From NCBI GenBank assembly GCA_003232385.1, contig QIJE01000033.1, forward strand, positions 1-59,505: a stretch of 59,505 bases of DNA. The letters run 5' to 3'. This document shows positions 1 to 59,505 of the stretch, one piece after another; the first letter of the stretch is position 1, and the number at the start of each line of letters is the position of its first letter. Under the pieces are notes generated by a model. The model did not search any database. It was not told where the DNA came from and saw nothing but the letters and a program-made list of their open reading frames with translations. The stretch comes from a bacterium (lineage in GTDB: Bacteria > SZUA-79 > Acidulodesulfobacterales > Acidulodesulfobacteraceae). Both the position numbers and the translations under genes were made by a program.

Positions 1-2
1 AA

Positions 3-1745
3 AATGCAGACTTAATTAAAAATGTTAAAGTCGAGAGTAAATCCGAAGATACGAATAAAGACGAAGCGTTATCGGAATATTGGCATATTTCCATAAGGTT
101 TAAAGAAAATACCTTTATAGATGGGATGGATCCCTTCTCTTTTATTTATTATCTAAATAAAATCGGTACTATAAAAAATAGTTATCCGATATCAGATAAT
201 ATTCCGTCCTTCGACGAATTAAATCCCGAGTTGTGTTATCTTGGTTTCGAGATAAACCTTGAAACCGATTTGGGTCGTGAAGAAATAATAGATGTTTTTG
301 AGTTTGTAACGGACGATTGTGATATTTATATTTTGCCTCCAAAATTTAAGCTTGTCGAATATATGAATTTAATAAAAGAGTTGCCGGAAGATGAGGTTAG
401 GCTTGGAGAGATTTTAGTGGCTTCAGGCGCGCTGACCAAAACAGAACTCGAAAGGGCGTTACGCATTCAGATCGAAAAAGAAAAAGGGGATGATAAAAAT
501 CTTCTCGGCGAAAATAACGCCATGGATAAAAATGTTATAAACGGCGTAATTGAAAAACAGGAAAAAATTAAAAAGAAGAAGGGTAAAGAGTCTAAAACAT
601 TCCGAATAGATGCCGACAAACTCGACTTCGTCGTTAACATAGCAGGGGAACTTGTTACCGTAACGACAGGAATTGCCGAATTGTCAAAAACCATAAGCAA
701 TTCTATGCTTGAGGAATATACGTCTATGCTTATACGACTTGTTAACGATTTAAGGGACGGCTCTATAGAATTGAGGATGGTTCCCGTGGAAGAGGTGTTT
801 AATAGAATTAGGCGTATAGTAAGGGATATAGGCAAGGATCTTGGTAAAATTATAACCTTGGAGGTTAAAGGGGCAGACACCGAATTCGACAGGACTTATA
901 TGGAAAAGATCGTCGATCCGCTTATTCATCTTATCAGAAATGCAATAGATCACGGTATCGAGATGCCTGATGAAAGAATTGCCAAAGGGAAACCAGAAAA
1001 CGGCAAAATTACATTAAATGCTTATAATGATTCCGGAAGCATAGTTATAGAGGTTAGAGATGACGGAAACGGTTTGAATAAAGAAAAAATTCTAAAAAAA
1101 GCATTAGAAAAAGGCTTGATAGACGAAGACCGCGATAATTTAACGGATTCAAAAATATACAATCTTATATTCGAACCCGGTTTTTCTACCGCCGATGAAG
1201 TTACGAACATTTCCGGAAGAGGCGTAGGGATGGATATCGTAAAAAGAAATATTGCGGATTTAAGGGGTATTATTGAGATTAAAACTAAAGAATCGGAATA
1301 CACCGCTATTGAGTTAAGACTCCCCCTTACCCTTGCAATCGTGGATGGATTTATGGTCGGTTACGACGGAAACAAATATGTCATTCCCCTTGAATTAATT
1401 TTAGAATGCATAGATTATAATGAGTCCGACAAAACCAATGATGAAGTCGATTGCATAAATTTAAGGGGAAAATTGCTTCCGTATATTAAGTTTTCCGATA
1501 TTTTCGGCAGGCAAAAAGAAGAAATTAGTGAAAATAACATAATAGTAGTCAAATGTGCCGGTCAAGTCGTAGGGTTTGCCGTTGATAAAATATTCGGAGA
1601 GATACAGACCGTACTTAAACCGATGGGCAAAATCTATAAAGAGGCAAAATTTTTCAGTGGGGCCACTATACTCGGCAACGGCAGCATTGCTTTTGTACTT
1701 GATATACCGAAAATAATAAAGCATGCCGAATTGAAAAACATATAA
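3..1745 (+). CDS. cheA: Chemotaxis histidine kinase CheA (5' end outside window)
   Basis: The reading frame is open from base 3, so the start and the phosphotransfer (Hpt) domain lie outside the window; an internal ATG at 126 is not the start because WHISIRF-type sequence typical of CheA precedes it. In order one sees an inter-domain segment, a short LGEILVASGALTKTELE module (about 400-480) resembling the N-terminal domain of GspE-like ATPases, the P3 dimerisation helices (FRIDADKLDFVVNIAGELV), and the HATPase domain with N box HLIRNAIDHG (about 925-955), G1 box DDGNGL and G2 box GRGVGM. A CheW-like P5 domain ends the protein. It autophosphorylates in response to receptor signals and passes phosphate to CheY. 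No other chemotaxis gene is in the window; any partners would be upstream. Confidence 0.93.
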   Translation, partial: NADLIKNVKVESKSEDTNKDEALSEYWHISIRFKENTFIDGMDPFSFIYYLNKIGTIKNSYPISDNIPSFDELNPELCYLGFEINLETDLGREEIIDVFEFVTDDCDIYILPPKFKLVEYMNLIKELPEDEVRLGEILVASGALTKTELERALRIQIEKEKGDDKNLLGENNAMDKNVINGVIEKQEKIKKKKGKESKTFRIDADKLDFVVNIAGELVTVTTGIAELSKTISNSMLEEYTSMLIRLVNDLRDGSIELRMVPVEEVFNRIRRIVRDIGKDLGKIITLEVKGADTEFDRTYMEKIVDPLIHLIRNAIDHGIEMPDERIAKGKPENGKITLNAYNDSGSIVIEVRDDGNGLNKEKILKKALEKGLIDEDRDNLTDSKIYNLIFEPGFSTADEVTNISGRGVGMDIVKRNIADLRGIIEIKTKESEYTAIELRLPLTLAIVDGFMVGYDGNKYVIPLELILECIDYNESDKTNDEVDCINLRGKLLPYIKFSDIFGRQKEEISENNIIVVKCAGQVVGFAVDKIFGEIQTVLKPMGKIYKEAKFFSGATILGNGSIAFVLDIPKIIKHAELKNI

Positions 1746-1886
1746 CAATAAATAGGCATACGAATTACCTATTATGAAATTAATATAGATCTTAATTTCA
1801 CATTAATCACGCATAAAATCCTGTTTATTGCCAAGTTGTTATTAAGGGGAATATTATAGAAATGTCTTATTTACTGCGGTTTTAAC

Positions 1887-1962
1887 TGGTCGGGATGACA
1901 GGATTTGAACCTGCGACCCCCTGCTCCCAAAGCAGGTGCGCTACCAACTGCGCCACATCCCG
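1887..1962 (-). tRNA. tRNA-Pro (UGG)
   Basis: Read on the minus strand, a 7-bp acceptor stem (CGGGATG with CATCCCG), a D arm with GTTGGTAGCGC, an anticodon arm CCTGC-TTTGGGA-GCAGG with anticodon TGG, and a T arm with GGTTCAAATCC are all present. Discriminator A and the 3' CCA are encoded (CCA at 1887-1889). Confidence 0.97.
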
Positions 1963-2041
1963 AAAAAATGACATTAGTCCTTTTTATTAATTTTAGCAAT
2001 AATTGATCATGTTGGCAATAATTTTCTGTAAATTTTAAATT

Positions 2042-2935
2042 TTATGATTTTTCGCTTTTATTCATTAGCCAGTATACTATGCCGAGGACAAGGATAAGGA
2101 AGCCTAATATGGCCACTTCCTCTGATTTTTCGGGAATCAGAGAAAAAATCAAAATTTTCCTTAGCAGCGCCGCCATTGCAAGGCCTATAAAGGCGCTTAA
2201 AGCAAATTTATGTCCCCTTAGTTTTTTAACCTCTTCTTCCAACAATTCCCTTATTGCCCAAACTATCAGCATAACACCCAAGATATCCACTACTGTGGTT
2301 TCAAACGGGATACCACCGGAAGCAAACCTATAAACCTCGAATGCAAACAATAGAAATACCATAAGTGTCGCTACTATGAGCGATATTACCAACGTAAGGT
2401 CTAATGCATAGGCAAATTTAGAAGTAAATTTAATGATTTTGGTTTCTAATTTCGTGGATGCAACGTATAATTTTCCTTCATCTATGTAAGAACTGATAAT
2501 AATATCCAAATTCATGTCTATAATCTTATTTACCGATGCAATAAGTTCATCTCTTTTGTCTGAAATTTGAAAATTTTCAAGAATAATATCATGTAAATAA
2601 TTTCTTATATAATTCATTGTTGCACTGACATAATGAGATGGTAATTTTATGTCTGCATGTGCCTTGCCGATTCTTTTAAGTTTTCGAAAATACACATTAT
2701 TGTATGTTCCCGAAAAAAGACCCATGAACCATTGTTTAAGTTCTTCCTGGTGCTTATCTCTTATTTCTTCATCAGGGAGAAATTTGCTGAAATCTTCTAA
2801 ATTAGAAATAAAAGAATAAACATGGACGATAAAGTCATTTGTGCCGGATTTCATCAGGTTATTTAAATGCAATAAATTTGAAGCGTCATTATCCATAAAA
2901 GAATAAACCAATTTTATTTTTTCAAGAGTTTCCAT
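2042..2935 (-). CDS. Globin-coupled sensor fused to PsiE-like membrane domain
   Basis: This is a 297-residue protein. Residues 1 to about 165 match the globin-coupled-sensor (protoglobin) fold: the run FSGTYNN-VYFRKLKRIGKAHADIKLPSHYVSA carries the proximal haem histidine candidate His93. Residues about 179-291 contain four hydrophobic segments and match the phosphate-starvation-inducible PsiE family (FAFEVYRF near residue 200, IRELLEEE near 230, ALLRK near 260). The likely architecture is a cytoplasmic haem sensor of O2, NO or redox state on a small integral membrane module. PsiE has no established biochemical activity, so the output is unknown. It stands alone, read toward tRNA-Pro, with no obvious operon partner. 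Domain calls are from sequence pattern; haem binding is inferred. Confidence 0.8.
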   Translation of the reverse strand: METLEKIKLVYSFMDNDASNLLHLNNLMKSGTNDFIVHVYSFISNLEDFSKFLPDEEIRDKHQEELKQWFMGLFSGTYNNVYFRKLKRIGKAHADIKLPSHYVSATMNYIRNYLHDIILENFQISDKRDELIASVNKIIDMNLDIIISSYIDEGKLYVASTKLETKIIKFTSKFAYALDLTLVISLIVATLMVFLLFAFEVYRFASGGIPFETTVVDILGVMLIVWAIRELLEEEVKKLRGHKFALSAFIGLAMAALLRKILIFSLIPEKSEEVAILGFLILVLGIVYWLMNKSEKS

Positions 2936-2940
2936 ATTTA

Positions 2941-2990
2941 GGTGATAAGCCGCGCGGGGATTTAATCCGCAAGTGCCTAATTAAAATCAG
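2941..2990 (-). repeat. Degenerate copy of tRNA-Lys 3' half (possible att site)
   Basis: Read on the minus strand, this stretch aligns with the tRNA-Lys gene at 9521-9596 from the anticodon stem to the acceptor end. By hand about 35 of 46 aligned positions agree, including TTTTAAT of the anticodon loop and a 12-base run CCCCGCGCGGCT of the T/acceptor arms. The 5' half of the tRNA is absent, so it is not a functional tRNA. It has the same orientation as the intact tRNA and lies on its 3' side, as expected for the far attachment site of an element integrated in tRNA-Lys. A simple decayed tRNA duplicate is the alternative. Confidence 0.6.
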
Positions 2991-3306
2991 TATTATATTT
3001 GCCTTTATAAATATCCTTCGGAATTAACGTTTGTAAGCTCGCTGCGGTAATTTTAAAATTCAGCATGTTCGTTAAATCTAATTATACCCTTTTGTCGTCA
3101 TGGGAGCAATATATAAAAATCTCCATAAAAGGTCTCGTCCGGAGTTAAGATATTAAATATAAATTGAGACGGCAATATAATAGGTTTACTTGATTCTATG
3201 CATCAACTGTTCAATTTTCGCTTTTAGATTTATTATAGTTTTTTTTAAAAAAACTTTTCTAACGGGTTGAAATTGATGTGTAGAATTTCTATAAGTAATT
3301 TTAGGC
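2991..3306. other. Intergenic region without a recognised gene
   Basis: This stretch of about 316 bases separates the tRNA-Lys-like fragment from the promoter of the riboswitch operon. It is AT-rich, has stops in all frames, and I see no convincing open frame, RNA fold or repeat in it. Confidence 0.5.
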
Positions 3307-3335
3307 TTGACAAAAGAGAAAGAAAATACTATAAA
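3307..3335 (+). promoter_or_regulatory. Sigma70-type promoter of the cobalamin-riboswitch operon
   Basis: A TTGACA -35 box at 3307-3312 and a TATAAA -10 box at 3330-3335 are separated by exactly 17 bases. Transcription would start near 3341-3343, at the 5' edge of the riboswitch aptamer. The fit to the consensus and the position make this the best promoter candidate in the window. Confidence 0.75.
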
Positions 3336-3340
3336 TTAGC

Positions 3341-3480
3341 TTATCAGGTTCAAAGGAAGCCCGGTGACAATCCGGCGCAGCCCCCGCTACTGTGATGCAG
3401 ACGAACCCCGATTATGCCACTGGAATTTCCGGGAAGGCAGGGAAGTAGGATGAAGCTAAGCCAGAAGACTTATCTGATGA
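3341..3480 (+). promoter_or_regulatory. Cobalamin (B12) riboswitch
   Basis: The conserved core is recognisable: AAGGAAGCCCGGTGACAATCC, then GGCGCAGCCCCCGCTACTGTG, a variable arm with GGAATTTCCGGGAAGGC, and the B12 box AAGCCAGAAGACTTAT. The closing P1 helix can form between ATCAG near 3343 and CTGAT at 3474-3478. It lies directly upstream of nrdD. Such riboswitches generally lower expression when adenosylcobalamin is bound, and over B12-independent enzymes they silence the back-up pathway when B12 is available. I could not identify a clear terminator or sequestering helix in the roughly 95 bases between aptamer and start codon, so the expression platform is unresolved. Confidence 0.92.
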
Positions 3481-3576
3481 TTTTTTTATGACGGGAGGTC
3501 AGTATTCATTTACCAATTCATAGTTAGTTTTCTATCTTGCCATAAAATATACTAATATTTTAAAGGATATCGCTTA

Positions 3577-5550
3577 ATGTTTAAGCAGATAAAGAAAAGA
3601 GATGGGCGTATTGTTCCGTTTAATATTTCAAAAATCACCGATGCCATAATTGCCGCCGGTGCCGCAACCGGTGAATTTGAAAGGGAAGAAGCTAAAAGGA
3701 TCGCATTACGTGTTGTTAGCCTTGCACTGTCCACTATAAATTCGGTGCCAACCGTAGAGGGGATACAAGATATTGTTGAGGAGGCACTGATCGGTTCGCC
3801 TTACAGGAAAACAGCAAAGTCATATATCATATACAGGGATCAGCACAAAAAGATGAGGGAGATATCAAATATTGCCAATGTCGATCTGGTTGATAGATAC
3901 CTGTGTAAATCCGATTGGAAGGTGAAGGAAAACAGTAATATGAGTTTTTCCTTGCAGGGTCTGAATAATTATATTTCTTCACAAATAAATAAGGTATATT
4001 GGTTAAACAAGATTTATTCAAAAAAGATAAAAACGGCGCATATTGAAGGTGATTTTCATATACATGACCTTAATCTGCTTGCCGTTTATTGTGTCGGATG
4101 GGATCTTCAAGACATTCTCCTTAAAGGATTCAGGGGCGCAATAGGTAAGGTTGCAAGCGACCCTGCAAGGCATTTCAGAACTGCTCTCGGACAGATAGTC
4201 AATTTCTTTTTTACTCTTCAAGGAGAAGCAGCCGGAGCGCAGGCATTTTCCAATTTTGACACACTTCTTTCGCCGTTTATAGCATTTGATAAACTATCTT
4301 ATAAAGAGGTCAAACAGGCGCTTCAAGAGTTTATATTTAATCTCAATGTGCCTACAAGAGTGGGTTTTCAGACGCCGTTTACTAATTTAACACTTGATTT
4401 GAAAGTTCCCGAATATCTAAAAAAACAGGCTGTAGTTATCGGCGGCAAACTTCAAAGTGCCGTCTACGGAGAATTTCAGAGAGAAATGGATATGCTAAAC
4501 ATGGCATTTATGGAGGTTATGTCGGGCGGTGATGCGGATGGACGTGTGTTTACATTTCCCATTCCTACCTATAATATTACCAAACAGTTCGATTGGGAAA
4601 ATAAAAACCTTGTTCCCCTATGGGAAGCTACGGCAAAATACGGCATTCCTTATTTCACAAACTTTATAAATTCCGATATGTCTCCGGATGATGCTCGAAG
4701 CATGTGCTGCCGGTTGCGCCTTGAGACAAAGGGACTCAAGAAAAAAGGAGGCGGCTTATTCGGTGCCAACCCGCTGACCGGTTCAATAGGTGTTGTGACT
4801 ATAAATATGCCAAGAATAGGGTACCTGTCGAAAGATGAGGATGAATTCTTTGCAAGGCTTGGCAATCTGATGAGTCTGGCGAAAGATAGTCTGGAGATAA
4901 AGAGAAAGGTTCTTGAAAGATACACCGAAGCCGGACTATACCCTTATTCAAAATTCTATCTTTCGGGCATCAAAGAGCATCTTGGCAGATACTGGGTAAA
5001 TCATTTTTCAACGATAGGTCTTATCGGTATGAATGAGGCATGTCTAAATTTTATCGGGACAGATATAGCAGCTAAGACAGGGGTAAAATTTGCGAACAAG
5101 GTTTTGACCTTCATGAGAGACAGGTTGCAAGAATTCCAAAAGGAAACGGAAAATATTTATAACCTCGAGGCAACTCCTGCCGAAGGAACAAGCTATCGTC
5201 TGGCATTAAAGGATAAGAATAAATATCCGGATATCATTACGGCAGGCAAGGATCGGCCCTATTATACGAACTCAAGCCAACTGCCGGTAAACTGTACCGA
5301 CGATATCTTTGAGGCGCTGGATTTGCAGGATGGCCTTCAGTCGAAATACACAGGCGGGACTGTGTTGCATCTGTTTTTAGGGGAAAAGGTATCAGATGGC
5401 AGGTCGGTTAGAAAATTGATAAAAACTATTTTTGAGAATTATAGATTACCTTACATAACTATAACTCCGACATTTTCCATATGTCCAATCCACGGCTATC
5501 TCACGGGGGAGCATTTTTATTGTCCGAAATGCAAGGAAGAGGCGCTTTAA
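3577..5550 (+). CDS. nrdD: Anaerobic (class III) ribonucleoside-triphosphate reductase, large part without glycyl-radical loop
   Basis: This 657-residue protein reduces ribonucleoside triphosphates to deoxyribonucleotides by glycyl-radical chemistry in the cytoplasm. Residues 1 to about 95 form an ATP-cone (RDGRIVPFNISKITDAI) for allosteric control; the 10-stranded barrel follows, with the catalytic cysteine region SMCCRLRLE near residue 376. The C-terminus ends in CPIHGYLTGEHFYCPKC, the zinc-binding cysteines. In most NrdD the glycyl-radical motif RxxGYL follows these cysteines in the same chain; here the chain stops and the motif is on the next small gene. An AAAGGA sequence precedes the ATG at a rather long distance. 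It is the first gene after the cobalamin riboswitch and is probably co-transcribed through metE. Confidence 0.95.
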   Translation: MFKQIKKRDGRIVPFNISKITDAIIAAGAATGEFEREEAKRIALRVVSLALSTINSVPTVEGIQDIVEEALIGSPYRKTAKSYIIYRDQHKKMREISNIANVDLVDRYLCKSDWKVKENSNMSFSLQGLNNYISSQINKVYWLNKIYSKKIKTAHIEGDFHIHDLNLLAVYCVGWDLQDILLKGFRGAIGKVASDPARHFRTALGQIVNFFFTLQGEAAGAQAFSNFDTLLSPFIAFDKLSYKEVKQALQEFIFNLNVPTRVGFQTPFTNLTLDLKVPEYLKKQAVVIGGKLQSAVYGEFQREMDMLNMAFMEVMSGGDADGRVFTFPIPTYNITKQFDWENKNLVPLWEATAKYGIPYFTNFINSDMSPDDARSMCCRLRLETKGLKKKGGGLFGANPLTGSIGVVTINMPRIGYLSKDEDEFFARLGNLMSLAKDSLEIKRKVLERYTEAGLYPYSKFYLSGIKEHLGRYWVNHFSTIGLIGMNEACLNFIGTDIAAKTGVKFANKVLTFMRDRLQEFQKETENIYNLEATPAEGTSYRLALKDKNKYPDIITAGKDRPYYTNSSQLPVNCTDDIFEALDLQDGLQSKYTGGTVLHLFLGEKVSDGRSVRKLIKTIFENYRLPYITITPTFSICPIHGYLTGEHFYCPKCKEEAL

Positions 5551-5640
5551 ATAAAATGAAATTCAAAAAGCAAGAGCTATAGCAATTAATCCGCAAAGCT
5601 GTTGCAGATAAGTAAAAACACTAAATATAGGAGGGATAAA

Positions 5641-5814
5641 ATGAAGATATTAAAAATTGATAGACCGGAACGGGAAAAACAGAACACAGAGGGAACGAAA
5701 TGCGAGGTTTACTCAAGAGCGGTCGGGTATTTGAGACCGGTTAGTCAGTGGAATCCCGGCAAAAAAGAGGAGTTTAGTGAAAGAAAATGCTTTAAACCCG
5801 ACGTCAGAAACTGA
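5641..5814 (+). CDS. Separate glycyl-radical polypeptide of anaerobic ribonucleotide reductase
   Basis: This is a 57-residue protein, start chosen at the ATG at 5641 because AGGAGGG sits a few bases upstream. Residues 21-47 (CEVYSRAVGYL, then RPVSQWNPGKKEEF) correspond to the C-terminal end of NrdD, in which the glycine of RxxGY (here Gly29) holds the stable radical. It starts 90 bases after the nrdD stop and has the same frame, but TAA at 5548-5550 and TGA at 5557-5559 separate the two, so simple readthrough would not join them. The inferred role is the radical-bearing subunit, docking into NrdD and activated by NrdG. By analogy it resembles the autonomous glycyl-radical cofactor GrcA of pyruvate formate-lyase. 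Small proteins of this type may be annotated elsewhere as short NrdD. Confidence 0.85.
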   Translation: MKILKIDRPEREKQNTEGTKCEVYSRAVGYLRPVSQWNPGKKEEFSERKCFKPDVRN

Positions 5815-5828
5815 AAAAGCGACAAAAC

Positions 5829-6512
5829 ATGTTCATCGGCGGACTTCAAAGATTCTCATTAATCGATTATCCGGGTGAAATCTCGGCAACGGTTTTTACA
5901 TCGGGATGCAATTTTAGGTGCCCGTACTGTCATAATCCGGAGCTAGTAAACATGAGCTTGCCTGCACTCAGCGAGGAAAAAATATTGAGCTTCTTGGAAA
6001 AACGCAAGGGCAAGTTTACTGCCGTTACGATTACCGGTGGCGAACCAATGCTTCATGAAGATATTTCAGGGTTTATTAAAAAAATAAAAAAGATGTGTTT
6101 TCTAGTGAAACTTGATACTAACGGCAGCAATCCTGATGTGTTGGAAAAATTAATTAAAGATGGACTGATCAACTATGTGGCAATGGATGTAAAAGCACCT
6201 CTTAGTCGATATAAGGAACTGGCCTTTAGTGATTATAGCGAACAGATTAAAAAGAGTATAAAGATCATCATATCATCGGCTATAGACTATGAGTTTAGAA
6301 CGACTATTGTAAAATCGCTTCTCTCAAAAGAGGATATTATAGAGATAGGAAAGATGATCACGGGAGCCACAAACTACTATTTGCAAAAATTTGTACCATC
6401 GAAAACTCTGGATCCGCTATTTATTAATGAAAGCACATATCGGGAATCCGAGCTTAAAAAACTGGTTCTAAAATTGGAGGAACATTATGTACGCAGATGC
6501 GACATCAGGTAA
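5829..6512 (+). CDS. nrdG: Anaerobic ribonucleotide reductase activating protein (radical SAM)
   Basis: This 227-residue radical SAM enzyme uses a [4Fe-4S] cluster bound by CNFRCPYC (residues about 27-34) and S-adenosylmethionine to abstract hydrogen from the NrdD glycine. The TGGEPML motif near residue 73 contacts SAM. The N-terminus MFIGGLQRFSLIDYPG is typical of the longer NrdG/pyruvate-formate-lyase-activase-like class. It begins 14 bases after the small glycyl-radical gene and its 3' end overlaps metE by 26 bases, so the four genes look translationally linked. No strong ribosome binding site is visible before the ATG. Confidence 0.92.
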   Translation: MFIGGLQRFSLIDYPGEISATVFTSGCNFRCPYCHNPELVNMSLPALSEEKILSFLEKRKGKFTAVTITGGEPMLHEDISGFIKKIKKMCFLVKLDTNGSNPDVLEKLIKDGLINYVAMDVKAPLSRYKELAFSDYSEQIKKSIKIIISSAIDYEFRTTIVKSLLSKEDIIEIGKMITGATNYYLQKFVPSKTLDPLFINESTYRESELKKLVLKLEEHYVRRCDIR

Positions 6513-8799
6513 GAGTGCCGATACGGAAGATAAAGCCGTCACCAATGTTTTGGGCTATCCGGGAATTGGAGATAAAAGAGAATTGAAATGGGCAATTGAA
6601 TCATTCTGGCAAGGTCAGTCTACAGAAGAAGAATTGCTGAGCGTTGCCGGTGATATTAAAAGGAAAAATTGGAAGATGCTTAAGGATAGCGGAATAGACT
6701 TAATTCCAAGCAATGATTTCACCCTATATGACCGGGTGCTCGATATGAGCTGTATGGTAGGCGCTATTCCTGAGCGATTTGGCGGAAAAACGGTTGATAT
6801 TGAGCTTTATTTTAGGATGATAGGCAGAAGCATAGCCGGAGAAGCCGACGTAAAACCGTGTGAGATGACAAAATGGTTTAACACCAACTATCACTATATT
6901 GTTCCGGAACTTGATGAAAATATAAATTTCAGGTTGTCACCGGCTAAAATATTCGATGAATTTACTGAGGCGCTTGATATCGGCATCCTTACGAAGCCGG
7001 TTTTAATAGGCCCGGTCACCTACCTCATGTTGAGCAAAAGCTATTCCGAGGGCTCGTTCGATGTCATGCAGCTTATAGACAAACTTATTCCTGTTTATGA
7101 AGAAATTATTGAACAATTGGGCAAGCTCGGTGCCAAGTGGATTCAAATTGACGAACCGGTTTTCTCGTTTGATCTTTCCGAAAAGATATTAAATAAATTG
7201 AAATATACATATGATATTCTCGGCAACTCGTCAAAAGTCAGACTCATGGTGGCAAACTATTTTGGAGATCTGGGGAGTAATCTTAGCACATTTGTAAATT
7301 TACCGGTTGATGCCGTTCATATCGATGCGGTAGCCTGTCCGAATGAGGTTTTTAAGGTGGCCGATGCCATAAAAGGAACAATGCGGTTGCTTTCGGTCGG
7401 GATTATTGATGGAAAGAATATATGGTCAAACGACCTTGGGACATCTATAAAGATGCTCTCGGATATTGCCGATGTCATAGGAAAGACCAACATGATGGTA
7501 GGAACATCTTCTTCGCTGGAGCATGTTCCTGTAAGTATCAAGTATGAAGAAAATATGGATGGGGCGATAAAAAACCAACTTTCATTTGCGAAGGAAAAGA
7601 TAGTCGAATTATCCGTACTATCCGAAGCAATCAATGGCAACTTAGGCAACAAAGTACTGCAAGATAAAATTATCGGATCGAAGATTGATTTTCAGGTTGA
7701 CCGTAAAGTGAGAGAGAGATGTGAAAAAATAACGCAAGACATGCTGTCCAGAAAGTCCGGATATCCGATCAGGGCGGCAAAGCATAGAGGAATGTTTTAT
7801 TTTCCGTTGCTTCCTGTTACAACAATAGGCTCTTTTCCGCAAACAAAGGAGATTAGAAAAGCGAGGTCCGATTTTAAAAAGGGCAGAATAGACAAAGATG
7901 CATATGAAAATTTTATAAAGGATGAGATTGCGCGCGTTATCGGCATTCAGCAGGAGATCGGGATAGATCTTTTTGTCCATGGTGAGCCTGAACGAAACGA
8001 CATGGTGGAGTATTTTGCCGACAAATTAAACGGCCTCCTCGTAACGCAAAATGGATGGGTCAGAAGCTATGGCACAAGGTGCGTTAAGCCGCCCATTATT
8101 TACGCCGACGTATCAAGAAAATCTCCTATGACAGTAAAATGGACTAAATATGCACAATCATTAAGTAAAAAACCTATCAAGGGAATGCTTACCGGACCGA
8201 ATACGATACTGCAATGGAGTTTTGTGCGCGATGATCAACACTTGAGTCAAACTGCTGCTCAAATCGCACTGGCAATTCGTGATGAGGTATTCGATCTTGA
8301 AGAAGCAGGAATAAAGATAATTCAGGTCGACGAACCGGCGTTGCGGGAGGGTCTGCCATTGAGAAAAAGCAGATGGAATGAGTATCTCAAATGGGCGATA
8401 GACAGTTTCAGGCTTGCCGTAAACGGGGTCGCGGACACGACTCAGATTCATACCCATATGTGTTACAGTGAATTTAACGATATCATCAAATCGATAGCAG
8501 AAATGGACGCTGATGTTATATCAATAGAGGCATCACGATCAAATATGGAATTACTAAAGGTATTCGGCAATTTTGAATATCCGAACCAGATAGGTCCCGG
8601 CATTTACGACATTCACTCACCAAGAATACCAACCGTAGAGGAGATAGCCGGTCTTATAACCGGAGCGCTTGCCGTTATACCCAAAGAACGTCTGTGGATC
8701 AACCCTGATTGCGGCCTTAAAACGCGGCGATGGTGTGAGGTTATACCGTCATTAAAAAATATGGTGGCTGCAGCTGAGCTTTGTAGAGATAAGTTATAA
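6487..8799 (+). CDS. metE: Cobalamin-independent methionine synthase
   Basis: This 770-residue enzyme transfers a methyl group from 5-methyl-tetrahydrofolate (polyglutamate) to homocysteine without B12. The N-terminal barrel opens with LGYPGIGDKRELKWAIE; the C-terminal catalytic barrel begins near TTIGSFPQTKEIRKAR. Zinc ligands are visible as HTHMC (near residue 655) and NPDCGLKTRRW (near residue 739). Length matches the family, with a short extra N-terminus of about 20 residues. GGAGG at 6476-6480 precedes the ATG, which lies inside the end of nrdG. Being last in an operon headed by a cobalamin riboswitch fits the usual control of MetE, which is expressed when B12 is scarce and MetH cannot work. 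No metH is in the window. Confidence 0.96.
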   Translation: MYADATSGKSADTEDKAVTNVLGYPGIGDKRELKWAIESFWQGQSTEEELLSVAGDIKRKNWKMLKDSGIDLIPSNDFTLYDRVLDMSCMVGAIPERFGGKTVDIELYFRMIGRSIAGEADVKPCEMTKWFNTNYHYIVPELDENINFRLSPAKIFDEFTEALDIGILTKPVLIGPVTYLMLSKSYSEGSFDVMQLIDKLIPVYEEIIEQLGKLGAKWIQIDEPVFSFDLSEKILNKLKYTYDILGNSSKVRLMVANYFGDLGSNLSTFVNLPVDAVHIDAVACPNEVFKVADAIKGTMRLLSVGIIDGKNIWSNDLGTSIKMLSDIADVIGKTNMMVGTSSSLEHVPVSIKYEENMDGAIKNQLSFAKEKIVELSVLSEAINGNLGNKVLQDKIIGSKIDFQVDRKVRERCEKITQDMLSRKSGYPIRAAKHRGMFYFPLLPVTTIGSFPQTKEIRKARSDFKKGRIDKDAYENFIKDEIARVIGIQQEIGIDLFVHGEPERNDMVEYFADKLNGLLVTQNGWVRSYGTRCVKPPIIYADVSRKSPMTVKWTKYAQSLSKKPIKGMLTGPNTILQWSFVRDDQHLSQTAAQIALAIRDEVFDLEEAGIKIIQVDEPALREGLPLRKSRWNEYLKWAIDSFRLAVNGVADTTQIHTHMCYSEFNDIIKSIAEMDADVISIEASRSNMELLKVFGNFEYPNQIGPGIYDIHSPRIPTVEEIAGLITGALAVIPKERLWINPDCGLKTRRWCEVIPSLKNMVAAAELCRDKL

Positions 8800-8829
8800 A
8801 CAGGCTACCGATAAAGCTTCTTTATGGAT

Positions 8830-9230
8830 GCGCGGTATGCTTTGGTTTTTAATAGCTCTCTCGCTTTGCTTACCTGCTACCTTACGCCTAAAGATCTTGC
8901 TCTGTCTTTTGCGCATTCCTGTTTGAATTAAGAGGCTTTTTGCAGTCTTTCACAGATACACGCCGGGCAACTGTTTGTTTGATTTATCTATTCCGTGATA
9001 TTTAAGTATCCTGTCGGCAGGACAGATATAGCTGTTGTTCTCTTTGTTAAATCCGAATCTGTCTATAGGAAATACACCTCTCTCATACAAGTGTTTTGGT
9101 AGTTGGTGCTTGCAACACTTTAAGGCTTCACTTTTTCCTGCCCGGTTTGGTATATATCGTTTGTTTGCAAAGCTTATATCTTCACCCAAAGTGGCTTTTA
9201 GTTTTTCCCAATCTATTTTTCCTTGAAAAA
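8830..9230 (-). pseudogene. Transposase relic (IS1182-like C-terminal part)
   Basis: On the minus strand a decayed frame reads KIDWEKLKATLGEDISFANKR, then FGFNKENNSYICPADRILKYHG, which resembles the F-YD-D-Y-CP-G-L region of IS1182-type transposases. The open frame stops at 8950; beyond it, in other frames, cysteine/arginine-rich pieces such as DCKKPLNSNRN suggest the continuing transposase C-terminus with frameshifts and stops. There is no N-terminal part, and no terminal inverted repeats were found. The flanking 9231-9520 shows nothing else recognisable. It lies between metE and tRNA-Lys, consistent with mobile-DNA history of this block. The family assignment is from motif pattern only. Confidence 0.45.
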
Positions 9231-9520
9231 ATATGAATCGGGGATGCAAATGAGTCGGAAAATAAAGGTTTACAGTACATAATTTAAAACTAAGCTGTAT
9301 TGGAAATTTTAAGCAATGATACAGAAGGATTAAGGTGTAAAATAACCTGCTGCAAAAACAGACAGGAGGGATATGATACACCTAAATGGAAGAGGCATGA
9401 TTATTGGTAGGGAGCGTCAGGCAGGTTTAAAGAATACCGTATAGGGATAAGTATGGACGGCAAAACATATTAAAATCAAGATAAAAGTTACGTGGAGTAC
9501 TTATTTGCAGGGGTTTAAAG

Positions 9521-9596
9521 TGGTGAGCCGCGCGGGGGTCGAACCCGCGACCACCTGATTAAAAGTCAGGTGCTCTACCAGTTGAGCTAGCGGCTC
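9521..9596 (-). tRNA. tRNA-Lys (UUU)
   Basis: Minus-strand cloverleaf: acceptor GAGCCGC pairs with GCGGCTC, D arm TAGCTCAACTGGTAGAGCA, anticodon loop CTTTTAA with anticodon TTT, T arm GCGGGTTCGACCCCCGC, discriminator A and encoded CCA (9521-9523). A degenerate copy of its 3' half lies at 2941-2990 in the same orientation. Confidence 0.97.
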
Positions 9597-9644
9597 TATT
9601 TTTATTTTACTGCAATTAACAATGAATAGAGATGTTTATTGTTT

Positions 9645-9785
9645 TTATAAAGGTAATAATGTAGTTAAATCCGGAAAAGAATAGTTAAGTCCGCTTGCGG
9701 CGAAAATCCCGAGCCCTACGACGGTTATGATGCCGAGTATTACGATAACCCACATTATACTATTAGAATGCATATTTTCATTCAT
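9645..9785 (-). CDS. Small single-span membrane protein, 46 residues
   Basis: The frame starts at ATG 9785-9783 (minus strand), preceded by GGAGGGG with a 5-base gap, a strong ribosome binding site. The peptide has a short polar N-terminus (MNENMHSNS), one hydrophobic span of about 20 residues (IMWVIVILGIITVVGLGIF) and a short tail. I do not recognise the family. The strong ribosome binding site and clean transmembrane segment argue that it is real. It lies between tRNA-Lys and the rubredoxin-domain gene, all on the minus strand. Confidence 0.6.
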   Translation of the reverse strand: MNENMHSNSIMWVIVILGIITVVGLGIFAASGLNYSFPDLTTLLPL

Positions 9786-9923
9786 TTTATCCCCTCCGTA
9801 TCGGTAAAATCATTAAATTAGTATAAAGCCTGCTTTTTATTATTTGCTTAAACACTAGATATACTACCAAAAAACTTTCTAAAAAGCAATATAATTGATT
9901 TATAATTAAAACATTGATATTCT

Positions 9924-9956
9924 CGATATCTCCCCGATAGAAAAAGGGAGATATCG
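9924..9956 (-). terminator. Strong hairpin downstream of rubredoxin-domain gene
   Basis: CGATATCTCCC (9924-9934) and GGGAGATATCG (9946-9956) form a perfect 11-bp stem around an 11-base loop. It lies 18 bases past the stop of the minus-strand gene ending at 9974. There is no long T run after it, so it may be a terminator or an mRNA-stabilising hairpin. Confidence 0.6.
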
Positions 9957-9973
9957 AAAGCATACGATTAGAA

Positions 9974-10306
9974 TTAACCCCACTTTTGTTTACTTACGTG
10001 GACGGCTATTTCCGCTTTTGACATTTGTCTTATTTCCCATGCGGCTTTTTTGGCTTTTTGGAATACGCTAAGGCACCCCGGGTCCAAGTTATCCTCTATT
10101 CCGGCATCGGCAAATTCCGATACCTTGGAAAGTAAATGCATTAAATTTATGTGCAGTTGATTTGTTTTTCTGGAGCGGTCGATTATTTGTTCTATATCGG
10201 CGACAATGCGTTCAAACTTTTCCTTAGGCGCGCCACACTTCGGACATACGTCCGGAGCACTATTCCCGTCATGAATATAACCGCATACGGAACACTTCCA
10301 TTTCAT
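9974..10306 (-). CDS. Rubredoxin-domain protein
   Basis: This is a 110-residue protein. The start is taken as the ATG at 10306-10304 (MKWKCSVCG), because GGAGG lies 6 bases before it; a further upstream ATG would place that site inside the gene. Residues 3-32 form a short rubredoxin-like iron site (CSVCGYIHDG, then CPKCGAPKEKFE), as in the C-terminus of rubrerythrin. The remaining 75 residues are mostly helical, with no cysteine pair and no recognised domain. It probably serves as a small electron carrier or redox sensor in oxygen or peroxide defence. It is transcribed as a single gene with a hairpin after it. Confidence 0.8.
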   Translation of the reverse strand: MKWKCSVCGYIHDGNSAPDVCPKCGAPKEKFERIVADIEQIIDRSRKTNQLHINLMHLLSKVSEFADAGIEDNLDPGCLSVFQKAKKAAWEIRQMSKAEIAVHVSKQKWG

Positions 10307-10512
10307 GAGAAACCTCCGCAATTAAAGTTTAATTTAGTTATTTACTATCTGATTATATCATAAAAAAAAATAGATTGCAGTAAATTTTGGATAATTGATA
10401 TTAATTACTATCAGATTCGGGATATGATTAAATTGACAATATATAGATTAAATTATATAATATGCCGTAAAAGGTGCGATAAAATAAAAAAGTTAATGCG
10501 AAGTAAATAAAA

Positions 10513-11139
10513 TTGATAGATTTCAATATATATCTAATCGGTGATAAAAATATTTTCGGCGATGAGAAAGATTATCTTGAAGCGTTAGATAAATGTTTTG
10601 ATAGCGGCATAGGTGCATTTCAATTAAGGCAAAAAGATATAAGCGTTAAGGAGTTTTTTAAATTAGGCGAAAAAATCAGGGTAATATTAAAAAAGTATCC
10701 CGACATTAAGCTTTTTGTTAACGACAGAGTAGATGTTGCATTAGCATTAGGGGCATACGGCGTACATTTGAATAAAAACAGTGTACCGATTAGTGTCGTT
10801 AAGGAAAGAATTAAAGGCATTAAGATCTTTTATTCGTCGCATTCTTCTGAAGAAGCAAAAAAAGCGGAGGAGGCCGGAGCTGATTTTGTAACATTCAGTC
10901 CTATTTTTAAAACAAAAAATAATGGATTCGAACAAGGAACCGATGTCTTTAAAAAAGTATTAAAATTGCTTAGAATTCCTGTTTTTGCTCTCGGCGGTAT
11001 AAACGAGAATAATTTGTCCGAAATTAAAGGCGTCGGAGGGTGCTACGTTGCTGTTCAATCGGGTATATTGAGGAATCGGGATATCGGCAGCGCCGTAAGG
11101 TCGTTTGCAGGTATTTCAACTCTTAACGATATAAATTAA
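10513..11139 (+). CDS. thiE: Thiamine-phosphate synthase
   Basis: This 208-residue TIM-barrel enzyme joins HMP pyrophosphate and thiazole phosphate to thiamine phosphate. Family motifs are QLRQKD (phosphate/Mg region), VNDRVDVALALGAYGVHL, SHSSEEAKKAEEAGADFV, FSPIFKTKN and ALGGI. The start is a TTG at 10513; no ATG is available upstream in frame, and the ribosome binding site is weak. It lies 34 bases before thiC and the two likely form a unit. No THI-box (TPP riboswitch) could be found in the roughly 200 bases upstream, so control is unknown. Confidence 0.92.
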   Translation: MIDFNIYLIGDKNIFGDEKDYLEALDKCFDSGIGAFQLRQKDISVKEFFKLGEKIRVILKKYPDIKLFVNDRVDVALALGAYGVHLNKNSVPISVVKERIKGIKIFYSSHSSEEAKKAEEAGADFVTFSPIFKTKNNGFEQGTDVFKKVLKLLRIPVFALGGINENNLSEIKGVGGCYVAVQSGILRNRDIGSAVRSFAGISTLNDIN

Positions 11140-11173
11140 CGCAATAAAAAGAGGATGCTAAAGGGATAAATAT

Positions 11174-12472
11174 ATGAATCAAATAGAAGCGGCAAGAAAT
11201 AATATAATAACCGAAGAGATGGAATATTGTTCTAAAGTTGAAGGGGTCTCTTCCGAAAAAATTCGTTCCGATGTAATGAATGGTTTTACCGTGATAATAA
11301 AAAACCGCTTGAGGGGTATTGCCCCCCTCGCCATAGGCAAGGACTTAAGAACTAAGGTCAACGCCAATATAGGTTCGTCCGGAGATAACTGCGACATTAA
11401 AGAAGAATTGGAAAAATTATTTATGGCGGTAAAAAGCGGCGCAGATGCAGTAATGGATCTCTCTACAGGCGGTAACATAATAGAATTCAGGCGTGATATC
11501 GTTAAAAATTCAACTGTTTCTATCGGAACGGTTCCGCTGTATGAAGCGTTTCAACCGTCTATGGAGAACGGCGACGGAATGGCAAGTGCAGGTGATACCG
11601 GTTTTATAGATAGATTCGATCCGGAATATCTTTTTGAGGTTATAGAAAGGCAATGCGAAGAAGGTGTTGATTTTATTACCGTCCATTGCGGATTGACTTT
11701 AAGAGCCGTAAAAACGATGAATAAACAGACGAGGATTATGGGTATAGTATCAAGGGGCGGGTCTTTAATAGCTTCTTGGATGATGAGGAAAAATAGAGAA
11801 AATCCTCTTTATGAGAATTACGATAAACTTTTGAGGATTGCCAAGAAAAACGACGTGGTGTTAAGTTTGGGTGACGGGTTAAGGCCCGGAAGCCTTGCGG
11901 ATGCAACCGATAGGGCTCAGGTGTCGGAGCTTATAATTCTCGGCGAATTACAAAAAACAGCTCTTGAGGAAGGGGTTCAGGTAATGATAGAAGGCCCCGG
12001 ACACGTTCCGTTAAGCCAAGTTGAAACTAACATAAAATTAGAAAAAAGCCTCTGCAACGGTGCTCCGTTTTATGTTTTGGGTCCATTGGTTACAGATATA
12101 GCCCCCGGCTACGATCATATTTCTAGTGCAATAGGGGGGGCGATAGCCGCCGGAGCCGGCGCGGATTTTCTTTGCTATGTTACTCCCGCCGAACACTTGA
12201 GGCTTCCGTCCGTGTCGGATGTAAAAGAAGGTGTCATCGCTTCTAAAATTGCGGCTCATGCCGGAGATATAGCTAAGGGCGTAAAGGGCGCGCTGGAAAG
12301 GGACATATCGATGAGCAAACATAGACGGTCTATGGATTGGGAAAAACAATACGATTGTTCCTTAGACCCGGAAAAAGCAAGGCAGATGCGTGCCTCGCTT
12401 CCGCTTAAAGACGATAAGGTTTGTTCCATGTGTTCATCATACTGTTCAATAAAATTGAATGATTCTTTATAA
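11174..12472 (+). CDS. thiC: Phosphomethylpyrimidine synthase
   Basis: This 432-residue radical SAM enzyme converts aminoimidazole ribotide to HMP phosphate, the pyrimidine half of thiamine. Recognisable sequence includes the barrel segments VNANIGSSGD, AVMDLSTGG, EGVDFITVHCGLT, SRGGS and EGPGHVPL. The C-terminal cluster motif reads CSMCSSYC, that is C-x2-C-x3-C, one residue shorter than the C-x2-C-x4-C of E. coli-type ThiC. The protein also lacks the long N-terminal domain of that type, so it belongs to the short form, where the spacing may be normal. It follows thiE closely; thiD is 12 kb away at 24292. Confidence 0.94.
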   Translation: MNQIEAARNNIITEEMEYCSKVEGVSSEKIRSDVMNGFTVIIKNRLRGIAPLAIGKDLRTKVNANIGSSGDNCDIKEELEKLFMAVKSGADAVMDLSTGGNIIEFRRDIVKNSTVSIGTVPLYEAFQPSMENGDGMASAGDTGFIDRFDPEYLFEVIERQCEEGVDFITVHCGLTLRAVKTMNKQTRIMGIVSRGGSLIASWMMRKNRENPLYENYDKLLRIAKKNDVVLSLGDGLRPGSLADATDRAQVSELIILGELQKTALEEGVQVMIEGPGHVPLSQVETNIKLEKSLCNGAPFYVLGPLVTDIAPGYDHISSAIGGAIAAGAGADFLCYVTPAEHLRLPSVSDVKEGVIASKIAAHAGDIAKGVKGALERDISMSKHRRSMDWEKQYDCSLDPEKARQMRASLPLKDDKVCSMCSSYCSIKLNDSL

Positions 12473-12503
12473 ATAAATTAAGCAATAAATAACAGGGTAA
12501 AAA

Positions 12504-13445
12504 ATGACCGAAGAATTATTTAAAGATGTTCGAAACATAAGTCGCATAGCTTCTGAAATTTACGACACGTTTAAAAACATCGCCAAAGGCGATTCGACCG
12601 AGAAAAGCATTATAAAATATGACGCTGATTTTTTGGATAAATTTGGTTCTTTCAAGTTTTTTAAAATAAACGGCAGTTATATTTTAAAGCCCATATCCGG
12701 TTCCTCCGGTGATTTTGAAAAGAGTGCCGGTTCGACATACTCATTATCTCTATCGGATTTTATCGGCATAGACGACGTAATAATGGGTGTTTTTAAAAAT
12801 ACAATGAAATTTGCCTCGGGTAAGTCCGCTAATAACGTTCTTTTATGGGGAGACAGAGGGACAGGTAAGTCTTCGCTCATAAGGGCTATAGCAAAATCTT
12901 TCAGTGAAGAACCCTACATAAATAAGATTAAATTTATAGATGTCGTTGAGGATACTGCTGAGCTTATTTATGAGTTAATTACGATTATTAAAGTTAAGCC
13001 CTATAGATTTATCCTTATTTTTGATGACGTTGCATTTGATGCAGACTCTCTTTTTTATAAAAAGCTTAAGTCTATTCTTGACGGAGGGCTGGATGAACTT
13101 CCGGAGAATATCATTATTTACGCTACCTCTAATAAGCGGCATCTCACCACTGAAAAGTTCTCAGGAGAAGGGCTTGATTTTGAATCTAAGCTTATACATC
13201 CGGAAGAAGAGGCGGAAGAAGGTCTTTCTTTGAGTGACAGGTTTGGTTTAACATACGGTTTATATAACTTTGATCAGGAAACATACCTTAAAATGGTCGA
13301 ATTATATTTAAAAAAATATGACATAAAAGTACCTTTGATAGATATGAGTAGTATCAGAAAAAATGCGATAAGCTATGCGTCCATCAAGGGCTCGAGGTCA
13401 GGCAGAACGGCAAAGCAATACGCCGTAAGTCTTATTAAGGATTAA
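12504..13445 (+). CDS. DUF815-family AAA+ ATPase
   Basis: This is a 313-residue protein. Walker A is GDRGTGKSS near residue 116, Walker B FILIFDDVAF near residue 171, and the sensor-1 region is YATSNKRHL. The segment SDRFGLTYGLYNFDQETYLKMVE is characteristic of DUF815. The N-terminal 80 residues are less conserved. The cellular role of the family is not established; it is soluble and lacks a helicase or protease domain. It begins 31 bases after thiC and may be co-transcribed with it without a metabolic link. It ends only 25 bases from the end of the convergent HD-GYP gene. Confidence 0.82.
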   Translation: MTEELFKDVRNISRIASEIYDTFKNIAKGDSTEKSIIKYDADFLDKFGSFKFFKINGSYILKPISGSSGDFEKSAGSTYSLSLSDFIGIDDVIMGVFKNTMKFASGKSANNVLLWGDRGTGKSSLIRAIAKSFSEEPYINKIKFIDVVEDTAELIYELITIIKVKPYRFILIFDDVAFDADSLFYKKLKSILDGGLDELPENIIIYATSNKRHLTTEKFSGEGLDFESKLIHPEEEAEEGLSLSDRFGLTYGLYNFDQETYLKMVELYLKKYDIKVPLIDMSSIRKNAISYASIKGSRSGRTAKQYAVSLIKD

Positions 13446-13470
13446 GTATTAAAAAGATTTTACACAGAGA

Positions 13471-14658
13471 CTAACGATTGACGTTTTCTATCTGTATTAT
13501 TTCATCTAAGCCCTTCATAAAAGCGTTAAAACAATCAGGGTCAAATGCGTATCCCGGTCTCATTTCATTTTTCATAATTTCGATTGTTTTATCAAACGGA
13601 TATGCTTGTTTATATATCCTTTTGTTTATCAATGCGTCGAATACGTCTGCTATTTTACAGATACTACCGTTCAGAGGAATTTTTTTACCTTTTAATCCGT
13701 CGGGGTAGCCGCTGCCGTCAAAGCTTTCATGATGCGACAATGCGATTATAGCCCCTTCTCTAAGTATAGAAGATTCGGAATCTTTTAAAATTTCATAACC
13801 GATGATCGAATGGGATTTCATGATTTCAAATTCTTCTTTAGTCAGTTTTCCGGGTTTCAGCAGTATTTTGTCCGGTATGCCGACTTTCCCTATGTCATGC
13901 ATAGGGGCGGCATTTAGTATATTTTCCTGCTCGAGTTCATTCATTCCCAATTCTTTTGAGATAATTTTAGCAAAAGTGGACATTCTTAAAATATGATTGC
14001 CGGTATCCTCATCTCTATATTCCGCAAGGGTAATAAGCCTATTAAAAGAATCCCGCTCCATTTTATAAGTGTCGTCAATAGATTTTTGGTAATATGCTTC
14101 AATCACAAGGGCAATGTCTATTGAGATTATTTTTTGAACGGAATACATTATAGACAGCGATTCTTCCTCTGTTAAATCGTTTTCTTTACAGCAGGTCATC
14201 ACGGCCGACGCAATCAATGTATTATAATAGCCGTAAGAGCCGATGTAAATAACCGTGGAAATTTTATATATATAATGTACAAAACCCACAATAATTCGGT
14301 TTTTAAAATATTTTTCATCGTAGGTCAGGTTAAATAAAGATTTTATGTAATTTGTATGGGCTAATATGAGATTATCCAAGGTACCCGGTTTAGATATAAT
14401 TATTTTCTTTGTTTCATCTATCGTCATTAGATAGTTGCAAAAATTAGAGGCAACCGTAGGTGCAAATTTTTCCATACATTTTTTTATTTTTGCAAGATTG
14501 TTTTTATCGGTTTCGCTATATTTTGTTAAGGTATGCAGGAGATTTATATTATCTTCGGAAAAAAGCTTATATATGTTCCTGACGCCGGTTTCGGAGATCT
14601 TATTATTTTGTAATATATAATCTAAGCTATCTATTACATCCATTGTTTCGCCGTCCAA
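13471..14658 (-). CDS. Globin-coupled HD-GYP protein (c-di-GMP phosphodiesterase)
   Basis: This is a 395-residue protein. Residues about 20-195 resemble a globin-coupled sensor: the run RIIVGFVHYIYKIS followed by YIGSYGYY matches the proximal-His and YIGAY region, with His128 as haem ligand candidate. Residues about 205-385 are an HD-GYP domain with HILRMSTFAK, the metal-binding MHDIGKVGIP (His254-Asp255), HHESFDGSGYPDG at 309-321 and ADVFDAL. HD-GYP proteins hydrolyse cyclic di-GMP, and the globin would make this depend on oxygen or another haem ligand. It is transcribed alone. It is the second globin-coupled sensor in the window, sharing the sensor type but not the output of the protein at 2042. 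Confidence 0.85.
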   Translation of the reverse strand: MDGETMDVIDSLDYILQNNKISETGVRNIYKLFSEDNINLLHTLTKYSETDKNNLAKIKKCMEKFAPTVASNFCNYLMTIDETKKIIISKPGTLDNLILAHTNYIKSLFNLTYDEKYFKNRIIVGFVHYIYKISTVIYIGSYGYYNTLIASAVMTCCKENDLTEEESLSIMYSVQKIISIDIALVIEAYYQKSIDDTYKMERDSFNRLITLAEYRDEDTGNHILRMSTFAKIISKELGMNELEQENILNAAPMHDIGKVGIPDKILLKPGKLTKEEFEIMKSHSIIGYEILKDSESSILREGAIIALSHHESFDGSGYPDGLKGKKIPLNGSICKIADVFDALINKRIYKQAYPFDKTIEIMKNEMRPGYAFDPDCFNAFMKGLDEIIQIENVNR

Positions 14659-15211
14659 GTTGCTTCGTTTTTTAATTAAACATGAGACGTCATGATTATA
14701 TCATATTAACAACAAGTAATTTCACAAAATGTTCTTTTCCAAAATTATTGTATTCGCTTTAGGAGCAGAAGTCAATTCGAACCCATCGGTGTTTTTTTAA
14801 CACGTGTCAATTTATTAAAGTATCATGGCTGTTTGTTTTTCTGCATAAAGACATGGCAAGTATTATGTCGGCAGGAGCAGGCTTCTCTTTGTTTGCGTCG
14901 GTTTCTTGAATTTAATACCGATAACGGGAACACTTTTTTCAATGATTATAGGTTTTATTTCTCATAATCTCTTGATTTTTTATATAAATATGACATAATT
15001 ATATAAAGAAAATAATCAATTTAAACTTCAAAGAAGATTATTCAAAAAACAAAGGGGTTCCGATAACGGAAATACGACAGGAACCGTATGGACGGTATCC
15101 GGTTAGATGCCATGAAGCTCGATAGTCTCTGTCAGTCGGATAGTTTGCTTATGGGCTTAAAACTTGTAAACTTAAAGTATTAAAATAAAATAATTTAAAA
15201 TAGTGAATTTT
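14659..15211. other. Intergenic region with decayed frames and a repeated 25-mer
   Basis: These roughly 550 bases separate divergent genes. Two short, out-of-frame hydrophobic stretches (MSAGAGFSLFASV, then LNLIPITGTLFSMIIGF, about 14860-14995) look like a small membrane-protein frame broken by a frameshift; I do not recognise the family. At 15063-15087 lies a 25-mer that recurs with three differences at 35551-35575. A promoter for the ROK kinase is presumably near the 3' end but is not obvious. Confidence 0.35.
15063..15087 (+). repeat. 25-base repeat, copy 1
   Basis: The core GGAAATACGACA is shared with 35551-35575; 22 of 25 bases agree by hand alignment. Here GGTTCC (15056-15061) and GGAACC (15080-15085) form an inverted repeat around it. 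Its nature (mobile-element footprint, structured RNA or coding relic) is not known. Confidence 0.4.
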
Positions 15212-16186
15212 ATGAATAAGCATATTATCGGTATGGATATCGGAGGAACAAATTTAAGATTTGGAGTAATGGGCGAAGACGGGGTTATAAAAAACAGCCG
15301 GTCCTTTCCCTTGAATAAGTATGACTACGATAATACGAGCAGGCAGGTAGATTTTATAACTCAACAAGCAAAGAGGTTTTTGGAAGACGTTAAAATTTAC
15401 GAAGTAGAAACCGCAGGCGTAGGTATTGCAGGACAGATAGACTACAAAACCGGCGATATTTTATTTTCTCCCAATTTAAATTGGCGTAACGTTCCTTTAA
15501 AAAAAATACTTGAGAAAGAAACCGGATTAAAGGTTAACGTAGCAAATGATTTGACGGCGATTACTTACGGTGAATGGAAGTTCGGTGCCGGAAGAGGGGA
15601 GAACGATCTCGTCTGTATTTTTGTCGGGACGGGAATAGGCTCCGGAATAGTCATAAACGGTTCGTTATACGTAGGCTGTTCTAACGTAGCGGGTGAAATA
15701 GGGCACATCACGGTTGTTTCCGGCGGTAGGAAGTGCACATGCGGAAACTCCGGTTGTTTAGAAGCATATGCGGGCGGATGGGGTATTGCTAAGATGATGA
15801 AAGAAAGGGCGTTGCAGGATAGCGTCGGTTTTAAGGAGATAATACGTATAGCCGGCGGGATAGATAAAATTTCAGCAGAAACCCTTGCCGACGCATATCG
15901 CGAAAAGGACGGTAATGCCGTTAAATTAGTCGAAGAAGTCGGCAGATATCTGTCCGACGGCGTGATAACCTCGGTTAATTTCATTAATCCCTGCGCCATA
16001 GTGATGGGCGGCGGAGTGATAGACGGAATCCCCGATTTGCTTGATATAGTCAATAAAGAAGTCCATAGAAGGGCGCTCAAAGCCTCGGTTTCTAATATTA
16101 AAATATTAAAGGCGGGATTAGGAAAAGATTCCGGTATTATAGGTGCCGCAGGCTTGGCAGCAATGTATTTCAAGACTCATATATAG
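15212..16186 (+). CDS. ROK-family sugar kinase (probable glucokinase)
   Basis: This is a 324-residue protein from the ATG at 15212; a GTG three codons upstream (15203) is the alternative and neither has a clear ribosome binding site. It shows the phosphate-binding loop GMDIGGTNLRFG, the catalytic region NDLTAITYGEW, the second phosphate loop FVGTGIGSGIV, and the ROK zinc motif CTCGNSGCLEAYAGG preceded by EIGHITV. ROK kinases phosphorylate glucose, N-acetylglucosamine, N-acetylmannosamine or similar sugars; the EIGH motif and length favour glucokinase but specificity is not proven. It ends with a 10-base tail-to-tail overlap with dnaB. It has no sugar-metabolism neighbour here; pgi is at the far right end. 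Confidence 0.88.
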   Translation: MNKHIIGMDIGGTNLRFGVMGEDGVIKNSRSFPLNKYDYDNTSRQVDFITQQAKRFLEDVKIYEVETAGVGIAGQIDYKTGDILFSPNLNWRNVPLKKILEKETGLKVNVANDLTAITYGEWKFGAGRGENDLVCIFVGTGIGSGIVINGSLYVGCSNVAGEIGHITVVSGGRKCTCGNSGCLEAYAGGWGIAKMMKERALQDSVGFKEIIRIAGGIDKISAETLADAYREKDGNAVKLVEEVGRYLSDGVITSVNFINPCAIVMGGGVIDGIPDLLDIVNKEVHRRALKASVSNIKILKAGLGKDSGIIGAAGLAAMYFKTHI

Positions 16187-17550
16187 CTTTCGTCGTCCTC
16201 GAATGCAAGATTTTCAAAGGACGTGTATTGAGCAATATAGGAAAGTTTTACGATGCCCGTGGGTCCGTTCCTTTGTTTGCCTATTATTAATTCGGCTATC
16301 CCTTTGCTTTCCGTGTCCTTCTTGTAAACCTCTTCTCTGTAAACGAACATGATTAAATCGGCATCCTGTTCTATAGCTCCGGATTCCCTTAAATCTGCGA
16401 GTTGAGGTCTTTTGTCCGACCTTGATTCCACCATTCTATTTAATTGGGAAAGGGCTATTATCGGAATATTAAGCTCTTTTGCAAGTCCTTTCAATGAACG
16501 AGATATTTCGGCTATAGCCTGTTCTCTTGATTCAATGTTGCGGGAGGTTTTCATAAGTTGAAGATAGTCTATTATTACTATCCCTACCCCTTTCTCCCTT
16601 TTTAATCTGCGTGTTTTTGCCCTTAATTCGGTTATTGTAATTCCGGCGCTGTCATCAATATAAATCGGAATATCCTCAAGAATCGCAAGTGCCGCATGAA
16701 TATTTTCTATATCGGGATCATGTATTTTGCCTTTTCGCAGTGTAGACGAGTCTATTTTTGCAGTCATGGCTAAAAGTCTTGTTGCAAGCTGTTCCTTAGA
16801 CATTTCAAGCGAGAAAAATGCTACCGGTATTTTTTTTACCGCGATGTTTTTTGCTATACATAGTGATAGTGCGGTTTTCCCCATAGATGGTCTCCCCGCT
16901 ATAATAACAAGGTCAGAAGATTGAAAACCGTTGGTATATTCGTCTAAGTGGCTAAAACCGCTGTGAATACCGGTAAAAATCTCGTCTTCGTGTTTTTTTG
17001 AGGTAAGCTTCTTAAAATAATCTAATAATAACGGGTAAACGTCTACGTAATTTTTAGGAGAATCCTTCTCGGTAACATCGAAAATAGTTCTTTCGGTAAA
17101 ATCTACTATATCTTCAATGTCGTCGCGTTGTTCATAACACCTTTGCCTGATTTTGTTAGATGCGTATATGAGATTTCTCAGGGTACATTTTTCTTTTACG
17201 ATTTTGGAATATTGCTCAATGTTAAAAAGTCCTTCCGGCATCTCAAAGAGCGATGTAAGGTAAGTTTTGAAATCAAAATCTTTAGACGGGTCTTTTTCTA
17301 AACCGGATAAAATAGTAATGACGTCTATAGGTTCGTCTTTTTCACTTAACTTACTAATTACATTAAATATTTTTGCATTTATACTATCATAGAAATCCTC
17401 CGCCTCAATAACTCCCAATACGGAATTAACCTGAGAGTTATCTACTAATATTGACGAAAGCAATGCCTTTTCCGCTTCGATAGAATTTGGCGGAACCATG
17501 CCTGCAATATTATCGCTTGAAGCCCCCTTTTTATCTCTGTTATTATTCAT
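16177..17550 (-). CDS. dnaB: Replicative DNA helicase
   Basis: This 457-residue hexameric helicase unwinds DNA ahead of the replisome. The N-terminal helical domain opens with PPNSIEAEKALLSSIL, and the RecA-like domain has Walker A GRPSMGKTA, Walker B IIDYLQLM, and motif H4 LRESGAIEQDADLIMFVYREE. The length is normal and no intein is present. It follows rplI by 16 bases in the conserved rpsF-rpsR-DUF2232-rplI-dnaB order and is probably part of that transcript. Confidence 0.97.
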   Translation of the reverse strand: MNNNRDKKGASSDNIAGMVPPNSIEAEKALLSSILVDNSQVNSVLGVIEAEDFYDSINAKIFNVISKLSEKDEPIDVITILSGLEKDPSKDFDFKTYLTSLFEMPEGLFNIEQYSKIVKEKCTLRNLIYASNKIRQRCYEQRDDIEDIVDFTERTIFDVTEKDSPKNYVDVYPLLLDYFKKLTSKKHEDEIFTGIHSGFSHLDEYTNGFQSSDLVIIAGRPSMGKTALSLCIAKNIAVKKIPVAFFSLEMSKEQLATRLLAMTAKIDSSTLRKGKIHDPDIENIHAALAILEDIPIYIDDSAGITITELRAKTRRLKREKGVGIVIIDYLQLMKTSRNIESREQAIAEISRSLKGLAKELNIPIIALSQLNRMVESRSDKRPQLADLRESGAIEQDADLIMFVYREEVYKKDTESKGIAELIIGKQRNGPTGIVKLSYIAQYTSFENLAFEDDESYI

Positions 17551-17566
17551 AAAGAATATTTCGGCT

Positions 17567-18013
17567 TTAAATTTCCGGTACTGCCTGAACTTTTATTTCC
17601 GCTGTTATATCTTTGGAAAGTTTTATTTTGACGGTTTGCACCCCGAGCTCTTTTATTGGATTATCAAGGTCTATCATCTTACGCTCAATATTAAAACCCG
17701 ATTCTTTAAGTTTATTTTCGATATCCATAGAGGTTATACTGCCGAATATTCGATCGTTTTCTCCGACCTTCACCGGGATTACGATTTCTGTTTTTTCCAG
17801 ATTATTCTTAATTTCCGTAAAATGCCCGGCTATTTTTTCTTTCTTTTTATCTATGAGCTTTTTTTCGTGTTCGACCATTTTAAGGTTAGAGTTCGTTGCC
17901 GGTATAGCAAGCCTTTTAGTTAGCAAAAAATTTCTTCCGTAACCGTCGGCAACATTAACCGTTTCTCCCATAGAACCCAAATTTTGGACGTCTTCTTTAA
18001 GTATGACTTTCAT
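17567..18013 (-). CDS. rplI: 50S ribosomal protein L9
   Basis: This is a 148-residue protein. The N-terminal domain MKVILKEDVQNLGSMGETVNVADGYGRNFLLTKRLA is the L9 signature, followed by the long connecting helix rich in K and E (VEHEKKLIDKKKEKIAGHF) and the C-terminal rRNA-binding domain (GSITSMDIENKLKESGF). It binds 23S rRNA near the L1 stalk and helps keep the reading frame. It lies between DUF2232 (7-base gap) and dnaB. Confidence 0.97.
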   Translation of the reverse strand: MKVILKEDVQNLGSMGETVNVADGYGRNFLLTKRLAIPATNSNLKMVEHEKKLIDKKKEKIAGHFTEIKNNLEKTEIVIPVKVGENDRIFGSITSMDIENKLKESGFNIERKMIDLDNPIKELGVQTVKIKLSKDITAEIKVQAVPEI

Positions 18014-18020
18014 ATACGAA

Positions 18021-19028
18021 TTATACCTCCCTTTCTTTATTTATTTTGTTTTTTATTGTTCTAAAATTAAACCACATGTCGAATATCCCGGCGATGACGA
18101 CAAAAATCATAATCGGATTGGCAAAAATAAAAATTATTCCGTAAACTAATATTTTTAAAAAGATATTTAGACTAAATTTATTTAAAAAGAACGATATTAT
18201 AGCTAGCCCCTGAATCAGATAAACGGAAGAGGATAATAAAATTATATTATAGCCTATAAACTTATATATGCCAATCGAAAAAATAGATATTATTATTCCA
18301 ACGATAAGAAATAAGATAAAATAATCGGAGGTTTTCCAGAGAGACAGATTCTCCTCCTTTCTAAAAAAGAGAATTTTATCCTTTTTCGAAAATTTCTTTA
18401 ATATCGTATGGCTTATCCAGAGTCCTATCCATGAAAATGTTATAATTGCGGAAGGCAGGAGGAAAAATATGACCTTAAATAATTTTGAAATTAAATGCCG
18501 CATTTTTAACGTAGTAAGGTAGTGCATACCCATCTCATTGTAAGTGCTTATCAATCTCTTAGTCATATTGTCGGAAAAATAATTTAAAGACGCAGTGATA
18601 TCTATTTTATTTATATATAAATACAATGCAACAAACGTAAATATCAGAAAAAACATTACCGATACCGGATAATAGATGGACATCGCCAGCCCCCGTCCCT
18701 TTGAGATGAAATAAGAAAACAGGTAAGGGATAGCGATGAAAACAGAAAGCTGAATTAATATAAGCAGAATAGCAGAATGTCCGAGATCGCGGCTTTGGCC
18801 GCCAAGAGTTGTAAACATGACGGCAAAGGCAGTTAATACCACTATAGATATCGGAATGACAGATAAATATCCTATAATATAAAAGAGAAGTATTAAGATT
18901 ATGCTGCAGTATACATACATAAAGGGATTTATAAACGAATACACCCCAAGACTTACTGAATTTATGATGAATAGAAACAATAAAAACAGCAGCAACAAAC
19001 TAAAAACCACACTTCTTAGTTTAAGCAT
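18021..19028 (-). CDS. DUF2232 (YybS-like) integral membrane protein
   Basis: This 335-residue hydrophobic protein has about eight predicted membrane spans and a basic C-terminus (FRTIKNKINKEREV). Its place between rpsR and rplI is the usual position of DUF2232 proteins in Deltaproteobacteria and Firmicutes. The function of the family is unknown. The ATG overlaps the rpsR stop by one base, so translation is probably coupled to S18. Confidence 0.82.
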   Translation of the reverse strand: MLKLRSVVFSLLLLFLLFLFIINSVSLGVYSFINPFMYVYCSIILILLFYIIGYLSVIPISIVVLTAFAVMFTTLGGQSRDLGHSAILLILIQLSVFIAIPYLFSYFISKGRGLAMSIYYPVSVMFFLIFTFVALYLYINKIDITASLNYFSDNMTKRLISTYNEMGMHYLTTLKMRHLISKLFKVIFFLLPSAIITFSWIGLWISHTILKKFSKKDKILFFRKEENLSLWKTSDYFILFLIVGIIISIFSIGIYKFIGYNIILLSSSVYLIQGLAIISFFLNKFSLNIFLKILVYGIIFIFANPIMIFVVIAGIFDMWFNFRTIKNKINKEREV

Positions 19029-19306
19029 TAAATATTAACGGACGTGTAGGGTATTATGGAAACAATTCTTGAAATTTTTATTGCCCGCGATATCCTTTTT
19101 TGATGGTAAGCACAGTTGCCGGTAATTCTTCTCGGCATTATTTTACCTCTTTCCGTTATGAAATTACGCATAAGCTTAAAATCTTTATAATCTATTTTTA
19201 ATTTTCCGTCGGAGCAAAATCTACATATCTTTTTCCTGGAATATGCTCTGCGAATAAAACCGGGTCTGGCGGATTTTGTTGTTTTTTTATGTTGATAATT
19301 ATTCAT
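19028..19306 (-). CDS. rpsR: 30S ribosomal protein S18
   Basis: This 92-residue protein carries the S18 core KICRFCSDGKLKIDYKDFKLMRNFITERGKIMPRRITGNCAYHQKRISRAIKISR. The CRFC pair, the later NC and the nearby histidine suggest a zinc-binding (C+) form. It has an N-terminal basic tail and binds S6 in the 30S platform. Its start overlaps the end of rpsF by 8 bases; no ssb gene lies between rpsF and rpsR. Confidence 0.96.
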   Translation of the reverse strand: MNNYQHKKTTKSARPGFIRRAYSRKKICRFCSDGKLKIDYKDFKLMRNFITERGKIMPRRITGNCAYHQKRISRAIKISRIVSIIPYTSVNI

Positions 19307-19763
19307 TTACGACGCTCTCCTCCTTGTTTTCTTTTTCCTCTTTCTCTTCTTTTTCTTTTTCTTTCTCTTTCTCTTCTTTCTCTTTCTCTTCTTTCTCTTT
19401 CTCTTCTTTCTCTTTCTCTTTCTTAAGTTCGGTATTTTTTACTAATACTATTGTTTGAAACCTCATGCAGTCATCCGCAATTTTTAGATTTCTTTCAAGT
19501 TCCAGAATAAAAGAGCCGTTGGCTTCAAAATGTATTACTATAAACCTTCCCTTATTAAATTTTTTGATTTCGTAAGAAAGTTTTTTTGTACCCCAGTCCT
19601 CGAAATCTAAAAATTCAGCATTATTCTTGGACATTATACCCTTTACTTTATCAAGAAATTGATTAAACTTATTTTCGTCGATATCCGGATTAAGAATAAT
19701 TAATATCTCGTATTTTTTAGGAAATATATGTCTAATCTCTTCTAAAAAAACTTTTTTAGCCAA
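19299..19763 (-). CDS. rpsF: 30S ribosomal protein S6 with Lys/Glu repeat tail
   Basis: This is a 154-residue protein. Residues 1 to about 110 are the S6 fold (RHIFPKKYEILIILNPD, FEDWGTKKLSYEIKKFNKGRF, ADDCMRFQTIVL). The last 40 residues are almost only Lys and Glu, built from repeats of the unit KEKEEK, ending KEESVVNE. Glu-rich S6 tails occur elsewhere (E. coli S6 is post-translationally glutamylated), but this alternating, tandem-repeated tail is unusually long. It is the first gene of the rpsF-rpsR-DUF2232-rplI-dnaB unit. Confidence 0.95.
   Translation of the reverse strand: MAKKVFLEEIRHIFPKKYEILIILNPDIDENKFNQFLDKVKGIMSKNNAEFLDFEDWGTKKLSYEIKKFNKGRFIVIHFEANGSFILELERNLKIADDCMRFQTIVLVKNTELKKEKEKEEKEKEEKEKEEKEKEKEKEEKEEKENKEESVVNE
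19325..19425. repeat. Polypurine/polypyrimidine tandem repeat inside rpsF
   Basis: The plus strand is almost uninterrupted C and T (CTTTCTCTTCTTTCTCTT-like units of 18 bases), encoding the KEKEEK repeats of S6 on the minus strand. Such tracts are prone to slippage and can form triplex DNA. Confidence 0.85.
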
Positions 19764-19844
19764 TTATATGACCCTCCTATGGTTATACTAATATTTTAAA
19801 ATCATTATTATAATATTTGAAAGATAAATTTGCAATAAAAAATT

Positions 19845-21296
19845 TTAGGTCTTACTCTCTAGAATCAAAGAATTTACATAGGTCTCGGATAAAGAGTCTA
19901 TATAGGTCTTGGGCGTAGAGATACATTTCATAACTTTTTTAAGCTTGAACATGTGATTTAACGACATCTTTCCGGATAATATATATTTAATTACAAATAA
20001 GATATCGCTCGTTCTTAAATTAAGGCTTTTATAGGATATTTTATAAAGATTAGAAAATTCCTTAAAAAAATCATTTTTGGGCAAAAAGGTTTTCATAACC
20101 GGATGAAATAAGTCGTAATACGTATAATTCTTAATAGTCAATTTTTCTTTTAATTCTTCGTATAGCTTTGTTCCGGGAAGCGGTGTCAGCACAGAAAAAG
20201 CGGGCACGCTAATTTTAAGCCTCGTTACGAAATCTATAAGTTTTTTAAAATCTAATTTAGTAAAGTCCGGAGATACTATAAAAGAAGCGGTAACAGCGAT
20301 ATTGTATTTCTTCGCAATATAATAAGCCTTTTCGTTATTAGAGGAAGAGTTGTTTTTATTGATACTGCTCAGCTTGCTATCGTCTACACTTTCGAATCCT
20401 ATAAAAATATTGGATAGCCCGAGCTCCTTCCACTGCGAGATAAGCTCCGGATGCTTAACGATAGTATCGCTTCTGGCCTGAATAGTATAGAGTTTATGTA
20501 TCCTTTCTTTTTTTAAAAGCTCGCCTATTCTTTTTACTCTCCTGACGTCACTGAAAAAATTATCGTCTACGACAAACACGTAATCTTCTTTTATTTCTTT
20601 AAGCTCGGCTACGACCCTTTCCGGAGACTTGGACCTGTAAGAACCTCCATAGAAATTCCAAACGCTGCAAAAGCTGCATTTGAACGGACAACCCCTTGCC
20701 GTTTCAAGACATGCAATAGAGGTTCTTATGCCGAGAAAATATTTTTTTCTGTATTCTTTAGTAAGATGCCTCGCAAAGAAAGGAAGGTCGTTTATATTTT
20801 TAAGCATACCGCGAGCAGGAGTTCTTATCTGATGGCCGTTTTCATTATATATGATTCCGTTTACCTTGGATAGCGAAGTACCGGATAAAAAGGCGCTAAT
20901 GAGTTCCCTCGCGGTATTTTCACCCTCTCCCACGATTACTGCATCTATTTCTTTAATATTAAAATCTACCGGATAAACGGAGACATGGTGCCCACCCACG
21001 AAGACATAACGCAAGCCGTATTCATTTTTCACCCTTTTAGCAAGCTCTATGGTTCTGTACACGTCGGGAGTGAAAGAGCATGAGAAACCTATAGCGTCCG
21101 GTTTAAATTCTTCTATTGCATCATATAAATATTTATCGGGATCGCAGTTTATGGCTCTTAAGTCTATTATATGGACCCTGTGCTCGTCCATAAGAAGACC
21201 CCCGGCTATCGCTTCGAGTCCCGTTGGTTCTATTAGAGAGACGTTGCTTAACCCTATAGTACTTTTGTTATTAGGTTGAACTAGCAAAATATTCAT
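19845..21296 (-). CDS. B12-binding radical SAM protein, HpnR-like
   Basis: This is a 483-residue protein. Residues 1 to about 150 form a cobalamin-binding domain (MNILLVQPN, DAIGFSCSFTPDV, VFVGGHHVSVYP, AVIVGEGE), followed by a radical SAM core with the cluster motif CPFKCSFC near residue 205 and VFVVDDNFF. The stretch RKKYFLGIR, then TARGCPFKCSFCSVWNFYGGSYRSKSPE, resembles HpnR, the hopanoid C-3 methylase, but related enzymes of other function share it. It would need B12, unlike the riboswitch-controlled genes at left. AGGAGG precedes the ATG. It stands alone between rpsF and divIVA, with no hopanoid gene nearby, so the substrate is open. Confidence 0.75.
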   Translation of the reverse strand: MNILLVQPNNKSTIGLSNVSLIEPTGLEAIAGGLLMDEHRVHIIDLRAINCDPDKYLYDAIEEFKPDAIGFSCSFTPDVYRTIELAKRVKNEYGLRYVFVGGHHVSVYPVDFNIKEIDAVIVGEGENTARELISAFLSGTSLSKVNGIIYNENGHQIRTPARGMLKNINDLPFFARHLTKEYRKKYFLGIRTSIACLETARGCPFKCSFCSVWNFYGGSYRSKSPERVVAELKEIKEDYVFVVDDNFFSDVRRVKRIGELLKKERIHKLYTIQARSDTIVKHPELISQWKELGLSNIFIGFESVDDSKLSSINKNNSSSNNEKAYYIAKKYNIAVTASFIVSPDFTKLDFKKLIDFVTRLKISVPAFSVLTPLPGTKLYEELKEKLTIKNYTYYDLFHPVMKTFLPKNDFFKEFSNLYKISYKSLNLRTSDILFVIKYILSGKMSLNHMFKLKKVMKCISTPKTYIDSLSETYVNSLILESKT

Positions 21297-21435
21297 CTTT
21301 GCCTCCTTATTCCATACCTTATATTTTGTATCTACCCCTATTTTATATATATACCATAAAAAAATAAAATAGCCAAATTATTATTGCAGAATTGTGAAAA
21401 ATTGTCAGCAGAAAATTTTATCTGATTCTTTTGCG

Positions 21436-22041
21436 TCACAAAAGTTCCTCTAATCTTTCATTTTTGAGTGCATCATAAGCGGTTTCATCGTTCGTTTCCG
21501 AACTTTTACCCGTCGGCTTGCCATGCAGGGGTGTACTTGCGTTATCCGTCGTATCCGGCTTAACCTGTTCGAGGGCAACCGAAAACCCCGTATTTTTTGC
21601 TATTTCCTGATTTATCAAATCCATATTCGTAGAGAGAAGATTTTTTATGGAATCCATTATGATGAGTCTTTTATTTAACAGGTCATTAATATTATTTGTT
21701 ATCTCTATATATTTTTGGTTTGCATTGTTTACTATTTTTCCCGATTCTGCAATCGCCGATTTTCTTATAGCTTCCGCTTCTGCGATTGCGGCTTTTTTTA
21801 TATCGCCGGAAATGGATTGGACCATAAGGATAGCCTCGCTTATAGCCTTGTCTTTCTCTTTGTAGCCGGTAATTTCTTGATTTTTTTTAACGAGCTCTTC
21901 TTTTAAGTCGTAATATTCGCCATAAAGTTTTTCAAGGTCGTCCGATACTATTTCTAAAAAATTTTCGACTTCGGTTACGTCGTATCCTTTTATTTTTTTA
22001 GAAAACTTTTGAGATTTTATGTCTATCGGGGAAAATTCCAT
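21436..22041 (-). CDS. DivIVA-domain protein
   Basis: This is a 201-residue protein. The N-terminus (FSPIDIKSQKFSKKIKGYDVTEVENFLEIV) is the DivIVA membrane-curvature-binding domain, followed by a long coiled coil (about residues 35-140) and a low-complexity polar tail. DivIVA proteins mark poles or septa and organise cell growth. In Gram-negative relatives this short form commonly sits next to yggT, as here (62-base gap), probably in one transcript. The specific partner is unknown. Confidence 0.88.
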   Translation of the reverse strand: MEFSPIDIKSQKFSKKIKGYDVTEVENFLEIVSDDLEKLYGEYYDLKEELVKKNQEITGYKEKDKAISEAILMVQSISGDIKKAAIAEAEAIRKSAIAESGKIVNNANQKYIEITNNINDLLNKRLIIMDSIKNLLSTNMDLINQEIAKNTGFSVALEQVKPDTTDNASTPLHGKPTGKSSETNDETAYDALKNERLEELL

Positions 22042-22103
22042 GGTTTTTTCTCTATCTTTGACTATAATATTTTTTTATTAAAATTGCCGTATCTTATCAA
22101 CCG

Positions 22104-22409
22104 TTACCTAATTATAAGAGGCAAAATATAATAGAATTCTATATAATTTAGCATAAATTGAATAATTAATATTATTACGATGACTATGATAGGGGAAAAA
22201 TCAAAAGCAAGGCTCGTCCCGAGCGGTAATATGAGTCGAACCTTGTTAAGGACCGGTTCGGTAATATCGTTTATGAGTCGGACAATCTGATTATACGGGT
22301 CGGGATTCACCCACGAAAGCAAGGCTTTTATAATAATTATCCACATGTATACCGTCAGGATAGTGCTTAAAATATCGAAAAAATATCGGACAAAATTAAA
22401 TAAGAGCAT
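22104..22409 (-). CDS. YggT-family membrane protein
   Basis: This is a 101-residue protein with hydrophobic spans at about 5-30 and 68-95 and the family motif ALLSWVNPDPYNQIVRLINDITEPVLNKVR between them. YggT proteins are linked to cell division and osmotic tolerance, with no defined activity. It precedes divIVA in the same direction, a widespread pairing. Confidence 0.9.
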   Translation of the reverse strand: MLLFNFVRYFFDILSTILTVYMWIIIIKALLSWVNPDPYNQIVRLINDITEPVLNKVRLILPLGTSLAFDFSPIIVIVIILIIQFMLNYIEFYYILPLIIR

Positions 22410-22504
22410 CGTTTTTTAATGTTAAATATTATATTAATTGTACCCTTTATACCTTCATTTGTTATATAATATAACATAACCGTAAAAGAATATGCAAAAT
22501 AATT

Positions 22505-24268
22505 ATGACGAATAGTGAAATTGCCGGAATTTTTGAAAAAATAGCGGAGATTCTTGAAATAAAAGATGAAAATCCATTTAAAATACGCGCTTATTTAAAT
22601 GCCTCCGGGATTATAAGCCGCATGAGTGAAAACCTGACGGATATCTTAGGCGGTGGGCAGATTGATATTCCCGGCATAGGCAAAGACCTTTTTTCTAAAA
22701 TAAAAGAAATCGTAAATACGGGGCATCTTGTTTATTACGATGAACTTGCAAACTCCATCCCTCCCGGAATACTTGAATTAGTCGGATTGCACGGGTTAGG
22801 GCCGAGGAAGGCTAATTTTTTATACAGAAATTTAAATATAAAAAGCATAGATAATCTGCGCAATGCTATTGAGGCGGGTAAGCTTTACAACGTTCGCGGC
22901 TTTGGAGAAAAAACGATAGAAAACCTAAGAAAATCTATAGAAGAATACATGGTTTTTCGGCAGCGTTTTTTATATCCAGTTGCCGCCGAGCAGGCATTGT
23001 TATTAGAAGCTTATCTAAAAAATACGGATATAATAAAGGGCGATATTGCCATAGCCGGCTCCCTAAGGAGAAAGACGGAAACTGTAGGGGATATAAATAT
23101 TGTAGCTGCCGTTAAGGATAAGAACAAAAAAGAATTTAAAGAATGGTTTTTGAATTACGATGAAATTCTTAGGGTCGAATTTGTCGGGGAGACCGGAATA
23201 AGCCTTGTTTTAAAGAGCGGGATCAACGTAAGTTTATATATAGTTTCGGATGACGATTTTGTTTGTGCACTGCGGCACTTCACCGGCTCTAAGTTGCATA
23301 ACGAAGAATTAAGAATGACGGTGAGAAAATACGGTTACGATATAAACGAACATGGAATATTTACGAACAAGGAAACGGCAGGCGGTGAGGATAGAATCAG
23401 GGTCAATAGCGAGGTCGAATTTTACGGCGTGTTTGCGATGCAGTATATTCCTCCGGAATTAAGAGAGGGTGTCGGGGAAATAACTGCAGCGTTAAACGGG
23501 AATATACCGGATATGGTAGAGGAAAAAGATTTAAGGGGGGTTTTTCATATTCATACTACTTATACGGATGGAAAAGACAGTCTTGAGGCAATAGTTGAAG
23601 CATGTATGAAAGAGGGTTATTCATATGTCGGCATTTCAGACCACTCAGTTTCGGCGTATTATGCAAACGGGCTTTCAGCTTCCGAACTGGAATCCCAAAT
23701 TGAATATATCGACAGATTAAATAAAAAATACAAGGGCAGGATTAAAATATTTAAAGGTATAGAGTCGGATATTTTGCCCGACGGAAGCCTTGATTATGAT
23801 AATAGGACGTTGTCTATGCTTGACTTCGTAATAGCTTCCGTTCATTCTAAATTCAATATGTCGGAAGATATGATGACCGAAAGGATTATAAAAGCCATTA
23901 AAAATCCGTATACCACTATGATAGGACACCTTACCGGCAGGCTTCTTTTAGAAAGAAACGGTTATCCCATAAATATTTCAAAAATATTAGATTATGCTTC
24001 CGAGTATAAAACCATTATCGAACTTAACGCAAGACCTAAAAGGTTAGATATAGACTGGAGATACATAAAGGAGGCAATAGGTAAAGGGGTGCTGCTTTCG
24101 ATAAATCCGGATGCCCATGACGCATCGTCTGTCAACTTAGTCAACTGCGGCATAAATATCGCCAGAAAGGGATGGGCAAAAAAATCGGATATTTTGAATA
24201 CGAGAGACGCTTCGGTGGTGGCGGATGTCTTAACGTCTATAAGGGATCACAAAAAGAAGCTAAAATAA
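22505..24268 (+). CDS. polX: PolX-family protein with altered polymerase active site and PHP nuclease domain
   Basis: This 587-residue protein has the PolX layout: helix-hairpin-helix repeats (about 1-145), X-family polymerase palm (about 150-320) and a C-terminal PHP 3'-5' exonuclease. In the palm, GSLRRKTETVGDINIV has Asp196 but Asn198 where family members have the second metal-binding Asp, and NVSLYIV places Ser243 where the third catalytic Asp is expected (usual VDLRVV). The PHP motifs look intact: HIHTTYTDG, ISDHS, GIESDILPDG, ASVHS, GHLTGRLL, NPDAHD. It probably works as a nuclease or DNA-binding factor in base-excision repair rather than as a polymerase. The gene begins 95 bases from the divergent yggT; thiD follows after 23 bases. 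Confidence 0.92.
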   Translation: MTNSEIAGIFEKIAEILEIKDENPFKIRAYLNASGIISRMSENLTDILGGGQIDIPGIGKDLFSKIKEIVNTGHLVYYDELANSIPPGILELVGLHGLGPRKANFLYRNLNIKSIDNLRNAIEAGKLYNVRGFGEKTIENLRKSIEEYMVFRQRFLYPVAAEQALLLEAYLKNTDIIKGDIAIAGSLRRKTETVGDINIVAAVKDKNKKEFKEWFLNYDEILRVEFVGETGISLVLKSGINVSLYIVSDDDFVCALRHFTGSKLHNEELRMTVRKYGYDINEHGIFTNKETAGGEDRIRVNSEVEFYGVFAMQYIPPELREGVGEITAALNGNIPDMVEEKDLRGVFHIHTTYTDGKDSLEAIVEACMKEGYSYVGISDHSVSAYYANGLSASELESQIEYIDRLNKKYKGRIKIFKGIESDILPDGSLDYDNRTLSMLDFVIASVHSKFNMSEDMMTERIIKAIKNPYTTMIGHLTGRLLLERNGYPINISKILDYASEYKTIIELNARPKRLDIDWRYIKEAIGKGVLLSINPDAHDASSVNLVNCGINIARKGWAKKSDILNTRDASVVADVLTSIRDHKKKLK

Positions 24269-24291
24269 ACCACTGATATTACGATAAAATT

Positions 24292-25119
24292 ATGGCGAAT
24301 ATTAAAACTATAAAAGCACTATCCGTTGCCGGATTCGACGGCTCCGGAGGGGCAGGGATAACGTCTGACGCCAAAATATTTTCAAGATTTAAAATTTTTG
24401 GTTTATCGGCGATAACGGTTATGACGGCACAGAATCCAGACAATATTTATATAGCCGAACCTGTTTCGGACACTTTTTTTTTATCGGAACTTAATGCCGT
24501 ATTTGATTACTTTGCCATAGATGTCGTAAAAATAGGATTGATATTTAATGAATGCCAGGGTTTGATTTTAAGCAAATTTCTAGATAAATATAAGCCTAAA
24601 ATAATTATCGTAGACCCCGTTCATATTTCCACTTCCAATAAAGTTTTGACGGGAGAAAGTGCTTACCCGGATTTTCTTATGCCGCTTTTTAGATATGCAA
24701 CGGTTATTACTCCCAATATACGTGAAGCAGAACTCATTGCCGGTATGGATATTAAGGATATTGAAGGAATGAAGACAGCGGCGAGGGTTATTAGAAAAAA
24801 AATACCGGAAATTAAAAATATAATAATAAAGGGTTCGCATCTTTCGAAAAAATCCGACCGGAATAAAATATTCGATATTATATTAAATTCGAAAAACGAG
24901 TTTTTTATATATTCAGGTAACAGATTGGAATTAAAAAAAGAAATCCATGGAACCGGTTGTGCTTTTTCGGCATGTCTTGCTTCGCAGCTTGCAAACGGGG
25001 CAGAAATAAAGGAAGCGCTTAATTATACCGAAAAATTCGTAAATAAAATTATGCGGGAACTTTCAAAAATACCGGACAACGATTCTGAAAAGGGTATTTA
25101 TATTACCGGAAATATTTAG
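24292..25119 (+). CDS. thiD: Hydroxymethylpyrimidine/phosphomethylpyrimidine kinase
   Basis: This 275-residue ribokinase-fold enzyme phosphorylates HMP phosphate to HMP pyrophosphate, the substrate of ThiE. Motifs are SVAGFDGSGGAGITSDAK at the N-terminus, AQNP in the substrate loop, VDPVHIST, TPNIREAELIAG and the anion-hole motif GTGCAFSACLAS. It completes, with thiE-thiC at 10513-12472, the pyrimidine branch of thiamine synthesis. It is probably co-transcribed with polX and overlaps the convergent thioredoxin-like gene by 4 bases at the 3' ends. Confidence 0.93.
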   Translation: MANIKTIKALSVAGFDGSGGAGITSDAKIFSRFKIFGLSAITVMTAQNPDNIYIAEPVSDTFFLSELNAVFDYFAIDVVKIGLIFNECQGLILSKFLDKYKPKIIIVDPVHISTSNKVLTGESAYPDFLMPLFRYATVITPNIREAELIAGMDIKDIEGMKTAARVIRKKIPEIKNIIIKGSHLSKKSDRNKIFDIILNSKNEFFIYSGNRLELKKEIHGTGCAFSACLASQLANGAEIKEALNYTEKFVNKIMRELSKIPDNDSEKGIYITGNI

Positions 25120-25778
25120 CTTAAAGCGCCCGATAATATTTTATTTAAAGAAGTAAACGGTATATAGCCGGTTACCTTTTTGTAAAGCGTAAGTCCTTTA
25201 TATATAAAAAGAGTAGGGGTTCCTTCTACCTCGGCGTTTATCCCCGAAGTCATATCGCCATGAATGAGTTTTTTGGCTATCCCGCTTTTGACACAAGCTT
25301 CCTCTTTTTTAAGATTGACTATTTTACCGGCTTTAGTTTTGAAGAAGTAATATAAGTCTCCTATTTCACTCCATTCGCTTTGGTCTTTATATAAAAGCCC
25401 TCTTGTTTGCATATATTCAGATTTTCCTTGAAAAGCGGCACAGTCGGCATATTCGGCACTTTTAAAGGCATATTTATGAATCAGGGTTAACGGAAAATCT
25501 CGAAATTGCAATAAAACTTTTTTAGTCTTCACGTAGTTCGACATAATGTAAGGAAGGTCGTTTTCCTCGAATTTTCTACACCAGGAGCATTGAAAATCCG
25601 TATATATCACTACAGTAACGTTTGCATTCGGATTGCCTATCTGCCGATTATTATTTACCTTAGCGGCAAAACTACCGTAAGAAAATGCATAAACTTTCGG
25701 AGTGACATAAAAAACGGCTATAATCAATAAGACAATAGAAATAAATGCAATCGGTATATTTTTTGTCAATGGCTTCAT
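25116..25778 (-). CDS. DsbA-like periplasmic thioredoxin-fold protein
   Basis: This is a 220-residue protein. A hydrophobic N-terminal segment (IPIAFISIVLLIIAVFYV) acts as signal or anchor, followed by a thioredoxin fold of the DsbA/DsbG type: VVIYTDFQCSWCRKFE with active-site CSWC, a helical insertion, and the cis-Pro motif VEGTPTLFIY. It should oxidise or isomerise disulfides outside the cytoplasm. Two further cysteines (DCAAF, EACVKSG) lie in the helical insert, as in other members of this group. No DsbB/VKOR partner is near. Confidence 0.88.
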   Translation of the reverse strand: MKPLTKNIPIAFISIVLLIIAVFYVTPKVYAFSYGSFAAKVNNNRQIGNPNANVTVVIYTDFQCSWCRKFEENDLPYIMSNYVKTKKVLLQFRDFPLTLIHKYAFKSAEYADCAAFQGKSEYMQTRGLLYKDQSEWSEIGDLYYFFKTKAGKIVNLKKEEACVKSGIAKKLIHGDMTSGINAEVEGTPTLFIYKGLTLYKKVTGYIPFTSLNKILSGALS

Positions 25779-25819
25779 AGAGCTATAATTATCATATTAG
25801 ATTATTAAAGTCAACCCGC

Positions 25820-26008
25820 TTATCCCGTAAAATGATCAAAATGTGTTTTGTCGGCGCCGCATACGGGGCACACCCAGTCATCCGGTAACTTATCAAAAGG
25901 CGTCCCGGGTTCTACTCCCCCTTCGGAATCTCCAACTTCCGGGTCGTAAATATAGCCGCAAACATCACATTGATATTTCGGCAAAGCAAGCTCTTCGGTT
26001 GTTGGCAT
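25820..26008 (-). CDS. Rubredoxin
   Basis: This 62-residue one-iron electron carrier binds Fe with CDVCGY and CPVCGA, separated by the typical [27 protein letters not shown] stretch. It has about 10 extra residues before the first cysteine pair. The ATG is preceded by an AGGAGA-type site. It is a plausible electron donor to rubrerythrin (33715) or an oxygen reductase. It is monocistronic. Confidence 0.96.
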
Positions 26009-26143
26009 TAGGCATCTCCTTAATTATTAAATTAACCGTTAATATAATTATCTATTTTGAAGTTCTCTTAGTTTCCATTATACCAAATTTATTATTTTTT
26101 TAAAGTCTTTTAATTGACATAATTATAAGTTATCATAAATAAT

Positions 26144-28129
26144 ATGGATGTATTTAAACGCAGTCTTGTTTTATTTATTCAAAAAATTGTTAAGGAAAAG
26201 AATAACGCGGCGGTATCCGAAAAAGAAGCCGCAAAGCTTATAAAAAATCCTCCCGACAACTCCTTCGGCGATTATTCTATAGCTTCTTATTATTTTGGAA
26301 AATATGGTTTCAAGGGAATTCCCGGAGACATTGCGGAGGAAATTTTTCGTATAGCATTGTTAAGTTTTGAGAAGACGAAAGACGCAGCCGTATTTGATAA
26401 AATAGAGATGAAGGACGCATATGTAAATTTTTTCGTCAACAAAAAAAAGTTTGCTTACATTACCATAGAAAATGTCCTCTCCGCAGGAGCGGATTACGGC
26501 AGAGAGCATCAGGAAAAACCGCTTAAAGTAGTAATAGATTTTTCTTCTCCCAATATAGCTAAACCTTTCGGGGTAGGGCATCTAAGGTCAACGGTAATCG
26601 GAATGAGTTTGTCTAATATTTATGAATTCTGCGGCCATAACGTCGTAAAAGTAAATTATTTGGGGGATTTTGGTACGCAATTCGGTAAGCTTATAACCGC
26701 TTTTTGTCGTTATGACGTAGATTTTTCCGAATTTAATAAAGACCCTATAAATGTTCTATACGGTCTTTATGTCAGAATCCATAAGGATGAACAGATTGAT
26801 GAAACCCTTGAGAAAGAAGCGAAAAGGAGATTTAAAACTCTTGAGAATTATATGTCGAGAAATAGGCGTAGTATCGAAGAGTATTTATGCGTTCCCGGCA
26901 ATGCGAAAAATAACGTAGATAACGGATGGGAAGGAATAGAGATATCCGAAAAAAATAAGGGCGGTTTTTGCGAAACGGAATCCGGTCAGTATAATTTATG
27001 GAAATTATTCAGAGGATTGAGCATAGATGAATTTAAGCGGATTTATAAATCAATAGGCATAGAATTCGATGTTTACGAGGGTGAGGCACAGAGTGCAGAA
27101 TTTGCAAGCGAAACCACGGAAATCTTGCTTAAAAGCGGCATCGCCTCTATAAGCGAGGGTGCTGTAATAATTCGAGTAAAAGGGGTGAAAACCCCCGCCC
27201 TGATTGCAAAAAGCGACGGAACATCTCTTTATCTTTCAAGGGATATCGTTACCGCCGTGACGAGAATGGCAAAATATTCTTACGATAAGATGATTTATGT
27301 GGTCGGTTCGGAGCAGTCGCTGCACTTTAGCCAGCTTTCCGGTATATTTCGTATATTGAAAGATAATGCCGATAAAATATCCGAAAATCCGGTTTTTAAA
27401 AGATATGCTTCTTTAATAGACGGCAAGATTGTCCATGTTAAATTCGGCAGAATCATAGGCATGTCCACAAGAAAGGGTAATCTCGTGTTTTTAAACGATT
27501 ACATAGAAGAGGCAAGCCTTAAGGCAAAAGAAAAACTTGAAGACGATTTTGCAGAAGCGAGCGGCAACGCCGGCATTAATCCTGGAGAGACGGAATCCGT
27601 AGCTTTAAAAATAGGCATAGGGGCGGTTATGTTTAACGATTTAAAGACAAGGCGAACTACCGACGTAAGCTTTAACTGGGACAATGTCCTGTCTTTTGAG
27701 GGGCAGACGGGACCTTATCTCCAATATACCATATCAAGAATAAATAGCCTTATGCTTAGACTGAGTCCCGATACAGTCAAGAAGGAACGGGACTTCATAT
27801 CGTTAAATACGTATAAGCCGGCTGATTTCGACGGGGTTTTTAACGTTTCGGAAAAAGACGCAGATTTTAACGATATTTTTTTAATAATAAAACAGATTTC
27901 ATACTTTAAAGATGCTGTTGACGAGGCACTCAATCAAAACGAGCCGTCTGTTTTAAGTTCTTATGCTTTAGAATTATCGGCCCTCTTTAATAAATATTAT
28001 CAAAATTATAGGCTCCTGGGAAAGGAACACGATTACATAAAGCCTCGTCTTTATGTAATATATGCGATAAAGATAGTTTTAATGCAGGTCTTAAGGCTAT
28101 TGTGTATACCCGTTATTGAAAGAATGTAA
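26144..28129 (+). CDS. argS: Arginyl-tRNA synthetase
   Basis: This 661-residue class I synthetase charges tRNA-Arg. It has the N-terminal Arg-N domain (residues 1 to about 110), the HIGH-equivalent SPNIAKPFGVGHLRSTVIG, the core NYLGDFGTQFGKL, and the DALR anticodon-binding domain at the C-terminus (YLQYTISRINSLM through LRLLCIPVIERM). It is somewhat longer than many bacterial ArgS, with an insertion near residues 245-285 (ENYMSRNRRSIEEYLCVPG). It lies 14 bases short of 100 upstream of the ABC ATPase gene and is probably transcribed independently. Confidence 0.95.
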   Translation: MDVFKRSLVLFIQKIVKEKNNAAVSEKEAAKLIKNPPDNSFGDYSIASYYFGKYGFKGIPGDIAEEIFRIALLSFEKTKDAAVFDKIEMKDAYVNFFVNKKKFAYITIENVLSAGADYGREHQEKPLKVVIDFSSPNIAKPFGVGHLRSTVIGMSLSNIYEFCGHNVVKVNYLGDFGTQFGKLITAFCRYDVDFSEFNKDPINVLYGLYVRIHKDEQIDETLEKEAKRRFKTLENYMSRNRRSIEEYLCVPGNAKNNVDNGWEGIEISEKNKGGFCETESGQYNLWKLFRGLSIDEFKRIYKSIGIEFDVYEGEAQSAEFASETTEILLKSGIASISEGAVIIRVKGVKTPALIAKSDGTSLYLSRDIVTAVTRMAKYSYDKMIYVVGSEQSLHFSQLSGIFRILKDNADKISENPVFKRYASLIDGKIVHVKFGRIIGMSTRKGNLVFLNDYIEEASLKAKEKLEDDFAEASGNAGINPGETESVALKIGIGAVMFNDLKTRRTTDVSFNWDNVLSFEGQTGPYLQYTISRINSLMLRLSPDTVKKERDFISLNTYKPADFDGVFNVSEKDADFNDIFLIIKQISYFKDAVDEALNQNEPSVLSSYALELSALFNKYYQNYRLLGKEHDYIKPRLYVIYAIKIVLMQVLRLLCIPVIERM

Positions 28130-28225
28130 AAATAATAACACTAAAAATACAGCCGGCACACAAAGAGTCGTCGGTGTGAGCAGCGGTAAAGATATTAATT
28201 CGGCAAGGGGTCAAGCTAAAAAACG

Positions 28226-29201
28226 ATGAGTCTTGAAATAAGAGATTTAACGGTACGACTTTGTTCTAAAAAAACATCCGGCAAAGCGGTCGATTGTTGC
28301 GACGGCATTAATGTCGTGGATTCTTTTTTTTTAACCGTTAAAGAAAAAGAGGTTGTTTCGATAGTCGGAGAGTCTGGCAGCGGCAAATCTTTTCTAGGTT
28401 TGTCTATTCTAAGATTGAACCCCCCGGTCATTTCAAAAATAATTCGCGGTGAAATTAGAGTAAGATGTTCGTCCCAGAAGGATAAGGTAGATATTTTGAA
28501 GCTGAAACAGAGAGAACTTACGGGAGCGAGGGGCAGACTGATATCTATGATATTTCAGGACCCTAATACATCGTTAAATCCGGTAATGAAGATAGGAGAG
28601 CAGATCACCGAGGCGATACTGGCACACAGAAAAGTTTCTAAAGCGGAAGCTAAGGATATTGCTATTTTCTACTTAGATTCCATGAATATAAACGGCAAAT
28701 TCCAGTTTGCTTCATATCCTTACGAATTATCGGGGGGTATGAGACAGAGGGTTATGATTAATAGCGGACGAACCTACGACGGCATTAGACGTAACGACTT
28801 CACTGCAAGTCTTGAAACTTATCAAGGATATTAAGGAAAGATCGAATGTTGGGATTATTTTTATTACACACGATTTAACCATTGCAGAAAGTATTTCCGA
28901 TATGACGTGCGTTTTCTACGCGGGACAGGTTATGGAACTTGGAAAAACAAAAGAATTGATAGAAAATCCAATACACCCTTATACGATTTCTTTAATTAAA
29001 AGCATTCCCACTTTATCTGTAAATTATGTTCCAAAGCAGAGATTATCCACCATACCCGGTTTTTTGACGGAAGATGATTTTAGCGATGGAAAATGCCGGT
29101 TTTATTCTAGATGTTTTAGGAGTAACAGAGACTGCCTGAAGAATATTCCTTTGGTTCATTATGACACCGATAGTAGATACGTAAGGTGCATTAAGATATG
29201 A
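28226..29201 (+). pseudogene. Oligopeptide/dipeptide ABC transporter ATPase (OppD/DppD-like), frame broken
   Basis: The first frame (28226-28834) carries Walker A GESGSGKS, the Q-loop MIFQDPNTSLNP and the signature LSGGMRQRVMI, then runs out of frame. The second frame resumes at 28758 with LIADEPTTALDVT (Walker B and D-loop), the H-loop FITHDLT and the C-terminal OppD cysteine region, ending at 29201. Relatives have about ten residues between VMI and LIADEP; these are missing, so a deletion of about 31 bases has removed them and shifted the frame. TGA at 28755-28757 blocks the second frame. Either the gene is inactive or the assembly has a small error. No permease or binding protein lies nearby. 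Confidence 0.85.
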
Positions 29202-29224
29202 AAAAGAAACCGAAAAAATAAAAT

Positions 29225-30286
29225 ATGGAAAAAATTACGAATCTTAAGGAAAAAAACGCAATTCTGACCGTTTCAGGGCTTTCTAAACACTTTAAGTATT
29301 ACAAAACTTTATTCGATATCAAAAAGAATGTGATAAAAGCCGTCTCGAATGTAACCTTTGATGTGTTAATAAACGAGATTTTTGCCGTGGTTGGAGAAAC
29401 GGGATGCGGCAAATCAACCCTTTCAAAGCTAATTACCGGACTTATAACAAAAACGTCCGGAACCGTATATTTTAAAGGTGAGCCGCTGGATTACGGGAGC
29501 AGGGGTAGAAAATTAAGGAAGGATATCCAGATACTTTTTCAAGATCCTTATTCTTCGCTTAATCCCAAAAAAAAGATATATAAGATTGTTTCTTATCCTG
29601 CTGTTAAAAACGGCATTATAAGAAAGAGGGATAGAGTAGATTTTGCCGTTTCTCAGCTAAAGAACGTTGGATTGCAGGAAAATACGGCCTATTGCTATCC
29701 CCATATGTTATCGGGGGGTCAAAGGCAAAGAGTCGGCATCGCAAGGTGTCTGTCGGTAAATCCGGAGCTCTTAATTCTTGACGAGCCGGTATCCGCTTTA
29801 GATATGTCGATATCGGCGCAAATTTTGAATTTACTGATGGATATTCAGGAAAAAACAAAGATGAGTTATATGTTTATAACCCATGATCTGAAATTAGTCA
29901 GGCATATTGCAGACAGGGTATGCGTAATGTACGGAGGAAAAATAGTAGAGATAGCCGGTTCCGCTGAATTCTTTAGCATGCCCGCCCATCCGTATTCCAA
30001 TGTCCTTTACGACTCTATGATGTCCTTCGATTTTAAAAGCAAACCGGATTTGAGCATGAAAAGCCTATCGAGAACAAGAAACGAGCAGGAAAAGATTAAA
30101 CCGGTTAAGAATAGCGGTCGAAATATCGGTAGTGACAAAGAATATACAAAGGGGTGTGTGTATTTTGATAAATGTTATGCGTCTAAAGATATTTGCAGGG
30201 TGAACGAGCCTCCCATGGAAAATAAAGATCAAGGCGGAAACAGGGCGGTTGCCTGTTTTTTTCCGTTTAGTCGTCCGAATCCTTAA
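29225..30286 (+). CDS. Oligopeptide/dipeptide ABC transporter ATPase (OppF/DppF-like)
   Basis: This 353-residue ATPase has Walker A GETGCGKST, Q-loop LFQDPYSSLNPKK, signature LSGGQRQRVGIARCL, Walker B LLILDEPVSALDMS and H-loop THDLK, all intact. A C-terminal extension with spaced cysteines (GCVYFDKCYASKDICRV, ACFFPF) is typical of Opp/Dpp ATPases. It would pair with the broken OppD-like protein just upstream (23-base gap) to power peptide import. With no permease or binding protein in the window and a damaged partner, its present function is uncertain. Its 3' end overlaps the convergent dksA-like gene by 20 bases. Confidence 0.9.
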   Translation: MEKITNLKEKNAILTVSGLSKHFKYYKTLFDIKKNVIKAVSNVTFDVLINEIFAVVGETGCGKSTLSKLITGLITKTSGTVYFKGEPLDYGSRGRKLRKDIQILFQDPYSSLNPKKKIYKIVSYPAVKNGIIRKRDRVDFAVSQLKNVGLQENTAYCYPHMLSGGQRQRVGIARCLSVNPELLILDEPVSALDMSISAQILNLLMDIQEKTKMSYMFITHDLKLVRHIADRVCVMYGGKIVEIAGSAEFFSMPAHPYSNVLYDSMMSFDFKSKPDLSMKSLSRTRNEQEKIKPVKNSGRNIGSDKEYTKGCVYFDKCYASKDICRVNEPPMENKDQGGNRAVACFFPFSRPNP

Positions 30287-30752
30287 ATATTTCGTCTTCA
30301 TTTATTAAAGGCATGCCTGTTAAATGATCCATATAGTCCTCGCTTATTCGTCTTTTTTCTTCCTCTTCCTCCCGCGACCTGCAGTTTATGCACAAGTTGG
30401 AATAAGGAATTATTTCTAGTCTTTTTTTTGAAATTGTTTCCCCGCATTCATCGCAAATCCCGTATGCCCCCTCCTTTATCTTATAAAGTGCGTCGTCTAT
30501 CTCCCTTACCTTTTTTCTCTCTCTGTCTCCAAGCATATAGGACAATTCACGGTCTCTCTCGCTTGAAGCTATATCATAATTGTCTCCGCGATACTCGGTG
30601 GGATCTTTGGACGAACCCTCTTTAATACCGGCATCTATTTCTTTGAAAATAACTTTTTTCATATTTATTAGTGTTTTTTTTATTTCCTCAAGTTCCTCCG
30701 GCGAAAATGCCTGTTTCTCCTTGTCATCTTTATTTTTATTTTTCATTTGCAC
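30267..30752 (-). CDS. DksA/TraR-family zinc-finger regulator
   Basis: This is a 161-residue protein. An N-terminal helical hairpin (SPEELEEIKKTLINMKKVIFKEIDAG, IASSERDRELSYMLGDRERKKVREIDDAL) is followed by the zinc finger GICDECGETISKKRLEIIPYSNLCINCRSREE. DksA inserts its coiled coil into the secondary channel of RNA polymerase and, with ppGpp, adjusts transcription during starvation. The four cysteines of the finger are present. A second ATG two codons in is an alternative start. It is a single gene, convergent with the ABC ATPase. Confidence 0.92.
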   Translation of the reverse strand: MQMKNKNKDDKEKQAFSPEELEEIKKTLINMKKVIFKEIDAGIKEGSSKDPTEYRGDNYDIASSERDRELSYMLGDRERKKVREIDDALYKIKEGAYGICDECGETISKKRLEIIPYSNLCINCRSREEEEEKRRISEDYMDHLTGMPLINEDEIFKDSDD

Positions 30753-30882
30753 CCAGCTCCTTAAGTAAGATTTACTTTTTAAAAAATTTGAAATAGTATA
30801 TATTTAATCAAGTTTAAAAGCAAGTTTAAAAGTTAAAAGATGGGGTCGTTAATTAAACCGTTTTTCAAGGAGGTATTTTTAA

Positions 30883-32301
30883 ATGAATGAAGAAAGGATA
30901 TTCAATTACGGCTATACAAATAAAGAAAAGAAGGAAAGGGGTGCAAGGTCTCCTTTTCAGGTAGACAGAGACAGGATAATACATTCAAGCGCTTTCAGGC
31001 GGATGAGAAATAAAACTCAGGTTTTCGGGGTCTTTACCTTAGATTATTATAGGACGAGGCTTACTCACTCCCTCGAGGTGTCTCAAATAGCCCGTTCCAT
31101 AGCGACTATATTGGTTGATAGATATGATATAAAAATAGACCGCGATGTTATAGAGGCCATTTCTTTAGCTCACGATATAGGGCATCCGCCCTTCGGTCAT
31201 CTCGGCGAAGACATAATAAGCCAAGAGTTAAAGGCTATCACGAGAGGTAAATTCGGTTTTGAAGCCAACGCGCAGAATATAAGAATACTAAATTTTTTAG
31301 AAAAAAAGTTTTACGATGCCGCCGACAACAAAATATACGGGCTAAATCCCACTCTAAAGACCATTGACGGAATATTAAAGTACAAACTGCCATATTCATT
31401 ATCGGATAAAACCAAGCATTTTATATACGATAGCGATATTTTTATATTAGAAAGGCTTCACGGAAAGAAATTCGTAAATTTCTTAAAAAATAATTTTGAG
31501 CTGTTGAATAATCCGAAAAATAAGAAAATTAAAGAAAACTTTTTTCAGGCTACGAGATGCTTAGAGTGCCAAATATTAAACGCTGCAGACGACATAGCAT
31601 ATGCCGCCCACGATTTAGAAGACGGCGTAGAATCTAAGCTTATAGATATAAACGGACACCTTAAGGTCAAAAAATATTTAGAGGAAGACAGTTCTTTTTC
31701 GGGCGGATTGGACAAGATGAGCGAGAAAATAGATAATTTTTTCTTTAATCTTAAGGAAATTTTTAAAACCGAAACGGATGAAAGAAATAATAATAGAATA
31801 ATGTACCATGTGAAGGTTAAAACGGATTTAAAGGAATTTTTTTCACGGTACATTTCTAAATTCATAATGAATATAGATATAGAGAAAAGAGAAAAGTTTT
31901 TTGCCGACACTAAAGATAACTTAATCAAAAATATACCCATAGATTTAGGCGAAGATTCCTATAAATACAGTCTTACATGGAAGAACGACGTCAATATAGA
32001 GATTAATGCCCTAAAGCAGATTTCCTATAAGCTTCTCATGGAGAATAGGGAGATATTGTTAAACAGATATAAAGCGGAAAATATTGTAAGGAGGCTTTTT
32101 CAGGTTTTTTCGGATATCAAAAACATAAATCTCTACCCGGATGATTTTCAGGAAATATTTAATTTCGGGTTCTACAATATTTTCGGGGAAGACGGTTTTT
32201 ATGTGATGTGTGCCGATTATATCAGCGGCATGACCGATATGTATGCACTTAAATTGTATTCCTCATTATTCGAGTCTAAGGGTTTTAGCGAGATATCGTG
32301 A
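30883..32301 (+). CDS. dgt: dGTPase-like HD-domain triphosphohydrolase
   Basis: This is a 472-residue protein. The start has AAGGAGG upstream. It carries SPFQVDRDRIIHSSAFRRM, the HD metal site TRLTHSLEVSQIAR and AHDIGHPPFGHLGE, and the later QILNAADDIAYAAHDLEDG region. Members cleave dGTP (or other dNTPs) to deoxynucleoside and triphosphate, limiting dNTP pools. Sequence length and order fit the longer dGTPase subfamily. It stands alone upstream of gmhA. Confidence 0.9.
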   Translation: MNEERIFNYGYTNKEKKERGARSPFQVDRDRIIHSSAFRRMRNKTQVFGVFTLDYYRTRLTHSLEVSQIARSIATILVDRYDIKIDRDVIEAISLAHDIGHPPFGHLGEDIISQELKAITRGKFGFEANAQNIRILNFLEKKFYDAADNKIYGLNPTLKTIDGILKYKLPYSLSDKTKHFIYDSDIFILERLHGKKFVNFLKNNFELLNNPKNKKIKENFFQATRCLECQILNAADDIAYAAHDLEDGVESKLIDINGHLKVKKYLEEDSSFSGGLDKMSEKIDNFFFNLKEIFKTETDERNNNRIMYHVKVKTDLKEFFSRYISKFIMNIDIEKREKFFADTKDNLIKNIPIDLGEDSYKYSLTWKNDVNIEINALKQISYKLLMENREILLNRYKAENIVRRLFQVFSDIKNINLYPDDFQEIFNFGFYNIFGEDGFYVMCADYISGMTDMYALKLYSSLFESKGFSEIS

Positions 32302-32383
32302 ACTACCTTGCCATTGTTCGGGTACCGGTATGTAAAAATAAAAAATATGTTATAATTTTAGTTAACTTTAAATAAAATATAAA

Positions 32384-32959
32384 ATGAGAAAATTGATTAT
32401 AAAAAGATTCAATGAAGCGGCGGCGCTACTTGAACTAACGGTAAGGGACGAAAAAATAATAAAAACGATGAGCGCGATGTCTCAAGCAATCATATCGGTT
32501 TATAATGATAGCGGAAAAATCTTTATTGCCGGAAACGGCGGTTCGGCGGCAGATGCCCAGCATATTACGGCGGAACTTGTCTCGAGGTTTTACAGAGAAA
32601 GGAAGGCACTTGCCGCAGAAAGCCTTACCGTAAATACATCTGATATAACGGCAATAGCTAATGATTATGATTTCTCGGTTGTTTTTTCCCGTCAGCTTGA
32701 AGCAAATGCAAGAAAAGGCGATATATTTTGGGGAATATCCACGTCCGGAAACTCTAAAAATATTATATCCGCTATAATTACTGCAAGGGATACGGGTATG
32801 AAAATTATAGGTTTTACAGGCAATGACGGTGGAAAAATGTCCGACATGTGCGACCTGATAATTAAAGTTCCCTCTGAAGATACGCCGAGGATTCAGGAGC
32901 AACATATTTTAATTGCTCACATTATTTGCGAACTGGTAGAAAACGGTTTGTTCGCTTAA
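32384..32959 (+). CDS. gmhA: Sedoheptulose 7-phosphate isomerase
   Basis: This 191-residue SIS-domain enzyme makes D-glycero-D-manno-heptose 7-phosphate, the first step to the inner-core heptose of lipopolysaccharide, supporting a Gram-negative outer membrane. Motifs are FIAGNGGSAADAQHITAEL, SRFYRERKALAAESLT, WGISTSGNSKNI and EQHILIAHIICELVE. No other heptose gene is near. Confidence 0.93.
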   Translation: MRKLIIKRFNEAAALLELTVRDEKIIKTMSAMSQAIISVYNDSGKIFIAGNGGSAADAQHITAELVSRFYRERKALAAESLTVNTSDITAIANDYDFSVVFSRQLEANARKGDIFWGISTSGNSKNIISAIITARDTGMKIIGFTGNDGGKMSDMCDLIIKVPSEDTPRIQEQHILIAHIICELVENGLFA

Positions 32960-33014
32960 CCCCTCCCTCCATCAATAAAAAATTAGATCCTCAGCTTGAG
33001 TTGATTATTTGATT

Positions 33015-33044
33015 AAACGGTGGTATACATACTATGTATCGTTT
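33015..33044 (+). terminator. Bulged hairpin after gmhA
   Basis: AAACG (33015-33019) and ATACAT (33025-33030) can pair with ATGTAT (33034-33039) and CGTTT (33040-33044) around an ACT loop, with a five-base bulge. A T-rich stretch follows. It may be the gmhA terminator. Confidence 0.35.
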
Positions 33045-33083
33045 GATTTTTAATTGAGACGTTAACGCGGAAGGGGTGTGGAT

Positions 33084-33554
33084 ATGATAAAAATAGATAT
33101 ACCCGGAAATACCGAAGTGATATTGAAAAACATAGTCTTTGACATGAACGGAACGCTTTCGGAAGATGGAATAATTCGAGACGGCGTAAAGATTCTTTTA
33201 AACGAATTATCTAAAATTGTAGAGATATATATAATAACGTCCGATACGTTCGGAACAGCCGAAAGCATGGTAAAAGATATAAATGCCAAATTATTCATAA
33301 TAAGCGGTGAAAACTCTGCCGACAAAAAAAAAGAAATAGTCTACAAATTAGGATATCCCGAAACCGCAATCGTAGGTAACGGTTATAACGATCACGAGAT
33401 GCTTAAACAGGGTGTTATAGGTATAGGTATTATGGGTGTTGAAGGGCTTGCCGTCAAGGCGCTGTTGCATTGTGACGTAATAGTGCCGAGAATAGAAGAT
33501 GCATTAAACTTATTCTTAAATTCGAAAAGAATAATTGCAACACTCAGGAATTAG
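33084..33554 (+). CDS. HAD-family hydrolase, soluble P-type ATPase-like
   Basis: This is a 156-residue protein. The ATG at 33084 is chosen because AAGGGG lies about 7 bases before it; a GTG at 33078 is possible. The HAD motifs are FDMNGTLSEDG (nucleophile Asp), IITSDTFG, and the late acidic motif IVGNGYNDHEML. It resembles the catalytic P-domain of P-type ATPases without membrane segments (COG4087-type). The substrate is unknown. It lies 124 bases after gmhA and need not share its pathway. Confidence 0.82.
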   Translation: MIKIDIPGNTEVILKNIVFDMNGTLSEDGIIRDGVKILLNELSKIVEIYIITSDTFGTAESMVKDINAKLFIISGENSADKKKEIVYKLGYPETAIVGNGYNDHEMLKQGVIGIGIMGVEGLAVKALLHCDVIVPRIEDALNLFLNSKRIIATLRN

Positions 33555-33714
33555 TTTACGGATATGTTATTTTGTGGCAGGTCAGTAAACGGATTGAATT
33601 TTCACGATGCTTTGTTTTTTTATCTTTCGAGTCTCACTATGGCATGACGATAAGATAGGAACGGTCGGACGATTTGTTATGGGCTTGATTAATCTAAACG
33701 GGAGGTTGTAAATC

Positions 33715-34143
33715 ATGGCTAAAACAGTGCAGGGAACAAAAACTTTCGAGAATTTAAAGGCTGCGTTTGCAGGGGAATCGGAAGCAAATAGAAGATATTT
33801 GTATTTTGGCAAAGAAGCCGATATACAAGGGTATCCGGATGTGGCTAATAATTTTAGAGAAACGGGAGAGGGCGAAACAGGACATGCTTTCGGACATCTC
33901 GATTGTTTAAAAAAATATGAAGGAGGGGATCCTGCTACGGGTAAACCCATAGGTACGTTAAAAGAAATGATTGAATCTTCGTTGGCAGGAGAAACATACG
34001 AATATACGGAGATGTATCCGGGGTTTGCAAAAACGGCAAAAGAAGAAGGATTTGAAGACATTGCTTTATGGTTTGAAATGCTTGCTAAAGCCGAAAAGTC
34101 GCATGCCGAAAGGTTTAAGAAAATTTTAGGCGACTTTAAATAA
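33715..34143 (+). CDS. Rubrerythrin (diiron domain only)
   Basis: This 142-residue ferritin-like protein reduces hydrogen peroxide at a diiron centre. The helix ligands are visible in AAFAGESEANRRYLYF, GEGETGHAFGHLD, SLAGETYEYTEMYPGFA and AKAEKSHAERF. It lacks the C-terminal rubredoxin domain, so electrons must come from a separate carrier. GGGAGG precedes the ATG. The Fe-S protein 30 bases downstream is the likely partner; rubredoxins are encoded at 9974 and 25820. Confidence 0.94.
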   Translation: MAKTVQGTKTFENLKAAFAGESEANRRYLYFGKEADIQGYPDVANNFRETGEGETGHAFGHLDCLKKYEGGDPATGKPIGTLKEMIESSLAGETYEYTEMYPGFAKTAKEEGFEDIALWFEMLAKAEKSHAERFKKILGDFK

Positions 34144-34173
34144 AATTTTAAGTTCGATTGCGGGGTTTTGTTT

Positions 34174-35478
34174 ATGTATAAAACGGATGCCGATCCTAAA
34201 ATTACCCAAAATTTCGATATAAGAGATACCGATTTTTTGGATGAAAATAATCTTTTTAATGAAATTAAAAGGGTATATTCAAAATGCAAGAGTTGCAGAT
34301 TATGCATAGGATTTTGTCCGTCTTTTCCCGCTCTGTTTAATGCCGTCGACGACAAGAGCGACAATATTGAGGCTTTAACGCAAGAAGAACTCATTAAACC
34401 CTTGGATCTTTGTTTTTATTGCAAGCAGTGTTATTTTAAATGTCCATTTACGCCTCCCCATGAATGGAAAGTCGATTTTCCCCATTTGGCGTTAAGATAT
34501 AAGGTATTCAGATTTAAAAAAGAAGGAGCAGGGTTTCGAGATAAGCTGCTTGTCGATACGGACAGGATGGGAAAAAGCTCTGTCCCTATTGCTTCTATTA
34601 TTAATAAGCTTAACAATACGAAGCTGTTTCGTTATATCTTAGAACCTGTTATGGGGATAGATAAGAGGGCTAAGGTTCCTTCTTTTAATAAAATTAGCTT
34701 TGAGAAGTGGTTTCACGACAACTATAAAATCAATGATACCGTTTCGGATGTAAATAAATTTAACGGCAAGGTCGTCCTTTTTTATACTTGCATGTTAAAT
34801 TACAATTTTTTAGACAGGGGTATTGCGCTGATAAAAGTCCTTGAAAAGAATAACATATATGTCGAACTCCCCGACATCCAGTGTTGCGGCATACCTTATT
34901 ACGACACGGGGGATATTGATAATTCTATTAAAAAAGCAAAATATAATATAAAAAATTTAAAAAAATATGTCGAAGACGGTTTTGATATAATCGTTCCGGT
35001 TCCGACATGCGCAATGCAAATAAAGCATGAGTATCCTTTATTATTGCCGGATTCAGACGATGCCACCGCGATTGCAAACAAAACTTTTGATATTCATGAA
35101 TACTTATACCGTCTATATCAAAACGGAAAATTTAATACCGATTTTAAAAAATCTATGGGCAAAATAGGATATCACATTTCATGCCACCTAAAATCTTTAA
35201 ATGTAGGTTACAAAGCATTAAACCTTCTGAGGCTCATCCCTGAAACGAGTGTTCAGACTATTGAAAAATGTTCGGGACACGACGGAACCTTTGGCGTGAA
35301 GAAAAAGACTTTTGAATACGCTTCAGAGGTAGGTAAGAGTTTATTCGAAGATATAGATTCAATGAAAATGGATTATTATATATCCGATTGTCCGTTAGCC
35401 TCCGATCAGATAGAAATGGGTACGGGTAAAAAGGTTTTGCATCCTATTGAGATATTGTTTGAGGCTTATTCGGGATAA
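34174..35478 (+). CDS. Fe-S oxidoreductase with two 4Fe-4S sites and CCG-type domains
   Basis: This is a 434-residue protein. The ATG at 34174 is taken as start; a TTG at 34168 is the alternative. Residues about 35-100 hold two cluster motifs, CKSCRLCIGFCP and CFYCKQCYFKCP. The rest resembles the GlpC/HdrB CCG fold, with QCCGIPY near residue 245 and CSGHDG near 373 plus VPTCAMQIKHEYP. It follows rubrerythrin closely, and such pairs are known in other Proteobacteria. It probably passes electrons from quinone or ferredoxin to rubrerythrin. HdrB-like heterodisulfide reduction is less likely without HdrA or HdrC. Confidence 0.85.
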   Translation: MYKTDADPKITQNFDIRDTDFLDENNLFNEIKRVYSKCKSCRLCIGFCPSFPALFNAVDDKSDNIEALTQEELIKPLDLCFYCKQCYFKCPFTPPHEWKVDFPHLALRYKVFRFKKEGAGFRDKLLVDTDRMGKSSVPIASIINKLNNTKLFRYILEPVMGIDKRAKVPSFNKISFEKWFHDNYKINDTVSDVNKFNGKVVLFYTCMLNYNFLDRGIALIKVLEKNNIYVELPDIQCCGIPYYDTGDIDNSIKKAKYNIKNLKKYVEDGFDIIVPVPTCAMQIKHEYPLLLPDSDDATAIANKTFDIHEYLYRLYQNGKFNTDFKKSMGKIGYHISCHLKSLNVGYKALNLLRLIPETSVQTIEKCSGHDGTFGVKKKTFEYASEVGKSLFEDIDSMKMDYYISDCPLASDQIEMGTGKKVLHPIEILFEAYSG

Positions 35479-35524
35479 GGAAGGTTTACTTGAAAAACGG
35501 TATTGGATATATTTTTTCTCCCCT

Positions 35525-35542
35525 ACCTGCGACCTTTGGGTT
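35525..35542 (-). repeat. 18-base duplicate of tRNA-fMet segment
   Basis: The minus strand reads AACCCAAAGGTCGCAGGT, identical to the anticodon-stem to T-stem part of the initiator tRNA (35639-35656 on the plus strand). It is in the same orientation and lies about 75 bases beyond the tRNA 3' end. Confidence 0.7.
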
Positions 35543-35550
35543 TCTCCCGG

Positions 35551-35575
35551 ACAATGGAAATACGACAAGAACCGT
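35551..35575 (+). repeat. 25-base repeat, copy 2
   Basis: It matches 15063-15087 at 22 of 25 bases (core GGAAATACGACA). It sits between the tRNA-fMet fragment and the intact tRNA gene. Confidence 0.4.
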
Positions 35576-35616
35576 TTTAGAATAATCAGATAAGGTATAA
35601 TAACAACGGTTTAGAT

Positions 35617-35693
<77 letters not shown>

Positions 35694-35898
35694 GTAATTA
35701 CCATAATAACTTAGGGAATTATTGTATATTTTTTTAAATCTTAATGCAAGCTTATTTATTAGGGAAGGCATATTTAATTATGGGTAGGTCGTAAAAGTTG
35801 ACATTCGGTACTTGACTCATTATAATAACATCTGTGATAATAGTTAGATACGAAAAATCATGAGTATAATAAATTTAAATTAGGAAACAATAATTATT

Positions 35899-37080
35899 AT
35901 GGACGCCAGAGTCAATAAAAGGACACCTTTATATAGCGAGCATGTTAAGGCAGGTGCAAAGATTGTTTCTTTTGCCGGTTTTTTTATGCCTCTTTATTAT
36001 AAAAGCATTATAGAAGAGCATTTAAATGTAAGGAACGATTCCGGAATTTTCGACATAAGCCATATGGGAGAAATAATCATAAAAGGAAGGGATGCAAGTT
36101 CTTTTGTGGATTATGTCTTTACGGCAGACGTATCGAAAATAAAGGATGGGGAGATTATATATTCGTTAATCTTGAACGAGAAGGGCGGGATTATAGACGA
36201 TGTTACGGTCTTTAAGTTTTCCGACAGCGATTATATGGCGGTAGTAAATGCCGCAAATACCCCAAAGGATTTTTCATGGATGCATTATCAGCAGATCGAA
36301 TTTCAAAAAGCAGGGAATAATGTTACTGTAGAAAATATAAGCGAAACGGTGGGACTCCTTTCTGTGCAGGGACCAAAATCGAGGGACTTGATATATTCTT
36401 TAGCGAGTGATGCTGTTGATATAGGCAAGTGCGGATTGTTCGATTTTAAGTTTGGCGCTAAACCGGTCAAAGAATTGAAGCACTTCGAGTTTAGTTGCGC
36501 TGTTTTTAAGGATATTAATGTAGAGGCGTTAATATCAAGAAGCGGTTATACCGGGGAATTCGGGTTTGAGATTTTCGTGTCCGCCGAAAAAACAGTTGTT
36601 TTATGGAATTATCTTTTGAAAAATTCACGTCTTTCAAACCTTATTCCTATAGGTTTAGGTGCAAGAGATACCTTAAGGTTTGAGGCTGCCCTGCCTCTTT
36701 ACGGGCATGAACTTGACGAAACCATTAATCCGTATGACGCAGGCCTTGAGAAATACCTTTCAACGACTAAAAATTTCATAGGCAAAGAGGCCTTAAGTGA
36801 TATTAAAAATAAAGAAAAGAGGTTAATTTTTTTTAAACTTTCCGGCAAACAGATACCGAGGCATCTGCAAAGAATTTTAGACAAAAATCTTAAGCCGATA
36901 GGATGTATTGCGAGTGGAACTTACAGTCCGTCCAATAAATTTCCGATAGGCAGCGCTTATCTTTCGGATACCGATATAGATCCTTTATTCTTGAAAGACT
37001 TCTTTATCGATATTAGAGGTAACTTCGAAAAGGCAGAGGTGGTTGTGCCCCCGTTTCATCGAAATTTTAAGAGATCATAG
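35899..37080 (+). CDS. gcvT: Glycine cleavage system T protein (aminomethyltransferase)
   Basis: This 393-residue protein transfers the aminomethyl group from lipoyl-GcvH to tetrahydrofolate, giving methylene-THF and ammonia. It shows TPLYSEHVKAGAKIVSFAGFFMP, the folate-site region FDISHMGEI, SRSGYTGEFGFEIF and the C-terminal barrel (GCIASGTYSPSNKFPIGSAYL). It is first of gcvT-gcvH-gcvPA-gcvPB. No glycine riboswitch was found in the 200 bases upstream. Confidence 0.94.
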   Translation: MDARVNKRTPLYSEHVKAGAKIVSFAGFFMPLYYKSIIEEHLNVRNDSGIFDISHMGEIIIKGRDASSFVDYVFTADVSKIKDGEIIYSLILNEKGGIIDDVTVFKFSDSDYMAVVNAANTPKDFSWMHYQQIEFQKAGNNVTVENISETVGLLSVQGPKSRDLIYSLASDAVDIGKCGLFDFKFGAKPVKELKHFEFSCAVFKDINVEALISRSGYTGEFGFEIFVSAEKTVVLWNYLLKNSRLSNLIPIGLGARDTLRFEAALPLYGHELDETINPYDAGLEKYLSTTKNFIGKEALSDIKNKEKRLIFFKLSGKQIPRHLQRILDKNLKPIGCIASGTYSPSNKFPIGSAYLSDTDIDPLFLKDFFIDIRGNFEKAEVVVPPFHRNFKRS

Positions 37081-37192
37081 ATCGGAAAATTAGAACTAGC
37101 CGGGACGAAACAGACTACATTCGTTTAACGAATGCCGAATATTGTGATAATAATAAAAAACATTAGAGCGTAAATATTAAAGGGGTTCAAAA

Positions 37193-37585
37193 ATGGCGAT
37201 AAACGGTGAATTTTATTTTGCAAAATCTCATGAATGGATTTCAAAGAATGCAGACGATAAGTTTTATATAGGGATATCCGACTTTGCACAGTCGGAATTG
37301 GGAGACGTAGTCTATGTCTCTTTTCCGGAGGTGGGCAAGGTTTATGAGAAGGGTGATAAAATAGGAGAGATAGAATCAGTCAAGTCTGTTTCGGAAATTT
37401 ATGCACCCGTTAGTCTTAAAATTATTTCCGTCAATTCTAAATTAAACGATAACCCCGAATTGATCAACCGGCAACCCTACGATGCCGGTTTTGTTGCCGA
37501 GGCGGAGGTGTCGGATTCTTCCGATGTGGACGGGCTAATGGACAAAAATGCGTATGAATCTTTTATAACCTCCATTCATGAATAG
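37193..37585 (+). CDS. gcvH: Glycine cleavage system H protein
   Basis: This 130-residue lipoyl carrier shuttles the aminomethyl intermediate between GcvP, GcvT and Lpd. The lipoylated lysine lies in GEIESVKSVSEIYAPV (Lys near residue 65). The start carries the typical HEWISKNADDKFYIGISDFAQSELGDVVYVSFP. It overlaps gcvPA by 8 bases, implying coupled translation. Confidence 0.96.
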   Translation: MAINGEFYFAKSHEWISKNADDKFYIGISDFAQSELGDVVYVSFPEVGKVYEKGDKIGEIESVKSVSEIYAPVSLKIISVNSKLNDNPELINRQPYDAGFVAEAEVSDSSDVDGLMDKNAYESFITSIHE

Positions 37586-38960
37586 TTTTCGTTACTTTCC
37601 TAATTCAGAAAAAGACATAGAACGGCTATATCGTATTCTCGAAATAAAGAATAAAAATGAGCTCTTCGGCAGGATTATGGGAGATATTCCTCTAATAGAC
37701 GAAAGTCTGTTAGAGACGCTTTCGTCATGTATGGACGAAAAGACTCTATACAGGTTTTTTTCCGATATTGATTCAAATCTTCCCGATAAAAATAAATTTT
37801 CCATATTTGCCGGCGGCGGTATATACAATCATTTTATCCCGTCGGCAGTAGATAGTTTGATTTCAAGGTCGGAATTTTATACGCCTTATACGCCGTATCA
37901 GCCGGAGGTCAGTCAGGGTACGCTCTTTGCGCTGTTCGAATTTCAGTCTATGATAGCCGAAATATCAGGAATGGATGTAGTAAATGCTTCCATGTACGAC
38001 GGGGCAGAAAGTCTGGCGGAAGCGGTTTTAATGTCTATAAGACTTTGCAAGGGCAATAATAATTTAATTCTAATTTCTGAGGGTGTGAATCCACGTTTTG
38101 TTTCGGTTGTTAAGACCTTTATAGGCGATACCGACATAAAAATAGAAAATGTCGTATTAGATGATAAAACGGGTAGGACAAATATAGAAGATTTGAAGTT
38201 TAAACTAAAATCGAAAGGCAAAAACGGGGCGACGGTAGTAGTCCAGCAGCCCAATTATTTTGGGGTAATAGAAGATTTGGAGGAATTAGAGCCGGTTATC
38301 CACGGCTTTAATCCGAGACCCTTTCTCATTGTGTCTTCCACCGAACCTTACAGCTTTGGAGTCATATCCCCGCCCGGGTTTTATAATGCCGATATATTTG
38401 CCGGAGAAGGAAATTCTTTCGGAAATTATATGAATTTTGGGGGGCCGCTTTTGGGATTGTTCGGCGCAAAAAAAGAGTATGTGCGGCAAATGCCCGGGAG
38501 AATAGTCGGTAAAACAAAAGATAGTAGGAACAAGGATGCTTACTCGTTTATTCTTTCTACAAGGGAGCAGCACATAAGGCGAGGGGCGGCAACTTCCAAT
38601 ATATGTACCAATAGCTCTTTGAACGCAGTCAGGGCGGCGATATATTTATCTCTTTGTTCTAAGGAAGGATTTAGTGAAATATCGCTTTTAAATCTTAAAT
38701 TATCTCATATATTGAAGGAGAAGTTGTTGAAAACCAAACTTTTCAAGTTGCTATATTCCGGTGATTTTTTTAATGAGTTTTCTCTAAGAATTCTGAATAG
38801 CAGCGTCAACGTTGCGAAATTCATAAAGGAGATGGCAAAAAGAGAGATTTTGGCGGGAATAGAAATTTCAGAAAGCGATATTTTAATTTCCGTAACGGAG
38901 AATAACAGCTTAAGCGATATAGACGGATATATAAAAAATGCCAAAGCGGTTTTAACGTAA
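37578..38960 (+). CDS. gcvPA: Glycine dehydrogenase (decarboxylating) subunit 1
   Basis: This 460-residue subunit is the N-terminal half of the glycine decarboxylase in the two-gene form used by many anaerobes and Gram-positives. Characteristic segments are FAGGGIYNHFIPSAVDSLISRSEFYTPYTPYQPEVSQGTLFALFEFQ and MYDGAESLAEAVLM; the C-terminal part has REQHIRRGAATSNICTN. It pairs with GcvPB, which holds the PLP lysine. Confidence 0.95.
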   Translation: MNSFRYFPNSEKDIERLYRILEIKNKNELFGRIMGDIPLIDESLLETLSSCMDEKTLYRFFSDIDSNLPDKNKFSIFAGGGIYNHFIPSAVDSLISRSEFYTPYTPYQPEVSQGTLFALFEFQSMIAEISGMDVVNASMYDGAESLAEAVLMSIRLCKGNNNLILISEGVNPRFVSVVKTFIGDTDIKIENVVLDDKTGRTNIEDLKFKLKSKGKNGATVVVQQPNYFGVIEDLEELEPVIHGFNPRPFLIVSSTEPYSFGVISPPGFYNADIFAGEGNSFGNYMNFGGPLLGLFGAKKEYVRQMPGRIVGKTKDSRNKDAYSFILSTREQHIRRGAATSNICTNSSLNAVRAAIYLSLCSKEGFSEISLLNLKLSHILKEKLLKTKLFKLLYSGDFFNEFSLRILNSSVNVAKFIKEMAKREILAGIEISESDILISVTENNSLSDIDGYIKNAKAVLT

Positions 38961-39018
38961 AGGATATGAAAACGGCGGTATATACATTTGCCGGATTAAT
39001 GGGGTTAAAATAATCAAT

Positions 39019-40494
39019 ATGTTAAAATTTCCGGGAATTAAAGGTTTGTTTTTTGACGAAGAGCTGTTAATCTCTAAGGGTGTTATGGGTATAAGTATTC
39101 CGTGTTCCGGTTTAAATTCCTCCGATTTAAAAAAGAGCGGAAGGGCGTATATAGATAAAAAATTTGTCAGAAAAAAGGCACCGAGGCTTCCGGAGGTTTC
39201 AGAACCGACGGTAATTAGGCACTTTACCAGACTTTCAAGCTGGAATATGTCTGTAGATTCGGTTTTCTATCCACTCGGTTCTTGTACGATGAAATACAAT
39301 CCTAAAATAAACGAGTGCATAGCTTCACTTGGCAACATGAAAAACTTACACCCCTTGACCCCTGATTTTTTGGTTCAGCCGGCACTGAAGATTATTCACG
39401 ATTTTAATCTTATTTTATGCGAGCTTACGGGATTAGCCGAATTTGGTTTTGCACCTCAAGCCGGTGCGGCGGGGGAATTTTCCGGATTAAAGATTATTAG
39501 AAAATATTTTGATTCCAACGGCGAGAGCAGAAAAATAATACTTATTCCGGATAGTTCTCACGGAACTAATCCCGCGAGTTCTGTTTTGGCGGGGTTCACT
39601 CCCGTAGAAATTAAAACAGGCAAGGACGGAACCCTAAATGTCGAAGACGTAAAAAAATATATTTCTAAAGACGTTGCGGGCATAATGATTACGAATCCGA
39701 ATACGTTCGGGATTTTCGAAAAGGATATAAAGAAGATTAGCGGAATTATGCATGAAAACGGTTCGCTTGTTTACATGGACGGGGCTAATTTTAACGCCTT
39801 TATAGGCAATGTAAGGATTTCCGATATGGGCATAGATATGGTTCAGTTTAATCTGCATAAAACGTTTTCCGCGCCTCACGGGGGAGGCGGACCCGGGAGC
39901 GGTGCGATAGGTGTTGCCGATTTTTTAAAAAAATATTTGCCTGTACCGTATGTAAGCTTTAGCAACGCCCGTTATAAAATTTCGGAAGATAAAGAGCGCA
40001 CTATAGGAAGAATCGCGCCTTTTTTGTGCAATTTCGCCATCATTGTAAGGGCGTATGCATATCTTCTCTCCCTGGGGAGAGATAATATTTCATCGGTAAG
40101 CGAGATTGCAATACTGAACGCGAACTATATCAAAAAAAAGCTCGGAAAGATACTTAAGGACTCGGATCCTTTTGAGAAAGGGCTTTGCATGCACGAATGC
40201 GTTTTTAATGATGCGGCGCTTGAGAAAAGCGACATATCTACCGTTGAATTTGCAAAGCTCTTAATAGATTACGGTTTTCATCCGCCCACCATATATTTTC
40301 CCAAAAATATTCATGGGGCAATTATGATAGAGCCTACCGAAACCGAATCGGTAAAGACCTTGGACGGTTTTATAAAAGCCGTAGGGGCGATCAAATTTAA
40401 GATTAAAAAGCTTAAAGCGATTAAGTCTCCTCAAAAAACCAAGGTAGGGCGAGTTAACGAGGTTCTTGCAAATAAACACCCGATATTTAAGTGA
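39019..40494 (+). CDS. gcvPB: Glycine dehydrogenase (decarboxylating) subunit 2
   Basis: This 491-residue PLP-binding half of glycine decarboxylase releases CO2 from glycine and loads the aminomethyl group onto GcvH. The PLP lysine is in NLHKTFSAPHGGGGPGSG (about 39850-39905). Other family segments are FYPLGSCTMKYNPKINE, LTGLAEFGFAPQAGAAGEFSGL and IPDSSHGTNPASS. It lies 58 bases after gcvPA. The shared lipoamide dehydrogenase is not in the window. Confidence 0.96.
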   Translation: MLKFPGIKGLFFDEELLISKGVMGISIPCSGLNSSDLKKSGRAYIDKKFVRKKAPRLPEVSEPTVIRHFTRLSSWNMSVDSVFYPLGSCTMKYNPKINECIASLGNMKNLHPLTPDFLVQPALKIIHDFNLILCELTGLAEFGFAPQAGAAGEFSGLKIIRKYFDSNGESRKIILIPDSSHGTNPASSVLAGFTPVEIKTGKDGTLNVEDVKKYISKDVAGIMITNPNTFGIFEKDIKKISGIMHENGSLVYMDGANFNAFIGNVRISDMGIDMVQFNLHKTFSAPHGGGGPGSGAIGVADFLKKYLPVPYVSFSNARYKISEDKERTIGRIAPFLCNFAIIVRAYAYLLSLGRDNISSVSEIAILNANYIKKKLGKILKDSDPFEKGLCMHECVFNDAALEKSDISTVEFAKLLIDYGFHPPTIYFPKNIHGAIMIEPTETESVKTLDGFIKAVGAIKFKIKKLKAIKSPQKTKVGRVNEVLANKHPIFK

Positions 40495-40541
40495 TATTAT
40501 TTGAATATAAATATAGCATAATAAACCTAAGGTGAACGGTT

Positions 40542-41159
40542 GTGAACATGAATTTTAGAGAGGTCGATTTTAAAACTGATGACGGAGGGGATATCAAGGG
40601 GTCTTTATTCGGTTCTTATCCTAATATCGTTATAACGGCACACGGAAGGGTTTTTAATAAAGAAAGCTATTACGACCTGTGCGATATTCTTTTGAAAAAT
40701 AAGATATCGTCCCTGTCGTTTGATTTTAGAGGTTACGGAAATTCAAGGCAGGGAAGTGCCGGCGCAAATGCATACGAAGAGGATATCGCAGGGGCCGTCA
40801 ATTTTGTCGGGGGTTTGGATTTTGTAAAAAGTATTACTCTTTTGGGTTCAAGTATGGGTGGCGGAGCGATATTGAACGCATCTAAGCCGTATAAGCCCTC
40901 GGAAATAAAATCGGTTATCGTTTTATCTCCCGTTTTTATCAAAGGGGTAAATTCTATAGATGTGCCGATTCATTATCTTGGGACGGAAGATGAGCAGTTT
41001 GCGGAAGGCATAAGAAAAATGCATAAGATCACTGAATCTCCCAAAACCCTTCATTTTTTTAAGGGAAGCACCCATGCTCAGAATATTTTTGCCACGGAGT
41101 CTAAAGATGAACTTGTTTCGCTTATAATCTCCTACGTCAAGGAAGAAAAAAAAGAGTAA
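40542..41159 (+). CDS. Alpha/beta-hydrolase
   Basis: This is a 205-residue protein starting at GTG 40542, which lies 7 bases after AAGGTG; an ATG at 40548 is possible. It has the nucleophile elbow GSSMGGG (Ser near residue 105), an oxyanion region ITAHGRVFNKES, FDFRGYGNS, a catalytic acid candidate in HYLGTEDEQF and a late His in FKGSTHAQNIF. The family includes esterases and thioesterases; no specific substrate can be read. It sits between gcvPB and pheA. Confidence 0.82.
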   Translation: MNMNFREVDFKTDDGGDIKGSLFGSYPNIVITAHGRVFNKESYYDLCDILLKNKISSLSFDFRGYGNSRQGSAGANAYEEDIAGAVNFVGGLDFVKSITLLGSSMGGGAILNASKPYKPSEIKSVIVLSPVFIKGVNSIDVPIHYLGTEDEQFAEGIRKMHKITESPKTLHFFKGSTHAQNIFATESKDELVSLIISYVKEEKKE

Positions 41160-41310
41160 TAGGGCGATATCGTATCCGCTTCATTCGTTTTTCTATCGGC
41201 GACTAAATATTTGCGGATGCATAAAACACTTTGCTTTTTTTAAAAAATTATGTAAAATACATTACATTTAAAGAGAAAATGGAAAAATAAACCGATAAAT
41301 TAACGATGGA

Positions 41311-42390
41311 ATGGACGAACTAAAAAAATTAAGAAACGATATTGATTTAATAGACCGCGAGATTGTACAACTTCTTGATGAAAGAGGTAGAATTGCTTTA
41401 AATATCGGCCAAATAAAGTCTTCGAATAATAAAACGTATTATAATCCCTCAAGAGAAGGCGAGGTTTGCAAAAATATAACGGACAGTAACAAAGGACCCT
41501 TAAAAGACGAGCATTTGCAGAATATATTTAGAGAGATAATTTCTGCCTGCATTGCCGTACAGTCCGACATAAGGGTCAGCTATTTCGGCCCCAAGGGAAC
41601 ATTTACCCACCTTGCCGCCATTAAAAGATTCGGTTCTTCCAGAATGCTTATGCCGGCTAAGACTATTTCCGAGGTTTTCAACTCTGTATCGAAGGGGCTT
41701 TCCAATTACGGCGTCGTTCCTGTGGAAAATACGATAGAAGGCATGGTCAATGCAACGTTTGATATGTTTGTGAATTCCGATGCAACCATTATAGGCGAAG
41801 AGGTTATACCCATAAGTCACTTTCTTTTATCAAGGGAAGGAGATACGGAAAAGATCGAAAGGATTTATTCTCACCCCCAAGCATTCGGTCAGTGTAGAAA
41901 ATTTTTAGAAGAAAACTTTAAAAATGTGAAACTAATAGATGCTTTTTCGACTGCCGACGCCTGTATCACTGCACATAGGGATGATAGTTCCGCCGCAATA
42001 GCATCGGAGGTTGCAGGTAGGATTTATGGCCTGAACGTGCTGTTTCCGCATATTGAGGATTACGGTAATAACTTTACGAGATTTATAATTATTTCTAACG
42101 GCGAAAAAACATCTAAGACCGGCAACGATAAGACATCTATTTTATTTTCTATTAAAAACTCCGTAGGGGCGTTATATAAAATCTTGAAACCGTTTTTTGA
42201 AAATAAAATTAATATAACCAAAATAGAATCGAGGCCTTCTAAAAAGTTTAACTGGGATTATCTGTTTTTTATAGATGTAAGTTCCCACGAATCCGATGAA
42301 AAACTTAAGGAAACATTAAAAGCCGTAGAAAGTTATACTATATTTATAAAGGTATTGGGTTCATACGAATCCGCCGCAAAGATTATATAA
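41311..42390 (+). CDS. pheA: Chorismate mutase / prephenate dehydratase
   Basis: This 359-residue bifunctional P-protein converts chorismate via prephenate to phenylpyruvate. Residues 1-85 are an AroQ chorismate mutase (LRNDIDLIDREIVQLLDERGRIAL), about 88-270 the prephenate dehydratase (SYFGPKGTFTHLAA, GVVPVENTIEGMV, HPQAFGQCRKFL, NNFTRFIII), and about 275-355 the regulatory ACT domain with KIESRPSKKFNWDYLFFID. It is probably feedback-inhibited by phenylalanine through the ACT domain. It is separated from hisC-aroF-tyrA-aroA by the folate and Por genes. Confidence 0.96.
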   Translation: MDELKKLRNDIDLIDREIVQLLDERGRIALNIGQIKSSNNKTYYNPSREGEVCKNITDSNKGPLKDEHLQNIFREIISACIAVQSDIRVSYFGPKGTFTHLAAIKRFGSSRMLMPAKTISEVFNSVSKGLSNYGVVPVENTIEGMVNATFDMFVNSDATIIGEEVIPISHFLLSREGDTEKIERIYSHPQAFGQCRKFLEENFKNVKLIDAFSTADACITAHRDDSSAAIASEVAGRIYGLNVLFPHIEDYGNNFTRFIIISNGEKTSKTGNDKTSILFSIKNSVGALYKILKPFFENKINITKIESRPSKKFNWDYLFFIDVSSHESDEKLKETLKAVESYTIFIKVLGSYESAAKII

Positions 42391-42444
42391 TTAGAATGTC
42401 GGCATGTCCTTGACGGGCATATACTATGAGGGAGTAGTGATTTT

Positions 42445-43341
42445 ATGATGCCTATTAATTTTAAATCCGGCAATAAACTAAAAGAAAGTTTAGATACGGG
42501 CACGTTTGTTTATACATCGGAATTGTCTCCTGAAAGAGGAATCGACATTTCAAAAATATGGGCTACGTATGAATTATTAAAGGACCGTATTACGGCATTT
42601 AATATTACCGATAATCAGGGCGCAAATATGAAGATGTCTTCCCTTGCCGGAGTCATTTACATAAAACAATTCGGAGGAGAGCCTATTTTTCAGCAGACGT
42701 GCAGGGATAGAAACCGCATGGCCTTAGAATCGGACCTATTAGGCGCTGCTGCGTTCGGAGTAAAGAACATTTTAACCCTCACCGGCGATTATATTTCATT
42801 CGGAGACCACAAACACGCAAAGGCCGTTTACGACATAGATTCGGTTAACTTAATCGAAATAGTAAAAGGATTGAACTCCGGAGTAGATATGAACGGTAAT
42901 AAGCTTGACGGTTGTACTGATTTTTACATCGGGGCGGCGGTCAACCCGGAATCTGTTCCGTTGGAACCGCAACTCATAAAATTTGAAAAAAAGATAGACT
43001 CCGGATGCAATTTCTTTCAAACTCAGGCCGTATTTGATACGGATAAGTTCGGCAAATTTTACGATTTTTATAAGAAATATAAAGATATTAAAATCATTGC
43101 AGGAATATATATATTAAAATCCGCAAAAACAGCCCGTTTTATGAATAAATCCATCCCTGGAATTTATATAAACGACAGGATCATAAACGAGCTTGAAAAT
43201 GCGAGCGAACCATTGAAAAAAGGAATTGAAATTGCCGCCGGGGTTGCGAGGAGATTAAAACATATGGTACACGGAATCCATATAATGGCATACGGAATAG
43301 AAGATAAAATTCCATACTTTTTAGACGAATTTGAAAGATAA
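42445..43341 (+). CDS. metF: Methylenetetrahydrofolate reductase, catalytic MetF-type subunit
   Basis: This 298-residue flavin-binding TIM barrel reduces methylene-THF to methyl-THF, the methyl donor for methionine synthase. Family segments are SELSPERGIDISK, FNITDNQGANM, QTCRDRNRMALESDLLGAAAFGVKNILTLTGDYI, and the C-terminal FFQTQAVFDTDKF. A GAGGGAG site lies before two adjacent ATGs (42445 and 42448). The companion metV is at 47366, suggesting the MetFV-type enzyme of anaerobes. The product would feed MetE (6487). Confidence 0.92.
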   Translation: MMPINFKSGNKLKESLDTGTFVYTSELSPERGIDISKIWATYELLKDRITAFNITDNQGANMKMSSLAGVIYIKQFGGEPIFQQTCRDRNRMALESDLLGAAAFGVKNILTLTGDYISFGDHKHAKAVYDIDSVNLIEIVKGLNSGVDMNGNKLDGCTDFYIGAAVNPESVPLEPQLIKFEKKIDSGCNFFQTQAVFDTDKFGKFYDFYKKYKDIKIIAGIYILKSAKTARFMNKSIPGIYINDRIINELENASEPLKKGIEIAAGVARRLKHMVHGIHIMAYGIEDKIPYFLDEFER

Positions 43342-43468
43342 AAATTCGTAAAATTAGGAAAATCATTGACATAGGCGGGGTTAAAAATGTATAATCTCTG
43401 TAACGTCAATATAAAATTTTATAAGATCTTTGTGATTCATTACATATAAAAATAACAAGGATAATTTT

Positions 43469-44038
43469 ATGATGAAAGAGATTAGGATACACGGCAGGGG
43501 TGGTCAAGGCTCTGTTACAATGGCTTCCATTCTTGCTTTAAGTTTTTTTGACGATGGAAATTACTGTCAAGCGTTTCCGTCATTCGGATCAGAGAGAACG
43601 GGTGCCCCGGTTCAGGCTTTTGTGAGATTTTCCAACAAACCTATAAGAACGAGGCATCAAATATATGATCCTGACTATATAATAGTTCAGGATGCAACTA
43701 TTATTAAGTCGGTTCCGGTTTACAAAGGAATGAAGGAAGGCGGAAAAATTTTAATAAATTCAGAAATAAATATGAAGGATATTATCGAAGAGCTCGGCGG
43801 AGTCGGTGAAGAAGGCGTTGTTTTATTTCCTGCATTAAAAATCGCGCTTAAAATTTTGAACAAACCCATTGTTAACACTACACTGCTCGGGGCTTTTTCT
43901 GCAATAAGCAGAGACGTCGATATAGAATCTATTAAAAAAGAAATAGAAAATAGGTTCGGCTCAAAATTGGGCAGGCTCAATGCGGAAGCGGCTCAGGTTG
44001 CTTATAATTACATAAAGGGAGATACGGGTGGATTTTAA
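43469..44038 (+). CDS. porG: 2-oxoacid:ferredoxin oxidoreductase gamma subunit
   Basis: This is a 189-residue protein. It starts RIHGRGGQGSVTMASILA, the gamma-domain signature, with FPSFGSERTGAPVQAFVR and the C-terminal NTTLLGAFSA. It is part of the four-gene PorGDAB enzyme, which cleaves pyruvate (or a related 2-oxoacid) with CoA to acyl-CoA, CO2 and reduced ferredoxin, or runs in reverse. Its end overlaps porD by 11 bases. Confidence 0.94.
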   Translation: MMKEIRIHGRGGQGSVTMASILALSFFDDGNYCQAFPSFGSERTGAPVQAFVRFSNKPIRTRHQIYDPDYIIVQDATIIKSVPVYKGMKEGGKILINSEINMKDIIEELGGVGEEGVVLFPALKIALKILNKPIVNTTLLGAFSAISRDVDIESIKKEIENRFGSKLGRLNAEAAQVAYNYIKGDTGGF

Positions 44039-44291
44039 GATCGGAATTATCGCTATGCCGGGGACGGCGCTTCTGAATAAGACCGGTTCTTTTGCAAATG
44101 AAAACCCCGTATTTAAACATGAAAAATGTACGGGATGTAATCTGTGCATTTATTTTTGCCCGGAAGGCGTTGTTTACGGTGACAAGAAAACAAAGATATA
44201 CGATTACGATGTCGATTATTGTAAGGGATGCGCGATATGCGTCGAGGAATGTCCGGTCAACGACATAGAAATGATTCTTGTAGAAAAATAA
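44028..44291 (+). CDS. porD: 2-oxoacid:ferredoxin oxidoreductase delta subunit (2x[4Fe-4S])
   Basis: This 87-residue ferredoxin-like subunit has two cluster motifs, CTGCNLCIYFCPEG and CKGCAICVEECP. The start is a GTG at 44028 inside porG. It carries electrons from the TPP site in PorB to external ferredoxin. Confidence 0.95.
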   Translation: MDFKIGIIAMPGTALLNKTGSFANENPVFKHEKCTGCNLCIYFCPEGVVYGDKKTKIYDYDVDYCKGCAICVEECPVNDIEMILVEK

Positions 44292-44327
44292 TTTTAATAT
44301 ACATAACATAATGGCGGATATAACGAT

Positions 44328-45497
44328 ATGAGACAGGTTCTTGAAGGTTCGATGGCTGTTTCCGATGGTGTCAGAATGGTGGAGCCGCATGTTATTTCGG
44401 CTTATCCCATAACGCCGCAGACACACATAGTTGAACATCTTTCAAAAATGGTTGCCGACGGTAATTTGAAGTCTGAATTTATTATGGTCGAAAGCGAACA
44501 TTCCGCCGCTTCGGTTGTTCTGGGTGCAAGCGCTTGCGGGGTTAGAACCTATACGGCTACTGCTTCCCAAGGGCTTATATATATGGAAGAGGTTATATAT
44601 AATATTGCGGGTATGAGGCTTCCGGTTGTTTTGACTGTCGCAAACAGGGCGCTTTCCGCACCTATAAATATCTGGAATGATATGCAGGATGCAATGGCAA
44701 TAAGGGATACCGGGGCTATTATGTTAGTTGCGGAAAACAATCAAGAGGCATACGATATGCATATTCAGGCGTTTAAAATTGCTGAAAATCCCGACGTAAT
44801 GCTTCCGGTAGTGGTCAACGTGGACGGCTTTGTTTTAACGCATACTTTTGAAATAGTAGAAACGATAGACTCCATAGAAAAGGTGAGAGAATATCTCCCT
44901 CCTTTAGATATGAAATATAAACTCGACGTTGACAATCCTTATTCTTTCGGGACGCTCGGTGAACCGTCGGTATATATGGAATCCAGATATAATCTCTATA
45001 ACGCCATGAACTTATCAAAAAAGGTTATAGTAGAGGCGGCAAGAGAGTTTAAAAATATGTTCGGTAAGTTCCACGGGGCTCTAATTGATACATATAAGAT
45101 GGACGATGCAAATACCGTAATAATAGCGATGGGCTCCGTAATCGGAACCATAAAGGATGCGGTTGACGAATTAAGAGAATCCGGCAAAAAAATAGGCGTT
45201 TTAAAGATACGCTCGTTTAGGCCCTTTCCCGAAGACGAGATTGTTTCCGCACTTAGAAACGTAGAAAATATCATAGTAATGGAGAAAGCCGTATCTCCGG
45301 GAAAGGGGGGTATTCTTTCAGTGGAAATTAGAGATACTTTATACAAGAATAAAATGGCTTCAATCAATGTTAACGGATATATTCTCGGGCTTGGAGGCAG
45401 GGATATTACTCCAAAGAATATATACGACCTTGTCGTGAGAGCGGAAAGAGAAGAGAATGTCGACGGTAAGTTCATAGGATTACGCCGACTTGAATAA
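44328..45497 (+). CDS. porA: 2-oxoacid:ferredoxin oxidoreductase alpha subunit
   Basis: This is a 389-residue protein. The pyrimidine-binding domain shows AYPITPQTHIVEHL, ESEHSAASVVLGASACGVRTYTATASQGL, and APINIWNDMQDAMAIRDTGAIML; the C-terminal domain has GSVIGTIKDAVDEL and LKIRSFRPFPEDEI. The YPITPQT motif is that of pyruvate synthase-type alpha chains. It is 36 bases after porD and followed by porB. Confidence 0.95.
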   Translation: MRQVLEGSMAVSDGVRMVEPHVISAYPITPQTHIVEHLSKMVADGNLKSEFIMVESEHSAASVVLGASACGVRTYTATASQGLIYMEEVIYNIAGMRLPVVLTVANRALSAPINIWNDMQDAMAIRDTGAIMLVAENNQEAYDMHIQAFKIAENPDVMLPVVVNVDGFVLTHTFEIVETIDSIEKVREYLPPLDMKYKLDVDNPYSFGTLGEPSVYMESRYNLYNAMNLSKKVIVEAAREFKNMFGKFHGALIDTYKMDDANTVIIAMGSVIGTIKDAVDELRESGKKIGVLKIRSFRPFPEDEIVSALRNVENIIVMEKAVSPGKGGILSVEIRDTLYKNKMASINVNGYILGLGGRDITPKNIYDLVVRAEREENVDGKFIGLRRLE

Positions 45498-45536
45498 AAA
45501 GTAACAAATAAAATAAACATAAAAAGAAAAATAAAT

Positions 45537-46433
45537 ATGCTGACGAAAGAGGAAACACATAACGGGATTTTTACCATGGGGCATACCGCTTGTTCCGGTT
45601 GCGCTCAGTCTATGAGCGTTAAGCTGATCATGGAGGTTCTGGGTAAAAATACGATTGCCGCCACTTCGACGGGGTGTCTCGAGGTTTTTTCTACACGCTA
45701 TCCGGAATCGTCTTGGAGGATTCCGTGGATACATTCCCTTTTTGAAAATTCTGCTGCCGTGGCTTCCGGAATAGAAGCTGCACTTAAAATTACAGGTAAA
45801 AAAGACGGCATTACCGTTCTCGGTCAAGGCGGAGACGGCGGGACGGCGGATATTGGGATTCAGGCGCTTAGCGGCATGTTCGAGAGAAATCAGGATATAT
45901 TGTATATCTGTTACGATAATGGTGCATATATGAATACGGGTTATCAAAGAAGCGGTTTGACCCCGTTAAATGCTTATACCACGACGAGTCCGTCGGGAAA
46001 AGAGTCTTTTGGAAATTCCAGACCTAAAAAGTATATGCCGGAAATTGCTATGGCACACAGGATTCCCTATACGGCGGTAGCTTCGGCGGGTTATCCCTTG
46101 GATCTTCAGAAAAAAGTTAAGAAGGCAAAGTCCATAAAGGGTGCTAAATATCTACAGGTAGATGTTCCATGCGTTCCGGGTTGGAAATATGAGCCGAGAT
46201 ATTCCGTCAAGCTTGCTAAGCTTGCCGTTCAAACAGGTCTTTATCCCCTATTTGAAGCAGAATACGATAAAATAATTTCCGTTAAAAAGATAAGCAGAAA
46301 GGTTCCGGTGGAGGAATATCTTAAGCTTCAAGGAAGGTTTAAGCATTTATTTAAGGACGAAGCAGGCAAAGCGGAAATAGAAAAAATTCAGAATATTGCC
46401 GATGAAAACATTGCTCGATATGCTTTAATTTAG
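45537..46433 (+). CDS. porB: 2-oxoacid:ferredoxin oxidoreductase beta subunit (TPP-binding)
   Basis: This is a 298-residue protein. Cluster cysteines are in GHTACSGCAQS and later TSTGCLEVF; the TPP-Mg motif is GQGGDGGTADIGIQALSGMFERNQDI. NTGYQRSGLTP and TTTSPSGKESFG near the active site are typical of pyruvate synthase beta chains, so pyruvate is the most likely substrate. It completes the porGDAB set; folD follows after 15 bases. Confidence 0.95.
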   Translation: MLTKEETHNGIFTMGHTACSGCAQSMSVKLIMEVLGKNTIAATSTGCLEVFSTRYPESSWRIPWIHSLFENSAAVASGIEAALKITGKKDGITVLGQGGDGGTADIGIQALSGMFERNQDILYICYDNGAYMNTGYQRSGLTPLNAYTTTSPSGKESFGNSRPKKYMPEIAMAHRIPYTAVASAGYPLDLQKKVKKAKSIKGAKYLQVDVPCVPGWKYEPRYSVKLAKLAVQTGLYPLFEAEYDKIISVKKISRKVPVEEYLKLQGRFKHLFKDEAGKAEIEKIQNIADENIARYALI

Positions 46434-46448
46434 CCTATTTTTAGATTA

Positions 46449-47339
46449 ATGACCGAAAATAATCCCGATCCTAAAGAAAAAATAATAGACGGAAGATTGA
46501 TTGCCGAAGAGATAGAGGCGTCTTTAATTGAAAAGATAGCAGGGCTTAAAGTTGAAGGAATTATTCCGTTAATCTCGGTTATTCTCGTTGGAGACAACCA
46601 TGCTTCCGTAGTATACGTAAAAAATAAAGAACGATCCGCACGGAGGTGCGGAATATTATCTAAAAAGGATGTCTATCCCGAATCCCTTACCGAAAGAGAT
46701 CTTATAAACAGAATAGAGGAATTAAATAACGATCCTCTTGTCCATGGTATACTCGTTCAATTGCCTCTTCCGCGTCATATTGATGAAAGAACCGTAATGG
46801 AGGCGATAAGCCCGTCTAAGGATGTGGATGGTTTTCATCCCCTAAATACCGGAAAAATATTTACTAATAATTCTCCTTTTTATCCCTGCACTCCATACGG
46901 AATAATTAAGATGTTGGATTACTACGGTATCTCCGTCAAAGGAAAAAATTGTGTTATAATAGGACAAGGTAATATCGCGGGTAAGCCTATGGCCCTTATG
47001 CTTATAAATAGACTTGCTACGGTCGTATCCCTTAATATCTTTACGAAAGACATTAAATCTTTTACGCAAAAAGCGGATATTTTAATATCTGCTACAGGCA
47101 AGATGCATTTGATAGATGAGAGTTTCGTAAAGAAAGGTTCAGTTGTAATAGATGTTGGAATTTCAAATATTAATGGAAAAATTTACGGAGACGTCAATTA
47201 CGACAGGGTTATAGATAAAGTCTCCAAAATAACGCCTGTACCGGGAGGGGTCGGTCCGGTTACCGTTGCGGTTTTGATGGAAAATACGGTTAAATCTGTA
47301 ATGATGAAAAAAAACAAAGACCTGCGGAAGCATGCCTGA
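46449..47339 (+). CDS. folD: Methylene-THF dehydrogenase / methenyl-THF cyclohydrolase
   Basis: This 296-residue bifunctional enzyme interconverts methylene-, methenyl- and 10-formyl-THF. Motifs are VILVGDNHASVVYVKNKERSARRCGI (substrate lysine region), GILVQLPLPRHIDE, SPSKDVDGFHPLNTGKI, VIGQGNIAGKPMALMLINR for the nucleotide, and the C-terminal TPVPGGVGPVTVAVLMENTV. It links the glycine-derived methylene-THF to purine and formyl-Met supply. Confidence 0.96.
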   Translation: MTENNPDPKEKIIDGRLIAEEIEASLIEKIAGLKVEGIIPLISVILVGDNHASVVYVKNKERSARRCGILSKKDVYPESLTERDLINRIEELNNDPLVHGILVQLPLPRHIDERTVMEAISPSKDVDGFHPLNTGKIFTNNSPFYPCTPYGIIKMLDYYGISVKGKNCVIIGQGNIAGKPMALMLINRLATVVSLNIFTKDIKSFTQKADILISATGKMHLIDESFVKKGSVVIDVGISNINGKIYGDVNYDRVIDKVSKITPVPGGVGPVTVAVLMENTVKSVMMKKNKDLRKHA

Positions 47340-47365
47340 TTTAACCGTTATTTATATAAAACAAA

Positions 47366-48022
47366 ATGATTGTAACTAAACAGAAAAAATTAGACGAAAT
47401 TATCGAAAAGATAAAAGGCTCCGTTTTTATATTCGGGTGCGGCATTTGTTCGGATACTTCAAGGACGGGCGGACGTAAAGAGGTTGAAGCTATGCGCCTT
47501 ATCTTGGAAGATAGGGATATTGCGGTGGAAGGGACTTACGTAATAGACGCCATGTGCCATTTTCAAAAGGTAAGAAAAGCGGTAAGGGATAATAAAGAGG
47601 TTCTATCTAATGCCGGAACGGTTTTGGTTTTGTCATGCGGAAGCGGGGTACAGTCGGCTGTCGGTGTTTTGCCGGATACGATAAAAATAGTTTCCGGTGT
47701 AGATACCGTATTTTTAGGCAATATCGAAAATCTGTCCTCTCTGAAAGAGATGTGTTCGCTGTGCGGTAACTGTGTCTTAAACGAAACAGGCGGAATATGT
47801 CCCGTAACATTATGTCCAAAAGGTTTATTGAACGGTCCTTGCGGCGGCATGAAAAATTATAAATGCGAGATAGACGAAAATTTGGACTGTGCATGGGTTA
47901 AGATATATGAAAGGTCTATTATTCAAGACACGATCAAAGACATCAAGAAAATAGCGAAACCAAAGGATTATTCAGTCAAGAAACCCGCCGCGACTCTTAG
48001 ATTCACCGGTTCACACAGGTAA
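47366..48022 (+). CDS. metV: MetV, MTHFR C-terminal-type Fe-S partner of MetF
   Basis: This is a 218-residue cysteine-rich protein: FGCGICSDTSRTGG at the N-terminus, LSCGSGVQS, and a dense cluster CSLCGNCVLNETGGICPVTLCPKGLLNGPCGG ending in DCAWVKIYER. This is the methylene-THF reductase C-terminal (MetV) family found with MetF in acetogens and sulfate reducers, where it carries an Fe-S and zinc site. Its presence, with MetF at 42445, predicts a MetFV complex that might couple to reduced ferredoxin or another Fe-S donor. Confidence 0.9.
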   Translation: MIVTKQKKLDEIIEKIKGSVFIFGCGICSDTSRTGGRKEVEAMRLILEDRDIAVEGTYVIDAMCHFQKVRKAVRDNKEVLSNAGTVLVLSCGSGVQSAVGVLPDTIKIVSGVDTVFLGNIENLSSLKEMCSLCGNCVLNETGGICPVTLCPKGLLNGPCGGMKNYKCEIDENLDCAWVKIYERSIIQDTIKDIKKIAKPKDYSVKKPAATLRFTGSHR

Positions 48023-48054
48023 AAAGCATAAATAATAAATAAAATAAATCGTCC

Positions 48055-49212
48055 ATGAAATCCTTTAACGTTAAAGCACCGGATTATATTTATAAAATTA
48101 ATCCCTATATTCCCGGAAAGCCGATCGAAGAGGTCAAAAGAGAGAAGGGGATTAAACATATAGTAAAATCGGCATCAAACGAAAATCCTCTCGGACCGTC
48201 GCCGGAAGCCGTTAAGGCTATTAGAGCCTATCTTGAGAATTTAAACAGATATCCTGACGGTTCCGGGTTTTATCTGAAGCAAGGGCTTGTCGGGTTTTTT
48301 AATTCAGGCGGAAATAAAGCCGGGAACGAAAATAAAGATACAGGGCAAAATAGCCGAAAGGCGGGCATATTAAAGTCGGAAAATTTTATATTGGGAAACG
48401 GTTCTAATGAATTGATAGACATAGCCGCCAGAACTTTTTGCGAAAGGAACGAGAACCTGCTCTCCCCTTTTCCGTCGTTTGTAGCATATTATCTTGCCGG
48501 AGAACAATTGGGCTTAAGGTTAAAGATAAGCAAATTAAAGGACTATTCGCTTGATTTAGACGATATACGCAGATTAATAGACGATAAAACTAAAATTGTT
48601 TTTATATCAAACCCGAATAATCCCACCGGAACTTTTTTTTCAAACGATAAGATTATAGACTTTATTAAAAAAGTTAGAGATGATGTCTTAATTATAATAG
48701 ACGAGGCCTATATCGAATACTTAGGAAATTCGTTAATAGACGAGGTGGATATCGCCGATTTTCCAAACGTGCTTATCTTGCGGACATTTTCTAAGGTTTA
48801 TGGATTGGCCGGACTCAGGATAGGTTACGGAATAGGGCATAAAGAGTTAATTTCCTTAATGGATAAGGTCAGAGAGCCGTTTAACGTTAATTCATTGTCT
48901 TTAGTCGGTGCTATTGCGGCGTTAAAAGACGATGCATATGTTAAGAAGGTAATCGAAACAAACGAAGCAGAGAAGAATTATCTTTACTTGGAGTTTAGAA
49001 AAATGGATATAAAATTTATTGAGACCGGAGCTAATTTTATATTAGTAAAACTAAAAGGGCAGAAAGCCGTGCATATATGTGAAAAACTTTTGGATGCAGG
49101 CATTATAGTAAGACCGATGGATAGATTTGGATATGACGACATGGTTAGAATCACTATCGGTACGCATGCCGATAATATTAAATTGATCGGGGTTCTGCAT
49201 AGGATTATTTAA
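48055..49212 (+). CDS. hisC: Histidinol-phosphate aminotransferase (possible aromatic aminotransferase)
   Basis: This is a 385-residue class I/II PLP aminotransferase. It has SASNENPLGPSPEAVKAI, LNRYPDGSGFYLKQGL, FISNPNNPTGTFF, DEAYIEYLG and the PLP lysine in RTFSKVYGLAGLRIGYG. A low-complexity Gly/Asn/Lys insert (NSGGNKAGNENKDTGQNSRK) near residues 84-103 is unusual. Its place directly before aroF-tyrA-aroA suggests it also, or mainly, transaminates phenylpyruvate and 4-hydroxyphenylpyruvate, as known for HisC-type enzymes elsewhere. Confidence 0.88.
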   Translation: MKSFNVKAPDYIYKINPYIPGKPIEEVKREKGIKHIVKSASNENPLGPSPEAVKAIRAYLENLNRYPDGSGFYLKQGLVGFFNSGGNKAGNENKDTGQNSRKAGILKSENFILGNGSNELIDIAARTFCERNENLLSPFPSFVAYYLAGEQLGLRLKISKLKDYSLDLDDIRRLIDDKTKIVFISNPNNPTGTFFSNDKIIDFIKKVRDDVLIIIDEAYIEYLGNSLIDEVDIADFPNVLILRTFSKVYGLAGLRIGYGIGHKELISLMDKVREPFNVNSLSLVGAIAALKDDAYVKKVIETNEAEKNYLYLEFRKMDIKFIETGANFILVKLKGQKAVHICEKLLDAGIIVRPMDRFGYDDMVRITIGTHADNIKLIGVLHRII

Positions 49213-49302
49213 GGTTTTACAATTTTTTTTCAATGGAGTAAAATGAAATAAATCTTGAAAATAACGGAAAATAATTAAAATTCGGTTTAATAGGGGGAAT
49301 AG

Positions 49303-50322
49303 ATGATCTTGATTTTAAAAAAGGGAGTAACGGAAGATCAGGTTGAATATGTTTTGAAAAAGATAGAACAGGCAGGTCTTAAGCCTCACATTTCCAAGGG
49401 GGCCGATGTTACCGTTATAGGCTGCATAGGGCATGAAGATGCCGTTAAAGCATTCTTTGAAGAAGCGCAAGCGCTTGCGGGGGTGGATAAGGCAATTAGA
49501 ATATCCAAGCCGTATAAATTAGCATCTAAAGAAATTGGTAAGGAAAAAAGCATCATTAAGATCGGGAACGTCGAAATAGGCGGTGATAAAATAGCCATAA
49601 TAGCGGGGCCTTGTGCGGTCGAAACACTTGAGAATATTACGGATATAGCCGAAAACGTCAAAGATGCCGGAGCAGTGATTCTAAGGGGCGGGGCATTTAA
49701 GCCGAGAACAAGTCCTTATACGTTTCAGGGACTTGGCGAAGAGGGACTTAAGTTTTTAGGGGAGGCCAGAAAAAGAACGGGGCTTTTAGTTGTTACGGAG
49801 GTAATGGATCCGAGAGACTTGGACCTTGTATGCCGTTATGCCGATATAATACAAGTCGGCGCAAGGAACATGCAAAATTTTAGACTGCTTCAGGAGGTTG
49901 GAATGGTTAAAAAACCGGTAATACTTAAAAGGGGTCTTTGTTCTACCATACAGGAATTTTTGATGTCTGCCGAATATATTATGTCAAACGGTAACGAAAG
50001 CGTAATACTTTGCGAAAGAGGTATAAGAACATATGAAACATCGACCAGGAATACGCTTGATTTAAGTGCTATTCCGGTTTTAAAAAGGCTTTCGCACCTA
50101 CCGGTTATTGTTGATCCTTCGCATGCGGCGGGGGTATGGTATTATATAGAATCGCTTTCGCTCGCAGCTATAGCGGCAGGGGCCGACGGGCTTATGATAG
50201 AGGTCCATCCGATGCCGGAAAAAGCCTATTCCGACGGTGCTCAGTCGTTAAAATATGATACCTTCAGCAAACTGATAGGCAAGGCTAAGCTTGTTGCGAA
50301 TGCCGTTAATAGAAATATTTAA
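49303..50322 (+). CDS. aroF: 3-deoxy-7-phosphoheptulonate synthase (type I-beta)
   Basis: This 339-residue enzyme condenses erythrose 4-phosphate and PEP, the first step of the shikimate pathway. Residues 1-70 are a ferredoxin-like regulatory domain, followed by IAGPCAVE, RGGAFKPRTSPYTFQGLGEEGL, QVGARNMQNFRLL, KRGL and DPSHAAG. The N-terminal domain suggests feedback control, as in Thermotoga-type enzymes. It follows hisC and precedes tyrA by 25 bases. Confidence 0.95.
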   Translation: MILILKKGVTEDQVEYVLKKIEQAGLKPHISKGADVTVIGCIGHEDAVKAFFEEAQALAGVDKAIRISKPYKLASKEIGKEKSIIKIGNVEIGGDKIAIIAGPCAVETLENITDIAENVKDAGAVILRGGAFKPRTSPYTFQGLGEEGLKFLGEARKRTGLLVVTEVMDPRDLDLVCRYADIIQVGARNMQNFRLLQEVGMVKKPVILKRGLCSTIQEFLMSAEYIMSNGNESVILCERGIRTYETSTRNTLDLSAIPVLKRLSHLPVIVDPSHAAGVWYYIESLSLAAIAAGADGLMIEVHPMPEKAYSDGAQSLKYDTFSKLIGKAKLVANAVNRNI

Positions 50323-50347
50323 TTAAAATTTGGCGGATTAATTCAGC

Positions 50348-51244
50348 ATGTTCAATGAGATTTCTATAATAGGATTAGGCTTTATGGGGGCGTCTATCGC
50401 AGGGGCTGTTAAAGCCAAAAATTCAAAAATAATAATAAACGGATACGATATAGCGCAAAGTAACATTCGTTACTGTAAGTCCTGCGGGTTGATTGACGGT
50501 GCACTGAATCTAGAATCGGATATCTGTGATTGCAAAGGCGATAATCTAATAATAATGTGTGCTCCGCCGGCGGCAATTGTTTCTTTGACAGACGCACATG
50601 GGGCATTTTTTCGAGATGCGCAGGTAGTTACGGATATCGGAAGTATTAAGGATGCTATTACGACAAATGCAAGAATAAAAAACATTGAAAATTTTGTAGG
50701 TTCGCATCCTATGTGCGGTTCGGATAAATCCGGTCCTGAAAATGCCGATTTTAAGTTATTTAATGGAAAAAACTGCATAGTTATAAGGGAAGATTTTGAT
50801 TTAACCGATAAAAACAGGGCGAACAAGATAGAGAAAACGGCGGAATTCTGGCGGATGATAGGAATGAATGTCATTTATTCTACTGCGGATTCTCACGACA
50901 ATATAGTCGCCTATACGAGCCATTTACCTCATCTGATTTCTTTTTTATTATCCGGTACCGTTTTGAATTTTATTCTTAGGGAAAAGGGGAAAGAAGAAGA
51001 GAAAGGAGTAGAAATTTTAGATTTTATCAGCAACGGTTTTAAGGACTCTACCAGAATTGCTTCTTCATCCCCGGAATTGTGGACGGATATATTTATTATG
51101 AATAGCGAAAATATACTTGCATCGTTGGAAGATTTTACGGTATCCGCAAATATTTTAAAGGGCTTAATAGAAACGGGAGACAGAGAGAGTTTGAGCGTCA
51201 GAATAAGAGAAATTGCGGAACAGCGGGAAGAGGTGGGTTTTTGA
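50348..51244 (+). CDS. tyrA: Prephenate dehydrogenase
   Basis: This 298-residue enzyme oxidises prephenate (or arogenate) to the tyrosine precursor. It has the NAD-binding motif GLGFMGASIAGAVK, the substrate motif GSHPMCGSDKSGPENAD, and the helical part with YTSHLPHLISFLLSG. There is no ACT domain. The stop overlaps the aroA TTG start by 4 bases. Confidence 0.93.
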   Translation: MFNEISIIGLGFMGASIAGAVKAKNSKIIINGYDIAQSNIRYCKSCGLIDGALNLESDICDCKGDNLIIMCAPPAAIVSLTDAHGAFFRDAQVVTDIGSIKDAITTNARIKNIENFVGSHPMCGSDKSGPENADFKLFNGKNCIVIREDFDLTDKNRANKIEKTAEFWRMIGMNVIYSTADSHDNIVAYTSHLPHLISFLLSGTVLNFILREKGKEEEKGVEILDFISNGFKDSTRIASSSPELWTDIFIMNSENILASLEDFTVSANILKGLIETGDRESLSVRIREIAEQREEVGF

Positions 51245-52602
51245 TAGATTTAAAACTCGATAAAGCCTTGATAACCGGCATTGCCGGCGGAGTGTCCTTA
51301 GACATAGAAGTTCCGGGTGATAAATCCATATCTCACAGGGCAATTATGTTGGGAGGTTTAGCGGACGGAAAATCCTTGATTTCCAACTTGTCCTTATCAA
51401 CAGATAATCGGGCTACCATTGCCGCTTTTAGAAAACTTGGTATTAATATTAAGAAGCAAAATTTAACCGGTAGCGGTAAAGATTTCATAATAAACGGCAA
51501 GGGGCTTTACGGCTTGAAAGAGCCTGAATCAATAATTAATACGGTTAATTCCGGGACACTTACAAGGCTTTTAATCGGAATTCTTGCCGGAAACGATTTC
51601 TTTTCCGTTCTGTCCGGCGATAAGTATCTTAATTCCCGTCCGATGAAGCGTGTAACGGAGCCGTTAAGTCTTATGGGAGCTGAGATAGCGGGACGCAGAG
51701 GCGGAAATTACCCCCCGCTTGCCGTCCTTAAAGGCGGAAAATTGAAGTCGATTTATTATGAAGTCCCTGTTCCAAGTGCTCAGGTTAAATCCTGTATTAT
51801 ACTTGCCGCCCTTTTTGCGGAGGGAAATACGGTGATATACGAGAAAAAGGCAACAAGGGACCATACCGAAAATTTATTAAAACTTCAGGGTTATCCGGTT
51901 AGAATAGAAACGCACCGCGCCGGAGGCAATCTTATATCGATAAAAGGCAATAACGGAGGTGGATTGCACCCGTTTGAAATCGTTATACCCGGGGATTTTA
52001 GCAGTGCCTCATTTTTTATAGCGCTGGGTATTTTGTGCAAGGATTCGGAAATTACCGTTAAAAATGTTCTGCTTAACGAAAAAAGAACGGGTATCTTGAA
52101 GATCTTAAAAATGATGGGTGCAAACTTAGATCTGACCGTTACCGGTGAATTTCCGGAAAGGGTCGGAGATATAAGGGTTAAGTATTCTCGGCTTCAAGGG
52201 ATAACGGTTCCGTCGGAGACTGTTTCCGATATGATAGACGAGTTTCCCGTCTTTTCTATAATTGCCTCTTTTGCAGAAGGAAAAACCGTAGTAACCGGTG
52301 CCGAAGAATTACGCGTTAAAGAAAGCGATAGAATTAAAGCAATTGTTTTCAATCTAAGCAGGATTGGGGTAGAAATAAAGGAATCGGAAGACGGTTTCGA
52401 GATAATCGGTAATCCGGATTTGAATAAATCTAAAGCCGTTCCTGTAATTTTAGATTCATTTGGGGACCACAGGATCGCGATGTCTATGGTAATTATGGGG
52501 TTGCTGCTTAAAAACAGAAAAACGGAGATTCATAATATAAGGTGTATAAATACTTCCTTTCCGGAGTTTTTTAATATTGTTTCAAGGCTGCCGGTATATT
52601 AA
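51241..52602 (+). CDS. aroA: 3-phosphoshikimate 1-carboxyvinyltransferase (EPSP synthase)
   Basis: This 453-residue enzyme adds enolpyruvate to shikimate 3-phosphate. Motifs are VPGDKSISHRAIMLGGLADG, NSGTLTRLLIG, LNSRPMKRVTEPL, PVPSAQVKSCIILA, and the C-terminal RVKESDRIKA and DSFGDHRIAMSM. Start TTG at 51241, overlapping tyrA, implies coupled translation. In Geobacter-like orders a cmk gene usually lies between aroA and ispH; it is missing here. Confidence 0.95.
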   Translation: MIDLKLDKALITGIAGGVSLDIEVPGDKSISHRAIMLGGLADGKSLISNLSLSTDNRATIAAFRKLGINIKKQNLTGSGKDFIINGKGLYGLKEPESIINTVNSGTLTRLLIGILAGNDFFSVLSGDKYLNSRPMKRVTEPLSLMGAEIAGRRGGNYPPLAVLKGGKLKSIYYEVPVPSAQVKSCIILAALFAEGNTVIYEKKATRDHTENLLKLQGYPVRIETHRAGGNLISIKGNNGGGLHPFEIVIPGDFSSASFFIALGILCKDSEITVKNVLLNEKRTGILKILKMMGANLDLTVTGEFPERVGDIRVKYSRLQGITVPSETVSDMIDEFPVFSIIASFAEGKTVVTGAEELRVKESDRIKAIVFNLSRIGVEIKESEDGFEIIGNPDLNKSKAVPVILDSFGDHRIAMSMVIMGLLLKNRKTEIHNIRCINTSFPEFFNIVSRLPVY

Positions 52603-52624
52603 TCTTATTATAAGATATCGTATT

Positions 52625-53485
52625 ATGGAAATAATAGTAGTGCCTTCCGCGGGGTTTTGTTTCGGGGTTAAAAGAGCGGTTAATATGGCGTTAGATGCGG
52701 CTAAAAAAAGTAATCTGCAAGAAAAATTAAATACCTTAGGCCCTATTATTCATAATCCTCAGGTGGTTAAGTCTTTGGAAGAAAAAGGCGTCTATCCCAT
52801 AGAAAAGATTGATAACGGTTGCCATAATGCCCTGCTAATACGTTCTCACGGCGTTAAAGCGGAGATCATGGAGAAAATAGCCTCCAATAAGAGGTTGAAA
52901 GTGATAGATGCTACTTGTCCATTCGTAAAAAAAGCCCAAAATTATATAAGCGAGGCTGCCCTAAACGGTTATTTTGTAATAATGGTCGGCGATGAAAATC
53001 ACCCCGAAGTCCAGAGTGTAATTAGTTTCGCCGATAAAAATAAATTTCTGGTTGTAAACAATATCGCCGACCTTAAAAGGGTTCCCATATCGGAAAAGCT
53101 GGCCCTGGTTTCCCAGACTACGCAGGATGTAAATTTTTATAAGCGCATAATAGAAGACATACATAAAATCGCAAAGAACGATGTAACCGTTTTCGATACC
53201 ATTTGCGATGCAACCATGATAAAGCAGGAAGAATCTAAAATATTGGCTTCCAGTGTGGATGTCATGATAGTAGTGGGCGGTTATAACAGCGCAAATACGA
53301 ATAAACTGAAAAATATATGTATGGAGATTCAAAAAAAAACATATCATATAGAAACCGAAGATGAAGTTAATCCGGAATGGTTCGTAAATGCCGACAGGGT
53401 TGGTATTACCGCCGGAGCGTCCACTCCAGATTGGATAATAGAGCGAGTTTTAAGAAGAGTTCGGGATATAGATACTTCCGATTAA
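52625..53485 (+). CDS. ispH: 4-hydroxy-3-methylbut-2-enyl diphosphate reductase
   Basis: This 286-residue Fe-S enzyme makes IPP and DMAPP in the last step of the MEP isoprenoid pathway. Start at ATG 52625 places PSAGFCFGVKRAV at the N-terminus as in the family; an earlier ATG (52577) would add an unrelated tail inside aroA. Cluster cysteines are FCFG, DATCPFV and DTICDAT; GDENHPEV and ITAGASTPDWI are also present. Confidence 0.95.
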   Translation: MEIIVVPSAGFCFGVKRAVNMALDAAKKSNLQEKLNTLGPIIHNPQVVKSLEEKGVYPIEKIDNGCHNALLIRSHGVKAEIMEKIASNKRLKVIDATCPFVKKAQNYISEAALNGYFVIMVGDENHPEVQSVISFADKNKFLVVNNIADLKRVPISEKLALVSQTTQDVNFYKRIIEDIHKIAKNDVTVFDTICDATMIKQEESKILASSVDVMIVVGGYNSANTNKLKNICMEIQKKTYHIETEDEVNPEWFVNADRVGITAGASTPDWIIERVLRRVRDIDTSD

Positions 53486-53576
53486 GTAAAATATTTGCAT
53501 AAACAAAAATATTTGCTTAATTTGTTTAAATATGTTAGATTAATCTTATCAAATTTAGGAGGTAGTTAAGATATTT

Positions 53577-55196
53577 ATGGCAAAACAAAGTTTTAAGGGG
53601 AATCAATCTACCGAAAGTAGCCCTACGGAGTTTGAACTTTTATTAGACTCTTACGATAATATGAACAGCAAAGGGCTTGTCAGGCAAGGCATAATTTTAA
53701 ACATCGATGAAAGGTACATTTATGTAAATGTCGGCGATAAATCCGACGGAATAATTACCGTAGAAGAAATATCTTCGGGAGGCAATGTAGACATTGCATC
53801 TATATCTATAGGCGATTCTATAGAGGTTTTTGTTGGAAATTATGACGATAGTATGGGCTACTTGATATGTTCAAGGGAGAAGGCGAAAAGCGTTTATGCT
53901 TTAGACGATATCGAGAAGGTATGCAAGGATAACGAGTTGATAAACGGTACGGTGGTTGCAAAGACGAAGGGCGGCTTAATCGTTGATTTGAACGGCGTTA
54001 CTGCATTTTTGCCCGGTTCACAAATAGACGTAAAGCTTACGAGAGATTTTGATGCCTTTCTCGGAAAAGCCTTAGATTTAAAAGTAATAAGTGTGGATAA
54101 AAGGGCATGTAACGTCATAGTATCAAGGCGAAAGGTTATAGAGGATGAAATCAAGAAACTGAAAGAAAATGTTTTAACCGATATAAAAGAGGGCGACATT
54201 CTGGAGGGTATAGTTAAAAACATTACTGATTATGGTGTTTTTGTGGACCTTGGCGGCATGGACGGGCTTATTTATATCACTGATATTTCATGGAAAAGAA
54301 TATCTCATCCTTCGGAAGTATTAAGCCTTGGGCAGAAAATAAATGTCAAAGTTATCAAATACGATAAAGAAAGACATAGAGTGTCGCTTGGCTATAAACA
54401 GCTGTTCGAAGACCCGTGGCACGATGTTTTAGAGAGGCATGCACCCGGAGATACAGTAGAAGGCGTTATCATTAATATTACCGATTACGGTGCATTCGTC
54501 GAGCTTGACGACGACGTGGAGGGCCTTATACATTTATCAGAAATGAGTTGGGAGAAGAAACAGATAGATCCTAAGGTGTTTTTGACTAAGGGGCAGAGAG
54601 TAAAGATATCCATCCTGAGCATAGAGCCGGAATCGAGAAAATTATCCCTAAGCTTAAAGAGACTTACGGAAAATCCGTGGAACGCATTAAAGGATAAATA
54701 TCCGAAGGGTACGATTGTTGAGGGAGTCATTAAAAATATTTATGAATTTGGAGTTTCAGTAACGTTAGAGGAAAATTTAGAGGGATACGTAAAGCAGAGC
54801 GACTTTGCATGGGCTAAAAGAACAAGGCATCCGCGTGAATTATTTAAGCCGGAAGAAAAAATTAAAACGATGGTTTTGAGCATTGACGAGGAAAAGCAAA
54901 GAATGTATTTGGGAATTAAGCAACTCACAGAGAGTCCTTGGTGCAGTGTCAAAGATAAGTATCCTGCAGGGGTGGTTATATCGGGGACGGTATCCAATAT
55001 AATGGAATTTGGAATATTTGTGCAGATTGAAGACGGCATAGAAGGACTTGTCCATAATTCTAAAATTCCTGAAAATTTTATTAAGAACGGCGATATCTCT
55101 GTAGGTTCTCCAATAAGTGCCGAAATAATTATGCTGGATGTGAACGAACAGAAGATAGGGTTATCCCTTCTTAATACAGATAAAAATAAATCATGA
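53577..55196 (+). CDS. rpsA: 30S ribosomal protein S1
   Basis: This 539-residue protein is built of six S1 (OB) repeats at about 35-105, 118-185, 200-270, 285-356, 372-443 and 459-530; the last four show clear VEG-NITDYG-FV-L-GLIH-type motifs (for example GDTVEGVIINITDYGAFVEL). It brings mRNA to the 30S subunit. AGGAGGT lies at 53557-53563, 13 bases before the ATG, longer than usual. The gene is followed by sppA with a 4-base ATGA overlap. Confidence 0.95.
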   Translation: MAKQSFKGNQSTESSPTEFELLLDSYDNMNSKGLVRQGIILNIDERYIYVNVGDKSDGIITVEEISSGGNVDIASISIGDSIEVFVGNYDDSMGYLICSREKAKSVYALDDIEKVCKDNELINGTVVAKTKGGLIVDLNGVTAFLPGSQIDVKLTRDFDAFLGKALDLKVISVDKRACNVIVSRRKVIEDEIKKLKENVLTDIKEGDILEGIVKNITDYGVFVDLGGMDGLIYITDISWKRISHPSEVLSLGQKINVKVIKYDKERHRVSLGYKQLFEDPWHDVLERHAPGDTVEGVIINITDYGAFVELDDDVEGLIHLSEMSWEKKQIDPKVFLTKGQRVKISILSIEPESRKLSLSLKRLTENPWNALKDKYPKGTIVEGVIKNIYEFGVSVTLEENLEGYVKQSDFAWAKRTRHPRELFKPEEKIKTMVLSIDEEKQRMYLGIKQLTESPWCSVKDKYPAGVVISGTVSNIMEFGIFVQIEDGIEGLVHNSKIPENFIKNGDISVGSPISAEIIMLDVNEQKIGLSLLNTDKNKS

Positions 55197-56119
55197 GCGT
55201 AAACAGGCATCCCTTTTTAAGCGGTTTACTATTTTTAATGGTATTTTTAGGGATATTTGGTGTTTTTATTTATTTTATATTGTTTAAGTTTCAGGTAAAA
55301 TCGGGTTATAACGTTGTTCGGGGTTCGTCTCCTTATGCTATAGGCGTTATAAACCTTACGGGTACGATTACGAGTTCGTCCAATTTTGTGAATCTTCTGA
55401 ATTATTACAAACGGGACGGTTACGTAAAAGCCGTAGTGATAAGAGTAAATTCTCCCGGAGGGGAGGTTGCTCCCTCGCAGGCTATGTATGAGCAACTGAC
55501 GAAGTTTGAAAAATATAAGAAAGTGGTCGTATCAATGGGTTCCGTTGCCGCATCCGGGGCTTATTATGTTTCTTCGGCGGCTGACGAAATATTCGCAGAG
55601 CCGGGAACCTTGACCGGTTCAATCGGGGTTATAATGGAAATGCCCAATGTGTACAAGTTAATGAAAAAGGTAGGAATTTCATATAATTATATAGTAAGCG
55701 GTCCGTATAAGGACATAGGTACTCCCTTTAAGGAGATGACTCCGGAACAGAGAGAAAAGCTTCAAGGCGTAGTTATGAACGTTTACGGGCAATTTGTATC
55801 CGCTGTGGCTAAGGGTAGAAATCTTAAGGTTTCTTATGTAAAGAAAATTGCAAACGGAATGGTATACTCAGGGGAGCAGGCAAAAAAATTACATCTCATA
55901 GATAAACTTGGCGATTTCCAGGATGCTGTAAATTACGCAAGAAAAATAGCGGGAATAACCGGGAGACCGACTGTCATATATCAAATAAAAAGACACTCCG
56001 ATTTATTTCAATCAATCATAAAAAGGACGGTAAAATCTTTTATTGACAATATCGGCGGCAGGTCTTTTTCGAAAAGTATCGGCCTTGTTTCGTTTAACGA
56101 TGCAGGATTAAATTTATGA
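55193..56119 (+). CDS. sppA: Signal peptide peptidase SppA
   Basis: This 308-residue, short (single-domain) SppA degrades released signal peptides at the inner membrane. One N-terminal span (FLSGLLFLMVFLGIFGVFIYFILF) anchors it. The catalytic serine lies in SMGSVAASGAYYVSSAADEI and the lysine in VSGPYKDIGTPF; GSIGVIME follows. Coupled to rpsA and to the HIT gene by overlaps at both ends. Confidence 0.93.
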   Translation: MSVNRHPFLSGLLFLMVFLGIFGVFIYFILFKFQVKSGYNVVRGSSPYAIGVINLTGTITSSSNFVNLLNYYKRDGYVKAVVIRVNSPGGEVAPSQAMYEQLTKFEKYKKVVVSMGSVAASGAYYVSSAADEIFAEPGTLTGSIGVIMEMPNVYKLMKKVGISYNYIVSGPYKDIGTPFKEMTPEQREKLQGVVMNVYGQFVSAVAKGRNLKVSYVKKIANGMVYSGEQAKKLHLIDKLGDFQDAVNYARKIAGITGRPTVIYQIKRHSDLFQSIIKRTVKSFIDNIGGRSFSKSIGLVSFNDAGLNL

Positions 56120-56601
56120 AAATTGTTTATGCCCCGTGGCGTATGGACTATTTGGCTAAAGACAAATCCAAAGACGAATGTGTTTTTTGCGACGATAGCG
56201 CATGTTATGAAGATAAATATGTTCTCTTCAAAGGAAGGTACTCATACGTTAAATTAAATACGTTTCCTTATAATTGCGGGCATTTATTAGTAATTCCTTC
56301 TACCCATACTAAAGAGCTTAATGGGCTTTCTATTGAGACCGGGGTAGAAATAATGCAGCTTCTTTCTATAAGTTGTGATATTCTTAAGAAAGTCTATCAT
56401 TGCGACGCTATTAATGTCGGTCTGAACATCGGTAAGGCTGCCGGGGCTGGAATAGAGCGGCATTTACATTTTCATATAATACCGAGGTGGGAAGGGGACG
56501 TGAGTTTTTATACCGTTTGTTCCGAACTAAGGGTTGTTTCGGAGATATTAGACGATACATATAATAAACTAATAGGTGATTTTAAAAAAATAGAACTTTA
56601 A
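56116..56601 (+). CDS. HIT-family nucleotide hydrolase/transferase
   Basis: This is a 161-residue protein starting KIVYAPWRMDYL and CVFCDDSA, with the histidine triad in ERHLHFHIIPRW. HIT proteins of this group (FHIT/Ap4A phosphorylase-like) hydrolyse or phosphorolyse dinucleoside polyphosphates. Two N-terminal cysteines (CVFC) may bind zinc. It overlaps sppA by 4 bases and lies 8 bases before the LapA gene. Confidence 0.93.
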   Translation: MKIVYAPWRMDYLAKDKSKDECVFCDDSACYEDKYVLFKGRYSYVKLNTFPYNCGHLLVIPSTHTKELNGLSIETGVEIMQLLSISCDILKKVYHCDAINVGLNIGKAAGAGIERHLHFHIIPRWEGDVSFYTVCSELRVVSEILDDTYNKLIGDFKKIEL

Positions 56602-56609
56602 AATTAAAA

Positions 56610-56858
56610 ATGATAAGATACATAGACCTTGTTCTTGTAATCATATTTATAGCCGTAGCCGTAATTTTCACCGCCCAGAATTCCAAACTTGTCAACGTAA
56701 AATTTTTACAGTTCGAATCGATAAAGTTTCCTATTTCCATAATAGTATTTTTCGCGGTGATAATCGGTATTATCATTGGACTTATATATCATTTTTATGT
56801 CGTTTATAAGATAAAAAAGGAATTAAAGAACGGCAAAGAAAAGATATGGCCGGTTTGA
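56610..56858 (+). CDS. LapA-domain membrane protein
   Basis: This 82-residue protein has two membrane spans (IDLVLVIIFIAVAVIFTAQ, ISIIVFFAVIIGIIIGLIYHF) with the conserved AQNSKLVNVKFLQF between them. It belongs to the lipopolysaccharide-assembly LapA family, which acts with LapB (YciM) in tuning LPS synthesis; no lapB is in the window. It overlaps the next gene by 13 bases. Confidence 0.88.
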   Translation: MIRYIDLVLVIIFIAVAVIFTAQNSKLVNVKFLQFESIKFPISIIVFFAVIIGIIIGLIYHFYVVYKIKKELKNGKEKIWPV

Positions 56859-58291
56859 TAGAATTTGACAAGAATTCAATTAAACGATCTATATCGGAAG
56901 TTTTCGACGATTACGGCTACGGAAGCTCGGCATTTGATTTTATCAGGAGTATCGGAGACGTTTCCGCGAGTATAGGTTGTAGAGTTTTTATAATCGGCGG
57001 TTTCGTAAGGGATATAATCATACGCCTCGCTAAAACAAATCATAAAACTGCTTCTTTGTTTAAATCTGCATACAATAAGCCTTTCGATAATCATCTCCTT
57101 GATTTGGATATTGTCGTGGAAGGCTCAGCGGAAAAACTTGCCCTCAGGATAAAAGAAAATTCTAATTTTAAAGTAAGCTGTTTGAATGTTCATAAGAAAT
57201 TCGGGACGGTTCTTATAGAATTTTTAATTAACGGCATGCCGCTTAAGGCTGATTTCGCCTCGCTAAGAACCGAAGTTTATAAAAAACCGGGAGCCCTGCC
57301 TACAGTAAATACGGAAAAAACAATGCTCGAGAATGATATCCGCAGAAGGGATTTTACGATAAACACTATTGCTCTTTCTATTAACAGCGATGATTTCCTT
57401 AATATTAAAGATTATGTCTTCGGATTGTCGGATATATTGAGTAAAAAGGTAAAAGTATTGCATGAGCGTAGTTTTATGGACGATTCCACCAGAATGTTCA
57501 GAATCGTAAGGTTCGAAAAAAGACTCGGCTTTAAGATAGAATGCAGGACATTAAAGTATATGAAGTTGGCCTTGGATGAGAATGTCATGGACGGTATCTC
57601 AGGAAAAAGAATAACCGCCGAACTATATCTCTTATTGAAGGAAGATAAACCATGGATTTATTTTGAAAGACTTGAAAATCTCGGCATTTTAAGAGGCATT
57701 TATGATAAATTAGAATTCAGCGAAGAGAGCAATGCGGTTTTTAAAAAAATTTATTCATATTTTAAGAAAAATCATGTAGACAAAACAGGTAAAAATGCCG
57801 GTGTAGACATAAACATATTTTATCTTGCCGAAATTTTCAGTTGTCTAAAAAACGGAGATTTCGATTCCGCAATTAAAAGATTAAATTTGGGAAACAGAAT
57901 AAAAAACAGAATGAAAAAGATGTACTTGGAATCGGAAGAATTAAGCAAATCCGAGAGGGGCGGTCTTTTTAAAGTCAAATTAAAAAATAGTGAAATATAT
58001 GCGGTATTTAAAGGGTTCGACGCGAGCAGCATTTTATTCTATCTGTTTAAAAACAGCGGTAAAGATGAAATTGACTTGAATTTAAAAAAAATGATAGTAA
58101 GATATTTAGATGAGTTAATGTTTATAAAGCCTGCCGTTAACGGAAACGACATTAAATCCGTTGGAATTTGCGAGGGTAGGCTATGCGGAAAAATATTAAA
58201 CGAGGTCATGCTGTTAAAAATAGATGGTAAACTTAAGTCTAAGGACGACGAGTTAAGGTATATTATGAAAAAATATTCTAACGGGAAATAA
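56846..58291 (+). CDS. CCA-adding enzyme / poly(A) polymerase family nucleotidyltransferase
   Basis: This is a 481-residue class II nucleotidyltransferase. The head domain has FIIGGFVRDIIIR, the catalytic DLDIVVEG, and the neck RRDFTINTIALSIN and SFMDDSTRMFRIVRFEKRLGF motif for tRNA and NTP selection. The rest is helical. All three tRNA genes in the window already encode CCA, so it may repair CCA ends or add poly(A); sequence alone does not separate these roles. Confidence 0.88.
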   Translation: MAGLIEFDKNSIKRSISEVFDDYGYGSSAFDFIRSIGDVSASIGCRVFIIGGFVRDIIIRLAKTNHKTASLFKSAYNKPFDNHLLDLDIVVEGSAEKLALRIKENSNFKVSCLNVHKKFGTVLIEFLINGMPLKADFASLRTEVYKKPGALPTVNTEKTMLENDIRRRDFTINTIALSINSDDFLNIKDYVFGLSDILSKKVKVLHERSFMDDSTRMFRIVRFEKRLGFKIECRTLKYMKLALDENVMDGISGKRITAELYLLLKEDKPWIYFERLENLGILRGIYDKLEFSEESNAVFKKIYSYFKKNHVDKTGKNAGVDINIFYLAEIFSCLKNGDFDSAIKRLNLGNRIKNRMKKMYLESEELSKSERGGLFKVKLKNSEIYAVFKGFDASSILFYLFKNSGKDEIDLNLKKMIVRYLDELMFIKPAVNGNDIKSVGICEGRLCGKILNEVMLLKIDGKLKSKDDELRYIMKKYSNGK

Positions 58292-58306
58292 AAACGGAGG
58301 CTTAAT

Positions 58307-59505
58307 ATGATTGAATTTAATTTTAAGTATATTTTGAATTCGGCAATTTTTGAGAACGGAATAGAGGAAGCGGAAATACGCTCCTTAGAACATGAACTTG
58401 TTACCGTAAGGAGAAATCTTAACGACCTTAGGAGGGACGGAGAGATAGGTTTTTATGATGAGATATCAAACATGACCATGGTTAACGACGTTAAGGAGAT
58501 CGCCGAAAAATTATTCTCTAAAGATATTAATACTTTGTATGTTTTCGGAATGGGAGGTTCGTCCCTTGGCGCTATATTTTTAAAGGAGGCGATGAAGGGA
58601 GCGGCCTGCGAAAAAAGGATGGGGAAAAAGGTCGACGTCATTTTTTCGGAGAATATAGACCCGTGTTATATTAAGAAAAATTTTGACCGGATCGATATGA
58701 AGAAAACCCTATTTTGCTTTGTTTCTAAATCTGCTTCCACTATCGAGGTAGTGTCCCAGTTTTTTATAATAAAAGAAATGCTTGAAAAAATGCCCGGAAA
58801 TTACAAGGATAATTTATTGTTTATAACCGATAAGAAGAGTGGATTTCTGAGGCAATATGCCGACGAAAACGGGATAGCCGCATTGGATATCGCAAAAAAT
58901 GTGGGAGGCAGGTACTCCATAGTAACCGCCGGAACCCTTTTTCCTGCGTATGCAATGGGGTTAGATATAGATAAGTTTTTACACGGAGCGGTGTCTTACA
59001 GGGACGATATGCTCAATAAGGCGGTTTTTGAAAATAACCCTGTTTATACTTTGGCATCGGTTATATATCTTTTTTACAAAAAAAAGCATAGAAATATTTT
59101 TATACCTTTCGTTTACAGCGATTATTTAAAAGAGTTCTCAAGGTGGTTTCGGCAGCTTTTCGCGGAAAGCTTGGGAAAGGAACTTACCTCGCCCACGCCC
59201 GTACCGGCCGTCGGGGCAACAGACCAGCATTCTCAGCTTCAACTTTACATGCAGGGGCCGCAGGATAAGCTTATCGGATTTTTCTGCTTAAAGGATTACG
59301 GCGGCGATTTTACGCTTAATCCCGACGGATTTAAAGAATTTAACTATTTAGACGGCAAAAAATTATCCGAGGTTCTCATCAACGAATTAAAAGGCGTAGA
59401 GCTTGCACTGGCTATGGACAAAAGGCCGTCATTTAGGATTACCTTGGATAAAATAGACGAATTCAGTCTCGGAGAGCTGTCCTTTATGTGTATGGAGGCG
59501 GTAGC
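58307..59505 (+). CDS. pgi: Glucose-6-phosphate isomerase (3' end outside window)
   Basis: The frame begins at ATG 58307, with GGAGG six bases upstream, and is still open at the window end (about 400 residues visible). It has the two SIS-type domains: FGMGGSSLGA, VSKSASTIEVVSQF (usually SKSGST or similar), VGGRYSIVTAGTLFPAYAMG, and GATDQHSQLQLYMQGP, the bacterial GPI signature. It interconverts glucose 6-phosphate and fructose 6-phosphate. It is 15 bases after the CCA/poly(A) polymerase gene. Confidence 0.92.
   Translation, partial: MIEFNFKYILNSAIFENGIEEAEIRSLEHELVTVRRNLNDLRRDGEIGFYDEISNMTMVNDVKEIAEKLFSKDINTLYVFGMGGSSLGAIFLKEAMKGAACEKRMGKKVDVIFSENIDPCYIKKNFDRIDMKKTLFCFVSKSASTIEVVSQFFIIKEMLEKMPGNYKDNLLFITDKKSGFLRQYADENGIAALDIAKNVGGRYSIVTAGTLFPAYAMGLDIDKFLHGAVSYRDDMLNKAVFENNPVYTLASVIYLFYKKKHRNIFIPFVYSDYLKEFSRWFRQLFAESLGKELTSPTPVPAVGATDQHSQLQLYMQGPQDKLIGFFCLKDYGGDFTLNPDGFKEFNYLDGKKLSEVLINELKGVELALAMDKRPSFRITLDKIDEFSLGELSFMCMEAV

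Follow-up and report, generated by a model that had tools for sequence, protein, structure and literature searches.

A sensor globin joined to a PsiE-type membrane domain in Acidulodesulfobacterales and in other bacterial lineages

Results

A fusion gene of two recognised domains

The window, i.e., the whole stretch of 59,505 nucleotides analysed here, belongs to a genome of 1.54 Mb in 40 contigs whose close relatives are MAGs, one of them Candidatus Acididesulfobacter diazotrophicus. On its reverse strand, the ORF listing contains a gene at positions 2042..2935 that starts with ATG and encodes 297 amino acids followed by a stop codon. Pfam searches assigned the protein to two families, Protoglobin (PF11563, residues 3-155, 82.1 bits, E 5.7e-23, cut-off 25) and PsiE (PF06146, residues 182-295, 67.7 bits, E 1.4e-18, cut-off 23.9). 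Both scores lie far above the cut-offs, which bears out the proposal of an earlier note that a globin sensor is joined here to a PsiE-type membrane domain. Three parts can be delimited on the reverse strand: an N-terminal protoglobin or sensor-globin domain (residues 1-155, positions 2471..2935), a modelled linker or helix that joins the globin to the first membrane span (residues 156-181, positions 2393..2470), and a PsiE domain of four spans (residues 182-295, positions 2051..2392). The protein thus has the C-terminal output domain expected of globin-coupled sensors, with PsiE residues 182-295 on the same chain as the globin. A genome-wide search found one PsiE match in total.

The fusion gene is flanked by a CheA gene (positions 126-1745, forward strand) and by a gene for tRNA-Pro(UGG) (positions 1887..1962, reverse strand). 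The latter lies just downstream of the fusion in 15 of 17 related loci and is the only constant neighbour among close relatives; we regard it as a landmark and not as a functional partner. Divergent from the fusion gene, an anaerobic ribonucleotide reductase gene sits behind a cobalamin riboswitch.

The globin half and its haem site

AlphaFold2 predicted a confident globin for the N-terminal half, with pLDDT values mostly of 82-93 across residues 11-150. In the structure comparison (VIA list, residues 1-156 only), the best fold match in the PDB was 2w31 (Z 23.3, rmsd 1.6 A, 151 residues superposed), listed by Foldseek as the globin domain of the Geobacter sulfurreducens globin-coupled sensor (GsGCS). 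The same entry was the best PDB sequence match to the globin half (E 2.2e-25), with a gapless alignment over residues 2-154. The globin fold on which the earlier note depended was thereby recovered directly by modelling; the haem pocket that it placed around His93 can be inferred from the gapless alignment to 2w31.

His93 (sequence context RIGKAHADIKL; codon at positions 2657..2659, reverse strand) aligns with residue 93 of 2w31, which is taken as the F8 ligand. A histidine occupies this proximal position in all 18 close sequences, the window protein included, and in 16 of the 18 sequences of a broad alignment, A3, which consists of the window protein, one further relative (L018) and 16 loci from outside the window's phylum. 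The histidine that the earlier note had put forward as proximal ligand is therefore well placed by both alignment and conservation, and the window globin likely binds haem through it.

On the distal side, the alignment gives His62 and Leu66 for the window protein and Leu62 and His66 for 2w31. His62 (codon at positions 2750..2752, reverse strand) corresponds to position E7, one helical turn before E11, and is found in 18/18 close and 10/18 broad sequences; position 66 is Leu, Ile or Phe in every one of the 18 close sequences. The GsGCS paper mentions HisF8 and HisE11 in its title, and a passage of PMC4476040 describes His66 at E11 as the second haem ligand of GsGCS. With Leu66, the window protein stands apart from the bis-histidyl HisE11 type of GsGCS. 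This is a difference of sub-type within an architecture common to both. Considering the exchanged residues at positions 62 and 66, haem coordination should differ from that of GsGCS.

Two members of the fusion family (L124, 5145-6035; L127, 5823-6713), both from one family, carry Gln or Leu at F8 together with an intact PsiE domain. Judged by these residues, both proteins are probably haem-free, and since two members lack the proximal His, haem would be dispensable for the globin-PsiE architecture. Two other loci (L128, 4755-5783; L129, 5223-6251) encode a longer fusion of 342 amino acids, with an insert in the globin between the equivalents of about residues 121 and 127.

The PsiE membrane half

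Hydropathy peaks near residues 180-198, 214-232, 249-267 and 273-291 coincide with four helices that were predicted both in the full-protein model and in a PsiE-only model built with 16 of the 18 close coding sequences. The four-span, PsiE-like domain described in the earlier note thus agrees with four hydrophobic segments and four modelled helices, the packing of which is of low confidence (pLDDT about 60). The linker also had low pLDDT at residues 153-176, and a helix was predicted from residue 164. If the globin faces the cytoplasm, the same side would hold the C terminus and the loop that connects span 2 to span 3.

Seven residues (Gly220, Leu223, Trp226, Glu230, Leu231, Phe249 and Arg259) are invariant across the 18 divergent members of A3. 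Among them, Glu230 (codon at positions 2246..2248, reverse strand) is an acidic residue close to where span 2 reaches the cytoplasm, and Arg259 (codon at positions 2159..2161, reverse strand) is a basic residue within span 3. Both align with a Glu and an Arg of E. coli PsiE when the broad alignment is used (hhalign probability 38, E 3e-4); with a small alignment the match to E. coli PsiE is weak (probability 4.7). The window protein reached 10.3 bits against the NCBIfam PsiE equivalog NF002763, which represents the E. coli type and has a cut-off of 138, and it is thus not a member of that equivalog.

At a threshold of E 0.001, Foldseek matched the PsiE-only model to no PDB entry, and sequence searches of the PDB gave nothing better than E 1.4 for this half. 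In the open-access literature, we found neither experiments on PsiE function nor a biochemical role assigned to this widespread membrane family.

Occurrence of the fusion

The window's phylum was represented by 30 genomes, 23 of which contain a PsiE domain, and all 23 carry the globin-PsiE fusion. The fusion profile covers 21 of the 23 essentially over the full length; in the remaining two (G016 and G027) the halves lie on separate contigs, split at contig ends. The fusion is single-copy as a rule; in one genome (G007) there is also a shorter PsiE copy (160 amino acids, covering residues 138-297), which is either stand-alone or truncated. Outside the phylum, a profile search of 291 genomes identified the fusion in 16. 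A PsiE search of 386 genomes yielded 67 with PsiE, 44 of them outside the phylum, and the globin fusion is present in 20 of these 44 (16 + 4, verified by domain scans). The survey of fusion frequency that the earlier note had proposed accordingly gives 23/23 PsiE genomes within the phylum and 20/44 beyond it. Both Pfam families were matched in all 18 members of A3 and in 7/7 further proteins scanned. One PsiE place in genome G155 lies in a 331-aa frame with no globin similarity by BLAST.

Searching with 2w31 itself in the class of genome G348, we obtained matches at E 1e-20 or better in 107 of 277 genomes, with a best identity of 69% and open frames mostly near 300-340 aa. Three proteins recovered by motif from ten returned class loci contain both domains and show the distal pattern of GsGCS, with Leu at E7 and His at E11. 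Ten further class loci align with the window protein over both halves (L168 only to residue 280), and six of these ten show 63-69% identity to 2w31.

The fusion recurs in many other genomes, which rules out chance or a chimera created by assembly or read-through. A mobile or viral origin was rejected on searches of phages, viral contigs and plasmids. No relative of the fusion was found in phages, and none was confirmed by tblastn in viral contigs in two scans, one with an A1 query and one with E. coli PsiE as query. In plasmids, the only matches were two partial ones of 24-29% to proteins annotated as EAL, and the PsiE half had none. One sequence found as a relative, L018, probably comes from outside the window's own group, since its flanking genes (BATS radical SAM and FMN reductase) are shared with a locus of another family (L114).

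Joint inheritance of the two halves

Separate trees were built from A3 for the globin (residues 1-152) and the PsiE half (residues 165-293). The two trees have 9 of 15 splits in common and show no conflict at support of 95 or more. Globin and PsiE distances correlate at 0.716, a value that none of 10000 permutations reached. The agreement of the half-trees argues that globin and PsiE travel as a unit.

At closer range, we compared ten pairs among 18 coding sequences, i.e., the window gene and 17 complete loci, with the partial loci L017, L019 and L020 left out. The PsiE half was more conserved than the globin in 9/10 pairs, the exception being L012-L015 (94% globin, 92% PsiE). Computable dN/dS ratios were 0.02-0.13 in either half; where dS was saturated, as in several comparisons, none was obtained.

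Neighbouring genes

No operon partner conserved across lineages was found in the own group, the 16 outside loci, six further loci of two small phyla and ten class-level loci, with neighbours scanned in part. Lineage-specific neighbours do occur. In family f108, a MobA-like gene directly follows the fusion in seven loci (four by Pfam, seven by tblastn), and in four f232 loci HypD lies upstream, accompanied by HypF and HypC in one that was scanned. Elsewhere, housekeeping genes such as SecA, SpoU, DapA/DapB and purine genes are adjacent, with the gene order dapA-fusion-dapB in L128.

In both genomes of one genus (G114/G254), a HAMP-HisKA-HATPase-REC kinase gene precedes the fusion by about 30 bp and itself follows a REC-GGDEF gene. 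Besides its HAMP domain, the kinase has two membrane spans separated by about 50 residues, and no sensor domain was recognised in it. At L118 (2875-6426) and L119 (2997-6528), the REC-GGDEF, hybrid histidine kinase and globin-PsiE genes thus form an apparent operon. A third genome of this small phylum shows no such kinase on its 4957-base contig. The hybrid histidine kinase is the best hint of a partner, from one lineage.

A hybrid-cluster (hydroxylamine reductase) protein was considered as a partner and rejected: it is encoded next to the fusion in one of 17 neighbourhoods, the neighbours having been scanned in part, and Hcp occurs in 14 of the 30 genomes without tracking the fusion. Co-occurrence of the fusion with chemotaxis receptors or cytochrome bd likewise gave no useful pattern.

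Discussion

Relation to known globin-coupled sensors and PsiE proteins

AfGcHK, HemAT, DosC/DgcO, BpeGReg and other globin-coupled sensors share with the window protein the sensor globin fold (Z 17.7-21.9) and the order of an N-terminal globin and a C-terminal output. These sensors signal through kinase, chemotaxis or cyclase domains, whereas the window protein carries a four-span membrane domain. E. coli PsiE (b4030) and the PsiE-like orf14 of a transmissible stress-tolerance island resemble it in PF06146, which was matched for E. coli PsiE, but are stand-alone proteins without a globin.

By both sequence and fold, the globin closest to that of the window is GsGCS (2w31), and relatives with 65-69% identity to 2w31 carry globin-PsiE. 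GsGCS is also a protein that we take to have a membrane C-terminal half. Together, its relatives and this membrane half strongly suggest that GsGCS itself is a globin-PsiE fusion. If GsGCS-type sensors are such fusions, published structures already include an example of the kind. The departure from known globin-coupled sensors that the earlier note saw in this protein is not supported, as its closest solved globin comes from a protein whose nearest relatives carry the same fusion. Within the open-access literature, we found no relevant paper on a globin-coupled sensor or protoglobin with PsiE, and none that names the membrane half of GsGCS as PsiE. What is new thus concerns the naming and the breadth of occurrence; the kind of protein itself is known.

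A proposed sensor with a membrane transducer

We consider it fairly probable that the fusion protein is a membrane-bound sensor of the GsGCS type, in which a cytoplasmic haem globin drives a PsiE membrane transducer via a helical linker; haem binding, the direction of signalling and the partner are what we infer here. The N-terminal globin would lie in the cytoplasm and bind haem through His93. A change of gas ligand or of haem redox state (O2, NO, CO or Fe2+/Fe3+) would shift the globin and its last helix, and the helical linker would hand this movement on to PsiE, with its four spans in the inner membrane. This domain would then act as the transducer, with a conserved region from span 2 to span 3 that includes Trp226, Glu230, Glu235 and Arg259, and would most likely change its contact with a membrane partner, e.g., a histidine kinase, instead of working as a catalytic enzyme. 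We favour this sensor-transducer reading because it accounts for three observations: the F8 His is conserved, PsiE is more strictly conserved than the globin, and the two half-trees are congruent. The idea of the earlier note that PsiE may act as an output gains support from a domain that is retained whole, evolves more slowly, keeps its invariant Trp, Glu and Arg and is co-inherited with the globin. The host group is described in PMC6776010 as facultatively anaerobic, with high-affinity oxidases and a habitat in low-oxygen mine water. Given this low-oxygen lifestyle, sensing of O2, NO or redox state would fit, although the window genome has no cytochrome bd match.

A broader claim, for which we would put the chances somewhat short of even, is that globin-PsiE forms one ancient, widely distributed class of haem sensors with a membrane output, which arose a single time and was passed on as a unit through many phyla, with PsiE as a genuine signal-transducing module that acts on membrane kinases or other membrane partners.

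The lack of a conserved partner gene would also be compatible with PsiE as a mere anchor, the protein then being a membrane-tethered redox or detoxification globin that handles NO, O2 or electrons and not a sensor. A precedent may be seen in C. elegans GLB-26, a globin that is N-myristoylated and, according to PMC3520999, proposed to sense redox state, and the hybrid-cluster protein is the next gene in one own-group locus. An anchor, however, would be expected to evolve fast and to be exchangeable, whereas PsiE is the more conserved half in nearly all pairs, has three invariant polar or aromatic residues (Trp226, Glu230 and Arg259, 18/18 in A3) and a congruent tree. Moreover, PsiE stays intact in the members without the haem ligand, the hybrid-cluster neighbour appears only once among the 17 partly scanned neighbourhoods, and the spans in A3 lack a conserved pair of His residues that might serve in a haem relay. 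Taken together, we regard a mere anchor as unlikely.

Retention of the fusion in the two members that lost the F8 His also speaks for the reverse assignment, in which PsiE would sense membrane state, pH or phosphate, while the globin would serve in the cytosol as a responder or for dimerisation, with haem optional. Here, the globin domain of the stressosome protein RsbR offers a parallel, which a passage of PMC4476040 describes as acting though no longer haem-binding, and stand-alone PsiE occurs in many genomes as well as in the stress-tolerance island. The persistence of the F8 His in 16 of 18 broad and all close sequences runs against this assignment, which seems to us rather improbable. A role of the PsiE half as gated channel or transporter under globin control appears more doubtful still: the four-span domain has charged residues within or close to the membrane, and channel subunits figure among the weak, non-significant Foldseek rows, but no PDB match reached E 0.001, the models are of low confidence, and the domain is small and without a recognised pore motif.

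Should the sensor-transducer reading apply to an old and widespread class, the PsiE family would gain its first function, stand-alone PsiE proteins would be signalling partners too, and the crystallised GsGCS would become one case of a broad class. The fusion to a sensor globin also opens a direct way into PsiE function, as haem provides an optical handle and its ligand is controllable, and the invariant Trp226, Glu230 and Arg259 offer clean mutants of PsiE.

Other features of the window and of related loci

Further sequences around the fusion gene and its relatives deserve mention in their own right. At positions 3329-8799 on the forward strand of the window, the cobalamin riboswitch is followed by co-directional genes for a class III NrdD, a radical SAM activase-like protein and a cobalamin-independent methionine synthase, which look like B12-controlled genes of B12-independent enzymes. 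The window also encodes a second globin-coupled sensor (positions 13471-14658, reverse strand) of 395 aa with a protoglobin and an HD-GYP-type phosphodiesterase domain. It has the protoglobin in common with the fusion protein and differs in its phosphodiesterase-type output, which takes the place of the membrane domain. Sensors that combine protoglobin and HD-GYP are of a known kind, with an example from Vibrio fluvialis. Finally, two loci of related genomes (L003, 5801-7723; L009, 10165-12090) encode, near the fusion, proteins in which a chemoreceptor signalling part stands at the N terminus and a part similar to phosphate/phosphonate-binding proteins at the C terminus, an unusual order.
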